In this document: piece by piece, positions 1-64,000 of the stretch
How positions within the stretch are numbered: position 1 is the stretch's first letter
Layout of the letters: every line of letters starts with the position of its first letter
From: Burkholderia multivorans ATCC BAA-247
GTDB taxonomy: Bacteria > Pseudomonadota > Gammaproteobacteria > Burkholderiales > Burkholderiaceae
Direction: 5' to 3'
DNA length: 64,000 nucleotides
Assembly (NCBI RefSeq): GCF_000959525.1
Contig: NZ_CP009832.1
Location: 2,542,001 to 2,606,000, forward strand
The notes under the pieces: model-generated
Databases searched by the model: none
Seen by the model: the letters and a program-made list of their open reading frames with translations, nothing else
What the model was told of the DNA's origin: nothing
Program-made: the position numbers and the translations under genes

Positions 1-102
1 CGGCCGCGTCGCCGATCCGCACCGATTTTTTCCAACGCCGCGCGCCGGCGCGCGCCGTCCGTGATACAACTGGACTGTTTTCCCGTGTACTGGAGAATCC
101 CG

Positions 103-615
103 ATGCGCATTCGCATTCCCGCGCGCCTGCCGGTCCTGCTCGCCTGTGCGGCGGCGCTGCTGGCCGGTTGCGCGCAACCGTGGCAGCAATACCAGGCCGG
201 TCAGGACTCGTCGGCGATCGTCGCCCGCATGGGCCCGCCGCGCGAGATCTACGACCTGCCCGACGGCGGCAAGCGGCTGATGTGGCCGACGCAGCCGATG
301 GGCGAAATCACCGTCGCGGCCGACGTCGACGCGGCGGGCAAGATCGTCAACGTCCGCCAGGTGCTGCAGCCGAGCGAGTTCTATCGCGCCGAGATCGGCA
401 AGTGGACGAAGACGGACGTGCTCGTCAACTTCGGCCGCCCGGTCGAGACGTCGTATTTCCCGCTGATGAAGCGCGAGGTGTGGACGTACCGGTATCTCGA
501 GGACAACGTCTGGTACCTGATGTACAGCTTCTATTTCGATCCGCAGGGCATTCTGCGCATGACGCAAAAGACGCCCGATCCGCTGCACGACCCCGATCGC
601 CGCAATCTGTTCTGA
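103..615 (+). CDS. Putative outer-membrane lipoprotein
   Basis: A 170-residue protein of unknown function. The start at the ATG at 103 puts a lipoprotein signal first: basic residues, a hydrophobic stretch, then the lipobox LLAGC with the modified Cys at residue 23. A GTG 42 bases upstream would bury the signal peptide, so I prefer 103. The mature part contains a GPPREIYDLPDGGKRL segment and repeated short beta-type segments resembling small SmpA/OmlA-like lipoproteins, but I do not recognise a named family with certainty. A perfect hairpin terminator follows at 660-695, so it ends its own transcription unit. Confidence 0.8.
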   Translation: MRIRIPARLPVLLACAAALLAGCAQPWQQYQAGQDSSAIVARMGPPREIYDLPDGGKRLMWPTQPMGEITVAADVDAAGKIVNVRQVLQPSEFYRAEIGKWTKTDVLVNFGRPVETSYFPLMKREVWTYRYLEDNVWYLMYSFYFDPQGILRMTQKTPDPLHDPDRRNLF

Positions 616-995
616 ATCGCGCCGATTCATTTCCGGACGATTTTTCCGCCGCTTTTTCGAAATGGCCATTCACAAGCGATCGTGAATGGCCATTTGCTTT
701 ATTTCACCGCTCGATTCAATCGCGCGTCGCAGCTTTCGCGTGCTCGCGGCCGCGCGTTCGGCCGCGACGCTTTGTATGGCGGGCTTCCCGCGGCGACCGC
801 CGTCGTCGCGATTGCATGCGTTGCTTTGGTGCGCCGATGCACCTCGATACGTCAATTTGAAACAATTTGTTTCTCCTCACCCGAAGCGCTAGGGCATACC
901 CCTAATATCAGTCGAAACCAACCTTTCAATTCAGAAAGCATGTCGATGCGTCGCTTTGAGCGATATTTCTCTGTCTCGATATAAAAGGAGTCCTG
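616..995 (+). promoter_or_regulatory. Intergenic region upstream of the carbonic anhydrase gene
   Basis: No gene is visible in these 380 bases. After the terminator at 660-695 the region becomes AT-richer than its surroundings and holds two short inverted repeats: GAAACA-ATT-TGTTTC at 859-873 and TAGGG-CATAC-CCCTA at 890-904. The second contains TACCCCT, which fits the NarL-type heptamer TACYYMT. A clear ribosome-binding site AAGGAG lies just before the ATG at 996. I could not choose one sigma-70 promoter with confidence. The inverted repeats are candidates for operator sites controlling the carbonic anhydrase/SulP pair. Confidence 0.45.
660..705 (+). terminator. Intrinsic terminator of the lipoprotein gene
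   Basis: Perfect 14-bp stem AAATGGCCATTCAC / GTGAATGGCCATTT with an 8-base loop, followed by the T-rich GCTTTATTTC. The stem is flanked by A/T on both sides, so it could act in both directions. Confidence 0.85.
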
Positions 996-1636
996 ATGAA
1001 CCGCCCCAAGAGCATGCTGGTTGCCAACATCGCCTGGGCCCGCGAAACGCGCGAACGCACGCCCGGCTTCTTCGACGCGCTCGCGCGCGGGCAGAACCCG
1101 CGCGTGCTGTGGATCGGCTGCGCGGACAGCCGCGTGCCGGCCGAGACGATCACGCATTGCGCGCCCGGCGAACTGTTCGTTCATCGCAACATCGCGAACC
1201 TGTTCCATCCGGACGACGACAACGCCGCGAGCGTGCTCGAATACGCGGTGCGCGTGCTCGCAGTCGATCACGTGATCGTCTGCGGTCACTACGGATGCGG
1301 CGGCGTACGCGCATCGCTGCTGCCGCCGCCCGCCGATCTGCCGCACGTCGCGCGCCGGATCGCACCGCTCTGCTCGCTCGCGCGGCGCCATCGTCACGAG
1401 CTCGACGGGCTCGACGATGCGGCCGCCGCCGATCGCCTCGCGGAGCTGAACGTGCTCGAGCAGGTGCGGCTGCTGCGCGCGTCGCCGATCGTGCGCGAAC
1501 GCGAACGGCCACCGCTCGTACACGGCTGGATCTTCTCTCTCGCCGACGGCCGCCTGAAGGAGCTCGATTCCGGATATGCGGCCGCCGCCGCCGATCCCGC
1601 CGCCGCCCCGGCCGCGATGGCCGACGCGCTCGGCTG

Positions 1637-1637
<1 letters not shown>
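996..1637 (+). CDS. can: Beta-class carbonic anhydrase
   Basis: Interconverts CO2 and bicarbonate in the cytoplasm. This 213-residue protein carries the beta-class zinc and catalytic residues: Cys42, Asp44 and Arg46 in the CADSR motif, then His98 and Cys101 in CGHYGCGG. Length matches the usual 200-230 residues. The ATG at 996 follows the Shine-Dalgarno AAGGAG at good spacing. Its stop codon overlaps the first start of the SulP gene (TGATG), so the two are translationally coupled and probably act together in bicarbonate supply. Function and class are firm; the physiological role (anaplerosis or pH homeostasis) is inferred. Confidence 0.95.
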
Positions 1638-3220
<1,583 letters not shown>

Positions 3221-3230
3221 CGCGCGCATA

Positions 3231-3268
3231 AAAAACGCCCCGGCGGCACAAGGCCGCTCGGGGCGTTT
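3231..3268. terminator. Bidirectional terminator between sulP and leuA
   Basis: Stem AAACGCCCCG (3233-3242) pairs perfectly with CGGGGCGTTT (3259-3268). An A-run on the left and Ts on the right allow termination of the rightward sulP transcript and the leftward leuA transcript. Confidence 0.88.
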
Positions 3269-3290
3269 CGGCATGCGCTCGACGCGACGC

Positions 3291-4835
3291 TCAGGAGCGC
3301 TGCGGGTTGAGCTTGTCGTCCTTCGAATGCAGCTTGTTCAGCGCGGCGATATACGCCTTCGCCGAGGCGGCGACGATGTCGGGATCGGTGCCGACGCCGT
3401 TGACGATCCGGCCGCTCTTCGACAGCCGCACGGTCACTTCGCCCTGCGCCTGCGTGCCGGTCGTGATCGCATTCACCGAGTACAGCAGCAGCTCGGAGCC
3501 GCTGCCCACCTCGCTCTCGATCGCGTTCAGCGTCGCGTCGACCGGGCCGTTGCCGCGAGCCTCGCCCGCCACTTCCTTGCCGTCGACCGAGAATACGACC
3601 TTCGCGTGCGGCTGTTCGCCCGTTTCCGAATGCTGCGACAGCGACACGAACTTGAAGTGTTCCTGCTCCTGCGCGAGCGCCGATTCCTGCGACACGATCG
3701 CGATGATGTCCTCGTCGAAGATTTCCGACTTGCGATCGGCGAGATCCTTGAAGCGCATGAACGCGGCGTTCAGTTCGGCTTCGCTGTCGAGCGACACGCC
3801 GAGCTCCTGCAGACGCTGCTTGAACGCGTTGCGGCCCGACAGCTTGCCGAGCACGATCTTGTTCGCGGTCCAGCCCACGTCTTCCGCGCGCATGATCTCG
3901 TACGTGTCGCGCGCCTTCAGCACGCCGTCCTGGTGAATGCCGGACGCATGCGCGAACGCGTTCGCACCGACCACAGCCTTGTTCGGCTGGACGACGAAAC
4001 CGGTGATCTGCGACACGAGCTTCGAGGTCGGCACGATCTGCGTGGTGTCGAGGCCGACGTCCAGACCGAAATAGTCCTTGCGCGTCTTCACGGCCATCAC
4101 GATTTCTTCGAGCGACGTGTTGCCCGCGCGCTCGCCGAGACCGTTGATCGTGCACTCGACCTGACGCGCGCCACCGATCTTCACGCCGGCCAGCGAGTTC
4201 GCGACCGCCATCCCGAGATCGTTGTGGCAGTGCACCGAGAAGACCGCCTTGTCCGAGTTCGGAATGCGCTCGCGCAGCGTCTTCACGAGGTTGCCGTACA
4301 GCTCGGGCACGCCGTAACCGACCGTGTCCGCGATGTTGATCGTCGTTGCGCCCTCGGCGATCACCGCTTCCAGCACGCGGCACAGGAAGTCCATGTCGGA
4401 GCGGCTGCCGTCTTCCGGCGAGAATTCGACGTTGTCGGTGAACTTGCGCGCGAAGCGCACCGCGAGACGCGCCTGCTCGAACACCTGGTCGGGCGTCATC
4501 CGCAGCTTCTTCTCCATATGCAGCGGCGACGTCGCGATGAACGTGTGGATCCGGAAGCTCTCGGCCGGCTTCAGCGCGTCGGCCGCACGCTGGATGTCCT
4601 TGTCGTTCGCGCGTGCCAGCGAGCAGATCGTGCTGTCCTTCACGAGACCGGCGATCGTATGGATCGCGTCGAAGTCGCCGTTCGAGCTGGCCGCGAAGCC
4701 CGCTTCGATCACGTCGACCTTCATGCGCTCCAGATGCTTCGCGATGCGGATTTTCTCTTCCTTCGTCATCGACGCACCGGGCGATTGTTCGCCGTCACGC
4801 AAGGTCGTATCGAAAATGATCAGCTTGTCTGTCAT
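3291..4835 (-). CDS. leuA: 2-isopropylmalate synthase
   Basis: Catalyses the committed step of leucine synthesis, condensing acetyl-CoA with 2-ketoisovalerate. The 514-residue protein has the HMG-lyase-like TIM barrel with the [12 protein letters not shown] motif (residues 9-20) and metal-binding His202 and His204 in HCHNDLG. It ends with the LeuA dimerisation/regulatory domain that binds leucine for feedback inhibition. Size is typical of the roughly 510-520-residue bacterial form. Unlike ilvBHC it is a separate transcription unit. Its own promoter and a leucine-rich leader peptide lie upstream (4938-5054), suggesting leucine-responsive attenuation in addition to feedback inhibition. Confidence 0.97.
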
Positions 4836-4937
4836 GGGGAGGCTCCAGGGCTCTTTATACGGAAGTCAACGTAATGAGATCGCGCCACCGCTGGCGACGC
4901 TCAACAACAGACGAGGCTTGACGGAGGGCGAGAACGG

Positions 4938-5018
4938 TCAGCGCGGCAGGCGCGCCGAAGCTAGCGCGCGTAGCGGCGCACCGGCTAGAAGGAGGGAGAG
5001 GCGGGAGAACGCAGTCAT
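4938..5018 (-). CDS. Candidate leucine leader peptide upstream of leuA
   Basis: A 26-codon ORF that begins MTAFSRLSLLLAGAPL and ends RALASARLPR. Seven of its 26 residues are leucine (CTC, CTC, CTT, CTA, CTA, CTA, CTG), with three consecutive Leu codons. CTA is rare in high-GC Burkholderia genes, so three CTA codons in so short an ORF are striking. It sits about 100 bases upstream of leuA and directly below a good sigma-70 promoter whose predicted start site coincides with the leader ATG. Downstream, CGCCA-GCGG-TGGCG can form a hairpin near 4881-4900, but no U-tract follows it, so the read-out may be translational or Rho-dependent. Confidence 0.75.
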   Translation of the reverse strand: MTAFSRLSLLLAGAPLRALASARLPR

Positions 5019-5025
5019 GCCGGAG

Positions 5026-5054
5026 ACTATAGCGGCATTCCGCAACGTACGCAA
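5026..5054 (-). promoter_or_regulatory. Sigma-70 promoter of the leu leader and leuA
   Basis: On the minus strand: -35 TTGCGT (5049-5054), a 17-base spacer, and -10 TATAGT (5026-5031). Only seven bases separate the -10 from the leader-peptide ATG (5018), so the transcript should begin at or next to that ATG and carry a leaderless reading frame. Confidence 0.72.
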
Positions 5055-5100
5055 TCGGACGGCGCCCGAAGCGCGACGCACGCGCCAGCGAAACAGGGAC

Positions 5101-5131
5101 AAATAAAAACGGCGGCCTCGAGGCCGCCGTT
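5101..5131 (-). terminator. Intrinsic terminator of psd-pssA
   Basis: On the minus strand AACGGCGGCC-TCGA-GGCCGCCGTT is a perfect 10-bp stem with a tetraloop, followed by TTTTTATTT. It lies 18 bases past the pssA stop and insulates pssA from the leuA promoter. Confidence 0.9.
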
Positions 5132-5148
5132 GCATGCAGAGCGATGCG

Positions 5149-6021
5149 TCAGTGATCGCGCTGCGACGAGCGCGCGGGATTCGCGCGTCCGCGCACGGCC
5201 ATGTAGGCCCAGAACACGTAGCCGGACAGCCCGTACAGCACGAACAGACAGAACAGCATCAGCGGCGGATCGGACGACACCAGCACGAACGCGACGACGA
5301 CGAGCAGGATCGCCGCGAACGGCACGCGGTGGCGGACGTCGAGCGCCTTGCCGCTGTAGAACGGCGCGTTCGACACCATCGTCACGCCTGCGTAGATCGT
5401 CAGCGCGAACGCGACCCACGGCAGCCAGCCGAGCTTCATCGGCACGCGGTTGTCGGTCGCGAGCCAGACGAATCCGGCGATCAGCGCGGCGGCGGCCGGG
5501 CTCGGCAGGCCCTGGAAGAAACGCTTGTCGACGACGCCGATATTCGTGTTGAAACGCGCGAGACGCAGCGCGGCGCCCGAGCAGTAGACGAATGCGGCGA
5601 GCCAGCCCCAGCGGCCGAGATCCTTCAGCACCCACTCGTACATCACGAGCGCCGGCGCGACGCCGAACGACACCATGTCCGACAGGCTGTCGAATTGCTC
5701 GCCGAAGGCGCTCTGCGTGTGCGTCATCCGCGCGACGCGGCCGTCCATTCCGTCGAGCACCATCGCGACGAAGATCGCGATCGCGGCGATTTCGAACCGC
5801 ACGTTCATCGCCTGCACGACCGCGAAGAAGCCGCAGAACAGCGCGGCCGTCGTGAACGCGTTCGGCAGCAGATAAATGCCGCGGGTCTTCAGGAACCGCT
5901 GGCGCGCGGCGCGGCGGCTCTCGATCGGTGCCGGCTCGGGCGTGAGCGCCTTGTTGCGGCGGAACGAGCGCGGCGGCTGGTTGACGCCGTTGCGCGGGCG
6001 GCGCGGTTTGAATGCGGCCAT
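5149..6021 (-). CDS. pssA: CDP-diacylglycerol-serine O-phosphatidyltransferase
   Basis: Makes phosphatidylserine from CDP-diacylglycerol and serine in the inner membrane. The 290-residue protein has several membrane segments and the CDP-alcohol phosphotransferase signature, seen as DGMDGRVAR followed by FGEQFDSLSD with the spaced catalytic Asp residues. The N-terminus is basic and soluble. It follows psd after only 15 bases, so the enzyme that makes phosphatidylserine and the one that decarboxylates it are co-expressed. Together they supply phosphatidylethanolamine. A strong terminator follows at 5101-5131. Confidence 0.94.
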   Translation of the reverse strand: MAAFKPRRPRNGVNQPPRSFRRNKALTPEPAPIESRRAARQRFLKTRGIYLLPNAFTTAALFCGFFAVVQAMNVRFEIAAIAIFVAMVLDGMDGRVARMTHTQSAFGEQFDSLSDMVSFGVAPALVMYEWVLKDLGRWGWLAAFVYCSGAALRLARFNTNIGVVDKRFFQGLPSPAAAALIAGFVWLATDNRVPMKLGWLPWVAFALTIYAGVTMVSNAPFYSGKALDVRHRVPFAAILLVVVAFVLVSSDPPLMLFCLFVLYGLSGYVFWAYMAVRGRANPARSSQRDH

Positions 6022-6036
6022 CGTGCGCCTCGCCGC

Positions 6037-6681
6037 TTACTGTTCGAGCTCGGCGAGGATCGTCGACGACGCGTACACCTTCTCGCCGATCGACACCTTC
6101 GCGCGGCTGCCGAGCGGCAGATACACGTCGACGCGCGAACCGAAGCGGATGAAACCGTAGCGCTGACCGCGCGACAGCGGCTCGCCGGCACGCACGTAGC
6201 AGAGAATCCGGCGCGCGATGAGGCCGGCGATCTGCACGGAGGTCACGGTCTTGCCGCTTGCCGTCTGGATCACGACCGCGTTGCGCTCGTTTTCGGTCGA
6301 CGCCTTGTCGATCGCCGCGTTCAGGAATGCGCCCGGGAAGTATTCGACCTTGGTGATCGCGCCGTCGACGGGCGAACGCTGCGAGTGCACGTTGAAGACA
6401 TTCATGAACACGCTGATTTTCAGCGCTTCGCGATTCGCATACGGATCGTGCGCGGTCTCGACCGCGACGATGCGGCCGTCCGCCGGGCACAGCACCGCAT
6501 TCGGCTGCGCCGGAATCGGGCGCTGCGGATCGCGGAAGAACTGGACGACGAAAACGAGCAGGAGCCAGAACGGCCACGCGAAGCCGAAGCCCCCGACGGC
6601 GTGGATCAACAGCGCGATGACGGCTGCAATCGCGATGAACGGCCAGCCTTCGCGCGCGATGATCGGATGAGGATAGTTCAT
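6037..6681 (-). CDS. psd: Phosphatidylserine decarboxylase proenzyme
   Basis: Decarboxylates phosphatidylserine to phosphatidylethanolamine. It is a short-type (214-residue) proenzyme with an N-terminal membrane segment (around residues 15-48), the CPADGR motif near residue 65, the FNVHS motif with His99, and the self-cleavage Gly181-Ser182 in RFGSR, from which the pyruvoyl group arises. I use the ATG at 6681 ([13 protein letters not shown]). The frame extends 40 codons further, but that part runs through the upstream terminator and is not protein-like. It is first of a two-gene unit with pssA. Confidence 0.93.
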
Positions 6682-6725
6682 GGATTCGTTCTGTGTTCGG
6701 TGAATTGCAAAGCACGTAGCATAGC

Positions 6726-6765
6726 AAAAGCCGCCCGGGGCACTGCTGCCTTCGGGCGGCTTTTT
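6726..6765. terminator. Terminator downstream of ilvC
   Basis: Stem AAAAGCCGCCC (6726-6736) pairs with GGGCGGCTTTT (6754-6764), with As on one side and Ts on the other. It ends the ilvBHC transcript on the minus strand, 44 bases upstream of the psd start. Confidence 0.88.
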
Positions 6766-6808
6766 GACACCGACCCTCCGTTCGAAGGGCCGGAACAGCA
6801 CGCGGTGC

Positions 6809-7843
<1,035 letters not shown>

Positions 7844-7931
7844 TCAAAAATTCAACGATTCGTTCAAATGGAGTACTGCGGGCCGGGACCTGACGGCGCA
7901 CCCGGCGTGCCGTGCGGCGTACCGCCCGGCA

Positions 7932-8423
7932 TCACACCTTCAGGATGCGCTCGCCCCGTCCGATGCCGGAGCTGCCGGTGCGCACGGTCTCGAGGATCGC
8001 ACCCGCGTCCAGCCCCTGGATGAATGCGTCGAGCTTGTCGCTCGCGCCCGTCAATTCGATCGTGTAGGTCTTCTCGGTCACGTCGATGATGCGGCCGCGG
8101 AAAATATCCGACATCCGCTTCATTTCTTCGCGCTCCTTGCCCACTGCACGGACCTTGATCAGCATCAGCTCGCGTTCGATGTGTGCACCGTCGGTCAGGT
8201 CCACCACTTTCACCACCTCGATCAGGCGGTTCAGATGCTTCGTGATCTGTTCGATCACGTCGTCGGAGCCAATGGATACGATGGTGAGCCGCGACAGCGA
8301 TTGGTCTTCGGTCGGCGCCACCGTCAAGGTTTCGATGTTGTAGCCGCGTGCGGAAAACAGACCGACCACGCGCGACAGCGCACCCGGTTCGTTTTCCAGC
8401 AGGACGGAAATGATGTGTCTCAT
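7932..8423 (-). CDS. ilvH: Acetolactate synthase regulatory (small) subunit
   Basis: Regulatory subunit that binds valine and stimulates the catalytic subunit encoded just upstream. The 163-residue protein begins with an ACT domain (MRHIISVLLENEPGALSRVVGLFSARG spans roughly residues 1-27) and ends with the ALS_ss C-terminal domain. The ATG at 8423 starts the ACT domain directly; 12 extra in-frame codons upstream are not family-like. The 111 bases separating it from ilvB hold a GC-rich hairpin (see 8424-8534). Confidence 0.95.
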   Translation of the reverse strand: MRHIISVLLENEPGALSRVVGLFSARGYNIETLTVAPTEDQSLSRLTIVSIGSDDVIEQITKHLNRLIEVVKVVDLTDGAHIERELMLIKVRAVGKEREEMKRMSDIFRGRIIDVTEKTYTIELTGASDKLDAFIQGLDAGAILETVRTGSSGIGRGERILKV

Positions 8424-8534
8424 GTTCGCTTCTTCCAGAATGTGTCCGTGTCGATTCACTCGCGCCGCGCGCCGCCCGGTGCCGCACCGCCCTTCGTGAA
8501 GGCGGCGGCCCCGCGCGCTGCGCGCGTCGCGCCG
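8424..8534 (-). promoter_or_regulatory. Structured ilvB-ilvH intergenic leader
   Basis: These 111 bases lie inside the ilv operon, where most pairs would overlap or be closely spaced. On the minus strand they can fold into CGCCTTC-AC-GAAGGGCG inside an outer GCCGC/GCGGC stem (about 8480-8510). A betaproteobacterial ilvH RNA motif has been described upstream of ilvH genes. Whether this is that motif needs a covariance-model search. It may alternatively be a processing or differential-expression hairpin. Confidence 0.35.
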
Positions 8535-10298
8535 TTACAGATCTTCCGATCCGAGCAGCATCTCGGTGATGCCCTTGCCGGCCTGGACCATCGGCCAGAC
8601 GTTTTCGGTCGGATCGGTCTGGAAGTCGAGAAACACGGTGCGGTCCTTCAGGCGCAGCGCCTCCTTCAGCGCCGGCTCCACATCCGAAGTCTTTTCGATC
8701 CGCATGCCGACATGGCCGTACGCTTCGGCAAGCTTCACGAAATCGGGCAGCGCATCCATGTACGAATGCGAATAGCGCTTGCTGTATTCGATCTGCTGCC
8801 ACTGGCGAACCATGCCGAGGTAGCGGTTGTTCAGCGAAATGATCTTCACGGGCGTGTCGTACTGCAGGCAGGTCGACAGTTCCTGGATGCACATCTGGAT
8901 CGAGCCTTCGCCCGTGATGCACAGCACGTCGTCGTCCGGGTGCGCCATCTTGACGCCCATCGCCGCCGGCAGGCCGAAGCCCATCGTGCCGAGCCCGCCG
9001 GAATTGATCCAGCGGCGCGGCTTGTTGAAACGGTAGAACTGCGCAGCCCACATCTGGTGCTGGCCGACGTCGGAGCACACGAACGCGTTGCCGTCCGTCA
9101 GTTCCCACGCCTTCTCGACCACGTACTGCGGCTTGATGATCTCGCTCTCGCGGTCGTACTTCAGGCAGTCCTTCGCGCGCCAGCTCTCGATGTCCTTCCA
9201 CCATTGCGCGAGCGCTTCGGTATCGGGGCCGTGCTCGGCCGTCTGCAGCTGCTCGATCAGCTCCTTCAGCACTTCCTTCACGTCGCCGACGATCGGGATG
9301 TCGACCTTCACGCGCTTCGAGATCGACGACGGGTCGATGTCGATGTGGATGATCTTGCGCGGACGCGATGCGAAGTGCGCCGGATCGCCGATCACGCGAT
9401 CGTCGAAGCGTGCGCCGATCGCGATCAGCACGTCGCAGTGCTGCATCGCCATGTTGGCTTCGTACGTGCCGTGCATGCCGAGCATGCCGAGGAATTTCTT
9501 GTCCGACGCGCGATAGCCGCCGAGGCCCATCAGCGTGTTCGTGACCGGATAGCCGAGCAGATCCGCGAACTGGTTCAGCTCGCGCGACGCATCGGCGAGG
9601 ATGATGCCGCCGCCCGTATAGATGTACGGACGCTTGGCCGACAGCAGCAGCGACACGGCCTTGCGGATCTGGCCCGAGTGGCCCTTCGTGACCGGGTTGT
9701 ACGAGCGCAGCGACACACTCTTGACGGGCTCGTACTGGCACGGCGTCTTCGAGATGTCCTTCGGGATGTCGATCAGCACCGGGCCCGGACGGCCGGTGCG
9801 CGCGATGTAGAACGCCTTCTTGACGGTCTCCGCGAGGTCGCGCACGTCCTTCACGAGGAAGTTGTGCTTCACGCACGGGCGCGTGATGCCGACCGTATCG
9901 CATTCCTGGAACGCGTCCTGGCCGATCGCCGCGGTGGGCACCTGGCCGCTGATCACGACCATCGGGATCGAATCCATGTAGGCCGTCGCGATGCCGGTGA
10001 CCGCGTTCGTCACGCCGGGGCCCGACGTCACGAGGCACACGCCGACCTTGCCGGTGGAGCGCGCATAGGCATCGGCTGCGTGCACGGCCGCCTGTTCGTG
10101 GCGCACCAGCACGTGCTGAATCTTGTCCTGCTTGTAAAGCTCGTCGTAGATATAGAGAACCGAGCCGCCGGGATAGCCCCAGATGAATTCGACGTTTTCG
10201 TCGGCCAGTGCCTTCATGAGCACGGTGGCGCCGATGGAGTCGCTATCGGGAGGGGAAAGGGGTTCCGACGTGGAGAATTCCGCGCTGGGCATGTTCAT
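8535..10298 (-). CDS. ilvB: Acetolactate synthase catalytic (large) subunit
   Basis: Thiamine-diphosphate enzyme joining two pyruvates, or pyruvate and 2-ketobutyrate, in valine/leucine and isoleucine synthesis. The 587-residue protein has the N-terminal pyrimidine-binding domain with GYPGG and the catalytic Glu in RHEQAAVHAADAYARS, a central FAD-binding domain, and the C-terminal ThDP/Mg2+ motif GEGSIQMCIQEL...NN. I start at the ATG at 10298 (MNMPSAEFSTSE), which follows GAAAGG. The frame extends 23 codons upstream without a better site. First gene of ilvBHC. Confidence 0.95.
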   Translation of the reverse strand: MNMPSAEFSTSEPLSPPDSDSIGATVLMKALADENVEFIWGYPGGSVLYIYDELYKQDKIQHVLVRHEQAAVHAADAYARSTGKVGVCLVTSGPGVTNAVTGIATAYMDSIPMVVISGQVPTAAIGQDAFQECDTVGITRPCVKHNFLVKDVRDLAETVKKAFYIARTGRPGPVLIDIPKDISKTPCQYEPVKSVSLRSYNPVTKGHSGQIRKAVSLLLSAKRPYIYTGGGIILADASRELNQFADLLGYPVTNTLMGLGGYRASDKKFLGMLGMHGTYEANMAMQHCDVLIAIGARFDDRVIGDPAHFASRPRKIIHIDIDPSSISKRVKVDIPIVGDVKEVLKELIEQLQTAEHGPDTEALAQWWKDIESWRAKDCLKYDRESEIIKPQYVVEKAWELTDGNAFVCSDVGQHQMWAAQFYRFNKPRRWINSGGLGTMGFGLPAAMGVKMAHPDDDVLCITGEGSIQMCIQELSTCLQYDTPVKIISLNNRYLGMVRQWQQIEYSKRYSHSYMDALPDFVKLAEAYGHVGMRIEKTSDVEPALKEALRLKDRTVFLDFQTDPTENVWPMVQAGKGITEMLLGSEDL

Positions 10299-10652
10299 TT
10301 TGACCTTTCGAATTTTCGGCAAAAAATTGATCGGGTGCTCTCTGCCGGGCTTGTGGCTCGGGTTCAAGCGGCGCGTCCAGTTGAAGGGCGGGCTTCATGG
10401 GCCAGCCTCAAATGAGACCATCACTTCATGTTGCGAATCGCCGACGATAGCGGCTCGCCGATGCGCCGTCAAGCAAAATATCCCGCAGCGCATCATGCGC
10501 GGCCGGACACGCACGACCGGCGCGGCTCGCGCACAACGCGTACGCCGCGCGTCGGTGCCAAGCGGCGCGAAAATTTGTTAGCATCCGCGGGTTTTACGAA
10601 ATTTTTCGACCTTTCACACCACGCAGCGGTCCGCAGCGCATACCTTCACGGA
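10299..10652. promoter_or_regulatory. Divergent control region between ilvB and the ECF sigma gene
   Basis: These 354 bases contain no convincing gene. The left part is the ilvB leader, about 140 bases from the promoter at 10444-10472. It holds short ORFs, including an 8-codon one and a roughly 50-codon one from 10398 that overlaps the ilvB start in another frame. None is rich in Ile, Val or Leu codons. The right part (about 10560-10650) is AT-richer and should hold the promoter of the rightward sigma gene; TTAGCAT near 10578 is a possible -10. Confidence 0.5.
10444..10472 (-). promoter_or_regulatory. Predicted sigma-70 promoter of ilvBHC
   Basis: On the minus strand: -35 TTGACG (10467-10472), exactly 17 bases, then -10 TATCGT (10444-10449). 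This predicts a leader of about 140 bases before ilvB. Confidence 0.65.
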
Positions 10653-11216
10653 ATGGCATCAGACAAGGAACTCGCCGACTTTCTGGCGGGCGTCGAAAGG
10701 CGCGCGTTCAAGCAGGCTGCGTACGCGGTGCGTGACGACGATGCGTCGCTGGACATCGTGCAGGACGCGATGATCAAGCTGGCGGAGAAATACGGCGACC
10801 GGCCGGCGGCCGAGCTGCCGCTGCTGTTCCAGCGGATTCTGCAGAACGCGATCCACGACTGGTTTCGCCGGCAGAAGGTCCGCAACACGTGGGTCACGCT
10901 GTTCTCGTCGCTCAATACCACCGACGACGACGATTTCGACCCGCTCGAAACGCTCGAGACCGCGGACGACAATCCCGGCGTGGAGAGCAGCGAGCATCGC
11001 CTCGAGCGCGAACAGGTTCTGGCCCTGATCGACGAAGAGATCCAGAAATTGCCGGCGCGTCAACGGGAAGCGTTCCTGATGCGTTACTGGGAAGATATGG
11101 ATGTCGCCGAGACTGCAGCCGCGATGGGATGCTCCGAAGGCAGCGTCAAGACGCATTGCTCGCGAGCCACCCACGCCCTGGCGCTAGCGCTCAAGGCCAA
11201 AGGAATCACGCTATGA
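10653..11216 (+). CDS. ECF-type RNA polymerase sigma factor
   Basis: A 187-residue sigma-70 family protein with only regions 2 and 4, as in extracytoplasmic-function sigma factors. Region 2 (about residues 10-75) includes DIVQDAMIKLAEKY and the DWFRRQ segment. An acidic linker (TTDDDDFDPLET) follows. Region 4 (about 125-180) has LPARQREAFLMRYWEDMDVAETAAAMGCSEGSVKTHCSR with a clear helix-turn-helix. The open frame extends upstream to 10428, but the ATG at 10653 (MASDKELADFL) fits the family. Its stop overlaps the next gene (ATGA), whose product is a candidate partner or anti-sigma factor. The stimulus is unknown. Confidence 0.88.
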   Translation: MASDKELADFLAGVERRAFKQAAYAVRDDDASLDIVQDAMIKLAEKYGDRPAAELPLLFQRILQNAIHDWFRRQKVRNTWVTLFSSLNTTDDDDFDPLETLETADDNPGVESSEHRLEREQVLALIDEEIQKLPARQREAFLMRYWEDMDVAETAAAMGCSEGSVKTHCSRATHALALALKAKGITL

Positions 11217-11641
11217 GCTCCGCTCCCGCAAACCGAGAACTCGAATTCGCGCTGAAGGTGCGTCGCGCGCTCGACGAGCGCGCGGCCGCGCTGCCCGGCG
11301 CCACCACCGAGCGGCTGGCCGCGGCCCGCCGCGCCGCGCTCGCGCGCAAGAAACCCGAAGCGGCCACCGCGCCGGTGTTCGTGCCCGCCTTCGCCGGCGC
11401 GGCCGGCGCGCATGCGCCCGTCCTCCGCGCGAACCGTCCGCAGGCGTCGTTCGCGCGCCGCCTGCTGCGCGCATGGCCGCTCGCGCTGCTGCTGGCCGGG
11501 CTCGTCGGCATCGCGTACTGGGAAGACATGCAGCGCACCGCCGAGCTCGCCGACATCGACGCGGCCATGCTCAGCGACGACCTGCCGCTCAACGCCTATC
11601 TCGACCACGGGTTCAACGCGTATCTTTCGCACGCACGCTAA
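11213..11641 (+). CDS. DUF3619-family membrane protein, candidate anti-sigma factor
   Basis: A 142-residue protein of the DUF3619 type. It has a soluble N-terminal part (about residues 1-80, rich in Ala and Arg), one membrane helix (around 85-105, RAWPLALLLAGLVGIAYW), and a short acidic tail ending NAYLDHGFNAYLSHAR. It overlaps the sigma gene by ATGA, the usual arrangement for a sigma/anti-sigma pair. It lacks the HxxxCxxC zinc motif of ZAS anti-sigma factors, so the anti-sigma role is inferred only from context and topology. Confidence 0.75.
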   Translation: MSSAPANRELEFALKVRRALDERAAALPGATTERLAAARRAALARKKPEAATAPVFVPAFAGAAGAHAPVLRANRPQASFARRLLRAWPLALLLAGLVGIAYWEDMQRTAELADIDAAMLSDDLPLNAYLDHGFNAYLSHAR

Positions 11642-11667
11642 CAGACAACAACGAGGGGATCGCACGG

Positions 11668-12435
11668 GTGAGTCAGAAGCGCGGCCTGGCCGTATTTTTC
11701 GGATGCGTGATCGCAGTCGCCGTGTCGTACGTGGCCACGTATCCGCGATTCCACCCGACACCCGCCGCGACCACCGCCGCGGCAACCAGCACGCCCGCGC
11801 CGTCGTCGGCGGCGACCGCGCTCGGCGCCGATCTCGCGCCGCTGCCGCTTCCGCTGCCGGTCGCCAACGGCCCGCTGTCGTGGGCGCGCCTGAGCGCGGC
11901 GCAGCGCGAGGCGCTCGCGCCGTTCGCCGATCAGTGGGACGGCTTCAGCGAAGCACGCAAGCGCAAATGGCTGAAGATCGCGTCACGTTTCCAGAAAATG
12001 ACGCCTGAAGCGCAGAAACGCCTGCAGGCCCGCATGTCCGAATGGGTGCGCATGACGCCCGAGCAGCGCCGCGTCGCGCGCGAGAACTACCAGAGCGCGA
12101 AGGCGCTGTCCGCGCAGGCGCGCGAACGCGCGTGGAAGGCGTATCAGCAGCTGCCGCCGGAACAGAAGGAACGCCTCGCGGCCGCCGAGCGCCGTCGCCG
12201 GCCGAGCGTGGTCAGCGCACCGCCGACCGGCGCCGATCGCGACGTGCGCCGGATCGTCAACGGGCGTGTGCAGCCGGCCAGCAGCCCGGCGGTCGTGCCG
12301 GCGCCGGCGTCGGCATCGGCCGGCACCGCGACGCCGCCGGCCGTCGCGTCGTCCGGCGCCGGTACGACGTCCGTCCCCGCGACCGTGACGCCGGTGTCGC
12401 CGGCGGACGCGCCGTCGCTCTTCAAAGGCTCCTGA
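11668..12435 (+). CDS. DUF3106 domain membrane-anchored protein
   Basis: A 255-residue protein of unknown function. The GTG at 11668 is preceded by GAGGGGA at ideal spacing. The frame is open 65 codons further upstream, but that part overlaps the DUF3619 gene and is Arg-rich shadow sequence. An N-terminal membrane anchor (residues 5-25) is followed by an Ala/Pro/Thr-rich linker, then the DUF3106 region (about 70-175) with repeated Trp-containing helices and short MTPE/LPPEQ motifs (WARLSAAQREALAPFADQW, MTPEQRRVARENY). The tail is low-complexity Ala/Pro/Ser. Probably periplasmic. Third gene of the sigma-factor unit. Confidence 0.8.
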   Translation: MSQKRGLAVFFGCVIAVAVSYVATYPRFHPTPAATTAAATSTPAPSSAATALGADLAPLPLPLPVANGPLSWARLSAAQREALAPFADQWDGFSEARKRKWLKIASRFQKMTPEAQKRLQARMSEWVRMTPEQRRVARENYQSAKALSAQARERAWKAYQQLPPEQKERLAAAERRRRPSVVSAPPTGADRDVRRIVNGRVQPASSPAVVPAPASASAGTATPPAVASSGAGTTSVPATVTPVSPADAPSLFKGS

Positions 12436-12441
12436 GCGGCC

Positions 12442-12948
12442 GTGGCCGACACGTCCGCCCTTCCCGCCGCGGCCGACGTGCCGTCCGTCCGCCGGCGGCT
12501 CGCCGCGATGCTCTACGAGGCCGTGCTGCTGTTCGGCGTCGTATTCTTCGCGGGCCTCGCGTTCGGCCTGGCGACGCAGCAACGCAACGGCCTCGTCCAT
12601 CACAACCTGCTTGCCGCCTGGATCGCGCTCGTCGTCGGGGCGTATTTCGTCTGGTTCTGGACGCACGGCGGCCAGACGCTGCCGATGAAGACCTGGCGGC
12701 TGCGGCTCGAAGCCGCGAACGGCCGGCCGCTGAGCGCGGGTCACGCGATCGTCCGCTATGCGCTCGGCTGGCTGTGGTTCCTGCCGCCGCTCGCGCTGCA
12801 CCCGCTGCTCGGGCTGTCCGTGCCCGTCACGCTCGCGCTCGCGGCCGCGTGGATCGTCGTCTGGGCCGGCGCGGCCCGGCTGCACGCGGATCGCCAGTTT
12901 CCGCACGACCGGCTCGCGCGCACGCGCATCGTCGCGATGCCGCACTGA
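12442..12948 (+). CDS. RDD-family membrane protein
   Basis: A 168-residue inner-membrane protein with about three membrane segments. The RDD signature near the N-terminus appears as RRLAAMLYEAVLLFG, with Glu where many members have Asp. A second characteristic stretch, TLPMKTWRLRLEA, follows the second membrane segment. It starts at a GTG six bases after the DUF3106 stop, so it is the last gene of the sigma/DUF3619/DUF3106/RDD unit. RDD proteins have been linked to ion transport in some bacteria, but no substrate can be read from this one. Confidence 0.82.
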   Translation: MADTSALPAAADVPSVRRRLAAMLYEAVLLFGVVFFAGLAFGLATQQRNGLVHHNLLAAWIALVVGAYFVWFWTHGGQTLPMKTWRLRLEAANGRPLSAGHAIVRYALGWLWFLPPLALHPLLGLSVPVTLALAAAWIVVWAGAARLHADRQFPHDRLARTRIVAMPH

Positions 12949-13106
12949 CGCTGCGCGCGACATCGTTCGCGCCGCGCTCATCCGTCCGACGAAAACGCCG
13001 GCCTGCCTGGCCGCGCCGGCCTCGCCCACGTCCAACGCACGCCGCGCAACAGCGCGACATTCACTGCTAAACATACCGCACGGGACGTAATAAGAACGTC
13101 TTGTGA

Positions 13107-13124
13107 CTGTCATGGCGCAGTCAC
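13107..13124 (+). promoter_or_regulatory. PHO box (PhoB-binding site) upstream of plcP
   Basis: CTGTCATGGCGCAGTCAC is an 18-base pair of direct repeats, CTGTCAT-N4-CAGTCAC. It differs at one repeat position from the classical CTGTCAT-N4-CTGTCAC PHO box. A further CTGTCAT occurs at 13143. Ten bases beyond the box, CGCAAT (13135-13140) could serve as the -10, with the PHO box replacing the -35 as in PhoB-activated promoters. The first gene starts at 13171. Confidence 0.68.
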
Positions 13125-13170
13125 GCCCGCATGGCGCAATGCCTGTCATGTCAACCGGCGCGAGTCATGC

Positions 13171-14109
13171 ATGGGCCAGAAAACGTCCGCGACCTCCCTG
13201 TTCCGTCACCCTTTCGGCGCCCGCGCCGCCACCGCGTTCCTGTCCGGCGCCGCCGCGACCGACACGCCGTCGCGCGACGCGGCGCCCGCCGAGCCCGTCT
13301 CGCGACACGACGATCCGGCGCCGCCCGCGCACCGCTACCGCACGATCTGGCTGTCCGACATCCATCTCGGCTCGAGCGGCTGCCAGGCGTCGTACCTGCT
13401 CGACTTCCTGCGCCACAACGAGTCGGAATACCTGTATCTGGTCGGCGACATCATCGACGGCTGGCAACTGAAGAAGGGCTGGTACTGGCCGCAGGCGCAC
13501 AACGACGTCGTGCAGAAGATCCTGCGCAAGGCGCGCAAGGGCACGCAGGTCGTCTACATCCCCGGCAATCACGACGAGGGCGCGCGGCAGTTCTGCGACC
13601 TCGCGTTCGGCGACATCCAGGTGCGCGGCGAAGCGTTCCATACGACGCTCGCAGGCAAACGTTTGTGGATCGTGCACGGCGACCTGTTCGACGGCGTGAT
13701 CCAGCACGCGAAATGGCTCGCGTATCTCGGCGACACGCTCTACACGCTGATCCTCGTGCTGAACCGCTGGTTCAACCGGATCCGCAGTCGGCTCGGCTTC
13801 CAGTATTGGTCGCTGTCGCAGTACCTGAAGCATCAGGTCAAGAACGCGGTCAACTTCATCTCGCAGTTCGAGAGCGTGATGACCGACGAAGCGCGCCGGC
13901 GCGGCTGCGACGGCGTCGTGTGCGGACACATCCACAAGGCCGAGATCCGCGACATCGACGGCGTGCTGTATTGCAACGACGGCGACTGGGTCGAGAGCCT
14001 GTCCGCGCTCGTCGAAACGCTGGAAGGCGAACTGAAGATCGTCTACTGGACGGTGATGCGCACCGCACCGTCCGCCGCCCCGGCGCGCAAGACGCGCGCC
14101 GCGGCCTGA
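13171..14109 (+). CDS. plcP: PlcP-like phospholipase C (metallophosphoesterase)
   Basis: A 312-residue calcineurin-like phosphoesterase, often labelled UDP-2,3-diacylglucosamine diphosphatase-like. Metal-binding motifs are Asp63/His65 (LSDIHLGS), Asp93 (VGDIIDGW), Asn133/His134 (PGNHDEG), then HGDLFD and GHIHKAEI. The long shared stretches around WYWPQAHNDVVQKILRK, YWSLSQYLKHQVKNAVNFIS and GDWVESLSALVE are those I associate with PlcP, which in Sinorhizobium cleaves phosphatidylcholine and phosphatidylethanolamine to diacylglycerol under phosphate starvation, rather than LpxH. The PHO box upstream, and the glycosyltransferase and diacylglycerol kinase downstream, support that reading. An unusual 55-residue N-terminal extension precedes the domain. 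PlcP function is inferred. Confidence 0.75.
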   Translation: MGQKTSATSLFRHPFGARAATAFLSGAAATDTPSRDAAPAEPVSRHDDPAPPAHRYRTIWLSDIHLGSSGCQASYLLDFLRHNESEYLYLVGDIIDGWQLKKGWYWPQAHNDVVQKILRKARKGTQVVYIPGNHDEGARQFCDLAFGDIQVRGEAFHTTLAGKRLWIVHGDLFDGVIQHAKWLAYLGDTLYTLILVLNRWFNRIRSRLGFQYWSLSQYLKHQVKNAVNFISQFESVMTDEARRRGCDGVVCGHIHKAEIRDIDGVLYCNDGDWVESLSALVETLEGELKIVYWTVMRTAPSAAPARKTRAAA

Positions 14110-14138
14110 CCTCCACCTCTTACAGGACACATGCCGCG

Positions 14139-15173
14139 ATGAAGATCATGATCGTCACCGACGCGTGGGAACCGCAGGTCAACGGCGTCGTGCGCACGCT
14201 GAAGAGCACGTCGCGCGAGCTCACCGCGCTCGGCCACCGCGTCGAACTGCTGACGCCGCTCGAATTCCGCACGGTGCCCTGCCCGACCTATCCCGAAATC
14301 CGCCTGTCGATCCTGCCGTATCGCAAGCTGCGCGAACGGATCGACGCATTCGCACCCGACGCACTGCACATCGCGACCGAAGGCCCGCTCGGCCTCGCCG
14401 CGCGCCGTTACGCGCGCGCACGCAAGCTGCCGTTCACGACCGCCTATCACACGCGCTTTCCCGAATACGTGCAGGCGCGTTTCGGAATTCCGCTCGCGGC
14501 GACCTACCGCTTCCTGCGGTGGTTCCACGGCCCGTCGCTCGCGGTGATGGCGCCGACGCCCGTGGTTCGGCAGGATCTCGAAAAGTACGGGTTCACGAAC
14601 GTCGTGCTGTGGACGCGCGGCGTCGACCTCGACATCTTCCGGCCGATGGAGTCGAAGGTGCTCAATACCGCGCGGCCGATCTTCCTGTACGTCGGGCGCG
14701 TCGCGATCGAGAAGAACGTCGAGGCGTTCCTGCGTCTCGATCTGCCGGGCTCGAAGTGGGTCGCGGGCGAAGGTCCGGCGCTCGCCGAGCTGAAGTCGCG
14801 CTATCCGGAGGCGAACTATCTCGGCGTGTTGTCGCAGGCCGAGCTCGCGAAGGTGTATGCTGCGGCCGACGTGTTCGTGTTCCCGAGTCGCACCGACACG
14901 TTCGGCCTCGTGCTGCTCGAGGCGCTCGCCTGCGGCACGCCGGTCGCCGCCTATCCGGTGACGGGCCCGATCGACGTGCTCGGCGACGGCGGCGCCGGCG
15001 CGATGCACGAGGATCTGCAGGAAGCCTGCCTCGAAGCGCTGAAGATCGAACGCTCGACCGCGCGTGCGTGGGCCGAGCGCTTCTCTTGGCGCGCGGCGTC
15101 CGAGCAGTTCGCGTCGCACCTGAAGCCGCTGCCGAAGACCGCGTACTCGCCTGCCGAAGGTGCCGCCGTTTGA
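14139..15173 (+). CDS. Agt-like GT4 glycosyltransferase, probable diacylglycerol glycosyltransferase
   Basis: A 344-residue GT-B glycosyltransferase of family 4. The N-terminal acceptor domain starts KIMIVTDAWEPQVNGVVRTL, and the C-terminal nucleotide-sugar domain has YVGRVAIEKN, GEGPAL and the FPSRTDTFGLVLLEALACGTP motif. Proteins of this type next to plcP (Agt) make glycosyl-diacylglycerols that replace phospholipids in phosphate-limited alphaproteobacteria. The ATG at 14139 lies 29 bases after plcP. The linked diacylglycerol kinase supports diacylglycerol as the acceptor. The sugar donor cannot be read from the sequence, and a mannosyltransferase role remains possible. Confidence 0.75.
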   Translation: MKIMIVTDAWEPQVNGVVRTLKSTSRELTALGHRVELLTPLEFRTVPCPTYPEIRLSILPYRKLRERIDAFAPDALHIATEGPLGLAARRYARARKLPFTTAYHTRFPEYVQARFGIPLAATYRFLRWFHGPSLAVMAPTPVVRQDLEKYGFTNVVLWTRGVDLDIFRPMESKVLNTARPIFLYVGRVAIEKNVEAFLRLDLPGSKWVAGEGPALAELKSRYPEANYLGVLSQAELAKVYAAADVFVFPSRTDTFGLVLLEALACGTPVAAYPVTGPIDVLGDGGAGAMHEDLQEACLEALKIERSTARAWAERFSWRAASEQFASHLKPLPKTAYSPAEGAAV

Positions 15174-15211
15174 AACGAGATCTGCACGACAAGACCGCGC
15201 TGTCCGCCGCC

Positions 15212-15706
15212 ATGCCGACGCGGCACGGGCCGTTCGACGAGGACGACGCGCATGCCGACACGGACACGCATGCGCACGAACCGCTCGGGCCCGACGATCC
15301 GCTGTCGCCGCTGCCGCCGAATCCGTACAAGCGCCACCGCGGGATCACGCGCGCGTGGTACGCGCTCAAGCATTCGCTGAATGGCTTTCGCGTCGCGATC
15401 CGCGAAGAAAGCGCGTTTCGTCAGGAGCTCACGCTGGCGGCACTGATGCTGCCGATCGGTGCATTCGCACCGGTGCCGGCCGCGTCGCGCGCGCTGCTGA
15501 TCGGCTCGGTGCTGCTCGTGCTGATCGTCGAGCTGCTGAATTCGAGCGTCGAAGCCGCGATCGATCGTATCTCGCTCGAGCGCCACGAGCTGTCCAAACG
15601 CGCGAAGGACCTCGGCAGCGCGGCCGTGACGGTCGCGCTGTTCGCCTGCGTGACGACGTGGGGCTTCGTGCTCGGGCCGGTCGTCGCGCGCTGGCTCGGC
15701 TTCTAG
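15212..15706 (+). CDS. dgkA: Diacylglycerol kinase
   Basis: Small integral-membrane kinase that phosphorylates diacylglycerol to phosphatidic acid. The catalytic core is clear: the surface helix RAWYALKHSLNGFRVAIREE, then membrane helices, and the signature ELLNSSVEAAIDRIS...HELSKRAKDLGSAAV. The protein is longer than the 120-residue norm (164 residues) because of a hydrophilic N-terminal extension rich in Asp and His. A TTG at 15170 overlapping the glycosyltransferase stop would add 14 residues and would couple the two genes. Here it could recycle diacylglycerol released by PlcP. Confidence 0.9.
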   Translation: MPTRHGPFDEDDAHADTDTHAHEPLGPDDPLSPLPPNPYKRHRGITRAWYALKHSLNGFRVAIREESAFRQELTLAALMLPIGAFAPVPAASRALLIGSVLLVLIVELLNSSVEAAIDRISLERHELSKRAKDLGSAAVTVALFACVTTWGFVLGPVVARWLGF

Positions 15707-15800
15707 GCACGCACCTGCGCACTCTGCGCGTGCGGCGCTGCACCATCCGCGCGCTGCGCACCGAATCACGAAATGCGCGCGGTGTCGCGAAACCCCGGTT

Positions 15801-15806
15801 TATAAT
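15801..15806 (+). promoter_or_regulatory. -10 element upstream of the TetR-family gene
   Basis: A consensus TATAAT lies about 90 bases before the regulator's ATG. No matching -35 is evident at 16-18 bases upstream, so activation or an imperfect -35 is implied. Confidence 0.45.
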
Positions 15807-15896
15807 CGTCCGCTAGATTGAGCACAGCAACCCGCGCCGGACGAATCCGCAGCATCTGCAGCGCCCGCCAGTCCGGCACACACAGGGCCGGACGAC

Positions 15897-16631
15897 ATGG
15901 AAGCGAAACCTCCCCGCCGCACCCGCGAACGGATTCTCGAGTTGTCGTTGAAACTCTTCAACGAGATCGGCGAACCGAACGTCACGACGACGACGATCGC
16001 CGAGGAAATGGAAATCAGTCCAGGCAACCTGTACTACCATTTCCGCAACAAGGACGACATCATCAACAGCATCTTCGCGCAGTTCGAGCAGCAGATCGAA
16101 CGGCGTCTGCGCTTCCCCGAAGATCACCGTCCGACGATCGACGAAACCTGGTCGTATCTGCAGTACATGGCCGATTTCATGTGGACCTACCGGTTCCTGT
16201 ATCGCGACCTGAACGACCTGCTCGCCCGCAACCGCACGCTCGAGACGCACTTCAAGCAGATCATCAGCCACAAGGTGCGCTTCGCGCGCGAGATGTGCGA
16301 ACTGCTCGTGTCCGATGCGGAGATGGTCGCGACGCCCGCCGAAATCGAAGTGATCGCAACCAACATGGCCGTGATCTCGACGTACTGGCTGTCGTATCAG
16401 TACGTCATGCATCCGCGCAAGTACAACGACCAGGACGCGATCCGCGAGGAGCTGCACCAGGTCAGCATGCATGTGATCTCGGTGATGGCGCCGTATCTGC
16501 GCGGGCGCTCGCGCCAGCTGTTCGACGATCTCGTGTCCGGCAAGCTGCCGAAGCGCGAATTCACCGACTACCTGCCGCCGCGCGACGGTTCGCCGCGGGC
16601 GGCGGCGGCCGCGAAGGACACGAAGCAATGA
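15897..16631 (+). CDS. TetR-family transcriptional regulator
   Basis: A 244-residue regulator. The N-terminal TetR DNA-binding domain (about residues 8-55) reads RTRERILELSLKLFNEIGEPNVTTTTIAEEMEISPGNLYYHFRNKDDI, with the helix-turn-helix and the typical YYHF segment. The remaining 180 residues are a helical ligand-binding/dimerisation domain with aromatic clusters (MADFMWTYRFLYRDLND). It overlaps the next gene by ATGA. The ligand is not predictable from sequence; the operon with a LOG-family protein and an SDR does not reveal the signal. Confidence 0.9.
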   Translation: MEAKPPRRTRERILELSLKLFNEIGEPNVTTTTIAEEMEISPGNLYYHFRNKDDIINSIFAQFEQQIERRLRFPEDHRPTIDETWSYLQYMADFMWTYRFLYRDLNDLLARNRTLETHFKQIISHKVRFAREMCELLVSDAEMVATPAEIEVIATNMAVISTYWLSYQYVMHPRKYNDQDAIREELHQVSMHVISVMAPYLRGRSRQLFDDLVSGKLPKREFTDYLPPRDGSPRAAAAAKDTKQ

Positions 16632-17209
16632 AGGCCGTCTGCGTTTACTGCGGGTCCGCGCCCGGCGCGCGTCCCGTCTATACCGAAGCGGCACGCGCAT
16701 TCGGCCGTGCGCTCGTCGACGCGGGCCTCACGCTCGTCTACGGCGGCGGCCGCGTGGGACTGATGGGCGTGATCGCCGACGAAGTGATGGCGGCCGGCGG
16801 CCGTGCGGTCGGCGTGATTCCGGAACTGCTCGTCGACAAGGAAGTCGGCCACACGGGGCTGTCCGAGCTGCACGTCGTGCCCGACATGCATCACCGCAAG
16901 AAGATGATGGCCGACCTCGCCGATGCGTTCGTCGCGATGCCGGGCGGCGCCGGTACGCTCGAGGAGTTCTTCGAGGTCTATACGTGGGCGCAGCTCGGCT
17001 ATCACCGCAAGCCGGTCGCGCTGTACAACATCGATTCGTTCTACGATCCGCTGATCGCGCTGCTGCGTCATACGGTCGACGAAGGCTTCATGCGCGCGAC
17101 CTATTTCGACGCGCTCTGCATCGACTCGCAGCCGGCCGGGCTGATCGACCGGCTGCGCCGCTATCAGCCGCCCGCCCGCGACAAGTGGGCGCAGGACGCC
17201 GCGAAATAA
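16628..17209 (+). CDS. LOG-family (TIGR00730) nucleotide 5'-monophosphate phosphoribohydrolase
   Basis: A 193-residue Rossmann-fold protein of the LOG family, which hydrolyses cytokinin riboside monophosphates or related nucleotides. It begins MKAVCVYCGSAPG, continues with LVYGGGRVGLMG, and has the family signature PGGAGTLEEFFE around residue 103. The length is typical of the short bacterial form. The ATG overlaps the TetR stop, so it is translationally coupled. The family is firm; the true substrate in bacteria without plant contact is often unclear. Confidence 0.88.
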   Translation: MKAVCVYCGSAPGARPVYTEAARAFGRALVDAGLTLVYGGGRVGLMGVIADEVMAAGGRAVGVIPELLVDKEVGHTGLSELHVVPDMHHRKKMMADLADAFVAMPGGAGTLEEFFEVYTWAQLGYHRKPVALYNIDSFYDPLIALLRHTVDEGFMRATYFDALCIDSQPAGLIDRLRRYQPPARDKWAQDAAK

Positions 17210-17234
17210 CCCGTTCCGCCCGGAGCCGCACGCG

Positions 17235-17996
17235 ATGACCGCACCGTCCGACCGCAAGGCCGTTCTCATCACCGGCGCGAGCCGCGGAATCGGCCGCGCG
17301 ACGGCCGTGCTCGCGGCCGCACGCGGCTGGGACGTCGGCATCAACTATGCGCGCGACGCGGCAGCGGCCGAACACACCGCGCAGGCCGTGCGCGATGCGG
17401 GCGGACGCGCGTGCGTCGTCGCCGGCGACGTCGCGAACGAAGCCGATGTCGTCGCGATGTTCGACGCGGTCGCGGCCGCGTTCGGCCGGCTCGACGCGCT
17501 CGTCAACAATGCAGGCATCGTCGCGCCGTCGATGCCGCTCGCCGACATGCCGCTCGACCGGCTCACGCGGATGTTCGACACGAACGTGCTCGGGGCGTAT
17601 CTGTGCGCGCGCGAAGCCGCGCGCCGCCTGTCGACCGATCGCGGCGGCCGCGGCGGCGCGATCGTCAACGTGTCGTCGATCGCCGCGCGGCTCGGTTCGC
17701 CGAACGAATACGTCGACTACGCTGGCTCGAAAGGCGCCGTCGACACGCTGACCGTCGGCCTCGCCAAGGAACTCGGCCCGCACGGCGTGCGCGTCAATGC
17801 GGTGCGTCCGGGCCTGATCGAGACCGACATCCACGCGAGCGGCGGCCAGCCCGGCCGCGCCGCGCGCCTCGGCGCGCAATCGCCGCTCGGGCGCGCCGGC
17901 GAAGCGCATGAAGTCGCCGAAGCGATCGTCTGGCTGCTCAGCGACGCCGCGTCGTACACGACCGGCACACTGCTCGACGTCGGCGGCGGCCGGTAG
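17235..17996 (+). CDS. Short-chain dehydrogenase/reductase
   Basis: A 253-residue classical SDR. The NAD(P)-binding TGASRGIGRA motif is near residue 11, NNAG is in the middle, the catalytic Ser is in VNVSSIAARLG, and Tyr-x3-Lys appears as YAGSKGAVDTL. The conserved VNAVRPGLIETDIH and the C-terminal TGTLLDVGGGR complete the fold. It follows the LOG gene by 25 bases and probably belongs to the same operon. Substrate unknown; annotations for relatives range from glucose dehydrogenase-like to 3-oxoacyl-ACP reductase. Confidence 0.88.
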   Translation: MTAPSDRKAVLITGASRGIGRATAVLAAARGWDVGINYARDAAAAEHTAQAVRDAGGRACVVAGDVANEADVVAMFDAVAAAFGRLDALVNNAGIVAPSMPLADMPLDRLTRMFDTNVLGAYLCAREAARRLSTDRGGRGGAIVNVSSIAARLGSPNEYVDYAGSKGAVDTLTVGLAKELGPHGVRVNAVRPGLIETDIHASGGQPGRAARLGAQSPLGRAGEAHEVAEAIVWLLSDAASYTTGTLLDVGGGR

Positions 17997-18083
17997 GCGC
18001 GCTTGCCCGTCGTACCGCGCCCGATAACCGCGCCGTGCGTTGCGGCCCGGATCCGTCACGACACCACAAATCTCCACAATTCC

Positions 18084-18111
18084 GTGACAGTTCCTGTAAA
18101 CATCCGTAACA
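18084..18111 (+). promoter_or_regulatory. Repeated GTNAC-type elements upstream of the GT-C glycosyltransferase
   Basis: GTGACA (18084), GTAAAC (18096) and GTAACA (18106) recur at spacings of 12 and 10 bases in an AT-rich stretch. The helical spacing of the last pair resembles tandem half-sites for an OmpR-type response regulator. The regulator is not identifiable. Confidence 0.3.
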
Positions 18112-18239
18112 ATTTCGTGCTCTACTAGCGGCCAGTCAGACAGACGGCCGCGCCGTCCGTCCTTCGCCGTACCGATGCGGCCCTTTGCCGGTCCCCCGTC
18201 CGCTGCAGGCCCGGCACGATCGACCCGAGATCCTTTTCC

Positions 18240-20135
18240 ATGTCTGGAACCGCCACGTCCAGCCGGCGACGCACGTCCGTGTCCGCCCCGGCTCAGCACG
18301 TCCGTTCGGCCGGCACCGCCGGCACCGACCTCGCCGACACGCACGACGCCGGCGCCGCGACCGCACACGCCACGACCGATGCGGTGCGCAGCGGCAGCCT
18401 CGCGCGGCTCGGCTGGCGCGCCTGGCTGCTGGCCGCGATCGTGTTCTGTGCGTACGCGCTGCCGGGCGTGCTCGGCCACGACCCGTGGAAGCAGGACGAG
18501 ACCTATACATTCGGCATCATCCAGCACATGCTGGAGACCGGCGATCTCGTCGTGCCGACCAATGCGGGCCAGCCGTTCATGGAAAAGCCGCCGCTCTACG
18601 CGTGGGTCGCGACGAGCCTCGCGTGGCTGCTGCAGCGCGTGATGCCGCTGCACGATGCGGCGCGGCTCGCGAGTGCGCTGTTCGTCGCGCTCGCGTTCGC
18701 ATTCGTCGCGCGCGCGGCGCGCCTCGCCCATCGCGCGGACAGCGTATTCGACCTGCGCGTGATTGGCACGGTCGCGCTCTGCGCGAGCACGCTCGTCGTG
18801 ATCAAGCACGTCCACGACATGATGACCGACGTCGCGCTGCTGGCCGGCACGGCGATGGGCTTTTGCGGACTGCTCGAACTCGTGATCGCGCATACCGCCG
18901 ATGCGCGCCGCGTCCGGCATGGACTGCCCGCGCGGCGCGCGAACCGCTGGGCCGCGCCGTTGTTCGGCGCGGGCGTCGGCATCGCGCTGATGGCGAAGGG
19001 GCTGTTCGTGCCGCTCGTGTTCGCCGCGACGCTCGTCGCGGTGCTCGCGCTCTACCCTGCCTGCCGGTCGCGCGCGTTCGCACGTGCGCTCGGCGTGGCC
19101 GCGATCGTGTTCGCGCCGTTCGCGCTCGTGTGGCCGACCGCGCTGCTGATGCGCTCCGAGACGCTGTTCGCCGCCTGGTTCTGGGACAACAACGTCGGCC
19201 GCTTCTTCGGCTTCTCGGTGCCCGAGCTCGGGGCGGAAAACGACAAGCCGCTCTTCATCGTGCGCGCCTTCCTGACGGTCGGCTTCCCGGTCGCGCCGCT
19301 CGCGCTCGTGGCCGTCGCGCGCGGCGCATGGCGCGACTGGCGCGCGCCGCGCATCGCGCTGCCGCTGTTGTTCGCCGGCATCGGCCTCACGGTGCTGCAG
19401 ATCTCCGCGACGTCACGCCAGCTCTATATCCTGCCGTTCTGTGCGCCGCTCGCGCTGGTCGCCGCGCTGGCCGTCGAGCGGGTGCCGCACCGGCTGCATA
19501 CCGCGTGGGACTATCTGAGCCGCGTGCTGTTCGGCACCGTGGTCGGGCTCGCGTGGGCGATCTGGTCGATCATGGCCGATTCGTCCGCGTCGCGCGAACG
19601 GCTCGCGCCGCTCGGCCGCTGGCTGCCGCTCGACTGGACGATCCCGGTCGAGCCCGCGCTCGTCGCCGGCGCGCTCGCGCTGACGCTCGGCTGGCTGTCG
19701 GTCCTGCCGCTGCTGCGCACGAGCGGCCGCTGGCGCGGCGTGCTGTCGTGGGCCGCCGGTGCGCTCGTCGCGTGGGGGCTCGTCTATACGCTGCTGCTGC
19801 CGTGGCTCGACGTCGCGAAGAGCTACCGGTCGGTGTTCGACGATCTGAACGCGCATCTCGCGCTCGAATGGAACGACGGCGACTGCATGGCGAGCCTGCA
19901 CGGGCTCGGCGAATCGGAAGCGCCGATGCTGTACTACTTCTCCGGCATCGAGCACATCCCGACCGACGACGCGAAGGCGACGCGCTGCACGTGGATGATC
20001 GTGCAGGGCGTGCGGACCGTCGATCCGGCGCCCGGCAGCGAATGGAAACTGTTCTGGTCCGGCGCGCGGCCCGGCGACGACGCCGAGTTGCTGCGCGTCT
20101 ACGTGCGCACGCCCGAGGAGCAGTACGAGCCGTGA
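18240..20135 (+). CDS. ArnT-like GT-C family (GT39/83-type) glycosyltransferase
   Basis: A 631-residue polytopic membrane protein with about 12 hydrophobic segments after a 55-residue soluble N-terminus. The first periplasmic loop has HDPWKQDETYTFGI, the acidic motif used by GT-C enzymes that transfer sugars from polyprenyl phosphate carriers, followed by KPPLYAWV. The C-terminal part (from about residue 530) is a soluble periplasmic domain. Relatives include ArnT, which adds aminoarabinose to lipid A. This one has no neighbouring arn genes, so the donor and acceptor are unknown. Confidence 0.82.
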   Translation: MSGTATSSRRRTSVSAPAQHVRSAGTAGTDLADTHDAGAATAHATTDAVRSGSLARLGWRAWLLAAIVFCAYALPGVLGHDPWKQDETYTFGIIQHMLETGDLVVPTNAGQPFMEKPPLYAWVATSLAWLLQRVMPLHDAARLASALFVALAFAFVARAARLAHRADSVFDLRVIGTVALCASTLVVIKHVHDMMTDVALLAGTAMGFCGLLELVIAHTADARRVRHGLPARRANRWAAPLFGAGVGIALMAKGLFVPLVFAATLVAVLALYPACRSRAFARALGVAAIVFAPFALVWPTALLMRSETLFAAWFWDNNVGRFFGFSVPELGAENDKPLFIVRAFLTVGFPVAPLALVAVARGAWRDWRAPRIALPLLFAGIGLTVLQISATSRQLYILPFCAPLALVAALAVERVPHRLHTAWDYLSRVLFGTVVGLAWAIWSIMADSSASRERLAPLGRWLPLDWTIPVEPALVAGALALTLGWLSVLPLLRTSGRWRGVLSWAAGALVAWGLVYTLLLPWLDVAKSYRSVFDDLNAHLALEWNDGDCMASLHGLGESEAPMLYYFSGIEHIPTDDAKATRCTWMIVQGVRTVDPAPGSEWKLFWSGARPGDDAELLRVYVRTPEEQYEP

Positions 20136-20157
20136 TCGCCGCCGGCGCCGCCGGCCA

Positions 20158-20775
20158 TCAGAACGACGAACCGGGCTGCCGCAGAAACGCCGCCTCTTCG
20201 TCGGTCGACGCGCGGCCGAGAATCGCGTTCCGATGCGGAAAGCGCCCGAACCGCGCGATCACGGCCGCATGCCGCAGCGCGAAGTCGTGATAGCCGGCGC
20301 AGCCGGCCTCGTCGCGGATGCCCGCGCATAGCCGCACGGCCTCGCGCTGACTCTCGTCTGCCTCGTCGTGCTCGAACGGCAGATACGCGAACGCGCGATG
20401 ATGGCCGCTCGGCAACTGCGCATCCCACCCTGCCGACACGACCCGGCGCGCGAGCGCGAGCGCCTTCTTGTCGGCCGCGAACGCGCGCGGTGTGCCGCGA
20501 TGCATGTTGCGCGAGAACTGATCGAGCACGACGATCAGCGCGAGCGCGCCGAGCGGCGTCGCGGCCCAGTGATCGCACGCGCCTTCGCAGGCGGCATCGT
20601 GCAGCGTGCCGAAGCGCGCACGCAGCACGTCGTCGAACGCCGCGCCGCCCTTGAACCAGATCTTGCGCGCGTGGCCGAATTCGGCCGAGCCCGGCTCGCC
20701 GAACCAGAAGTCGAGCACCTCGCGCGCGCGCGGATCGAGTGCCGCCGTGTCGTTCGCCGCTGCGTCGCGCGTCAT
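20158..20775 (-). CDS. DUF924-family protein
   Basis: A 205-residue helical protein of the DUF924 type. Recognisable features are VLDFWFG near the N-terminus, the ALIVVLDQFSRNMHRGTPRAFAADKKAL segment, YLPFEHDE with its acidic cluster, and the C-terminal GRFPHRNAILGR. These are the usual conserved blocks of the family, which is structurally tetratricopeptide-like. Function is not established. The ATG at 20775 overlaps the alaX stop (ATGA). Confidence 0.87.
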   Translation of the reverse strand: MTRDAAANDTAALDPRAREVLDFWFGEPGSAEFGHARKIWFKGGAAFDDVLRARFGTLHDAACEGACDHWAATPLGALALIVVLDQFSRNMHRGTPRAFAADKKALALARRVVSAGWDAQLPSGHHRAFAYLPFEHDEADESQREAVRLCAGIRDEAGCAGYHDFALRHAAVIARFGRFPHRNAILGRASTDEEAAFLRQPGSSF

Positions 20776-21503
20776 GCGAACTCCAGCACCAGGCGCCGCG
20801 TGCGCGCACTCTTCTTTTCCAGTTTCGCAACGCGCAGTGCGCCGATCTCCGACGTGTTGCGCACGTGCGTGCCGCCGCACGGCTGCAGATCGACACCGTC
20901 GATGCGCAGCAGCCGCACGCGGCCAAGCCCCATCGGCGGCTTCACGCTCATCGTGCGCACGAGTTCCGGCCGCGCAGCCATCTCTTCGTCGGTGATCCAT
21001 TCGGTCGTGACCGGATGCGCGCCACGGACGAGCTCCGCGAGGCGCCGCTCGACGTCGTCGCGATCGATCGCATCGGACGTCGCGAAGTCGAGCCGCACGT
21101 AGTCGGCCGTCACGCTGCAGCCGTCGACCGCGTACGGCAGCACCGCGCACATCAGATGCGCGGCCGTATGCAGCCGCATGTGTCGGTAGCGGCGCACCCA
21201 GTCGATCGTCGCGACCACGCGCGTGCCCGGCGCGAGCGCCGCGACATCTGCGTCCTGCCCCGGCGCGGGCACGTGCACCGCATCGTCGGGCGTCGCGCCG
21301 TCGAACTTCGCCTTGCGCGTGTCGGCGATCGCGATCGTGCCGCCGTCCGGCAGCGTCAACGTGCCGGCGTCGCCGGCCTGGCCGCCGCCGAGCGGATAGA
21401 ACACCGTGCGGTCGAGCCGGATGCCGTCGTCGCCGACGGCCTCGACGATCGCCTCGCAGTGCGCAAGATAGGCGTCGTCGCGAAATAGCGCTTGTGTCGT
21501 CAT
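20772..21503 (-). CDS. alaX: AlaX-type alanyl-tRNA editing protein
   Basis: A free-standing editing domain, related to that of alanyl-tRNA synthetase, that deacylates mischarged Ser- or Gly-tRNA(Ala). The 243-residue protein has an N-terminal beta-barrel domain with GGGQAGDAGTL. The C-terminal editing site carries zinc ligands in RLHTAAHLM (HxxxH) and CGGTHVRNTSEIG (CxxxH). The catalytic aminoacylation domain is absent, as expected. It overlaps the downstream DUF924 gene. Confidence 0.9.
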   Translation of the reverse strand: MTTQALFRDDAYLAHCEAIVEAVGDDGIRLDRTVFYPLGGGQAGDAGTLTLPDGGTIAIADTRKAKFDGATPDDAVHVPAPGQDADVAALAPGTRVVATIDWVRRYRHMRLHTAAHLMCAVLPYAVDGCSVTADYVRLDFATSDAIDRDDVERRLAELVRGAHPVTTEWITDEEMAARPELVRTMSVKPPMGLGRVRLLRIDGVDLQPCGGTHVRNTSEIGALRVAKLEKKSARTRRLVLEFA

Positions 21504-21605
21504 CGGGCAGATCTCGTATCGAAGGGAAAGCGGACAGTGTCGCGCCGCGGCGCGCCTCGGCCCAGCGCCGATCGCCGCACGCGAGAACGGCGGCGTACCG
21601 GTCGA

Positions 21606-22016
21606 TCAACCGGGCCGGTTGCGCATCCAGTCGGCCGTGTCGTAGAACGAATGCATGAGCCGCTCGCGCAGCGGCTCGGGCAGCCCGACGTCCTCCATGG
21701 CCCACGCCATGCAGCGCAGCCACTGGTCGCGCTCGACCGACGCGATCGGGAACGGCAGATGGCGCGCGCGCAGCCGCGGATGGCCGAACCGGCTGATGTA
21801 GTGGTCGGGCCCGCCGAGCCAGCCGCACAGGAACCAGAACAGCTTGTCGCGCGAGCCGTCGAGCGACGCCGGATGCAGCGCGCGGATCTGCGCGAACTCG
21901 GGCTCGAGGTCCATCAGGTCGTAGAAGCGGTCCACCATTTCGCGCACGCGGGCTTCGCCGCCCACGAGCTCGAACGCCGTCGGCTGCGACGGCGCATCGT
22001 CATTCACATCGGTCAT
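21606..22016 (-). CDS. Group II truncated haemoglobin
   Basis: A 136-residue 2-on-2 haemoglobin that binds O2 or NO, or relays redox signals. It has FELVGGEARVREMVDRFYDLM at the start, FWFLCGWLGGPDHYISRFGHPRLRARHLPF in the middle with the proximal haem-binding His in the GHPRLRARH region, and an EPLRERLMHSFYDTADWMRN end. The ATG at 22016 gives the family length; a longer open frame upstream is not globin-like. Confidence 0.9.
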   Translation of the reverse strand: MTDVNDDAPSQPTAFELVGGEARVREMVDRFYDLMDLEPEFAQIRALHPASLDGSRDKLFWFLCGWLGGPDHYISRFGHPRLRARHLPFPIASVERDQWLRCMAWAMEDVGLPEPLRERLMHSFYDTADWMRNRPG

Positions 22017-22059
22017 ACGGATAGTCTGAATCAGGATCGTCGGAAGCCGCCGGCCACGC

Positions 22060-24651
22060 TCACGCGTCGCGCAGCGACTGCAGCGCGGGGCGCCGCAGCA
22101 CATTATGCAGGCTCAGCCAGCCGGCCGCACCGGCGCATGCGACGCCGGCCGCGATGCCGGCCGGTACGAGCCACGGATCGACGGCGAGCTGGAAGTCGAA
22201 CACGCGCGACGCGAGCACCCAGCCGACCGCGATCGCGCCGGCCGCTGCGAGCACGCCGGCGAGCGCGCCGACGACCACGAACTCCGCGCGCTGCACCGCG
22301 TTGACCTGCGCGCGCGACGCGCCGAGCGCGCGCAGCAGCGCGGCCTCGCGCACACGTTCGTCGCGCGAGCCGGCAAGCGCGGTGTACAGCACGAGCACGC
22401 CGGCCGCGAGCGTGAACGCGAACAGGAACTGCACCGCGCCGACCACCTGCAGCATCATGCGCTGCAGCTGCGCGAGGATCGGCGCGACGTCGATCGCGGT
22501 CAGGTTCGGATAGCGTGCGATCAGCGGGTCGAGCAACGCCGCGTCGGACGCCGGCAGATGGAAGCTCGTCAGATAGACGGTCGGGAAATCCTTCAGCACC
22601 GCGGGCGGCATCAGCACGAAGAAGTTGACGCGGAACGTGCCCCAGTCGAGCTTGCGCACGCTCGTGACCGGCGCATCGACGGTCAGGCCCGTCACGTCGA
22701 AGCGCAGCACGTCGCCGCGCTTCACGTTCAGCGTCTTCGCGAGGCCGGCCTCGATCGAAATCTGCGGCGTCGACGCGCTGCCGAACCAGTCGCCTTCGAC
22801 GATCCGGTTGTCGGACGGCAGCACGGTCGTATACGACAGGTTGAACTCGCGATCGACGAGCCGGCGTGCTTCGTCGGACCGATAGGCGTCGGGGTTCACC
22901 GGCTTGCCGTTGATCGCGACGAGCCGGCCGCGCACCATCGGCGCCGGCACCGCGTCGCGCACGCCGTGCGCGGCGAGATAGGCGGCGACGTCGTCGCGTT
23001 GGTCGGGCTGGATGTCGATCAGAAACTGGTTCGGCGCATCGGGCGGCATCGACGCGCGCCAGCCCGCGACCAGATCGTTGCGCGTGATCGCGATCAGCAA
23101 GAGGCACATCAGCCCGAGCGCGAGTGCGGTGATCTGCAGCGCGCTCGCGGTTCCGCGCCGATGCAGCGACGCGAGCGCATAGCGCCAGCCGACGCCCGCG
23201 CTCACACGCGCGTTGCGCACCGCGTGCGCGGCCGCGAACAGCGCGAGCCGCGCGATCAGCGCAAAGCCGACCAGCGCACCGGCGAAGCCGCCCGCGACGA
23301 TCAGGCCGAGCGTCAGGTTGCCGGCCGCGGCGATCAGCAGCCCGGCAAACAGCACGACGCCGAGCGCATAGGCGGCCCACGCGGTACGCGACGCGTCGCC
23401 CCAGTCGCGGCGCAGCACGCGCACGGGCGGCACGCGCGTGAGCGGCGCGAGCGGCGGCAGTGCGAAACCGAGCAGCAGCACCAGCGCGGCGCCGATGCCG
23501 ACGAGCGCGGGCCACGGCGTCGGCGCCGGCAGCACGACGTCGATCAACCCGCCCAATGCGGCGAGCAGCACCCAGTGGCCGCCGTAGCCGAGCGCCGCGC
23601 CCGCGATGCCCGACACGACGCCGACGCCCGCAAATTCGAGCGCGAACAGCGCGCCGAGCGTGCGGCGGCTCACGCCAAGGCAGCGCATCGTCGCGCAACC
23701 GTCGAGGTGGCGCCGCATATAGCGCTGGGCCGCCATCGCGATCGCGACCGCCGCGAGCAGCGCGGTCAATAGCGCGACGAGCGTCAGGAAATGGCGCGCG
23801 CGATCGAGCGTCTGCCGCACCTGAGGCTGGCCCTCCTGCAGCGATTCGAGGCCGACGCCGCGCAGCTTGCCGCCGTCGACGCGCGCGTGCGCATAGGCTT
23901 CGAAGCGCACGACGGCCTCCGGTGCGCCCGCGACGAGCAGCCGGTACGTGACGCGGCTGCCGTAGCCGGCCAGCCCCGTCGCGGCCAGTTCGTCCGCACG
24001 CATCATCAGCCGCGGCGAGAAATTGACGAACGAGAATCCGCGATCGAGCTCGCGGGAAATCGAGGCGGCCACCGTGAAGGTACGCTGCCCGACGCGCACG
24101 GCGTCGCCGGGTTTCAGATGCAGCGCGTCGAGCAGCGCCGGGTCGGCCCACACGGTGCCGGGCGCCGGAATGGCGGTCGCCTTGCGCGCCGCCGTCGCAC
24201 CGGCCGGCACGATCTCGACCGCGCCGCGCAGCGGATACGCCGGCGACACGGCCTTCACGGCCGCGAGACGCGCGGGCGCCGCGTCGCCGCCCGACGTCGA
24301 CGCGATCATGCTCGGGAAGATGGCCGTCGTCGCGGTGCGCAGTCCCAGCGCACGCGCTTCGCGATCGAACGACGGATCGACCGGATGATCGGCGCGGACG
24401 ACGAAGTCGGCGCCGAGCATTTGCCGCGCATCGCGCTCGAGCCCCTGGCGCAGCCGGTCGGCGAGAAAGCCGACGCTCGTCAGCGCGGCAACGGCGAGGA
24501 CCAGTGCGAGCACGAGCAGCGTCAACTCGCCGGCGCGCCAGTCGCGCGCCGTCATCCGCGCGGCCTGGCGGATCAGGTCGCGCCGGCCGAAGCGGCCGGC
24601 TGGTGCAGTCGGGCGCAGATCAGTGCGCGCGGGCGTCGACGGCTCGGTCAA
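22060..24651 (-). CDS. FtsX-like ABC transporter permease (YbbP type)
   Basis: An 863-residue membrane protein with two FtsX domains. It has an N-terminal membrane helix (LTLLVLALVLAVAALTSVGFLA), a large periplasmic domain, and three-helix FtsX cores around the middle and at the C-terminus, where the loop LLRALGASRAQV is typical. This is the single-chain, ten-helix layout of YbbP. I start at the TTG at 24651, which overlaps the DUF4126 stop; the ATG at 24555 is the alternative and still precedes the first helix. The usual ATPase partner (YbbA) is not adjacent. Confidence 0.82.
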   Translation of the reverse strand: MTEPSTPARTDLRPTAPAGRFGRRDLIRQAARMTARDWRAGELTLLVLALVLAVAALTSVGFLADRLRQGLERDARQMLGADFVVRADHPVDPSFDREARALGLRTATTAIFPSMIASTSGGDAAPARLAAVKAVSPAYPLRGAVEIVPAGATAARKATAIPAPGTVWADPALLDALHLKPGDAVRVGQRTFTVAASISRELDRGFSFVNFSPRLMMRADELAATGLAGYGSRVTYRLLVAGAPEAVVRFEAYAHARVDGGKLRGVGLESLQEGQPQVRQTLDRARHFLTLVALLTALLAAVAIAMAAQRYMRRHLDGCATMRCLGVSRRTLGALFALEFAGVGVVSGIAGAALGYGGHWVLLAALGGLIDVVLPAPTPWPALVGIGAALVLLLGFALPPLAPLTRVPPVRVLRRDWGDASRTAWAAYALGVVLFAGLLIAAAGNLTLGLIVAGGFAGALVGFALIARLALFAAAHAVRNARVSAGVGWRYALASLHRRGTASALQITALALGLMCLLLIAITRNDLVAGWRASMPPDAPNQFLIDIQPDQRDDVAAYLAAHGVRDAVPAPMVRGRLVAINGKPVNPDAYRSDEARRLVDREFNLSYTTVLPSDNRIVEGDWFGSASTPQISIEAGLAKTLNVKRGDVLRFDVTGLTVDAPVTSVRKLDWGTFRVNFFVLMPPAVLKDFPTVYLTSFHLPASDAALLDPLIARYPNLTAIDVAPILAQLQRMMLQVVGAVQFLFAFTLAAGVLVLYTALAGSRDERVREAALLRALGASRAQVNAVQRAEFVVVGALAGVLAAAGAIAVGWVLASRVFDFQLAVDPWLVPAGIAAGVACAGAAGWLSLHNVLRRPALQSLRDA

Positions 24652-25265
24652 TCGCGCTTGCCTCCGATCGAGTTCAGCCGCGACACCATGTGCGTCGCCA
24701 TCCCGCGAAAGCCGCCCGACACACCGCGCCACAGCCGCGGCAACGCCCAAGCCGAGCACGCGATGAACGCGATGAGCAGCACGAGGAACACGAGCGGCAC
24801 GAAGAACGCGAGCGCGAGCCCGCCGAACACGAGGCCGTCCTCGGTCGACGATGCGACCCAGTTCGAGATCGGTTCCGGAGACAGGTTGATCAGCGCGCGC
24901 GTGCCGGCCTTCGCGACATGCGCGGCGCCGGCGAGCGAGCCGCCCGCGAGGCCCGCGACCGCCAGCACCGTCGGATCGGCGTGGCCGAGCGCGCCGGCCG
25001 CGAGCACGGCGCCGGCCGGGATGCGGATGAAGGTATGCACGGCATCCCACAGCGAATCGAATGCGGGGATCTTGTCGGCGAGGAATTCGGTGACGGCCAG
25101 CACGGCGGCGGCGCCGATCACCCACGGCGAGGTCAGCACGGCAAGCGTATCGGGCAGATGCAGCCAGCCGACGCGTGCCAGCACGCCGGCGATCAGCACG
25201 GTGAGGTACAGGCGCAGGCCGCTCGCCCAAGCGAGCCCCGCGCCGAGCGAAATGGCTTCGATCAT
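24648..25265 (-). CDS. DUF4126-family membrane protein
   Basis: A 205-residue protein with five or six hydrophobic segments, starting MIEAISLGAGLAWASGLRLY, which is the DUF4126 opening. The internal FLADKIPAFDSLWDAVHTFIR and the Gly/Ala-rich LAGGSLAGAAHVAKAGTRALIN blocks are also typical. Function unknown. The ATG at 25265 fits; the longer open frame is not protein-like. Its stop overlaps the TTG of the FtsX-like permease gene, suggesting co-translation. Confidence 0.82.
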   Translation of the reverse strand: MIEAISLGAGLAWASGLRLYLTVLIAGVLARVGWLHLPDTLAVLTSPWVIGAAAVLAVTEFLADKIPAFDSLWDAVHTFIRIPAGAVLAAGALGHADPTVLAVAGLAGGSLAGAAHVAKAGTRALINLSPEPISNWVASSTEDGLVFGGLALAFFVPLVFLVLLIAFIACSAWALPRLWRGVSGGFRGMATHMVSRLNSIGGKRD

Positions 25266-25479
25266 GGCCCTCTCCCTTGCACGTGCCGTGCCTTTGCCGA
25301 TCGGCCGGGTCGAATCGATATATGCGGCCGCGCGGCGCGTGGCGGCCGAGGATGCCGCCGCGCCCTCGAACGGCGGCGAAACGGCTTTCAGACCCGAATG
25401 CGTTCCATTATAGACAGCGTATCGGTCCGGCCGCCGCAATTCCCCCATGCGGCGCAACGCGCGGCGGCCGGCGCAGGCC

Positions 25480-25800
25480 TCACGCGGCCGACGACAGCTT
25501 CAGGCCGATCAGCCCGACGACGATCAGCGCGGCGCTCGCGACGCGTGCGACGGTCAGCGCCTCGCCCATCATCACGATGCCGAACACGAACGCGCCGACG
25601 GCGCCGATGCCCGTCCAGACCGCATAGGCGGTACCGAGCGGCAGTTGACGCATCGCGACCGCGAGCAGCCCGAAGCTGGCCAGCGCCGTGACGATCGTAA
25701 ACACCGACGGGCCGAGCTTCGTGAAACCTTCCGACGACTTCATGCCGGCCGCCCACGCGACTTCCAGCAAACCGGCGATCAACAACAATACCCACGCCAT
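25480..25800 (-). CDS. gdx: Gdx/SugE-type guanidinium exporter (SMR family)
   Basis: A 106-residue, four-helix small multidrug resistance protein that exchanges guanidinium for protons as an antiparallel dimer. The N-terminal AWVLLLIAGLLEVAWAAGMK carries the essential membrane Glu, and SSEGFTKLGPSVFT is the SugE/Gdx-type continuation rather than that of the multidrug exporter EmrE. LPLGTAYAVWTGIGAVGAF completes the signature. The ATG at 25800 is chosen because the family starts there. A two-hairpin guanidine-II riboswitch precedes it, which strongly supports guanidinium as the substrate. Confidence 0.93.
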   Translation of the reverse strand: MAWVLLLIAGLLEVAWAAGMKSSEGFTKLGPSVFTIVTALASFGLLAVAMRQLPLGTAYAVWTGIGAVGAFVFGIVMMGEALTVARVASAALIVVGLIGLKLSSAA

Positions 25801-25822
25801 CTCGACGCACTCCGTATCGGAT

Positions 25823-25867
25823 GGGGCCGTCCCCGTTGAAGCGAATGGCCCGGGGTCGTCCCCGGGC
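25823..25867 (-). promoter_or_regulatory. Guanidine-II (mini-ykkC) riboswitch
   Basis: On the minus strand two short hairpins lie in tandem. P1 is CCCGGGG-ACGA-CCCCGGG (25849-25866, plus a closing G-C pair). P2 is GGGG-ACGG-CCCC (25823-25834). Both loops match ACGR, the invariant loop of the mini-ykkC motif that binds guanidinium. The linker is 14 bases. The element ends 22 bases before the gdx ATG, and P2 lies close enough to influence ribosome access. Confidence 0.88.
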
Positions 25868-25874
25868 GGCGCCG

Positions 25875-25880
25875 AGTATA
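25875..25880 (-). promoter_or_regulatory. -10 element of the gdx promoter
   Basis: TATACT on the minus strand, a few bases upstream of the first riboswitch hairpin, places the transcript start immediately before it. No good -35 is visible at 17-18 bases. Confidence 0.5.
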
Positions 25881-25912
25881 GCAAGCCGCCGGTATGCGCG
25901 TCGGCCGCCCCG

Positions 25913-26200
25913 TTACTGCGCGACGCGCTTCGGCACGACGCCGCCGACGCAGCGATCGTCGCGGTACAGCGTCCATTCCTCGCACACGCGACCGTCCTTG
26001 AACACGCACATGCCGACCTGCCCGCGCGGCAGGCTGCGGATCACGTGCCGGCCGCCGAGCTTTTCGCAGTTGACCGATGCGGGGTTGGCCAGCGCCGGCC
26101 GGGACGTCTGCGCCGGCTGCTGCCCGGGCGGCAGCGGTTGCGCGAGCGCGTCGGACACGGCAAATGCCAGGGCGCAAGAGACAGCGAAACGGACGAGCAT
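25913..26200 (-). CDS. DUF333-family secreted protein
   Basis: A 95-residue protein with a Sec signal peptide (MLVRFAVSCALAFAVSDALA), a Pro/Gln linker, and a DUF333 domain. That domain contains NPASVNCEKLGGRHVI, MCVFKDGRVCEEWTLYRDDRC, with four conserved Cys likely forming disulfides in the periplasm. Family members are sometimes labelled putative haemolysin, without good support. A GAGGAG ribosome-binding site precedes the ATG at 26200, and a perfect palindrome GTTCCGGAAC (26220-26229) lies just upstream. Confidence 0.82.
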   Translation of the reverse strand: MLVRFAVSCALAFAVSDALAQPLPPGQQPAQTSRPALANPASVNCEKLGGRHVIRSLPRGQVGMCVFKDGRVCEEWTLYRDDRCVGGVVPKRVAQ

Positions 26201-26345
26201 GGCACGCTCCTCGTTTATTGTTCCGGAACGGTGAGCATAACGGGGAATGGGCGGCGCTGTGCGGATCCGCGCGTGTCGATGCGCGGCGGACACGATGCCG
26301 CGGAAGTCATACGAAAGCCGCGCCGTGACGCAGCGCGGGCCGCTT

Positions 26346-27044
26346 TCACGCGGCGCCGACCAGCCGGTAACCGACGCCCGTTTCGGTGACGATATGCTCG
26401 GGCTGCGCGGGATCGCGCTCGAGCTTCTGCCGCAGGTGCGCCATGTAGATGCGCAGGTAGTGATGGCTCTCGACATGCGACGGTCCCCACACGTCGCGCA
26501 GCAGCTGACGGTGCGTGAGCACGCGCCCCGCGTGCCGCACGAGCGTCGCGAGCAGCCGGTATTCGAGCGGCGTCAGGTGGACGATCTCGCCGTCGCGCCA
26601 CACCTGGCGCAGCGCGAGATCGACGCTCACGGTGCCGAAGTTGACCTTCGGCGATTCGTTCGCGCCGCCCTGGTTGCGCCGGCGCAGTTGCGCACGGATC
26701 CGCGCGCGCAGCTCGGACACGCCGAACGGCTTGGTCAGGTAGTCGTCCGCGCCCGCGTCGAGCGCGGCGACCTTCTCCTCTTCCTGCGTGCGCGCGGACA
26801 GTACGATCACCGGCACCTCGGACCAGCCGCGCAGTTCGCGGATCACGTCGAGCCCGTCGGTGTCGGGCAAGCCGAGATCGACGATCACGAGATCGGGCTG
26901 GCGCGTCGCCGCATCGATCAGCCCCTGCTTGCCCGTCTCGGCCTCGAACACGGCGATGTCCTCCTCTTCGAGCGCGGCGCGCACGAAGCGGCGGATCTGC
27001 TTTTCGTCCTCGATCAGAACGACGGTCAGGCTCGGTTCACTCAT
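26346..27044 (-). CDS. kdpE: KdpE response regulator
   Basis: OmpR-type response regulator that activates kdpFABC when phosphorylated by KdpD. The 232-residue protein has a receiver domain with the acidic pocket (EDE, residues 12-14), phospho-acceptor Asp56 in VIVDLGLPDTDG and Lys in LTKPFG. It ends with a winged-helix DNA-binding domain (HLTPLEYRLLATLVRHAGRVLTHRQLL). It overlaps the kdpD stop by eight bases and closes the kdp operon. Confidence 0.96.
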   Translation of the reverse strand: MSEPSLTVVLIEDEKQIRRFVRAALEEEDIAVFEAETGKQGLIDAATRQPDLVIVDLGLPDTDGLDVIRELRGWSEVPVIVLSARTQEEEKVAALDAGADDYLTKPFGVSELRARIRAQLRRRNQGGANESPKVNFGTVSVDLALRQVWRDGEIVHLTPLEYRLLATLVRHAGRVLTHRQLLRDVWGPSHVESHHYLRIYMAHLRQKLERDPAQPEHIVTETGVGYRLVGAA

Positions 27045-29892
27045 GGTCGGGCGATGATTCGGAGGAGGATGGCGCGGGCAGCGCGTCGGGTTCGTCGTCG
27101 GGCACGGCGGGCGTGTCCGGCGGCGTGTCGACCGGCAGCGTGAACCAGAAGCGCGCGCCCGTCACGCGGCCGTCGGGCGCGGTGCGGTTGAGTGCGCCGA
27201 TTCTACCGCCGTGCGCTTCGACGATCGCGCGGCAGATCGCGAGGCCGAGCCCGATGCCGGGCGTCGCCGATTCCTTCTCGCCGCGCGTGAACTTGTCGAA
27301 GATCCGCGTTTCCATGCCGGCCGGCAGGCCGGGGCCGCGATCGTCGACATGCACGCGCACGAACGGTCTTGCGTCAGGCGCGCCGTCGTCGGTCACGCGC
27401 TCCGCGCCGATCTCGATCGGCGTGTCGGGCGGCGTGTACTTCGCCGCGTTCTCGAACAGGTTGGTGAACAGGCGCTCCATCAGTACCGCGTCCATCTGCA
27501 GCAGCGGCAGGTCGGGCGGCAGCGCGACGCGCACCGGATGGCGCGCGAGCACGCGCTTGCAGGCGGCCAGCGCCGCGCCGACCGTCTCCTCGAGCAGCGA
27601 CCACTGGCGCTTGAGCTGCAGGCTGCCGGCCTGCAGCCGCGCCATGTCGAGCAGGTTCGTGACGATGCCGGTCATGCGCAGCGCCTCGTCGTGGATCGCG
27701 TCGACGAGTTCGCCTTCGCGCTGCGCGATGCGCGCGGCAGCGGCCGCGTCGCCCGCCGGTGCAGCGGCGCGAGCGTTCGCGAGCATCGAGGAGAAGCCGA
27801 CGATCGTCGTGAGCGGCGTGCGCAGGTCGTGCGAGATCGCCGACAGCAGCGAGTTGCGCAGCCGCTCGGATTCCATGCTGACGAGCGCGTCGCGCGCGAT
27901 GTCGACGTAATGCACGCGCTCGAGCGCGAGTGCGATCTGCGCGGCGAACGCGTCGAGCATCCGCCGCTGCTCGGGCACTTCGAGCTCGCGCGGCTCGTTC
28001 GACGCAACCGCGAGCACGCCGCGCGTGCGCATCGGCGCCTTCAGCGGCAAGTACAGCGCGATCGTCGCGGGCAGCGTCTCGGTGCCGCGGCCGGCCGGCT
28101 TCTGCTGGTCGTATACCCACTGGCCGACGTCGCTGTCGAGATCGGCGCCGGTCAGCGTGACGGTCGCGTCGGGATCCTCGATCTTCTGCTGCACCTGGTC
28201 CGCGCTGTCCGGCAGCAGGATCGCGACGCGCGCGCGGAACACCTCGGCCACATGGCGGCTGCCGATCTCGACGATCTGCTCGGTGGTCAGCGCCGCGCCC
28301 AGCTCGCGCGCCATCGCATAGATCGCGCCGGTACGGCGTTCGCGGCGCTGCGCGAGGTCGGCCTCGCGCGTGAGGCTCGACGTCAGGTGGCTGATCACGA
28401 GCGACGTCAGCAGCATCCCGAAGAAGGTCAGCAGGTACTGCGTATCGCTGACCGACAGCGACATGCGCGGCGGCACGAAGAAGAAATCGAACGCGGCCAC
28501 CGACAGGAACGACTGCAGCACGCCCGGGCCGCGTCCGAGCCGCACGGCGGAGAACACGACGCCGAGCAGGTACAGCATCACGAGATTGGTCAGGTCGAGC
28601 CGCTCGGCGACGACGCTCGCGACGACCGTGATCGCCGCGCAGATCGCGGCCGCGTACGCATAGTGGCGCGGCGGCGAACGACGGCCGCCGAGCCGCGCGA
28701 ACGCGTCGCGCCAGTCGCGCACGCGCGCGTCGAGCGGCGCCGCGCGCACCTCGTCGCTCGCCGACGCACGGATCAGCATCAGGTCGACGTCGCCGGCGCG
28801 CTCGGCGAGCTGGTCGCCGAACGGCCGTGCGAACCAGCGCGCGAGGCCGGTCTTCTGCGAGCCGCCCGCGACGAGCTTCGACACGTTGCGCACCTTCGCA
28901 TAGCCGATCAGCGCCGCGACCGCATCGCCGCCGGCGAGCGTGGCCGTCTCCGCGCCGAGTTCGGCCGCGAGCTTCAGCGCGTCGAGCGTGCGCTGCCGCT
29001 CGGCATCGGGCAGCCGCTGCAGGCGCGGCGTCTCGACATACACGGCAATCCAGTCGGCCTTCAGGCTCGCCGCGAGCCGCGCGGCCGCGCGCACCAGCGT
29101 CGGCGCCTCGGGGCCCGGGCCGACGCAGACGAGCAAGCGTTCGCGCGCCTGCCAGATGCGCTGGATCGAACGGTCCGCACGGTATTCGCGCATCTGCGCG
29201 TCGACGCGATCGGCGGTGCGCCGCAACGCCAGTTCGCGCAGCGCGATCAGGTTGCCCTTGCGGAAGAAGTTGCGCACCGCACGCTCGGCCTGCTGCGCGA
29301 GATAGACCTTGCCGTCGCGCATCCGCGCGAGCAATTCCTCGGCCGGCAGGTCGACCAGCGTGACTTCGTCGGCCGCGTCGAACACGCGGTCGGGCACCGT
29401 CTCCCAGACGCGGATGCCGGTAATCGCGCCGACCACGTCGTTCAGGCTTTCGAGATGCTGGACGTTGACGGTCGTATAGACGTCGATCCCCGCGTCGAGC
29501 AGCTCGTACACGTCCTGCCAGCGCTTCAGGTGCCGCGCGCCCTGCACGTTCGAATGCGCGAGCTCGTCGACGAGGATCAGCTGCGGCGCGCGTGCGAGCG
29601 CGGCGTCGAGATCGAATTCGACGAGCGTGCGGCCGCGATAGTCGAGGCGCGCGAGCGGCAGCACGTCGAGGCCGTCGAGCAGCGCGGCGGTTTCGCCACG
29701 GCCGTGCGTCTCGACGATGCCGACCACGACATCGACGCCGTCCTGCCTGCGCTGGCGCGCGGCCTGCAGCATCGCGTAGGTCTTGCCGACGCCGGCCGAC
29801 GCGCCGAAGAAGATCTTGAGCCGGCCGCGCCGCTGCTTTTCCTCGTCGCGTTGCAGCTTGTCGAGCAGTTGATCGGGATCGGGGCGGTTCAT
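27037..29892 (-). CDS. kdpD: KdpD osmosensitive K+ channel histidine kinase
   Basis: Sensor kinase for low K+ or turgor. The 951-residue protein, from the ATG at 29892 (MNRPDPDQLLDKLQ), has an N-terminal KdpD domain with the Walker-type GASAGVGKT (residues 30-38). A universal-stress-like domain, four closely spaced membrane helices in the middle, a GAF-like region, the HisKA box SAISHDLRTPLTTIVGFSS with the phosphorylated His, and the HATPase domain (NLFENAAKYTPP, DRGPGLP, GIGLGLAI) follow. The frame is open 45 codons upstream, but this is non-coding. It follows kdpC by 151 bases. Confidence 0.96.
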   Translation of the reverse strand: MNRPDPDQLLDKLQRDEEKQRRGRLKIFFGASAGVGKTYAMLQAARQRRQDGVDVVVGIVETHGRGETAALLDGLDVLPLARLDYRGRTLVEFDLDAALARAPQLILVDELAHSNVQGARHLKRWQDVYELLDAGIDVYTTVNVQHLESLNDVVGAITGIRVWETVPDRVFDAADEVTLVDLPAEELLARMRDGKVYLAQQAERAVRNFFRKGNLIALRELALRRTADRVDAQMREYRADRSIQRIWQARERLLVCVGPGPEAPTLVRAAARLAASLKADWIAVYVETPRLQRLPDAERQRTLDALKLAAELGAETATLAGGDAVAALIGYAKVRNVSKLVAGGSQKTGLARWFARPFGDQLAERAGDVDLMLIRASASDEVRAAPLDARVRDWRDAFARLGGRRSPPRHYAYAAAICAAITVVASVVAERLDLTNLVMLYLLGVVFSAVRLGRGPGVLQSFLSVAAFDFFFVPPRMSLSVSDTQYLLTFFGMLLTSLVISHLTSSLTREADLAQRRERRTGAIYAMARELGAALTTEQIVEIGSRHVAEVFRARVAILLPDSADQVQQKIEDPDATVTLTGADLDSDVGQWVYDQQKPAGRGTETLPATIALYLPLKAPMRTRGVLAVASNEPRELEVPEQRRMLDAFAAQIALALERVHYVDIARDALVSMESERLRNSLLSAISHDLRTPLTTIVGFSSMLANARAAAPAGDAAAAARIAQREGELVDAIHDEALRMTGIVTNLLDMARLQAGSLQLKRQWSLLEETVGAALAACKRVLARHPVRVALPPDLPLLQMDAVLMERLFTNLFENAAKYTPPDTPIEIGAERVTDDGAPDARPFVRVHVDDRGPGLPAGMETRIFDKFTRGEKESATPGIGLGLAICRAIVEAHGGRIGALNRTAPDGRVTGARFWFTLPVDTPPDTPAVPDDEPDALPAPSSSESSPDHE

Positions 29893-30043
29893 GCTGGCGG
29901 AAGGCGGAGCGCCCGGGAGCGCGCAAGTGAAGGCATTGTCGGTCCAAATCGCCGCAAAAGGCAAAGACGGCGCGCGCGCCGTCGAAAAACCCGCATCCGG
30001 CGCGGCACGTGTCGCACCGGACGGCACGTGCCGCGCCGCATGC

Positions 30044-30625
30044 TCAGTGTGCGGCCTGCGCCGCGTCGAGCGCGAGGTTCAGCTTCAGCACGTTCACGCG
30101 CGGCTCGCCGAGCACGCCGAACTGGCGCCCCGTCGTGTTCGCGGCGACGAGCTGCGCGACCGTCTCGCGCGCGAGATGGCGCGCGTTGGCGACGCGTTCG
30201 ATCTGGTAGGCGGCAGCGGCCGGCGTGATCTCCGGATCGAGGCCGCTCGCCGACGCCGTCACGAGATCGACCGGCACCGGTTTCGACAGGTCGGTGCCCG
30301 CATCGCGCAGCGCGGCGATGCGCGCCTTCACCTGCTCGGCGAGCGACGGGTTCAGCGGGCCGAAGTTCGAGCCGCCGGAGCCGGTCGCGTTGTACGGCAT
30401 CGGCGAGGTGGCCGAGAGCCGGCCCCAGAAATACTTCGGCGCGTCGAACGACTGGCCGATCAGCGCGGAGCCGACGATCTGGCCGTTGCGCTCGATTAGG
30501 CTGCCGTTTGCTTGCCACGGGAACACGGCCCGGCCGAACGCGGTCAGCACCGCGGGATACGCGAGCCCCGTGACGGCGGTCAGCACGACAAAAATCACGA
30601 CGAGCGGACGAATCAACGATTTCAT
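30044..30625 (-). CDS. kdpC: KdpC, potassium-transporting ATPase subunit C
   Basis: Accessory subunit of the KdpFABC K+ pump. The 193-residue protein has one N-terminal membrane helix (residues 5-28) and a periplasmic domain with [29 protein letters not shown] and [15 protein letters not shown], both hallmarks of KdpC. It lies 22 bases after kdpB. Confidence 0.96.
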
Positions 30626-30647
30626 GATGTTTCCTTCGAGTGGCGCA

Positions 30648-32732
30648 TCAGACCCAGCCGAGCGCGGCGAGCGTCATGTCGATCAGCTTGATGAACGGGA
30701 ACGGCAGTAGCACGCCGCCGAGGCCGTACACGAGCAGGTTGCGGCGCAGCAGCGACGCGGCGCCGAGCGGCCGGTACGCGACGCCCTTCAGCGCGAGCGG
30801 AATCAGCGCGACGATGATCAGCGCGTTGAAGATCACGGCCGACAGGATCGCCGACGCGGGCGAGCTCAGATGCATGATGTCGAGCACCTTCAGCTGCGGA
30901 TAGGTGGTCACGAACGCGGCGGGGATGATTGCGAAATACTTGGCGATGTCGTTCGCGATCGAGAACGTCGTCAGCGAGCCGCGCGTCATCAGCATCTGCT
31001 TGCCGATCTCGACGATCTCGATCAGCTTGGTCGGATTCGAGTCGAGGTCGACCATGTTGCCCGCTTCCTTCGCGGCCTGCGTGCCGGTGTTCATCGCGAC
31101 CGCGACGTCGGCCTGCGCGAGCGCCGGCGCGTCGTTGGTGCCGTCGCCCGTCATCGCGACGAGGCGTCCGGCCGCCTGATGCTCGCGGATCGTCGCGAGC
31201 TTCGTTTCCGGCGTCGCTTCCGCGAGGAAGTCGTCGACGCCCGCCTCCGCCGCGATCGCCGCGGCCGTCAGCCGGTTGTCGCCCGTCACCATCACGGTCT
31301 TGATGCCCATCTTGCGCAGCTCCGCGAAGCGCTCCTTGATGCCGCCCTTCACGATGTCCTTCAGCTCGATCACGCCGAGCACGCGCGCCGCGCCCTGCTG
31401 CAGCTCGGCCACGACGAGCGGCGTGCTGCCGCGGCGCGCGACGTCGTCGACCGCGCGCCGCACTTCGTCGGGAAAGCGGCTGCCGTGCGTCTCGACATAG
31501 CGCTTGATCGCGTCGGCCGCGCCCTTGCGGATCTCGCGCCCCGGCAGGTCGACGCCGCTCATGCGCGTCTGCGCGGAGAAGCCGAGGAAGGTCGCATGCA
31601 GCTGCGCCATGTCGCGTTGACGGATGTTGAAGCGCTCCTTCGCGAGCACGACGATGCTGCGGCCTTCGGGCGTCTCGTCGGCGAGCGACGAGAGCTGCGC
31701 GGCGTCGGCCAGCGCCTCCTCCGTCACGCCGGGCGCCGGCACGAACAGCGACGCCTGGCGATTGCCGAGCGTGATCGTGCCGGTCTTGTCGAGCAGCAGC
31801 ACGTCGACGTCGCCGGCCGCCTCGACCGCACGGCCCGACGTCGCGATCACGTTCGCCTGCATCATCCGGCTCATCCCGGCCACGCCGATCGCAGACAGCA
31901 GGCCGCCGATCGTCGTCGGGATCAGACAGACGAGTAGCGCGACGAGCGCCGTGATCGTCACCACGTGGCCGGCTTTCATCGCGTCGACCGAGAACATCGA
32001 GAACGGCAGCAGCGTCGCGGTCGCGAGCAGCATCACGATCGTCAGCGCGACGAGCAGGATCGTCAGCGCGACCTCGTTCGGCGTCTTCTTGCGCTTCGCG
32101 CCTTCGACCATCGCGATCATCCGGTCGAGGAACGCCTCGCCGGGGTTCGCCGTCACCTTCACGACGATCCAGTCGGACAGCACGCGCGTGCCGCCCGTCA
32201 CCGACGAGAAGTCGCCGCCCGACTCGCGGATCACCGGCGCCGATTCGCCGGTGATCGCCGATTCGTCGACCGACGCGACGCCGTCGACGACCTCGCCGTC
32301 GGCCGGAATCACGTCGCCGGCCTCGACCAGCACGACGTCGCCTTTGCGCAGGTCGGGCGCGGTCGTGATGCGGATCGGCGACTTCGGATGCGGCTCGTTG
32401 AGCTTCTTCGCCATCACGTCTTTCTTCGCGCTGCGCAGCGACGCGGCCTGCGCCTTCGAGCGCCCTTCGGCGAGCGCCTCCGCGAAGTTCGCGAACAGGA
32501 CCGTGAACCACAGCCACAGCGCGATCGCGAGGATGAAGCCGGCCGGCGCGTCGGCCTGCCCCGTGAGCGCGGCGATCCATAGCACCGTCGTCAGGATGCT
32601 GCCGACGTACACGCAGAACATCACCGGGTTGCGGAACTGCGTACGCGGCGTGAGTTTCTTGAACGACGCCACGATCGCCGGACGCACGAGCGCCGGGTCG
32701 AACATGGAGCGGGTAGCGGAATGTTGAGTCAT
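30648..32732 (-). CDS. kdpB: KdpB, potassium-transporting P-type ATPase
   Basis: Energising subunit that hydrolyses ATP to drive K+ uptake through KdpA. The 694-residue protein has the actuator TGES at 161-164, membrane [15 protein letters not shown], the phosphorylated Asp315 in DKTGTIT, and the hinge [17 protein letters not shown]. All catalytic residues are intact. It starts at 32732 ([13 protein letters not shown]), 37 bases after kdpA. Confidence 0.97.
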
Positions 32733-32769
32733 TGCGATCTCTTCGATGCCTTGTCGTTTCGGCCGCGCG

Positions 32770-34575
32770 TCATGCGCCCAGCCACATCATCAGATGCTCG
32801 ACGCCCGGGCCGAGCGCGAGCGCCGGCACGTAGGTCAGCGCGCCGACCAGCAGCACCGTGCCGAGCAGCAGCACGACGAACAGCGGGCCATGCGTGGGCA
32901 GCGTGCCGCTCGTCGCGGCGATGCGCTTCTTCGACGCGAGCGAGCCGGCGATCGCGAGCACCGGCACGATCGTGCCGAAGCGGCCGAACCACATCGCGAT
33001 CGCGGTCATCCAGTTGTAGAACGGCGTGCCGACCGTCAGGCCCGCAAACGCGCTGCCGTTGTTGTTCGCGGCCGAGCTGAACGCGTAGAGGATTTCCGAA
33101 AAGCCGTGCGGGCCGGGGTTCGCGATGCCGGCCCTGCCCGCATCGACGAGCACGGCGATCGACGTGCCGACCAGCACGAGCAGCGGCGTGAGCAGCACGA
33201 CGATCGACACCATCTTCATCTCGTACGACTCGATCTTCTTGCCGACGTATTCGGGCGTGCGGCCGATCATCAGCCCCGCGACGAACACCGCAAGCAGCGC
33301 GAACACGAGCATCCCGTAGAGCCCCGAGCCGACACCGCCGAACACCACCTCGCCAAGCTGCATCAGCAGCATCGGTACGAGGCCGCCGAGCGGCGTCAGC
33401 GAATCGTGCATCGTGTCGACCGCGCCGCACGACGCGGCCGTGGTCGCGACCGTGAAGATGCCGGTCTGCGCGATGCCGAAGCGCGTTTCCTTGCCTTCCA
33501 TGTTGCCGCCCGGCTGCAGCACGCTGGTCGACTGGTCGACGTGAAGTGCAGCGAGCGTCGGATTGCCGGCCTGCTCGGCGCTCAACTCCACGCCGGTCGC
33601 GACCGCAAAGGCAACCGTCATCGCGGCGAGCACCGCGACGCCCTGCCGGCGATCGCCGATCATGCGGCCGAACACGAGACAGAGCGCGGCCGGGATGATC
33701 AGGATCGCGAAGATCTGCAGGAAGTTCGCGAACGGCGTCGGGTTCTCGAACGGATGCGCGGAATTCGCGTTGAAGAAGCCGCCGCCGTTGGTGCCGAGCA
33801 TCTTGATCGCTTCCTGCGACGCGACCGGGCCCATCGCGAGCGTCTGCTTCGTGAGCGGCGTGGGCACCGTCACCGCATTGCCCTTGTCGTCCTTCACCGG
33901 GTTGCCCTGCGCGTCGAGCTTCGGCGCCGCATAGGTGCTCGCCTGCAGCACCGGCACGTCCTGGTACGTCTTCAGGTTCTGGATCACGCCCTGGCTCATC
34001 AGCAGCGCGGCGACGATCGCCGCCATCGGCACCAGCACATACAGCGTCACGCGCGTCAGGTCGACCCAGAAGTTGCCGATCGTCTGCGCGGTGTGGCGCG
34101 CGAAGCCGCGGATCAGCGCGATCACGACGACGATGCCGGTCGCCGCCGACAGGAAGTTCTGCACGGTCAGGCCGAGCATCTGCGTCAGGTAGCTGACCGT
34201 CTGCTCGGGCGTGTAGTCCTGCCAGTTCGTGTTGGTGACGAAGCTGACGGCCGTGTTGAACGCGCCGTCGACGGTCATCGCGCCGAACTGCTGCGGGTTG
34301 CCGGGCAGCATGCCCTGCACGCGCAGCAGCGCATAGAGGAACAGCGCACCGAGCGCGTTGAACGCGATCGTCGCGATCGCATACTGCTTCCAGTTCATCT
34401 CGGTGCCGGCGTCGACGCCCGCAACGCGATACAGCACGCGTTCGAGCGGCGCGAACACGCGCACGACGCGCGAACTGCCGTCCATCACGGCCGTCAGATA
34501 GCGCGCGACCGGTACGGCGGCCGCGAGCAGCACGACGATGAACAGCAGCGTCTGAAACAGGTTGTTCGCGTTCAT
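32770..34575 (-). CDS. kdpA: KdpA, potassium-binding channel-like subunit
   Basis: K+-translocating subunit, related to Trk/Ktr channels, with four selectivity-filter repeats. The 601-residue polytopic protein starts [17 protein letters not shown]. It contains [31 protein letters not shown] and [13 protein letters not shown], the filter regions. I use the ATG at 34575, which overlaps the kdpF stop (ATGA); a longer open frame upstream covers kdpF in another frame. Confidence 0.96.
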
Positions 34576-34664
34576 TCGATGTCCTCCGCGCGCAGCAGCG
34601 CATAGACGAGATACGCGAACAACAGCGCGGCGGACATCCCCGCGAGCCACAGCATCCAGGTCAT
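34572..34664 (-). CDS. kdpF: KdpF, small stabilising subunit of the Kdp ATPase
   Basis: A 30-residue single-helix membrane peptide ([20 protein letters not shown], then [10 protein letters not shown]) matching KdpF in size, position and character: hydrophobic helix followed by YALLRxE. It stabilises the KdpABC complex. Its stop overlaps the kdpA ATG, and its ATG overlaps the stop of the 35-residue ORF upstream. Confidence 0.88.
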
Positions 34665-34768
34665 GCGCGCCCCCCGCGGCCGTATTGCGCGAGCTTCTCG
34701 CAACCGGCGATCGAGCCGAGGATCAGCGCGGTGAAGACCGCCAGTGCGCCGATGAAAACCCCATCCAT
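34661..34768 (-). CDS. Small membrane ORF at the head of the kdp operon
   Basis: A 35-codon frame starting [20 protein letters not shown] and ending with a basic tail ([15 protein letters not shown]). It predicts one membrane helix, then a cytoplasmic positively charged end. It starts 49 bases below a possible promoter, and its stop overlaps the kdpF start (ATGA). The coupled arrangement and helix/charge pattern argue for a translated membrane micropeptide. I do not recognise a named family; E. coli has an unrelated small gene (ybfA) in the same position. Confidence 0.6.
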
Positions 34769-34806
34769 TTTTGTGTTCTCCGTCGTCGAAATCGGACGAC
34801 TCGAAC

Positions 34807-34870
34807 ATTATGGGAAGGCGCGTAAAGAACGGATCAAAGGTGATCGGGTGGATATAAAAAACGCGTAAAC
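34807..34870 (-). promoter_or_regulatory. Probable kdp promoter and KdpE target region
   Basis: On the minus strand CATAAT (34807-34812) is a plausible -10. About 40 bases upstream lies the T-rich GTTTACGCGTTTTTTATATC (34851-34870), similar in character to the T-rich KdpE site of E. coli. No consensus -35 is seen, as expected for an activator-dependent promoter. Confidence 0.45.
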
Positions 34871-34927
34871 GCGCGCCGCGGCGGGCGCGAGGCGCTGCGG
34901 GACGGCGGGAAACGACGGGCAGGACGG

Positions 34928-34981
34928 GCGGCAGTGCGACTGCCGCGCGCGAGGACGCGTGCCGGCGCGGCGCCGGCACGC
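34928..34981 (-). terminator. Tandem hairpins downstream of the quinone oxidoreductase gene
   Basis: Two perfect inverted repeats lie side by side: GCGGCAGT-GCG-ACTGCCGC (34928-34946) and GTGCCGGCGC-G-GCGCCGGCAC (34959-34979). Neither has a U-tract on the minus strand, so they are RNA 3'-end structures or weak terminators rather than a classical one. Confidence 0.4.
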
Positions 34982-34999
34982 ACTAGGCAAAAGCGGCGG

Positions 35000-35974
35000 T
35001 CAAGGAACGAGAATCGTCGAGCCGGTCGTCTTGCGCGCTTCGAGATCGGCATGCGCGCGGCCGACTTCCGCGAGCGGATAGCGCTGATTGATGCTCGTCT
35101 TCACCTTGCCCGACAGGATCACGTCGAACAGCTCGGCGGCCGCCGATTCGAGATCGGCGCGCTTCGCGATGTACGAGAACAGCGTCGGCCGCGTGAAGAA
35201 CAGCGAGCCGCGCGACGAGAATTCCTTCGAGTCGATCGGGGGCAGCGGGCCCGACGCGTTGCCGAAGCTGACGAAATAGCCGAGCGGCGCGAGACAGTCG
35301 AGCGAGCCGATGTAGGTGTCCTTGCCGATCGAATCGTAGACGACGGGCACGCCCGCGCCGTTCGTGATCTCCTTCACGCGCTGCGTGAAGTTCTCGCGCG
35401 TATAGACGATCGGATGATCGCAGCCGTGCGCCTTCGCGAGCTCGGCCTTCTCGTCGGAGCCGACCGTGCCGATCACGGTCGCGCCGAGCGCCTTCGCCCA
35501 CTGGCACACGAGCAGCCCCACGCCGCCGGCAGCCGCGTGGATCAGGATCGTATCGCCGGCCTTCACCGGATACGTGCGGCGCAGCAGGTAATGGGCCGTC
35601 AGACCCTGCAGCATCACCGACGCCGCGTCGTCGTAGCCGATCCCGTCGGGCAGCTTCACGACGCGCTCGGCCGACAGCACGCGTTCCTGCGCATAGGCGC
35701 CGGGCGGCTGCGCGACGTACGCGACGCGGTCGCCGACTTTCAGCGCGCCGACGCCTTCGCCGACGGCCGTCACCTCGCCGGCCGCCTCCATGCCGAGGCC
35801 GCCGGGCAGCGGCTGCGGATAGAGGCCGGTACGGAAGTACACGTCGATGTAGTTGAGCCCGACCGCATGCTGCTTGATGCGGACTTCGCCCGCCTGCGGC
35901 GCGCCGACCTCGACGTCGACCCACTTCATCACGTCCGGGCCGCCGGGCTGGTCGTATCGGATTGCTTTCGGCAT
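35000..35974 (-). CDS. qor: NADPH:quinone oxidoreductase (zeta-crystallin-like)
   Basis: A 324-residue zinc-free medium-chain dehydrogenase. It has the GroES-like N-terminal domain (VGLNYIDVYFRTGLYP, then GMEAAGEV) and a Rossmann domain with IHAAAGGVGLLVCQWAKALGATVIGTV. No Cys/His catalytic zinc set is present, consistent with the QOR group. It reduces quinones using NADPH. The ATG at 35974 (MPKAIRYDQPGGPDVMKW) is typical; upstream in-frame codons are non-coding. Confidence 0.9.
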   Translation of the reverse strand: MPKAIRYDQPGGPDVMKWVDVEVGAPQAGEVRIKQHAVGLNYIDVYFRTGLYPQPLPGGLGMEAAGEVTAVGEGVGALKVGDRVAYVAQPPGAYAQERVLSAERVVKLPDGIGYDDAASVMLQGLTAHYLLRRTYPVKAGDTILIHAAAGGVGLLVCQWAKALGATVIGTVGSDEKAELAKAHGCDHPIVYTRENFTQRVKEITNGAGVPVVYDSIGKDTYIGSLDCLAPLGYFVSFGNASGPLPPIDSKEFSSRGSLFFTRPTLFSYIAKRADLESAAAELFDVILSGKVKTSINQRYPLAEVGRAHADLEARKTTGSTILVP

Positions 35975-36323
35975 CGTTTCGCTCCTCGTTGGGTGGGAAT
36001 GCAGTGCAGCTGGCGCGTCGGCGTCGGCCGGACGGCGACGCCTTCGTTCGGACGCGCGCACGCACCGCGCGATTCTCGCGCGTCGTGCGCGATTTCGCAG
36101 CGCGTCTTCGCAATCCCTACATGCGCGCAGGGGCATCGCGCAGACTGCCGAACGCTTCGCGCGACGCGCGGCTGACGCCCGGCTTTCGCCGGCTGCGCTG
36201 CGCCGCGATGCCGGAACCGGTGCGCCGTCGGGCAGCGGCTCGCATGCCTGCGCGACAGCCGCGCCGGCACGTCACGGCTGCGGCACCGGCGAGCCCGGCC
36301 GTCGCGGCGCCCTTCACGTCGAC
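35975..36323. other. Non-coding stretch between mgsA and qor
   Basis: These 349 bases show no believable gene; the open frames here are Arg/Ala-rich shadows. It must carry the qor promoter, since mgsA lies upstream on the same strand, but I see no clear -10/-35 pair. No repeat or RNA gene is recognisable. Confidence 0.5.
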
Positions 36324-36716
36324 CTAACAGACGTCCTGCATCGTCCGCGCCAGATCGTCGAGCAGCATCCGCGCGGTCGCGACGTTGGTCGCGACCGGCA
36401 CGTTGTGCACGTCGCACGCGCGCACGAGCGCGGTGATGTCGGGATCGTGCGGCTGCGCGGTCATCGGATCGCGCAGGAACACGACGACGTCGACGCGCCC
36501 GTCCGCCAGTTCCGCGCCGATCTGCAGGTCGCCGCCGAGCGGCCCCGACAGCTTGCGCTCGACCTCGAGCCCGTGCGCGGCCGCGATCCGGCCGCCCGTC
36601 GTGCCGGTGGCGACCAGCCGGCATTGCGCGAGGACCGCGCGGTATTGGCCCGCGAGTGCGACGATCTCGTCCTTCTTCGCGTCGTGCGCAATCAGTGCGA
36701 TGCGGGGTTTGCTCAT
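36324..36716 (-). CDS. mgsA: Methylglyoxal synthase
   Basis: Converts dihydroxyacetone phosphate to methylglyoxal and phosphate, an overflow bypass of glycolysis. The 130-residue protein has [12 protein letters not shown] at the start, the phosphate-binding TGTTGGRI (around 37-44), [11 protein letters not shown] with catalytic Asp63, [15 protein letters not shown] with the conserved His90, and [11 protein letters not shown]. All active-site blocks are present, so it should be functional. Confidence 0.95.
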
Positions 36717-36775
36717 CTCCAGATCCTTCGTCCTTCAGGGTTGTGATTGTCGTTGACGGTACGGCGCGCAAAGCG

Positions 36776-37555
36776 TCAGAACGTGCCGGGGTACGCGCCG
36801 CCGTCGAGCAGCCAGTTCTGGCCGGTGATATACGCGGCATGCACGCTGCAGAGGAACGCGCACGCGGCGCCGAACTCTTCGCGCGTGCCGAGACGGCCGG
36901 CCGGGATTTCCTTCGCACGCCGCGCACGCAATTCGTCGACCGTCACGCCTTGCGCCTTCGCGGCTGCGGCGAGCGTCGTCGCGATGCGGTCGGTATCGAA
37001 CAGCCCCGGCAGCAGGTTGTTGATCGTCACGCCGTGCGGCGCGACCTTGCGTGCGAGCCCGGCAACGAAGCCGGTCAGCCCCGAGCGCGCGCCGTTCGAC
37101 AGCGCCAGCACGTCGATCGGCGCCTTCACGGCCGAGCTCGTGATGTTGACGATCCGGCCGAAGCGCCGCGCGATCATGCCGTCGACGGTTGCGCGGATCA
37201 GCTCGATCGGCGTGAGCATGTTCGCTTCGAGCGCGCGGATCCAGTCGTCGTGCGAGAAATCGCGGAAGTCGCCGGGCGGCGGGCCGCCCGCATTCGTCAC
37301 GAGAATGTCGGGCTGCGGGCACGCGGCCAGCGCGGCCGCGCGACCCTCGGGCGTCGTGATGTCGCACGCGACGGCCGTGACCGACACGTTCGATGCCGCG
37401 CGAATTTCCTCCGCGGTTTCCTCGAGCGTCGCGCGCGTGCGCGCGACGATCACGAGATTCACGCCTTCGGCGGCCAGCGCCTGCGCGCAGCCGCGCCCGA
37501 GTCCCTTGCTCGCCGCGCATACAAGCGCGGTCTTTCCTTCGATGCCGAGATCCAT
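36776..37555 (-). CDS. SDR-family oxidoreductase lacking the YxxxK motif
   Basis: A 259-residue Rossmann protein with the cofactor motif CAASKGLGRGCAQALA, NAGGPPPGDF, the Ser-bearing NITSSAVKAP, and the C-terminal TGQNWLLDGGAYPGTF. At the position of the catalytic Tyr-x3-Lys it has ALSNGARSGLTGF, so both Tyr and Lys are missing. This is known in a subgroup annotated as 3-oxoacyl-ACP reductases or SDR oxidoreductases. Catalysis must differ or the protein may not be a dehydrogenase. The ATG at 37555 is taken; the frame stays open upstream without homology. Confidence 0.83.
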   Translation of the reverse strand: MDLGIEGKTALVCAASKGLGRGCAQALAAEGVNLVIVARTRATLEETAEEIRAASNVSVTAVACDITTPEGRAAALAACPQPDILVTNAGGPPPGDFRDFSHDDWIRALEANMLTPIELIRATVDGMIARRFGRIVNITSSAVKAPIDVLALSNGARSGLTGFVAGLARKVAPHGVTINNLLPGLFDTDRIATTLAAAAKAQGVTVDELRARRAKEIPAGRLGTREEFGAACAFLCSVHAAYITGQNWLLDGGAYPGTF

Positions 37556-37771
37556 CGTCGATTTCCCCAGGGTTGCGACGCGCGCCGGCACGGATTCCGT
37601 CGCGCCGCGCACCGGCCGCACGGACGCGCGCGGCGCGCGGGTTGTCGTGAGACGTCGATAATATCCGGATCGCGCGGCGCGCCTTGGTAAAATTGCGACC
37701 ATGCGCGCGCGACCGGCTTGCGCCTGCCGCCGCCCTCCCGATCCCCTTTTGCCGCAAGGCGCTCCCCCGTC

Positions 37772-38422
37772 ATGAAACAGGACAGCCGTTTCCCGAATCT
37801 CTTCATCCTCGATCACCCGCTGATCCAGCACAAGCTCACGCACATGCGCGACAAGGACACGTCGACGCGCACGTTCCGCGAACTGCTGCGCGAGATCACG
37901 CTGCTGATGGGCTACGAGATCACCCGCAATCTGCCGATCACGACGAAGCGGGTCGAAACCCCGCTCGTCGAGATCGACGCGCCGGTGATCGCGGGCAAGA
38001 AGCTCGCGATCGTGCCCGTGCTGCGCGCGGGCGTCGGGATGTCGGACGGCCTGCTCGACCTGATCCCGTCCGCGCGCGTCGGCCATATCGGCGTCTATCG
38101 TGCGGACGATCATCGGCCGGTCGAATATCTCGTGCGGCTGCCCGATCTCGACGATCGCATCTTCATCCTGTGCGACCCGATGGTCGCGACCGGCTATTCG
38201 GCCGTGCACGCCGTCGACGTGCTCAAGCGCCGCAACGTGCCGGCCGCGAACATCATGTTCGTCGCGCTCGTGGCCGCGCCCGAGGGCGTTCAGGTGTTCC
38301 AGGACGCGCACCCCGACGTCAAGCTGTTCGTCGCGTCGCTCGACTCGCACCTGAACGAACACGCCTACATCGTGCCGGGCCTCGGCGATGCGGGCGACCG
38401 CCTGTTCGGCACCAAGAACTGA
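37772..38422 (+). CDS. upp: Uracil phosphoribosyltransferase
   Basis: Salvages uracil to UMP using PRPP. The 216-residue protein starts [30 protein letters not shown]. The active-site loop [19 protein letters not shown], the PRPP-binding [11 protein letters not shown], and the C-terminal [18 protein letters not shown] are typical. The ATG at 37772 fits the family; 18 codons of open frame upstream do not. It is divergent from the SDR gene. Confidence 0.96.
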
Positions 38423-38516
38423 CGCAGCGGCGGCCGGCCACCCGCGCGCATGCCGCGCGGCGCGGCCGGCCCGGCCGTTCGGCCAGGCGCGGCGCGCCGT
38501 TCGGGCGGTCGCCGCG

Positions 38517-38525
38517 TGATAAAAT
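38517..38525 (+). promoter_or_regulatory. Extended -10 promoter upstream of yebC
   Basis: TGATAAAAT provides an extended -10 (TGn-TAAAAT), about 115 bases before the yebC ATG. No -35 match is seen 17 bases upstream, which is acceptable for extended -10 promoters. Confidence 0.5.
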
Positions 38526-38639
38526 CACGCTCCACTCGACACGCGCGGCCCGCGGCTTCACGCCCGCCACCACGGCCGCCGATTCAACGACACATTGGCA
38601 CTATCGCCCGCGCGAGCGCGCCCGGGCACGGAGAAAGGT

Positions 38640-39368
38640 ATGGCTGGTCACTCGAAATGGGCCAACATCAAGCATAAGAAAGCAGCGGCCGACGCGAAGC
38701 GCGGCAAGATCTGGACGCGCCTGATCAAGGAAATCCAGGTCGCGGCCCGTCTCGGCGGCGGAGACGTGAGCTCGAACCCGCGCCTGCGTCTCGCGGTCGA
38801 CAAGGCGGCCGACGCGAACATGCCGAAGGACAACGTGAAGCGCGCGATCGATCGCGGCGTCGGCGGCGCGGACGGCGCGAACTACGAGGAAATCCGCTAC
38901 GAAGGCTACGGCATCGGCGGCGCGGCCATCATCGTCGACACGCTGACCGACAACCGCACGCGCACGGTCGCCGAAGTGCGTCATGCATTCTCGAAGTTCG
39001 GCGGCAACATGGGCACCGACGGTTCGGTCGCATTCATGTTCGATCACGTCGGTCAGTTCCTGTTCGCACCGGGCACGTCGGAAGACGCGCTGATGGAAGC
39101 GGCGCTCGAAGCCGGCGCGGACGACGTCAGCACGAACGAGGACGGCTCGATCGAAGTGCTGTGCGACTGGCAGGAATTCTCGAAGGTGAAGGACGCCCTC
39201 GAAGCCGCCGGCTTCAAGGCCGAACTCGCCGAAGTGACGATGAAGCCGCAAAACGAAGTCGAGTTCACCGGCGACGATGCGGTGAAGATGCAGAAGCTCC
39301 TGGACGCGCTCGAGAACCTCGACGACGTGCAGGAGGTGTACACGAACGCCGTCATCGTCGAGGAATGA
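38640..39368 (+). CDS. yebC: YebC/PmpR family regulator/translation factor
   Basis: A 242-residue member of the YebC/TACO1 family, with the invariant start [26 protein letters not shown] and the acidic [12 protein letters not shown] and [17 protein letters not shown] ends. Family members have been described as DNA-binding regulators and, more recently, as factors helping ribosomes through proline stretches. The ATG at 38640 follows GGAGAAAGG. It precedes purD by about 100 bases. Confidence 0.95.
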
Positions 39369-39472
39369 GATGCCGGCCGCCGCGCGCACGTCGCAGCGGC
39401 GGCCCGCCCGGTTTCGCGGCCGGCGCGCCTGAGCGTGCCGGCCGCCCTGTTTTCTAGTCTGCGGGGAATCCC

Positions 39473-40750
39473 ATGAAACTACTCGTCGTCGGTTCCGGTG
39501 GCCGCGAACATGCGCTCGCGTGGAAGCTCGCGCAATCGCCGCGCGTTCAGATGGTCTATGTCGCGCCCGGCAATGGCGGCACGGCGCAGGACGAGCGTCT
39601 GAAGAACGTCGACATCACGTCGCTCGACGCGCTCGCCGACTTCGCGGAACGCGAAGGCGTCGCATTCACGCTCGTCGGGCCCGAAGCGCCGCTCGCGGCC
39701 GGCATCGTCAACCTGTTCCGCGCGCGCGGCCTGAAGATCTTCGGGCCGACGCGCGAAGCCGCGCAGCTCGAGAGCTCGAAGGATTTCGCGAAGGCGTTCA
39801 TGAAGCGGCACGGCATTCCGACCGCCGACTACGAGACCTTCTCGGACGCGGCCGCCGCGCATGCCTACATCGACGCGAAAGGCGCGCCGATCGTCGTGAA
39901 GGCCGACGGCCTCGCGGCCGGCAAGGGCGTGGTCGTCGCGATGACGCTCGAGGAAGCGCACGAAGCGGTCGACATGATGCTGTCGGGCAACAAGCTCGGC
40001 GACGCAGGCGCACGCGTCGTGATCGAGGAATTTCTCGACGGCGAGGAAGCGAGCTTCATCGTCATGGTCGACGGCAAGCACGCGCTCGCGCTCGCGTCGA
40101 GCCAGGACCACAAGCGTCTGCTCGACGAGGATCGCGGCCCGAACACCGGCGGCATGGGCGCGTATTCGCCGGCGCCGATCGTCACGCCGCAGATGCATGC
40201 GCGCGTGATGCGCGAGATCATCATGCCGACCGTGCGCGGGATGGAGAAGGACGGCATCCGCTTCACGGGCTTCCTGTACGCCGGCCTGATGATCGACAAG
40301 GAAGGCAATCCGCGCACGCTCGAATTCAACTGCCGGATGGGCGATCCGGAGACGCAGCCGATCATGGCGCGCCTGAAGAGCGATTTCTCGAAGGTCGTCG
40401 AGCAGGCGATCGCGGGCACGCTCGATACGGTCGAGCTCGACTGGGATCGCCGCACCGCGCTCGGCGTCGTGCTTGCCGCGCACGGCTACCCCGACGCGCC
40501 GCGCAAGGGCGACCGCATCAACGGCATCCCGGCGGAAACCGAACAGGCCGTGACGTTCCATGCGGGCACGACGCTCGACGGCGACAAGCTCGTCACGTCG
40601 GGCGGCCGCGTGCTGTGCGTGGTCGGCCTCGCCGATTCGGTGCGCGAAGCGCAGCAGCATGCGTACGACACGATCAACCAGATCAATTTCGAAGGCATGC
40701 AGTATCGCCGCGACATCGGCCACCGCGCACTCAGCCGCAAGAGCGCATGA
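39473..40750 (+). CDS. purD: Phosphoribosylamine-glycine ligase
   Basis: ATP-grasp enzyme that makes glycinamide ribonucleotide in purine synthesis. The 425-residue protein starts MKLLVVGSGGREHALAWKL. It has the VGPEAPLAAGI block, ATP-grasp motifs IVVKADGLAAGKGVVVA and EEFLDGEEASF, GPNTGGMGAYSPAP, and LEFNCRMGDPETQPIM. All catalytic segments are present. Confidence 0.97.
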   Translation: MKLLVVGSGGREHALAWKLAQSPRVQMVYVAPGNGGTAQDERLKNVDITSLDALADFAEREGVAFTLVGPEAPLAAGIVNLFRARGLKIFGPTREAAQLESSKDFAKAFMKRHGIPTADYETFSDAAAAHAYIDAKGAPIVVKADGLAAGKGVVVAMTLEEAHEAVDMMLSGNKLGDAGARVVIEEFLDGEEASFIVMVDGKHALALASSQDHKRLLDEDRGPNTGGMGAYSPAPIVTPQMHARVMREIIMPTVRGMEKDGIRFTGFLYAGLMIDKEGNPRTLEFNCRMGDPETQPIMARLKSDFSKVVEQAIAGTLDTVELDWDRRTALGVVLAAHGYPDAPRKGDRINGIPAETEQAVTFHAGTTLDGDKLVTSGGRVLCVVGLADSVREAQQHAYDTINQINFEGMQYRRDIGHRALSRKSA

Positions 40751-40834
40751 CGCCGGCGGCCGGCGCACCGCCGCGCGGTGCGTCGTGCCGGCTGCCGCGG
40801 TTCGCTAGAATGCGCGGCAGAAGCCTTTTTTACG

Positions 40835-40855
40835 GCCCCCGCCGCGCGCGGGGGC
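40835..40855 (+). promoter_or_regulatory. Hairpin in the hemF leader
   Basis: GCCCCCGC (40835-40842) pairs with GCGGGGGC (40848-40855) just before the hemF start region. It lies after a TTTTTT run rather than before one, so it is not a standard terminator for purD. TAGAAT at 40806-40811 could be a hemF -10. Confidence 0.35.
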
Positions 40856-40868
40856 GTTCAGTTCAGAC

Positions 40869-41792
40869 ATGACCGATTCGACCTACGACGTGGCGCGCGT
40901 GCGCACGTATCTCCACGGCCTGCAGACACGCATCGCCGATGCGCTCGGCGCGCTCGACGGCACGCCGCTTGCGACCGACATCTGGCAGCGCGGCCCCGCC
41001 GAGCGGCTGCGCGGCGGCGGCTGCACGCGGATCCTCGAAGGCGGCCGCGTGTTCGAACGCGCGGGGATCGGCTTCTCCGACGTGGCGGGCGACGCGCTGC
41101 CGCCGTCCGCGAGCGCCGCGCGGCCGCAGCTCGCGGGGCGCGGGTTCGAGGCGCTCGGCGTGTCGCTGGTGCTGCATCCGCGCAATCCGTACTGCCCGAC
41201 CGTGCATATGAACGTGCGGATGCTGATCGCGACGAAGCCCGGCGAAGCGCCGATCTTCTGGTTCGGCGGCGGCATGGATCTGACACCGGTTTACGGCTTC
41301 GAGGACGACGCGCGGCACTTCCATCGCGCCTGCAAGGACGCGCTCGATCCGTTCGGCGCCGAGCTGTATCCGCGCTTCAAGAAGTGGTGCGACGAGTATT
41401 TCTTCCTCAAGCACCGCAACGAGATGCGCGGCGTCGGCGGGATCTTCTTCGACGATTTCTCCGAACCCGGCTTCGAACGTTCGTTTGAAATGATGCAGAG
41501 CGTCGGCGACGCCTTCCTGCCCGCGTATCTGCCGATCGTCGAGCGCCGCGCGGCGCTGCCGTACGGCGAGCGCGAGCGCGATTTCCAGGCGTACCGCCGC
41601 GGCCGCTACGTCGAATTCAACCTCGTGTTCGACCGCGGCACGCTATTCGGCCTGCAAAGCGGCGGCCGGACCGAGTCGATCCTGATGTCGATGCCGCCCG
41701 TCGCGAACTGGCGCTACAACTGGCAGCCCGAGCCCGGCTCGCCGGAAGCGCGCCTGTACAGCGACTTCATCGTGCCGCGCGACTGGGTCTGA
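40869..41792 (+). CDS. hemF: Oxygen-dependent coproporphyrinogen III oxidase
   Basis: Oxidatively decarboxylates coproporphyrinogen III in haem synthesis. The 307-residue protein has the HemF signatures [59 protein letters not shown] and [31 protein letters not shown]. Length and active-site His/Asp residues are as expected. nadD follows in the same frame after 36 bases. Confidence 0.96.
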
Positions 41793-41828
41793 GCCCGTCG
41801 CCTGCCGCCCCTACGAGAGGACGCGTTT

Positions 41829-42542
41829 CTGAACACCACCGCCCGCCCCGCCCCGCAGCCGCGCCCGCTATCGCGTCGCATCGGCCTGCTGGGCGGCACG
41901 TTCGACCCGATTCACGACGGCCATCTCGCGCTCGCGCGGCGCTTCGCCGACGTGCTCGGCCTCACCGAGCTCGTGCTGCTGCCCGCCGGGCAGCCGTACC
42001 AGAAGCGCGACGTGTCGGCCGCCGAGCACCGGCTCGCGATGACGCGCGCCGCGGCCGGCTCGCTTGTGCTGCCCGGCGTGCGCGTCGAGGTCGCGACCGA
42101 CGAGATCGAGCACGACGGCCCGACCTACACGGTCGAGACGCTCGCGCGCTGGCGCGAACGGATCGGTCCCGACGCGTCGCTGTCGCTGCTGATCGGTGCG
42201 GATCAGCTCGTGCGCCTCGACACGTGGCGCGACTGGCGCAAGCTGTTCGACTACGCGCACGTGTGCGCGGCGACGCGGCCCGGTTTCGACCTCGGCACCG
42301 CATCGCCGGCCGTCGCGCGCGAGATCGCCGCGCGTAAAGCCGGCGCCGACGTGCTGAAGGCCACGCCGAGCGGCCATCTGCTGATCGACACGACGCTCGC
42401 GTTCGACATCGCCGCAACCGACATCCGCGCGCATCTGCGCGCATGCATCGCGCGGCACGCGCACATGCCCGACGCGCCGGCCGAACATGTGCCGGCCGCC
42501 GTATGGGCCTATATTCTTCAACATCGTCTCTACCATTCCTGA
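41829..42542 (+). CDS. nadD: Nicotinate-nucleotide adenylyltransferase, apparent CTG start
   Basis: Makes deamido-NAD from nicotinate mononucleotide and ATP. The nucleotidyltransferase motif [11 protein letters not shown] falls at about residues 22-32, and the C-terminal [12 protein letters not shown] corresponds to the ISSTxIR block. Between the hemF stop and this essential motif there is no in-frame ATG, GTG or TTG; the first is a GTG at 41952, beyond the motif. A CTG at 41829 sits eight bases after GAGAGG, so I take it as the start (237 residues). Sequence error is the alternative. Confidence 0.85.
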
Positions 42543-42546
42543 CTCC

Positions 42547-42996
42547 ATGGATATCCGCAAACTGCAGCGCGTGATCGTCGACGCCCTCGAAGACGTCAAG
42601 GCGCAAGACATCAAGGTGTTCAACACCAGCCACCTGACCGAGCTGTTCGACCGCGTGGTCGTCGCATCGGGCACGTCGAACCGCCAGACCAAGGCGCTCG
42701 CGTCGAACGTGCGCGAGAAGGTCAAGGAAGCCGGCGGCGACGTCGTCAGCTCCGAGGGCGAAGACACCGGCGAATGGGTGCTGGTCGACTGCGGCGACGC
42801 CGTCGTGCACATCCTGCAACCGGCACTGCGCCAGTACTACAACCTCGAGGAAATCTGGGGCGACAAGCCGGTGCGGATGAAGCTCGGCGGCGGCAAGGGC
42901 CCGAACGGCGCGACGGCCGCCGACGACGAGGACGAAGACGAAGCCGGCGACGCACCCGCCCGTCCCGCACGCAAGGCACCCGCGCGCCGTCGCTAA
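42547..42996 (+). CDS. rsfS: Ribosomal silencing factor RsfS
   Basis: Binds ribosomal protein uL14 on the 50S subunit and blocks subunit joining when nutrients are short. The 149-residue protein has the RsfS/Iojap core (MDIRKLQRVIVDALEDVKAQD, VVASGTSNRQTKALA, GEWVLVDCGDAVVHILQP, YYNLEEIWGD). A basic, low-complexity C-terminal tail follows, with an acidic block (DDEDEDEAGD) then RKAPARRR. It follows nadD by four bases. Confidence 0.94.
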   Translation: MDIRKLQRVIVDALEDVKAQDIKVFNTSHLTELFDRVVVASGTSNRQTKALASNVREKVKEAGGDVVSSEGEDTGEWVLVDCGDAVVHILQPALRQYYNLEEIWGDKPVRMKLGGGKGPNGATAADDEDEDEAGDAPARPARKAPARRR

Positions 42997-43005
42997 GCGT
43001 CGCCG

Positions 43006-43476
43006 ATGAAGCTCTTCATCCTCGCGGTCGGCCACAAGATGCCCGGCTGGATCGCGTCCGGCTTCGACGAATACGCGAAACGGATGCCGCCCGAGTTGCG
43101 CATCGAACTGCGCGAGATCAAGCCCGAGCTGCGTTCCGGCGGCCGCAGCGCGGAAAGCGTGATGGCGGCCGAGCGGCAGAAGATCGACGCCGCGCTGCCG
43201 AAGGGAGCGCGCATCGTCGCGCTCGACGAGCGCGGCCGCGACTGGACCACGATGCAGCTCGCGCAGGCGCTGCCCGGCTGGCAGCAGGACGGCCGTGACG
43301 TCGCGTTCGTGATCGGCGGCGCCGACGGTCTCGATCCGGACCTGAAAGCGCGCGCCGACCTGCTGCTGCGCATCTCGAGCATGACGCTGCCGCACGGGAT
43401 GGTGCGCGTGCTGCTCGCCGAACAGCTTTACCGGGCGTGGAGCATCACGCAGAATCACCCTTATCACCGCGCATGA
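43006..43476 (+). CDS. rlmH: 23S rRNA pseudouridine(1915) N3-methyltransferase
   Basis: SPOUT-class methyltransferase that modifies pseudouridine 1915 in helix 69 of 23S rRNA. The 156-residue protein begins [16 protein letters not shown]. It has [15 protein letters not shown], the cofactor loop [13 protein letters not shown], and the invariant C-terminal [19 protein letters not shown]. Nine bases after rsfS, in the conserved order. Confidence 0.97.
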
Positions 43477-43527
43477 CGCGTCGTCCTCGCGACGCGCGGC
43501 CCGCGCGCTCAACGAGATAACGACACC

Positions 43528-44160
43528 ATGCCGTCCAGCCTGTCCCCCGCCCTTTTCCCGACCCTTTACCTCGCTTCGCAAAGCCCACGCCGCCAGGAAC
43601 TGCTGCAGCAGATCGGCGTGCGTTTCGAACTGCTGCTGCCGCGCGCCGACGAAGACGCCGAGGCGCTCGAAGCCGAGCTGCCCGGCGAAGCCGCCGACAC
43701 ATACGTGCGGCGCGTGACCGTCGCGAAAGCGGAGGCCGCACGTGCGCGGCTCGTCGCGAGCGGCAAGCCGGCCGCGCCGGTACTGGTCGCCGACACGACG
43801 GTGACGATCGACGGCGCGATTCTCGGCAAGCCGGCCGACGCCGACGACGCGCTCGCGATGCTGACGCGTCTCGCGGGCCGCGCGCACGAGGTGCTGACGG
43901 CCGTCGCGGTGATCGGCGCGGACGGCGCGCTGCTGCCGCCCGCGCTGTCGCGCTCGTCGGTGCGCTTCGCGGCCGCGCCGCGCGATGCGCTGATGCGCTA
44001 CGTGGATACCGGGGAACCGTTCGGCAAGGCCGGCGCATACGCGATCCAGGGGCGCGCGGCCGAGTTCGTGGAGCGAATCGACGGCTCCCATTCGGGTATC
44101 ATGGGTCTGCCCCTTTTTGAGACAGCCGCGCTGCTGCGCGCCGCGCGCGTCGCCTTCTGA
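43528..44160 (+). CDS. maf: Maf-like nucleoside triphosphate pyrophosphatase
   Basis: Hydrolyses non-canonical or damaged NTPs to monophosphates. The 210-residue protein starts (after ten residues) with [19 protein letters not shown], the substrate-binding loop. It continues with [32 protein letters not shown] with the catalytic Asp, [18 protein letters not shown] and [14 protein letters not shown]. The YhdE-type DTTV block suggests dTTP/UTP preference. Eight bases separate it from rng. Confidence 0.93.
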
Positions 44161-44168
44161 ACCGCACC

Positions 44169-45641
44169 ATGAACGAAGAAATCCTGATCAACCTCACGCC
44201 GCAGGAAACGCGCGTCGCACTCGTGCAGCAAGGTGCGGTGCAGGAGCTTCACGTCGAGCGCACGCTGTCGCGCGGACGCGTCGGCAACATCTATCTCGGC
44301 AAGGTCGTGCGCGTGCTGCCCGGCATGCAGTCGGCGTTCATCGACATCGGCCTCGAACGCGCGGCGTTCCTGCACGTCGCCGACATCTGGCAGCCGCGCA
44401 TCGCCGGCGAGCCGCCGTCGGGCGCGGTCCACCACCAGCCGATCGAGAAAACCGTGTTCGAGGGCCAGACGCTGATGGTCCAGGTGATCAAGGATCCGAT
44501 CGGCACGAAGGGCGCACGGCTGTCGACGCAGGTCAGCATCGCGGGCCGCACGCTCGTCTATCTGCCGCAGGAGCCGCACATCGGCATCTCGCAGAAGATC
44601 GAGAGCGAGGCCGAGCGCGAAGCCGTGCGCGCGCGCCTGACGGCCGTGATTCCGCCGGACGAGAAAGGCGGCTATATCGTGCGCACGATCGCCGAAGACG
44701 CGACGTCCGAAGAACTGGCGGCCGACGTCGCCTATCTGCGCAAGACGTGGGCGACGATCGTCGCGCAGGCGCAGCGGCTGCCGGCGACGAGCCTGCTCTA
44801 TCAGGATCTCGATCTCGCGCAGCGCGTGCTGCGCGATTTCGCGAACGACGACACGACGCGCATCCAGGTCGATTCGCGCGAAACGTATCAGCGCCTCGCG
44901 GAATTCGCGGCCGAGTTCACGCCGGCCGTGAGCCCGAAGCTGCACCACTACACCGGCGAGCGGCCGCTGTTCGACCTCTACAACATCGAAACGGAGATCC
45001 AGCGTGCGCTGTCGCGTCGCGTCGATCTGAAATCGGGCGGCTATCTGATGATCGACCAGACCGAGGCGATGACGACGATCGACGTGAACACCGGCGGCTA
45101 CGTCGGCGCGCGCAACTTCGACGACACGATCTTCAAGACCAACCTCGAGGCCGCGCACACGATCGCGCGGCAGCTGCGGCTGCGCAATCTCGGCGGGATC
45201 ATCATCATCGACTTCATCGACATGGAGAACGCCGAGCATCGCGACGCGGTGCTGTCCGAGCTGAAGAAGGCGCTGTCGCGCGACCGCACCCGCGTGACGG
45301 TCAACGGCTTCTCGCAGCTCGGGCTCGTCGAGATGACGCGCAAGCGCACGCGCGAATCGCTCGCGCACGTGCTGTGCGAGCCGTGTCCGACGTGCCAGGG
45401 CAAGGGCCAGGTGAAGACGTCGCGTACCGTCTGCTACGACATCCTGCGCGAGATCCTGCGCGAATCGCGCCAGTTCAATCCGCGCGAATTCCGCGTGATC
45501 GCCGCGCAGCAGGTGATCGACCTGTTTCTCGACGAGGAGTCGCAGCATCTCGCGATGCTGATCGACTTCATCGGCAAGCCGGTGTCGCTGCAGGTGGAGT
45601 CGAACCTGAGCCAGGAGCAGTACGATATCGTGCTGATGTAG
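44169..45641 (+). CDS. rng: Ribonuclease G
   Basis: RNase E/G-family endoribonuclease that matures the 5' end of 16S rRNA and degrades mRNAs. The 490-residue protein has an N-terminal S1 domain (around 35-125, with VGNIYLGKVVRVLPGMQSAFID), the catalytic DNase I-like region with the Asp pair in TTIDVNTGGYVG and IIIIDFIDM, and the zinc-link CEPCPTCQGKG. It lacks the long C-terminal scaffold of RNase E, as expected for RNase G. Confidence 0.95.
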   Translation: MNEEILINLTPQETRVALVQQGAVQELHVERTLSRGRVGNIYLGKVVRVLPGMQSAFIDIGLERAAFLHVADIWQPRIAGEPPSGAVHHQPIEKTVFEGQTLMVQVIKDPIGTKGARLSTQVSIAGRTLVYLPQEPHIGISQKIESEAEREAVRARLTAVIPPDEKGGYIVRTIAEDATSEELAADVAYLRKTWATIVAQAQRLPATSLLYQDLDLAQRVLRDFANDDTTRIQVDSRETYQRLAEFAAEFTPAVSPKLHHYTGERPLFDLYNIETEIQRALSRRVDLKSGGYLMIDQTEAMTTIDVNTGGYVGARNFDDTIFKTNLEAAHTIARQLRLRNLGGIIIIDFIDMENAEHRDAVLSELKKALSRDRTRVTVNGFSQLGLVEMTRKRTRESLAHVLCEPCPTCQGKGQVKTSRTVCYDILREILRESRQFNPREFRVIAAQQVIDLFLDEESQHLAMLIDFIGKPVSLQVESNLSQEQYDIVLM

Positions 45642-45733
45642 CAGCCGCGCGCAATCCGTGCGCGCAAGCGCCGCGGCGCCGCATCGTGCGGCGCGCGGCG
45701 CATTCCGTTCCCCACTCTCATTCATCCCGCATC

Positions 45734-46069
45734 ATGAGCCAACGCCACAACCGCCGTCAGCGCAAGAAACTCCACATCGGCGAATTCCAGGAACTCGCGT
45801 TCAACGCGACCGCGCAATATCGCGGCGAGCTGAGCGACCTCGAGCGCGGTCAGCTGATCGATGCGTTCATCGATTTCGTCGAAGCGAACGGGCTGCTGAC
45901 CGTCGCGTCCGCCGACGACGGCATCGGCGCGTACGTGATTTCCGGCGCGCCGCGCGGCACGACCACCGAGGCGGACCGCGAAGCGGTACGCGCATGGCTC
46001 GCCGCGCGCCCCGAGCTGACCGACGTCGAAGTCAGCGAATTCACCGACGCGTGGTATCCGCTCGCGTAA
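45734..46069 (+). CDS. yggL: YggL-family (DUF469) 50S ribosome-binding protein
   Basis: A 111-residue protein of the YggL/DUF469 family, for which 50S subunit binding has been reported. It starts MSQRHNRRQRKKLHIGEFQEL with a basic tail. FIDFVEANGLLTV and the C-terminal VSEFTDAWYPLA are family blocks. It lies 92 bases after rng and may be co-transcribed with it. Confidence 0.88.
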   Translation: MSQRHNRRQRKKLHIGEFQELAFNATAQYRGELSDLERGQLIDAFIDFVEANGLLTVASADDGIGAYVISGAPRGTTTEADREAVRAWLAARPELTDVEVSEFTDAWYPLA

Positions 46070-46397
46070 ACGCCGCGCGCGTGCGCGCGTCTGCATGCGT
46101 CGTCGTCCGCACGCGCGGCTGACGGCGACGCCCCGTCTTCGCCTCCTCTCCCCCGCCCGTCGCGCGCAGAACCGCTGCACGACGCGGCCCGCCGCCCGTT
46201 TCGCGACCCTTCGCGCGGACTCCGGCCGCGCGGCGATCGGCGCACCTCTGCGGCGAACCGCCGCCGTGTCGCAACCGAAATCGGTCCTGAAAGGAAGACA
46301 CGTTAAACTCTCACCTCGCGTGGTGCGCCGCCCGCACCCGCCATCCATCGCCAGCCGCGTGCCTCCGGGCCCGCCCCGACCCTTGGAGTGAGTGTCA
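46070..46397 (+). other. Non-coding stretch upstream of the PRC-barrel lipoprotein gene
   Basis: These 328 bases contain no plausible gene; open frames are Arg-rich shadow sequence. The last 60 bases carry the next gene's expression signals: TTGGAG at 46383 serves as ribosome-binding site, and TTAAACT near 46310 is a possible -10. No repeat or RNA structure was recognised. Confidence 0.5.
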
Positions 46398-47360
46398 ATG
46401 AGCGGCGGACTTCCGTTTCCCGCATCCCGCATGTCGTTGCCGTCGTCGACGGTCTTCCTGATTCTCGCCGCCGCCGCGCTGCTGTCCGGCTGCGGGCTGC
46501 TGCCGGTCCAGAACCCGCCCGCGCCGATCAGCGAGGCGCTGGTCGAGCCGGTCGAGGAAACCGCCGGCGAGCCGCTGACGATGCCGCCCGTGCCCGCGCC
46601 GACGCGCCCGGAGGAGCCGGAAGCGCCGAAGAAACAGCACCACGAGGTCGCGCGCCCGAAACCCGTGCAGCGCACCGAATCGCCGACACCGCCGCCGCCT
46701 CCGCCCCCGCCGATCGTCGCGACGCGCCCGCTCGATCGCACCCAGATCCATGCGCTGCTCGACAGCGAAGTCGCGCGACGCAACGGCAAGGTAATCGGCC
46801 GCGCGGTCGACATGGTGGTCGACGCGGGCGGCAAGCCGCGCGAGATGGTCGTCAACCTGCAGGGCTTCATGGGCGTGGGCGACCGCAAGGTCATCTTCCC
46901 GTGGAACGTGTTCCGCTTCACGCCGGGCGGCAAACAGGAGCCGATCGTGCTCGATGTGCCGTCGGGCGACCTGCCGCCGGCCGCGCGGCCGAAGCCCGTG
47001 CCGCTGTCGGGTTCGGCAGCCGCCTCGCCGACGACGCGGCTGCCGATGCTCGACAGCGACGTCGAGCGCCCGAACGGCACGAAGATCGGCCGCGTCGTCG
47101 ACGTGCTGATCGACCGCGCCGCCCAGCCGCAGGCCGTCGTGCTCGACCTTGGCGGCCTCGTCAATACCGACCGCCGTTCGATTGCCGCGAGCTGGGGCGC
47201 GCTGCGCTTCGTCACGCGCGACAAGGCGCTGCATCCGCAGCTCGACCTGAACGACGCACAGATCAAGGCCGCGCCGCCCTACGCGGCCGACAAGCCGATC
47301 GTCGCGGTCTACCCGCCCGTTGCACCGGCACCGGCTTCGTCTGCGAGTACTGCCCGATGA
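46398..47360 (+). CDS. Lipoprotein with two PRC-barrel domains
   Basis: A 320-residue predicted lipoprotein with a signal sequence ending LLSGC (Cys near residue 34). A Pro/Glu-rich stalk containing eight consecutive prolines follows, then two tandem PRC-barrel domains (about 110-175 and 210-275), recognised by the repeated LLDSEVARRNGKVIGRAVDM and LDSDVERPNGTKIGRVVDV. The ATG at 46398 is better spaced from GGAG than the GTG at 46392. PRC-barrels often bind RNA, pigments or other proteins; the role here is unknown. It overlaps the MFS gene by ATGA. Confidence 0.8.
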   Translation: MSGGLPFPASRMSLPSSTVFLILAAAALLSGCGLLPVQNPPAPISEALVEPVEETAGEPLTMPPVPAPTRPEEPEAPKKQHHEVARPKPVQRTESPTPPPPPPPPIVATRPLDRTQIHALLDSEVARRNGKVIGRAVDMVVDAGGKPREMVVNLQGFMGVGDRKVIFPWNVFRFTPGGKQEPIVLDVPSGDLPPAARPKPVPLSGSAAASPTTRLPMLDSDVERPNGTKIGRVVDVLIDRAAQPQAVVLDLGGLVNTDRRSIAASWGALRFVTRDKALHPQLDLNDAQIKAAPPYAADKPIVAVYPPVAPAPASSASTAR

Positions 47361-48619
47361 CGATCAAGCATTCCGTCAGCGTCCGCAGTCTGCGCGCTCT
47401 CGACTGGCTCAACTTCTTCGTGGCAAACGTTCAAACCGGGTTCGGTCCGTTCATCGCGTCGTACCTCGCGTCGCACAAGTGGACGCAGGGGGAGATCGGG
47501 ATGGTGCTGTCGATCGGCACGATCAGCGCGATGGTGAGCCAGGTGCCGGGCGGCGCCGCCGTCGACGCGCTCAAGAACAAGAAAGGCGCGGCCGCCTGGG
47601 CGATCGCGGCGATCATCCTGTCCGCCGTGCTGCTCGCGTCGAGCCCGACGATCGTGCCGGTGATCGCGGCCGAGGTGTTCCACGGCTTCGCGAGCTGCAT
47701 GCTCGTGCCGGCGATGGCCGCGATCTCGTTCTCGCTCGTCGGTCGCGCCGATCTCGGCGACCGGCTCGGCCGCAACGCGCGCTGGGCCTCGATCGGCAGC
47801 GCGGTCGCCGCCGGCCTGATGGGGCTCACCGGCGAATATTTCTCCGCGCGCGCGGTGTTCTGGCTGACCGCGGTGCTCGCCTTGCCCGCGCTGTTCGCGC
47901 TCGCGATGATCCAGCCGACGCACGAGGTGATCCCGCAATCGTCGTCGAAACGCGATGCGAGCGATGAAAGCGAAGAGCGCGAAACGCTGCTCGAACTGCT
48001 GCGCGACCGCCGGATGCTGATCTTCGCGGCGTGCGTCGTGCTGTTCCACCTGTCGAACGCGGCGATGCTGAACCTCGCGGCAGGCGAAGTGACGGCCGGG
48101 ATGGGCGAAAACGTGCAGCTCGTGATCGCGGCATGCATCATCGTGCCGCAGGCAATCGTCGCGATGCTCTCGCCGTGGGTCGGCCGTTCCGCGCAGCGCT
48201 GGGGCCGCCGGCCGATCCTGCTGCTCGGCTTCTCGGCGCTGCCCGTGCGTGCGCTGCTGTTCGCCGGCGTCAGCAGCCCTTACCTGCTCGTGCCGGTGCA
48301 GATGCTCGACGGCATCAGCGCGGCCGTGTTCGGCGTGATGCTGCCGCTCATCGCGGCCGACGTCGCGGGCGGCAAGGGGCGCTACAACCTCTGCATCGGC
48401 CTGTTCGGGCTCGCGGCCGGGATCGGCGCGACGCTCAGCACCGCGGCGGCCGGCTACGTCGCCGATCATTTCGGCAATGCGGTCAGCTTCTTCGGGCTCG
48501 CGGGCGCGGGCGCGCTCGCCGTGCTGCTGGTATGGCTGGGGATGCCGGAGACACGCGTCGAGAACGGCGATTCGCCGGCCGACGAACCAGCGGCCGCATC
48601 GCCGGAACAGGCGCACTGA
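47357..48619 (+). CDS. Major facilitator superfamily transporter
   Basis: A 420-residue transporter with twelve predicted helices and a central hydrophilic loop rich in Ser, Asp and Glu (SSSKRDASDESEERETL). The inter-helix basic motifs NKKGAA and RSAQRWGRRPILLLG match MFS loop patterns. Its ATG overlaps the PRC-barrel stop, so the two are co-translated. The substrate is not predictable; MFS proteins of this kind are annotated as putative drug or metabolite exporters. Confidence 0.85.
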   Translation: MTIKHSVSVRSLRALDWLNFFVANVQTGFGPFIASYLASHKWTQGEIGMVLSIGTISAMVSQVPGGAAVDALKNKKGAAAWAIAAIILSAVLLASSPTIVPVIAAEVFHGFASCMLVPAMAAISFSLVGRADLGDRLGRNARWASIGSAVAAGLMGLTGEYFSARAVFWLTAVLALPALFALAMIQPTHEVIPQSSSKRDASDESEERETLLELLRDRRMLIFAACVVLFHLSNAAMLNLAAGEVTAGMGENVQLVIAACIIVPQAIVAMLSPWVGRSAQRWGRRPILLLGFSALPVRALLFAGVSSPYLLVPVQMLDGISAAVFGVMLPLIAADVAGGKGRYNLCIGLFGLAAGIGATLSTAAAGYVADHFGNAVSFFGLAGAGALAVLLVWLGMPETRVENGDSPADEPAAASPEQAH

Positions 48620-48659
48620 ACGCGGCACACGCCGTCCTCCGTTTCTTGACCGACGCACG

Positions 48660-49229
48660 ATGGATACGATCCGGACACTCAACGAAGCACGCCAGCAGAT
48701 CCAGCAGTCGATCTTCGATCTGTTCAAGGGCCTGACGTTCGGCGAGCGGCTCGCGCAAGGCGGCCTGATGGCGTTCCAGGCCGTGTGCGGCGCCTGCCTC
48801 GCGTATGCGATCGGCCGCGCGCTGCACACCGAGCAGGCCGTGTGGGCCGCGATCACCGCGATCGCCGTGACGCAGCACAATTACTCGGACACGATGTCGC
48901 TGTCGCGCGACCAGTTCATCGGCGCGATGGTCGGCGGCGTGCTCGGCTTCGCGGGCGCGGCGCTCGGCGGCGACCGGATGCTCGCCTATGCGCTGACGGT
49001 CGCGGTCGTGATCGTCTGCTGCTGGTGTCTGAATGTCGGCAGCGCGGCACGGCTCGGCGGCGTCACCGCGACGATCGTACTGCTGTTTCCGGGCAACGGC
49101 CCGCTCTGGGACATTCCGCTGATGCGGCTCGGTGAAGTCGCGCTCGGCACGCTGTGCGCGCTCGGCGTGTGCTGGGTGATGTCGCGCGTCGAACGGCGCT
49201 GGTTCCGGCGCGCGGCGGCCGGAAAGTGA
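48660..49229 (+). CDS. FUSC-family membrane protein
   Basis: A 189-residue protein with about five membrane segments, corresponding to the fusaric-acid-resistance-type (FUSC) N-terminal module. MAFQAVCGACLAYAIG, AVWAAITAIAVTQHNYSDTMSLSRDQFIGAMVGGVLG and GEVALGTLCALGVCWVMSRVE are recognisable. It lacks the cytoplasmic and C-terminal halves of full-length FUSC or AaeB efflux proteins. It follows the MFS gene by 40 bases. Confidence 0.8.
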   Translation: MDTIRTLNEARQQIQQSIFDLFKGLTFGERLAQGGLMAFQAVCGACLAYAIGRALHTEQAVWAAITAIAVTQHNYSDTMSLSRDQFIGAMVGGVLGFAGAALGGDRMLAYALTVAVVIVCCWCLNVGSAARLGGVTATIVLLFPGNGPLWDIPLMRLGEVALGTLCALGVCWVMSRVERRWFRRAAAGK

Positions 49230-49230
49230 C

Positions 49231-49258
49231 GCGGCTGCCGCGCGCACGCGGCAGCCGC
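49231..49258. terminator. Hairpin between convergent FUSC and rcnB-like genes
   Basis: Perfect 12-bp inverted repeat GCGGCTGCCGCG-CGCA-CGCGGCAGCCGC directly after the FUSC stop. No U-tract follows on either strand, so termination would rely on the stem or on Rho. Confidence 0.45.
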
Positions 49259-49273
49259 ATGGGAATCGCGCCG

Positions 49274-49663
49274 TTACGGGCCGACGCGCAGCACGAGGCC
49301 CGAGCCGATCTGCACGAGCAGATAGTCGCCGCCGATGCCGACCCACTGATAACCGCGCGGCGGCGGGCTCAGATGATAGCCGCGCCAGTCGTCGACCACG
49401 TACTGGCGCTCGCGGAACTCGGGCGGCAGCCGGTCGCCCTTGTGCCAGTCGCGGCGCGGCTGGTCGGCCCAGCGCGGCGGCACGTCGTGGTCGTCGCCGC
49501 GACGCTTGGCCTGGCCCGGCGGTACGTGCTTCGGACCATGGCCGCGCTGCATGCCGGGGCCGCCGTGATTGTCGTGGTTGCCGTGATCCTGCGCGAAGGC
49601 TCCCTGTGCGGCGAACCCGGCCGCGATCAGCGCAGCGAGCGCCATCCGGTGCGTCTTCTTCAT
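49274..49663 (-). CDS. RcnB-family periplasmic protein
   Basis: A 129-residue secreted protein: signal peptide (MKKTHRMALAALIAAGFAAQ with AFA cleavage region), a His/Gly/Asp-rich linker (DHGNHDNHGGPGMQRGHG), then the RcnB domain (LPPEFRERQYVVDDWRGYHLSPPPRGYQWV, DYLLVQIGSGLVL). RcnB in E. coli is involved in Ni/Co homeostasis; the His-rich linker could bind metal. I keep to the family name because there is no rcnA neighbour. Confidence 0.83.
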   Translation of the reverse strand: MKKTHRMALAALIAAGFAAQGAFAQDHGNHDNHGGPGMQRGHGPKHVPPGQAKRRGDDHDVPPRWADQPRRDWHKGDRLPPEFRERQYVVDDWRGYHLSPPPRGYQWVGIGGDYLLVQIGSGLVLRVGP

Positions 49664-49752
49664 TGTCGTTCCCTCCGTGTTGTCACGTCGAATCGGAAAC
49701 AGCGGGACTGCGCGGGGAAGACTAGCATATCGGCGGGACAAGCCTGCGCACG

Positions 49753-51534
49753 TCACGCCGCCTGCTGCTGATACTGGATCCGATGAAGGTGCGCATAGAG
49801 ACCGCCGTGGCGCAGCAGCTCGTCATGGCTGCCCGATTCGACGATCTTGCCCGCTTCGAGCACGAGAATGCGGTCCGCACGCTCGATCGTCGAGAGTCGA
49901 TGCGCGATCACGAGCGTCGTGCGGCCTTCCATCAGCCGCTCGAGCGCCGCCTGCACGTGGCGCTCCGATTCGGAGTCGAGCGCGGACGTCGCTTCGTCGA
50001 GGATCAGGATCGGCGCATCCTTGTAGATCGCGCGCGCGATCGCCAGCCGCTGGCGCTGGCCGCCCGACAGCCGCATCCCGTTGCCGCCGACCACCGTATC
50101 GAGCCCGTCCGGCATCGCGGCGACCGCGTCGGCGAGATTCGCGGCCTCGAGTGCCGCCTGCACGCGCGCGCGGTCGGGCGTTTGCCCGTACGCGACGTTG
50201 GCTGCGATCGTGTCATTGAACAGCACGACGTCCTGGCTCACCATCGCCATCTGGCCGCGCAGCGCATGGAGGTCGAACTCGGCGATCGGCACGCCGTCGA
50301 GCAGAATCGCGCCGCCGGTCGGATCGAAGAAACGCGGCAGCAGGTTCACGAGCGTCGTCTTGCCGCTGCCGGACGGCCCGGCAAGCGCGATCATCTCGCC
50401 CGGCGCGACGTTGAACGAGATGCGGTCGAGCGTCGGCCGCTCGGTCGCGCCGTAATCGAACGACACGTCGCGGAACTCGATTTCGCCGCGTGCGCGCGCG
50501 AGCGGCCGGCCGCCGCCCTGCGGTTCGGCAGGCTCGTCGATCAGCCCGAAGATCAGTTCGGCGGCGGTCATCCCGCGCTGCAGCGGCTGATTCACGTCGA
50601 TCAGGTGCTTCAGCGGCGAAATCACGAGCAGCATCGACGTGACGAACGCGACGAAGCCGCCGACCGTCGTCTGATCGTTCGACGACTGCACGACCGCGAT
50701 CGTGATCACGACGGCGAGCGCGATCGACGCGAGGAACTGCGTGAGCGGCTGCGCGAGCCCGCCCGAGATCGTCATCCGCATCGCGTAGCCGCGCAGCCGC
50801 TTGCTCATCGCCGTGAAACGGTCGATCTCGTACGATTCGCCGTTGTGCACCTTGACCACCTTGTAGCCGCCGACCGTCTCTTCGACGATGTACGACAGCT
50901 CGTTCGTGAGCGTCTGGTGCTCGCGGTTCAGGCGGCGCAAACGCCGGTTGATCTTGCTGACCAGCCAGCCGATGCCCGGCAGGATCACCGCGACGATCAG
51001 CGTCAGCCGCCAGTTCAGGTAGAACAGATAGCCGAGCAGGAACACGACCGTCAGCGAATCGCGCACGAGCGTGACCATCACGCCGGTCAGCACCGACAGG
51101 ATCTGATTGACCTCGAACACGATCGCATTGATCACCGTGCTCGCCGTTTCGCGCTGGAAGAACGACGCGCCGGTATGGATCATGCGCTGGAACATCTCGA
51201 GACGCAGCTGCAGCAGGATGCGGTTCGAGACGTAGTTGAGCAGGTAATTCGACGCGTACTGCGATACGCCGCGGATGAGCGCGAGGCCGATCACCGCGAT
51301 CGGCACGTACCATTTCGCGCGGTCGCTGCCGTGCGAACCAAAGCCGTGGTCGAGGAGCGGCTTGAGCAGCGCCGGAATGCCGGCTTCGGTCCCCGCCACG
51401 ATCCCCATCGTGACGATGGCGAGCAGCACGATGCCGACGAGCGGCCGGATATACGGCCACAGGCGCTTGAAGACCGTGACCGGCGACGTGCCCGTGCCGT
51501 TCATCGGTTTGCGAAGTGTGTTCTGGGTTTCCAA
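49753..51534 (-). CDS. msbA: Lipid A export ABC transporter MsbA
   Basis: Flips lipid A-core across the inner membrane. The 593-residue half-transporter has six membrane helices in the N-terminal part. The ATPase domain (from about residue 350) has Walker [10 protein letters not shown], signature LSGGQRQR, Walker [14 protein letters not shown], and the H-loop IAHRLST. It lies beside LPS glycosyltransferases. Its -10 TATAAT is at 51622-51627 on the minus strand, divergent from the waaE-like gene. Confidence 0.93.
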
Positions 51535-51621
51535 GGCGATCCTTCTTGAGCCGCGGCGCGGCGCGCGGCGCGCGCCCGCCCGGGATCCTGCCCGTCGGGC
51601 CGGCGCCGAAAATGGCCCAAC

Positions 51622-51627
51622 ATTATA
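51622..51627 (-). promoter_or_regulatory. -10 element of the msbA promoter
   Basis: TATAAT on the minus strand, 88 bases upstream of the msbA start. The divergent waaE-like gene has TATACT at 51687-51692 on the plus strand, so both genes are fired from this short intergenic region. Confidence 0.5.
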
Positions 51628-51728
51628 GCCGCACCGCCCCGTCGCGCCCCGCGGTCGACGCCGCGGGCACGATGCGGGCCGGCGGGTATACTGCCGCTCA
51701 CGTTTTCTTCGCCTTTCCGACGATTTTC

Positions 51729-52481
51729 ATGGCTGAACCCACCCTCGGCGTCGCTCTCATCGCCCTCAATGCGTCCGCGCGGCTCGCGCAGTGCCTCGAT
51801 GCGCTGACCTTCGCGGACGACATCGTCGTCATCGACGGCGGCAGCACCGACGACACGGTCGCGATCGCCCAGGCGCACGGTGCACGCGTGATCGTCGAGC
51901 GCGACTGGCCGGGCTTCGGCCCGCAGAAGAACCGCGCGCTCGACGCGCTCGATACCGACTGGATCCTGTCGCTCGACACCGACGAAGTGGTCAGCCCCGA
52001 ACTTGCGCAGTCGATCCGCGACGCGATCCGCACGCCGGCCGCCGACGTCTATGCGCTCGACCGGCTGTCGAGCTTCTGCGGACGCTGGATCCACCACAGC
52101 GGCTGGTATCCGGACTGGGTGCCGCGCCTGTTCCGGCGCGGGACCGCGCGCTTCTCCGACGATCTCGTGCACGAACGCCTCGTGTTCGACACGCCGGCAC
52201 AGCGGCTGTCCGGCAAGCTGATGCACTACTCCTACGAGGACTTCGAAACGGTCGTGCGCAAGCTCGACGCCTATTCGACGGCCGGCGCCCGCCAGCGCCG
52301 CGCGGCCGGACAGCGCGGCGGCTTCGGCAAGGCGCTCGCGCGCGGCGCCTGGGCGTTCGTCCGCACTTACGTGCTGCGGCGCGGGTTTCTCGACGGCCGC
52401 GCGGGCTTCATGATCGCCGTCTTCAACGCGGAAACCGTCTATTACCGCTTCCTGAAACTCGGCCACCCGCCGGCCCGCTGA
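51729..52481 (+). CDS. WaaE/KdtX-like family 2 glycosyltransferase
   Basis: A 250-residue GT-A enzyme with the nucleotide-sugar motif VVIDGGSTDDTVAIA, GFGPQKNRALD, the metal-binding DTDEVVSPEL, then RWIHHSGWYPDWVPRLFRRG and a C-terminal membrane-associated segment. These are the blocks of WaaE/KdtX-type core glucosyltransferases of LPS. The first codon is the ATG at 51729, although the frame is open to 51516. It is divergent from msbA. Confidence 0.87.
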   Translation: MAEPTLGVALIALNASARLAQCLDALTFADDIVVIDGGSTDDTVAIAQAHGARVIVERDWPGFGPQKNRALDALDTDWILSLDTDEVVSPELAQSIRDAIRTPAADVYALDRLSSFCGRWIHHSGWYPDWVPRLFRRGTARFSDDLVHERLVFDTPAQRLSGKLMHYSYEDFETVVRKLDAYSTAGARQRRAAGQRGGFGKALARGAWAFVRTYVLRRGFLDGRAGFMIAVFNAETVYYRFLKLGHPPAR

Positions 52482-52595
52482 TCGGCCGCCGCCGGCCGCA
52501 GCGTTACAATGCCGGGCTGCCCCGCGCGGCCGCGCCCTGCGGGCCGCCGCGCAATCGCCGTCCGTCCGACACGACGACCACCGAATCCGACCGCC

Positions 52596-53438
52596 ATGTT
52601 CTCCATCATCATCCCGACCTGGAACAACCTGCCGTACCTCAAGCTCGTCGTCGACAGCCTGCGCCGCCATTCTGCCTACGAGCATCAGATCATCGTGCAC
52701 GTGAACGACGGCTCGGACGGCTCGCTCGACTGGGTGCGCAGCGAGCGTCTCGAGCATACGGCGTCGCCCGGCAACATCGGCATCTGCCACGCGGTGAATC
52801 TCGCAGCCGCGCGCGCGACGCGCGACTACGTCGTCTACATGAACGACGACATGTTCTGCTGTCCCGGCTGGGATGCCGCGCTGGCACGGCGCATCGAGCA
52901 GATGCCGACCGATCTGTTCATGCTGTCGGGCACGATGGTCGAGCCGGTCGATACGCGCAATCCGTGCGTCGTCGTCGCGGACTTCGGCCGCGATGCCGAA
53001 CACTTCGACGCGGCTGCGCTCGTCGCCGCCGCACCGCGGCTCGCGCGCGCGGACTGGCTCGGCTCCACGTGGCCGCCGACGCTCGTGCACCGCGACTGGT
53101 GGAACCGGATCGGCGGCTACAGCAGCGAACTGTCGCCCGGGATGAGCAGCGACAACGACTTCTCGATGAAATTCTGGGACGCCGGCTGCCGGATCTTCCT
53201 CGGCGTCGGCGACAGTCTCGTCTATCACTTCCAGCAGAAGAGCACCGGCAAGATCGTCAAGAACGACGGACGCCGCCAGTTCCTGAACAAATGGGGCATG
53301 ACGCAGGCGACGTTCGACCGCTACTACCTGCATCGCGGCGAACCGGCCGGCACGCGCCTCGCGCTCGACACGCCGGCTGTCGAAGGGCGCCTCAAGCGCG
53401 CCCTGCTGCGCTCGCGGATCAAACGGGCGTTCAGCTGA
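52596..53438 (+). CDS. Family 2 glycosyltransferase
   Basis: A 280-residue GT-A glycosyltransferase: MFSIIIPTWNNLPYLKLVVDSL at the start, HVNDGSDGSLDWV, the acceptor-side VYMNDDMFCCPGWD with the DxD-like pair, and SSDNDFSMKFWDAGCRIFLGVG. It lies in the LPS cluster, 114 bases after the WaaE-like gene, with a possible -10 TACAAT at 52505-52510. Donor and acceptor are unknown; a core-oligosaccharide role is inferred from position. Confidence 0.85.
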   Translation: MFSIIIPTWNNLPYLKLVVDSLRRHSAYEHQIIVHVNDGSDGSLDWVRSERLEHTASPGNIGICHAVNLAAARATRDYVVYMNDDMFCCPGWDAALARRIEQMPTDLFMLSGTMVEPVDTRNPCVVVADFGRDAEHFDAAALVAAAPRLARADWLGSTWPPTLVHRDWWNRIGGYSSELSPGMSSDNDFSMKFWDAGCRIFLGVGDSLVYHFQQKSTGKIVKNDGRRQFLNKWGMTQATFDRYYLHRGEPAGTRLALDTPAVEGRLKRALLRSRIKRAFS

Positions 53439-53541
53439 TCCGCGCCAGGCGACTGGACGGGACGGGGGAACCGGTTCGCGTATACTGCGCGCTTCGGGTC
53501 ACCGCGCTCGACGCTGCCTTCGCCCCAATCGACAGGTTCCG

Positions 53542-54822
53542 ATGCTTTCGTTCTCCACCCCCGCCTCGCGGCGCCTGACCGCGGCCCGCGCCTTCGCCGT
53601 CATCGCACTGTGCATGGTCCCCGTGTCGACCGCGCTGACCAACGTGTTCTGCGCGCTGTTCGCCGTCGCGCTGATCGTCTCGCCCGAGTTCTGGCGCAAC
53701 CTGCGCACGCTCGTCACCGAACCCGCGTCGCTCGCCGCACTGCTGATCCTGGCCGCGCTCGCGTTGAGCGTCGCGTACACGGTCGCGCCGCACGACAAGG
53801 CGTGGAACTGGGTCGCGAAATACGACAAGCTGCTGCTGCTGCCGTTCGCGATGCTCGCGTTTCGTCATTCGGGCTGGGCCCCGATCGTGCGGCGCTGCTG
53901 GTTCGGCACGCTGTGCGTGATCCTGCTGCTGTCGACGACGAATTATCTCGGCTTGACGGCGATCGGCCCGGCCCATGCGTTTTCGCTGCCGGTGTCGCGC
54001 GCGTGGGTATTCAAGAACCATATCGCGGCCGGCATGTTCGGCGCGCTGCTGTTCTACCAGGCAGCCGATCTTGCGCTGGCCGCGCGCACCGCGCTGTCGC
54101 GTACGGCTTATGCGGCCGTCGCCGCGTGGGCGCTCGTCAACGTGTTCGTGATGCTGCAGGGGCGCACCGGTCAGATCGTCGCGCTGCTGCTGATGCTCGT
54201 CGTCGCCGTGCGTTTCGTCCTGCTGCTGCGCCGGCAGTCGGCGTTGCGGGCGGGGTTGGCCGCCGGTGCGCTGTTGCTCGCGGCTGCGGCGCTCGTGGTT
54301 GCGGCCTCCACGATCCACGGCGGCCGCCTCGCGCAGATCGTGTCCGAAGTTCAGCAGTATCGGCAAAGCGATGCGGCGACGTCGGCCGGCCTGCGCCTCG
54401 AGTGGTACAAGAAGGGACTGCAGCTGTATCTGGCGCGCCCGGCCATCGGCTATGGCGCCGGCGGCCTCGAGTTCGAATTCCAGAAGCTCGCGGCCGGCAA
54501 GACGGCCGCCGAAGGGCAGCTGACATCGAACCCGCACAACGAATACATGCTGATGGCGGTGCAGCTCGGCACGGTCGGCGTGCTGCTGCTCGTGAACCTG
54601 ATCGTGCAGATCGCGCGCGGCAGCGCCACGCTCGACCCGCGCTCGCGTCATTTGCTGCTTGGCTGGCTGGTGATCTTCACGATCGGCAGTCTCGCCAATT
54701 CGCTGCTGCTCGATTTCGCCGAAGGGCATCTGACGATGCTGCTCGCCGGCATTCTGCTCGGCTGCCGCGAGCGCAAGGAAGCGCCGCCGCGCGAGACGTC
54801 GGCGATTCGGCACAGCGCGTAA
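53542..54822 (+). CDS. waaL: O-antigen ligase family protein
   Basis: Polytopic membrane protein (426 residues, about eleven helices) of the WaaL/Wzy superfamily. The conserved periplasmic block SNPHNEYMLMAVQLGTVGVLLL carries the active-site His, and GLRLEWYKKGLQLYLARPAIGYGAG the conserved Arg region. Attaches O-antigen to lipid A-core, or polymerises O units. Its position among LPS core genes favours ligase. TATACT at 53481-53486 is a likely -10. Confidence 0.83.
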   Translation: MLSFSTPASRRLTAARAFAVIALCMVPVSTALTNVFCALFAVALIVSPEFWRNLRTLVTEPASLAALLILAALALSVAYTVAPHDKAWNWVAKYDKLLLLPFAMLAFRHSGWAPIVRRCWFGTLCVILLLSTTNYLGLTAIGPAHAFSLPVSRAWVFKNHIAAGMFGALLFYQAADLALAARTALSRTAYAAVAAWALVNVFVMLQGRTGQIVALLLMLVVAVRFVLLLRRQSALRAGLAAGALLLAAAALVVAASTIHGGRLAQIVSEVQQYRQSDAATSAGLRLEWYKKGLQLYLARPAIGYGAGGLEFEFQKLAAGKTAAEGQLTSNPHNEYMLMAVQLGTVGVLLLVNLIVQIARGSATLDPRSRHLLLGWLVIFTIGSLANSLLLDFAEGHLTMLLAGILLGCRERKEAPPRETSAIRHSA

Positions 54823-54926
54823 TTCGGGCACACGCGCGTTCCATCGCGCGAGATGGCCCGCGCCGCCGCGTGACTCGAGCGGCGCTCGCGCGTTCGTGAA
54901 TCGTGAAAGGAGCGCGGCGGCGCAGA

Positions 54927-56105
54927 TCAGGCGCGGCCCGCGCGATGCAGCCGCGACGTATCGACGACCGCTTCGGTCGGGTCCGGGCGCGCGAGGCCGA
55001 GCATCTCCGCGGCCGCCCTCTTCACGCGCTGCGCGTCGAGATTCTCCAGACAGTCGCTACGGCTGTCGACGTGGCGGTCGCAGCCCTCATGCCGACACGG
55101 CACGCAATCGCCGTCGCCCTGCAGCAGCCACACGTTACCGTGCCGCCCCGAGCCACGCAGCGGCCACGGGTTCTCAGTGGCCGGCCAGTGCTGCGGCCAG
55201 GGCCCCCAGCGCACCGGGTCGGACGGTCCGAACAGCGCGATCGTAGCGGTGCCGGTCGCGGCCGCGACGTGCGTGGCGCCCGTGTCGGGCCCGATGAAGA
55301 GCCGTGCGCGTCGCACGAGTTCGGCGCTTTCCCCGAACGTCAGCCGCCCGACGAGATTCAGCACGTCGCCGCCCGCTTCGGCGGCGACCTGCTCGGCATA
55401 CTCGCGCTCGCGATCGGCGGGACCGCCCGACAACGCGACCGCGAAACCGCGAGCGCGCAGCCAGCCGATCATCTCGACCCAGCCGTCGAGCCGCCATTGT
55501 TTGTAGCGGAACATCGGATACGGATGCAGTACGACGAGCGGCTTGCCTGCGCGCACGGCCGGCGATTCGGCGAGCCATGCGTCGAAACGCGCGCGACGCT
55601 CGGGATCGTCGCCGATACCCGGCGCCACGACCTCGGACACCGGATCGATGCCGATGACGGGCGCGAGCGCGAGCGTGCTGACGACCGTATGCGCGGACTG
55701 GTGATGATTGATCGCGATGCCGTTCAGCATCAGGCGCGTGAGCCACGTGAGGCGCTCGGGATCGACGAGCCCGACGCGCTTGCGGCCCGCGAACCAGCTG
55801 TAAAAGCGCGGCCGATCGGAGCTCAGCGCCGCGCACGCGAGATCGTAGCGGCGCCACATCGACAACGCGTCGCGCAGCCGCTCGCGAAACCCGGCCCGCT
55901 GCGCGACGACGATCACGCGCCGGACGTCGGGATTGTGCTCGAGCACGCCTTCGGTCCCGCGAAACACCAGCATGTCGATCTGCGCGTCCGGCCAGCGGGC
56001 CTTCAGCGAACGCACGAGCGGCGTCGTCAGCAGCACGTCGCCGATCCGGCGCGGCGCGGCGACGAGAATGGTTCTGGGCGGTCGGGCGGAGGAAAACAGG
56101 GCCAC
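54927..56105 (-). CDS. GT9 family (heptosyltransferase-like) glycosyltransferase
   Basis: A 392-residue GT-B enzyme of the ADP-heptose transferase family. It has PRRIGDVLLTTPLVRSLKARWP near the start and FIGPDTGATHVAAATGTATIALFGPSDPVRWGPW for donor binding. A CVPC...CDRH cysteine cluster lies near the C-terminus, as in some GT9 members. The GTG at 56105 gives a start seven codons after the last clearly non-family residues. It may add heptose to the LPS inner core; which linkage is unknown. Confidence 0.85.
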   Translation of the reverse strand: MALFSSARPPRTILVAAPRRIGDVLLTTPLVRSLKARWPDAQIDMLVFRGTEGVLEHNPDVRRVIVVAQRAGFRERLRDALSMWRRYDLACAALSSDRPRFYSWFAGRKRVGLVDPERLTWLTRLMLNGIAINHHQSAHTVVSTLALAPVIGIDPVSEVVAPGIGDDPERRARFDAWLAESPAVRAGKPLVVLHPYPMFRYKQWRLDGWVEMIGWLRARGFAVALSGGPADREREYAEQVAAEAGGDVLNLVGRLTFGESAELVRRARLFIGPDTGATHVAAATGTATIALFGPSDPVRWGPWPQHWPATENPWPLRGSGRHGNVWLLQGDGDCVPCRHEGCDRHVDSRSDCLENLDAQRVKRAAAEMLGLARPDPTEAVVDTSRLHRAGRA

Positions 56106-56277
56106 GTCAATCGGTCCGTCAGGCTGGCTAAACAAGGCTGGCAATGTACAGGATTTTGCGGCAGCCGGCGTGTTTACCGGTCGTGCGGCGCAAGCGGCAG
56201 CCCATACAAACACGGCCCGTCGTACCGCACGCTGCGATACGCGGGCCACACCTCGCGACGATCGTCAGGAATCGCGG

Positions 56278-59200
56278 TCAGTACGCGATCTCGACGGCGC
56301 CACCGCCGAACGTCGCGCGCAGTTCCGCGAGCAGCGCATCGCTCGGCTTCACGCGCCACGCATCGCCGAGCCGCATCTCGCCCTGCGCGCGCGCGTTGCT
56401 GTAGTGGATCTGCACCGCAAGCCCGTTCGGCAGCGGCGCCGCCTGGCGACGCCCGCCTTCTCGATCACGTCCGCCGCGCGACGGCGCAGGCGCGTCGATC
56501 GCGTTCGCGGCCGCCGGGTCGTGCTTCGACACATGCGGCTCCAGCACGCGGCGCAGCGCGGCCGCGTCGGCATTGCCGTTCATCGTCAGCCGCACGGCCT
56601 GCGCATAGCGGCTGCGCGCGCGTTCGAGATCCATCACCGTATCGGCCGTGAAGCGAATCCCGCCGGTGAACGCGTCGTTGCGCGCCTGCCCCTGCACGAT
56701 CAGCAGTTCGTCTTCCTTGAACAGCGCCTTGTTCGCTTCGAACTGCTCGTTGAAGATCGTGATTTCGCACTGGCCCGTGCCATCGTCGAGCAGCGCGATC
56801 AGCATCTTGCCGCGCTGAGTCATCTGCGTACGGAGCGACGCGATGATCCCGGCGACGAGCTTGTCGCGCCCCTCCTTCAGATCGCCGATCTTCTGCCGCA
56901 CGAAGCGGCGCACCTCGTCGCGATACGCGTCGAACAGGTGGCCGGACAGATAGAAGCCGAGCGCGCCCTTTTCTTCCTGCAGCCGGCGCTTGTCGTCCCA
57001 TGCGGGCTCGTCGACGAGCGCGTGCGCATGCGGCGATTCGGCGCCCATGTCGAACAGCCCGGCCTGCAGCGCGTTCGCCTCGGCCTGTTCGGCGGCTTCC
57101 ATCGCGAGCGGCACCGACGCGAGCAGCTGCGCGCGATTCGCGTTCAGCGAATCGAACGCGCCGGCGCGGATCAGCGCCTCGACCGTGCGACGGTTCACGA
57201 TCCGGCGATCGATGCGCTCGCAGAAATCGAACAGGTCGGTAAACGGCTTTTCTTCGCGCGCACGCAGGATCTCCTCGATCGCGTTCTGGCCGCTGCCCTT
57301 CACCGCGCCGAGACCGTAGCGGATCGTGCGCGAACGCTTGCCGTCGGGCTCCGCGACGGGCTCGAACCGGTAGTGCGACTGGTTGATGTCGGGCGGCAGC
57401 ACGACGAGGTTGTTCATGATGCAGTCGTCGAACAGGATCTTCACCTTGTCGGTGTCGTCCATCGCGAGCGTCATGTTGGCCGCCATGAATTCGGCCGGAT
57501 GGTGCGCCTTCAGCCACGCGGTGTAATACGCGAGCAGCGCGTACGCGGCCGCGTGCGACTTGTTGAAGCCGTAGCCCGCGAACTTCTCCATCAGGTCGAA
57601 GATCTCGTCGGACTTCTCGCGCGACAGCCCGTTCTTCGCCGCACCTTCGGCGAAGATCTCGCGGTGCTTGACCATCTCCTCGGGCTTCTTCTTGCCCATC
57701 GCACGACGCAGCAAGTCCGCGCCGCCGAGCGAGTAGCCGCCGATGATCTGCGCCATCTGCATCACCTGCTCCTGATAGACCATGATCCCGTAGGTCTCTT
57801 TCAGGACGGGTTCGACGCGCGGATCCGGATAGTCGACCTTCTCGCGCCCGTGCTTGCGCGCGCAGAAGCTCGGAATCAGATCCATCGGGCCCGGACGGTA
57901 CAACGACACGAGCGCGATGATGTCCTCGAAGCGGTCGGGCTGCGCATCCTTCAGCATCCCCTGCATGCCGCGGCTTTCCAGCTGGAACACGGCGACCGTG
58001 TTCGCCTTCTTGAGGATCTGGAACGAAGCGGGATCGTCGAGCGGCACCTGCGACAGCGACCAGTCGGCCTTCGACGGGTCGAGACGGCGGATGTAGCGCT
58101 CGGCCCAGTCGAGAATCGTCAGCGTGGTGAGGCCCAGAAAGTCGAACTTCACGAGGCCGACGGCTTCGACGTCGTCCTTGTCGTACTGGCTCACGACGCC
58201 GCCGTCGTCGCCCTGCGTGTAGAGCGGACAGAAATCGGTCAGCTTGCCGGGCGCGATCAGCACGCCGCCCGCGTGCATCCCGACGTTGCGCGTCAGGCCC
58301 TCGACGCGCTGCGCGAGGTCGAGCAGCTGGTGCACCTCGTCCTCGTTGTCGTAGCGCTCCTGCAGCTGCGGCTCTTCCTTCATCGCGTCGGCAATCGTCA
58401 CGTGCTTGCCGGGCTTGAACGGAATCAGCTTCGCGACGCCGTCGGTGAACATGTAGCCGAGGTCGAGCACGCGGCCGATGTCGCGCACGGCCGCCTTCGC
58501 GGCCATCGTGCCGAAGGTGGCGATCTGCGACACGGCGTCCGCGCCGTACTTGTCCTTCACGTACTGGATCACGCGATCGCGCCCGTGCTGGCAGAAGTCG
58601 ATGTCGAAGTCGGGCATCGACACGCGCTCGGGGTTCAGGAAACGCTCGAACAGCAGGTTGTAGCGCAGCGGATCGAGATCGGTAATGCCGAGCGCGTAGG
58701 CCACCAGCGAACCGGCGCCCGAACCGCGGCCGGGGCCGACCGGCACGCCGTTGTTCTTCGCCCAGTTGATGAAGTCCGCAACGATCAGGAAGTAGCCGGG
58801 AAAGCCCATCTTCGTGATGGTCCCGCACTCGAATTCGAGCCGCTTGTAATACGTGTCGCGCTGCGCGTCGCGCTCCGCCTCGTCCGGATACAGCTGCACG
58901 AGACGCTTTTCGAGCCCCTCCTTCGACAGCTGGATCAGGTAGTCGTCGAGCGACATGCCGTCCGGCGTCGGGAACAGCGGCAGCTTCGGCTTGCCGAGCT
59001 CGAGCGTCAGGTTGCAGCGCTTCGCGATCTCGACCGTGTTCGCGATCGCGGACGGCAGATCGGCGAACAGCGCGACCATTTCGTCCTGCGTGCGGAAATA
59101 CTGCTCGGTCGTGAAACGCTTCTGGCGGCGCGGGTTCGCGAGGATGTCGCCTTCCGAAATGCACACGCGCGCCTCGTGCGCGGTGAAATCGTCGTCGGTC

Positions 59201-59817
59201 ATGAACTGCGTCGGATGCGTCGCGACGACCGGCAGCTTCAGCGACGCGGCGAGCGTCGCGGCCTGCTGGATGTACGCCTCCGCGCCCGGCTGCCCGTAGC
59301 GCTGCAGTTCGATATAGAAGCCGCCGGGGAACACCTTGGCCCAGCGCTGCGCATGGCGGCGCGCGGCTTCCTCGTTGCCGGCCGCGAGCGCGAGGCCGAT
59401 GTCGCCCTGCTGCGCGCCCGACAGCGCGAGCAGCCCTTCGGACAGCTCGCCCTCGAGCCAGCTCGCGTCGAGCTCCGCGCGGCCGCGGTACTGGTTCGTG
59501 AGCCACGCCTTCGACAGCAGCTCGCACAGATTCAGGTAGCCGCGCTTGTTCTTCACGAGCAGCAGCAGGCGCGACGGTTTGTCGCGATCGTCCGGATTCG
59601 TGATCCAGACATCGCAGCCGGCAATCGGCTTCACGCCCTTGCTGCGGGCTTCCTTGTAAAAACGGACGAGACCGAATGCGTTGCCGAGATCGGTCAGCGC
59701 GAGCGCGCCCTGACCGTCGGCGGCCGCCGCCTTGACGATGTCGTCGAGACGCACGATGCCGTCGGCAATCGAGAATTCGGAGTGAACGCGGAGATGGACG
59801 AAGCGAGGATCTGACAT
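56278..59817 (-). CDS. dnaE: DNA polymerase III alpha subunit
   Basis: Replicative polymerase (1179 residues). The N-terminal PHP domain starts [20 protein letters not shown]. The polymerase core has [18 protein letters not shown] and catalytic Asp residues in [18 protein letters not shown] helix-hairpin-helix and an OB-fold ([15 protein letters not shown]) follow, then the C-terminal tau/clamp-interacting region. The frame is open some 350 codons upstream, but only the ATG at 59817 fits the family. Confidence 0.97.
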
Positions 59818-60045
59818 GGGCGCTATTGTAGCCGCGTCGCCGCGCAGGCTGCCCAAAAAATCCCCGTGCCGGCCGTTCGGCCGATGCCGGCGGCGCGCCG
59901 TCGCGGCCTGGCCGTTCGGCCGGGTGTCGGCGACGACGCGGTTTGCGGGATAATACGGGTTTTCGAATCTCCGCCCGGCTTCGCACCCTTTTTTGCGGGC
60001 CACCGTGCGCTCGCACGGTCGCGGCCGTTTTACCGTCCGACCACC

Positions 60046-60903
60046 ATGACCATCGTCAACCTCGCCGCCTATCACTTCGTGTCGCTCGACGCGAACGAGC
60101 AATGGCGTCCGCTCGTCACCGCGCGCTGCAACGAACTCGGCCTGCGCGGCACGATCCTGCTCGCCCCGGAGGGCATCAACCTGTTCGTCGCCGGCACGCG
60201 CGAAGCGACCGACGCATTCATCGACTACATCCGCCACGATCCGCTGTTCGAAGGGAAGTTCGCGACGCTGCAGTTCAAGGAAAGCCTGTCCGACTCGCAG
60301 CCGTTCCGCCGGATGCTCGTGCGCCTGAAGCGCGAAATCATCACGATGAAGAAGCCCGCGATCAAGCCGGAGCTCGGCCGCGCGCCGTCGGTCGACGCGC
60401 GCACGCTGAAGACGTGGCTCGATCGCGGTCACGACGACAACGGCCGGCCGGTCGTGATGCTCGACACGCGCAACGCGTTCGAAGTCGACGTCGGCACGTT
60501 CGACGGCGCGCTCGACTACCGGATCGGCAAGTTCAGCGAGTTTCCCGACGTGATCGACGCGCACCGCGCCGACCTCGAAGGCAAGACGATCGTGTCGTTC
60601 TGCACCGGCGGCATCCGTTGCGAGAAGGCCGCGATCCACATGAAGGAAATCGGCATCGACAACGTGTATCAGCTCGAAGGCGGCATCCTGAAGTACTTCG
60701 AGGAAGTCGGCGGCGCGCACTATCACGGCGACTGCTTCGTGTTCGACTATCGCACCGCGCTGACGCCGGAACTGCAGCCGGCCGGCGACGTGACCTGCTT
60801 CGCGTGCCGCGCCGTGGTCACACCCGAGGCGCAGCAGTCGCCGAGCTACGTGCCCGGCAAGTCGTGCCCGGCCTGCGCGCACACGGCCGACGCGGCGGCG
60901 TAA
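60046..60903 (+). CDS. trhO: tRNA uridine(34) hydroxylase (rhodanese-like, YceA type)
   Basis: Forms 5-hydroxyuridine at tRNA position 34 using O2. The 285-residue protein has the N-terminal acylphosphatase-like domain ([16 protein letters not shown]), the rhodanese domain with [17 protein letters not shown] and the active-site Cys in [14 protein letters not shown] short C-terminal part carries two CxxC pairs (CFAC and CPAC) that may bind zinc. The ATG at 60046 is chosen on family start [11 protein letters not shown]. Confidence 0.92.
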
Positions 60904-60925
60904 GCGCGCGCCACGCGCACTGCCG

Positions 60926-61822
60926 ATGAACGGCTATCGCGGCCGCTTCGCGCCGTCGCCCACCGGTCCGCTGCATTTCGGCTCGCTCGTCGGCGCGCTC
61001 GCGAGCTGGCTCGATGCGCGCGCGCACGGCGGCGCGTGGCTCGTGCGGATCGAGGACATCGACGGGCCGCGCACGGTCCCCGGCGCGGCTGACGACATCC
61101 TCGCGACGCTCGCGCATTTCGGGATGACGCCGGACGAGCCGCCCGTGTGGCAGAGCACGCGCGAAGCCGCGTATGCGGCCGCGTTCGAGCGGCTCGTCGC
61201 CGCCGGCCTCGTCTATCCGTGCGGCTGCACGCGCAAGGAAATCGCCGATTCGCTGCGCGCCGCGCACGAGCGCCACACGACGCTCGCGTATCCCGGCACG
61301 TGCCGCACGGGCCTGCGCGGCAAGCCGGCGCGCGCCTGGCGCCTGCGCGTGCCGGACGGCGATGCCGCGATCGTCGCGTTCGACGATCGCTGGCAACGTG
61401 CGCAATCGCAGAACCTCGCGACCGAAGTCGGCGATTTCGTGCTGAAGCGCGCGGACGGGCAATGGGCGTATCAGCTGGCGGTCGTCGTCGACGATGCCGA
61501 CGCCGGCATCACGCATGTCGTGCGCGGCGCCGACCTGCTCGATTCGACGGCCCGGCAGATCTATCTGCAGCGCTGTCTCGGCGTGCCGACACCCGCGTAC
61601 CTGCATGTCCCGGTCGTCGTCGATGCGAACGGCGAAAAGCTCAGCAAGCAAACGGGCGCTGCAGCGCTCGAACGCGACGATCCGCTGCCGCCACTGCAGG
61701 CGGCTGCCACGCATCTTGGGCTCGGCACGCCCGATCGCCCGCTGCCCGGTACGACGCTCGATGCGTTCTACGCAGCCGCGACCGACGCATGGGCGCGCCG
61801 GTTCGGGCCGCACGCGCAATAA
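60926..61822 (+). CDS. gluQ: Glutamyl-Q tRNA(Asp) synthetase
   Basis: Attaches glutamate to queuosine in tRNA(Asp). The 298-residue protein is a truncated glutamyl-tRNA synthetase: [20 protein letters not shown] with the HIGH-like motif, a zinc-binding CGCTRKE segment, [19 protein letters not shown], and the KMSKS-like EKLSKQ. It has no anticodon-binding domain, as expected. It starts 22 bases after trhO. Confidence 0.94.
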
Positions 61823-61931
61823 CGGTCGCCACGCCGAGCGAGCGCCCGGCGCGCTTGCGACGCGCAAGCCTATACGCCACGCGGCACGGCATCGCACCGC
61901 CGCGCGTGCCGCTCCAGCCCCGAATGCCCAA

Positions 61932-61965
61932 CAAAAACGGGCGCATGCCAAGTCGCATGCGCCCG
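61932..61965 (-). terminator. Intrinsic terminator of rhlE
   Basis: Perfect 11-bp stem CGGGCGCATGC / GCATGCGCCCG with a six-base loop. On the minus strand it is followed by TTTTTGTT, giving a classical terminator for the leftward gene; the gluQ transcript also reaches it. Confidence 0.88.
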
Positions 61966-62026
61966 CCGGGGTTCCGTTCCACACGCTGCGCCGATCCGCG
62001 ACCGGCGCACCGCTTCAGCGCGTGCT

Positions 62027-63490
62027 TCAGCTCGTCGGCTTGCGCGGCATGCCGAACCCGCCGAGCAACGCGGCAACCTGACGCTTCGGCGTCTTCTTCT
62101 CGGGCTGCGCCGGCTTCGCGTCTTCGGCCTGCTTGGCCGGCGCCGACGGCTCGTACGGCTTGAGGAAGAAATCGTCGACCGGCGGCTCGTGGCGGCGATG
62201 ATGCCCACGCTCCGCACCGGGCGACCGGCGGCCCGACGCGCCGCGATGCTCGTCGCGATCGCGCCGCCCGCCGCGCTCGCCGCCGCGTTCACCGCCGCGC
62301 TCTTCATGACGATGGCGCGCCGGCTTGTCGAGCACGAGCGTCTGCATCTCGAGCGGACGCTTGATCAGTTTCTCGATATCGGCGAGCTGCTTGCGCTCGT
62401 TCGGGCTGCACAGCGACAGCGCGTCGCCGGTCGCGCCCGCACGGCCCGTGCGGCCGATCCGGTGCACGTAGTCTTCCGCGTTGAACGGCAGATCGAAGTT
62501 GATCACGGCCGGCAGTTCCGCGATGTCGAGACCGCGCGCGGCCACGTCGGTCGCGACGAGCGCCTCGATCTCGCCGCGCTTGAACGCGTCGAGCGCCTGC
62601 ATCCGCTCGAGCTGCGACTTGTCGCCGTGGATCGCCGATGCGACCACGCCGTCGCGTTCGAGCTGACGCGCGAGCCGGCTCGCGCCGATCTTGCTGTTGC
62701 AGAATACGATCACCTGCTTGAGGCCGCGATCGCGCAGCAGTTGCACGACCGCCGCCTGCTTGTCGCCTTCGGCGACGTCGTAGACGATCTGCGTGACGTT
62801 CGCGTTCGTCGAATTGCTGCGCGCGACTTCGATCGTCTGCGGGTTGCGCAGGTACGTCGACGCAAGCTTCTTGATTTCGGGCGAGAACGTCGCCGAGAAC
62901 AGCAGCGTCTGACGCTCCTTCGGCAGCAGGTTCAGGATGCGCTGCAGGTCGGGCAGAAAGCCCATGTCGAGCATCCGGTCCGCTTCATCGAGCACGAGAA
63001 TCTGTACCTGGCCGAGGTTCGCGGTCTTTTGCTGCACGTGGTCGAGCAGACGGCCCGGCGTCGCGATCAGGATCTCGACGCCGCGGCGCAGTTCCGCCAT
63101 CTGCGGGTTCATGTCGACGCCGCCGAACACGACCGCGCTGCGCAGCGGCGTGTGCTTGGCGTATGCGTGCACGTTCGCGGCGACCTGGTCGGCGAGTTCG
63201 CGCGTCGGCGTGAGGATCAGCGCACGCACGGGGTGGCGCGCGGGCGACGCGCTCGTGTTCGCCTGCGGCAGCAGACGCTGGATGATCGGCAGCGAGAAGC
63301 TCGCGGTCTTGCCGGTGCCCGTTTGCGCGGCGCCCATGACGTCGCGGCCGGCGAGCACGACCGGAATGGCCTGCGCCTGGATCGGCGTCGGCGTCGTATA
63401 GCCCTGCTCCGCAATGGCTTTCAGGATATCGGCGGCAAGGCCGAATTGATCGAAGGTGGCGTCGACAGGCTTGGCGACAGAATCGGACAT
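62027..63490 (-). CDS. rhlE: DEAD-box ATP-dependent RNA helicase RhlE
   Basis: RNA helicase involved in ribosome assembly and RNA decay. The 487-residue protein has a Q motif (PTPIQAQAIPVVL), motif I AQTGTGKT, Ia PTRELADQ, GG, Ib TPGRLLD, motif II DEAD in VLDEADRM, III SAT, then helicase C-terminal VATDVAARGLDI and HRIGRTGR. A low-complexity basic tail (about 380-455, ERGGERGG and RRDRDEHRG repeats) probably binds RNA. Its leader is long, about 190 bases. Confidence 0.95.
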   Translation of the reverse strand: MSDSVAKPVDATFDQFGLAADILKAIAEQGYTTPTPIQAQAIPVVLAGRDVMGAAQTGTGKTASFSLPIIQRLLPQANTSASPARHPVRALILTPTRELADQVAANVHAYAKHTPLRSAVVFGGVDMNPQMAELRRGVEILIATPGRLLDHVQQKTANLGQVQILVLDEADRMLDMGFLPDLQRILNLLPKERQTLLFSATFSPEIKKLASTYLRNPQTIEVARSNSTNANVTQIVYDVAEGDKQAAVVQLLRDRGLKQVIVFCNSKIGASRLARQLERDGVVASAIHGDKSQLERMQALDAFKRGEIEALVATDVAARGLDIAELPAVINFDLPFNAEDYVHRIGRTGRAGATGDALSLCSPNERKQLADIEKLIKRPLEMQTLVLDKPARHRHEERGGERGGERGGRRDRDEHRGASGRRSPGAERGHHRRHEPPVDDFFLKPYEPSAPAKQAEDAKPAQPEKKTPKRQVAALLGGFGMPRKPTS

Positions 63491-63870
63491 GGTGGCGTTT
63501 CGCTCAAAAGGCGCGGCGGGGACATCGCGCGTCAGGCCGGCCGGGCCTGCGCTCATCACATTTCGGAAGTAGACGGAGCCGCGGCGCGCCGCGCGGCGCC
63601 GCTCTGGCGCTTGGGACCGGTTCGATGCGAACGTCGGACGCCAGGCCGTGCGGACTCCGTTCGGCGCGAATGCCGGCGGAAAGGGCCGTATTGTAGCACC
63701 GTGCGGCCGTCTGTCCGTGACAACGCCGCGAACGGCCGCCACGGCGGTTCGCCGCATGCCTGTGGCGGCTTCGCAGACGGAGGGCGACCCGCGTCCGGCG
63801 CAGCGTTCGAGCCCTGATTGAGTCGCAATCCGGCCGGACCCGGCGCGCTTTCGCGCCGCTCGGCCGCCGC
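63491..63870 (-). promoter_or_regulatory. rhlE leader and upstream intergenic region
   Basis: The 380 bases between rhlE and the partial gene at the window edge carry the rhlE promoter and leader. Near the right end, CGGCGCG-CTTT-CGCGCCG (63841-63858) is a hairpin just after the partial gene's stop and may mark its transcript end, although no U-tract follows. I see no gene here. Confidence 0.5.
63690..63695 (-). promoter_or_regulatory. -10 element of the rhlE promoter
   Basis: TACAAT on the minus strand, about 200 bases before the rhlE ATG. It implies a long 5' untranslated leader, often seen for RNA helicases that are regulated by temperature or by their own product. Confidence 0.45.
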
Positions 63871-64000
63871 TCAGCCCTTGCGCTTTTTCTTCTTGTCGAC
63901 CTGCACGCAGTCCGCGAGCAGCGGCGGCGATTTCTCGTCGGCGATTTCGTCGCGCAGCGTCGCTTCCTTGCCCTTCGTCCACCACGTATAGCGGCCGGCC
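63871..64000 (-). CDS. Partial gene, C-terminal end only
   Basis: The last 42 residues of a protein that begins outside the window. The readable part contains AGRYTWWTKGKEATLRDEIA, then KSPPLLADCVQVD and the lysine-rich tail KKKKRKG before the stop. The frame is open to the window edge. I do not recognise the family from this fragment and do not assign a function. Confidence 0.6.
   Translation of the reverse strand, partial: AGRYTWWTKGKEATLRDEIADEKSPPLLADCVQVDKKKKRKG

Follow-up and report, generated by a model that had tools for sequence, protein, structure and literature searches.

The window analysed here is a 64,000-nucleotide stretch of DNA (contig NZ_CP009832.1, positions 2,542,001 to 2,606,000) from the 6.3 Mb, three-contig genome of Burkholderia multivorans ATCC BAA-247. 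Three open reading frames follow one another on its forward strand, at 13171–14109, 14139–15173 and 15170–15706, with the Pfam domains Metallophos, Glyco_transf_4/Glycos_transf_1 and DAGK_prokar respectively. They encode a 312-residue member of the metallophosphoesterase superfamily (plcP, a predicted intracellular phospholipase C), a 344-residue GT4 glycosyltransferase of the Agt1 type (agt, predicted to glycosylate diacylglycerol, DAG) and a diacylglycerol kinase (dgkA) of 178 residues when counted from a TTG start. The plcP stop is separated from the agt start by 29 bases, and the agt stop codon TGA overlaps the proposed TTG of dgkA at 15170–15173; dgkA could conceivably start downstream of this TTG. 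A PHO box lies upstream (13107–13124, forward strand), beginning 64 bases 5′ of the plcP start and ending 46 bases before it. It adjoins a conserved 20-base element at 13087–13106 (consensus GTAAtAAGAactTCTcgTGA) and is followed at 13133–13142 by a conserved GGCgcAATgC, both on the forward strand; the latter is close to where the −10 region of a PhoB-activated promoter would be expected and may act as part of it. A preliminary description had reported a PHO box, a metallophosphoesterase, a GT4 glycosyltransferase and DgkA in this order, and all four are found at these coordinates.

The first gene product is 52.0% identical to Sinorhizobium meliloti PlcP and 51.7% identical to Pseudomonas aeruginosa PlcP, but at most 27% identical to four LpxH proteins. 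Its nearest named relatives in our scan are from B. dolosa (92%) and B. pseudomultivorans (93%). The metal-site motifs of metallophosphoesterases (DxH, GDxxD, GNHDE, HGD and GHxH) are all present in the alignment; three aligned LpxH rows have GNRDF in place of GNHDE, and the window protein contains a short PlcP-type insert that is absent from the LpxH rows. Support of 100/100 separates 29 PlcP rows from four LpxH rows in a tree that has several long end branches and a bootstrap not yet fully converged. By family membership the first gene is a PlcP, with a predicted activity of hydrolysing phospholipids to DAG. The S. meliloti sequence was taken from record CP090106.1 and is presumably SMc00171, judging by a nearby acyl-homoserine-lactone synthase gene and a LuxR gene, the context of SMc00171. 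From gene order, we take the P. aeruginosa stretches used here to be PA3219–PA3218 (plcP-agt1) and PA0842 (agt2). The two reference PlcPs are 46.6% identical to each other, which agrees with the 46% given for PA3219 and S. meliloti PlcP in the available part of PMC8528852 and supports the identification of the references. Searches against solved structures returned weak or general relatives only.

The second gene product shares 53.3% identity with Agt1 of P. aeruginosa and 30.7% with Agt2. It falls inside an Agt1-type clade (support 97/98) together with rhizobial, methylobacterial and sphingomonad Agts, and outside the separate Agt2 clade (100/99). One unrelated glycosyltransferase, from Parabacteroides, was excluded from this tree, and the Agt2-type set was assembled without the glycosyltransferases of loci L130, L133 and L134. 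The protein carries His104, GRVAIEKN and FPSRTDTFG, in agreement with the catalytic His, GRVAxEKN and FPSxTDTFG motifs that matter in the SAR11 enzyme GTcp according to the excerpted text of PMC8231724. Since even P. aeruginosa Agt1 departs from the strict GTcp patterns, the motif fit is supportive rather than required. The enzyme is predicted to make mainly monoglucosyl-DAG. Glucuronosyl-DAG is a further possible product, because Agrobacterium tumefaciens Agt accepts both UDP-glucose and UDP-glucuronate (PMC3972451, in the portion available). The genome appears to hold one such enzyme: the next best glycosyltransferase was a partial match of 34%, and P. aeruginosa Agt2 used as a query found no match in this genome at E 1e-60. 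Alignment of the first product with SMc00171 PlcP (52%) and LpxH (at most 27%) and the position of the second in the Agt/Agt1 clade thus bear out the PlcP and Agt assignments of the preliminary description.

The sequence at 13107–13124, CTGTCATGGCGCAGTCAC, agrees with 12 of the 14 informative bases of CTGTCATNNNNCTGTCAT; the two departures from consensus count against control by PhoB. An argument from the motif alone was rejected as too weak, as the window holds two matches with at most three mismatches where 1.72 are expected, and positional conservation was used instead. Within the 400 bases 5′ of plcP, none of 100 shuffles attained the score of the box. Upstream regions were then scanned at 81 loci including that of the window, 80 of them with sufficient upstream sequence. 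The best site reached at least 11/14 in 60 of the 80, and shuffled upstream regions averaged 8.6. Among the named loci of Burkholderia, Paraburkholderia and Caballeronia (L042–L079 minus L058, which has too little upstream sequence), 37 in all, the box begins 62–64 bases 5′ of the aligned start at 33. The four exceptions (L074, L075, L077 and L078) have it 114–249 bases before the aligned start; their alignments begin at residue 4 to 47, which accounts for only part of the difference in offset. Over 39 rows the mean frequency of the top base is 0.91 for the 14 box bases, 0.60 upstream and 0.71 downstream. The near-consensus PHO box of the preliminary description was therefore recovered with its position conserved.

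Genome-wide, 14 sites match with at most two mismatches, compared with three for a reversed control pattern. When eight proteins beside seven of the 13 sites outside this locus were searched with Pfam, two sites had phosphate-type neighbours (a PstS-like binding protein 3′ of one, a phosphoesterase-family gene beside another) and five did not. These five include the best-scoring other site (one mismatch), which precedes an MFS transporter. Some of the genome-wide matches are probably due to chance, so the case for the box at plcP rests on its conservation. The core of the 13087–13106 element, sought with two strict patterns, was not found at the 13 other PHO-box loci, and a consensus scan of 12940–15960 gave no sigma-70-type promoter, a negative of little weight since only 0.2 would be expected.

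PlcP is present in all 65 genomes of the genus that were searched, in 70 of an order-level sample of 150 and in 58 of a class-level sample of 185, the class being one that we take to be Gammaproteobacteria in the GTDB sense. At each of the 48 named loci L042–L089, plcP is followed on its own strand by matches to agt and dgkA, the agt match being partial in L078. Non-pathogenic relatives in Paraburkholderia and Cupriavidus necator share the operon, L052 and L083 being examples of the synteny. At the other 32 named loci, some of them on contigs that end early, agt lies directly 3′ of plcP in 28 and is accompanied by dgkA in 12. For the order sample we used 71 of 73 PlcP places (two partial, weak ones were excluded) and merged 73 Agt rows to 70 places. 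Where PlcP is at least 57% identical to that of the window (group A), agt is beside plcP at 34 of 48 places, if a 39% identical glycosyltransferase 3.5 kb away is counted, and dgkA is the third gene at nine of the 48.

The third gene product scores 109 bits against DAGK_prokar (cut-off 22.3) and contains the DgkA signature ELLNSSVEAAID. Of the 185 genomes sampled from the class, 41 have both plcP and dgkA, and in 10 of these the two genes are no more than 4 kb apart; 0.18 would be expected if each genome is taken as 2.7 Mb. The control was LpxH, which belongs to the PlcP superfamily and is likewise a lipid enzyme: in none of 91 genomes did it come within this distance of dgkA, among the 150 listed of 174 with an LpxH match (Fisher p = 3.6e-6). 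Linkage of plcP and dgkA thus recurs beyond chance, although the ten genomes are not all independent (two are from one family). The arrangements found in the class sample are plcP-GT-dgkA (L187, L188), plcP-GT-dgkA-Agt2 (L192), dgkA-plcP-agt (L184) and dgkA-plcP (L189), as well as dgkA divergent from plcP-agt (L185) or from plcP (L186). For Agt2, linkage to dgkA was seen in just two of 22 class genomes. Several dgkA genes (L185, L190, L127–L129, L132 and L136) share what we presume, from reading the loci, to be a glycine-cleavage neighbourhood, a second reason not to count every case as independent. In the order sample, 31 places have a glycosyltransferase that is 36–40% identical to the window Agt; at 11 of them (seven families) a co-directional dgkA precedes it by no more than about 0.9 kb. 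We compared twelve such glycosyltransferases, seven of which have dgkA upstream, with P. aeruginosa Agt2 and found 47–52% identity.

We infer from the gene order, the family placements, the conserved box and the recurrent plcP-dgkA linkage that plcP-agt-dgkA is a PhoB-controlled operon for the remodelling of membrane lipids at low phosphate, a reading to which we assign a probability of about 0.78. PhoB would bind at 13107–13124 and start a single transcript. PlcP would cleave phospholipid, yielding DAG plus a phosphoalcohol that could give up its phosphate for reuse, and Agt would transfer a sugar from UDP-glucose, possibly also from UDP-glucuronate, onto the DAG to give a phosphorus-free glycolipid. 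Translation of DgkA is probably coupled to that of Agt. DgkA would phosphorylate DAG that Agt leaves unused to phosphatidic acid and so hold DAG below harmful levels; once phosphate returns, this product could re-enter phospholipid synthesis. Because DgkA spends ATP phosphate, its place in the operon is best read as a guard against DAG and a route of return rather than as an economy of phosphate. The comparison supports a predicted role of DgkA as a recurrent partner that would remove surplus DAG. The preliminary description had suggested such recycling, and the linkage in 10 of 41 genomes against 0.18 expected speaks for it, but in the other 31 genomes with both genes dgkA is not linked to plcP.

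It is rather unlikely, in our estimate, that plcP and agt carry out the remodelling while dgkA is a housekeeping bystander downstream, with an internal promoter of its own, that recycles DAG from lipid A or glucan modification. No DAGK_prokar match other than the window dgkA was found in the genome, and a lone DgkA-family gene may be a housekeeping enzyme that would fit oddly under PhoB alone. The low proportion of sampled genomes in which dgkA stands beside plcP points the same way. Moreover, the Burkholderiaceae loci have kept a wider block that includes an RDD gene (45 of 48) and a TetR gene (46 of 48). We therefore rejected adjacency within this family as proof of function: with the wider block conserved too, a linked dgkA there does not on its own argue for a shared function. 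What argues against a bystander is the stop-start overlap of agt and dgkA, identical in 10 of the 10 Burkholderia loci listed (L042–L051), and the recurrence of the plcP-dgkA linkage in several orders and on either strand, set against the empty LpxH control (0 of 91, among 150 listed of 174).

A broader version of the operon reading, which we put forward tentatively and with somewhat less than even expectation, would make DgkA a genetic partner of PlcP and its associated glycosyltransferases in bacteria generally. The repeated grouping of a DAG producer, a DAG capper and a DAG kinase would then prevent DAG from building up and let remodelling be reversed, and would have gone furthest in Burkholderiaceae, where the cell's only DgkA-family gene would sit in a phosphate-starvation operon.

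For the second gene, an acceptor other than DAG, for instance phosphatidylglycerol, or a sugar other than glucose has to be considered. The top NCBIfam match of the window Agt is GlcN_PG_synth, and A. tumefaciens Agt (PMC3972451) and SAR11 GTcp (PMC8231724) use several UDP-sugars, according to the available sections of both reports, so the donor is not readable from the clade. However, the GlcN_PG_synth match (85.5 bits) is far below its cut-off of 480, the GTcp motifs are kept, and the window Agt shares a clade with P. aeruginosa Agt1, described in the accessible part of PMC8528852 as making MGDG from UDP-glucose and DAG. We regard a different acceptor or sugar as improbable. An LpxH-like lipid A enzyme encoded by the first gene, the reading that database annotation invites, is ruled out for practical purposes by a score of 35.2 bits against the LpxH model TIGR01854 (cut-off 190.35) and a separate true LpxH elsewhere in the same genome (224 bits), together with the 100/100 split of the tree, the GNHDE motif, the PlcP-type insert and the low identity to LpxH. 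The name 'UDP-2,3-diacylglucosamine diphosphatase' is carried by 24 of the 31 plasmid-collection records with a match, those of S. meliloti and P. aeruginosa among them, and the earlier warning that this PlcP is easily misannotated as LpxH-like was right for that reason.

The locus most resembles plcP-agt1 of P. aeruginosa, where a PHO box and plcP are likewise followed by an adjacent Agt1-type gene; the box there matches at 10/14 and ends 44 bases before the start, compared with 46 in the window. Unlike the window, the P. aeruginosa stretch that we read has no dgkA, and P. aeruginosa possesses agt2 whereas none was found in the B. multivorans genome. S. meliloti PlcP is of the same family, but the stretch read around it has neither agt nor dgkA annotated. 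Function has been demonstrated for the P. aeruginosa PlcP-Agt system (PMC8528852), and A. tumefaciens Agt (atu2297; PMC3972451) and SAR11 GTcp/Agt (PMC8231724) make glycosyl-DAG, as far as the parts of these reports available to us go. A diacylglycerol kinase has also been met in this setting. In P. putida BIRD-1, low phosphate led to enrichment of both DagK and PlcP, which the discussion section counts among PHO-dependent lipid-remodelling proteins; in the excerpted results, PlcP is among the proteins absent from a phoBR mutant and DagK is not named (PMC5082522). That DagK may belong to another kinase family than the window DgkA, and the available text of PMC5082522 describes no gene linkage.

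On sequence grounds, then, the window holds the known PlcP-Agt remodelling system as it occurs in Burkholderiaceae, with dgkA as an extension. The preliminary description had proposed the same system in a betaproteobacterium; membership of the PlcP and Agt families sustains this, but novelty beyond the alphaproteobacteria does not stand given the P. aeruginosa precedent, and with PlcP-Agt already shown there the system is not new in kind (PMC8528852, as excerpted). A diacylglycerol kinase among the PHO-dependent lipid-remodelling proteins is likewise already named in the P. putida study (PMC5082522, in part). In the open literature we found no description of PlcP-Agt glycolipids in Burkholderia and none of a plcP-dgkA gene linkage. 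A phosphorus-stress proteome of B. cenocepacia has reportedly been published by Shropshire et al. in 2021 and may report induction of these proteins.

By this analysis, a genus whose members are soil, plant and opportunistic bacteria is predicted to exchange phospholipid for glycolipid at low phosphate, using a gene to which databases give the name of a lipid A enzyme. The same lipid swap is reported, in the available text of PMC8528852, to protect P. aeruginosa against polymyxin B. The recurrent linkage of dgkA makes a neglected question answerable, namely the fate of DAG when the output of PlcP exceeds what Agt can cap.

Directly abutting the PHO box (13107–13124) on its 5′ side is a 20-base element (13087–13106) that is kept across the Burkholderia-group loci, and its consensus in these loci contains the near-palindrome AAGAAcTTCT.

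The first 54 residues of PlcP (predicted phospholipase C; encoded by 13171–13332) find matches chiefly in Burkholderia, Paraburkholderia and closely related genera, while most homologues from elsewhere align from about residue 55 onward. Codon-position differences relative to four Burkholderia loci suggest that 13171–13332 is a translated stretch under weak constraint. DgkA (diacylglycerol kinase) carries an N-terminal extension of 66 residues (15170–15367) that precedes the Pfam domain, is in part rich in His, Asp and Glu, and is also found in the Burkholderia loci that were printed. Five loci from other Burkholderiales families (L127, L128, L129, L132 and L136) have apparent gcvP halves and an apparent thiol peroxidase gene (names assigned by reading the sequences), followed by dgkA and a glycosyltransferase (GT) gene of the Agt2 type.

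A further PlcP-like gene was found in one of the 65 Burkholderia genomes (G197:C6:31546-32352), its product being 47% identical to the PlcP of the window. At three other loci (L138, L139 and L141) a second PlcP subgroup occurs with one or two GT4 genes, near apparent pstSCAB phosphate-transport genes, the pst names again having been assigned by reading the sequences.

Two MAG records, titled Bordetella (L080, PlcP identity to the window protein 82%) and Klebsiella pneumoniae (L116, 68%), both contain plcP-agt genes of the Burkholderiales type, and their titles or bins therefore look wrong. In S. meliloti, plcP lies near an acyl-homoserine-lactone synthase gene on a record of 3.7 Mb that bears the label pSymB (L167, CP090106.1); the size and content of this record make it look like a mislabelled chromosome. 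Three P. aeruginosa records of 96–167 kb (L168, NZ_CP137508.1, is one of them) are labelled plasmids and bear plcP-agt1.
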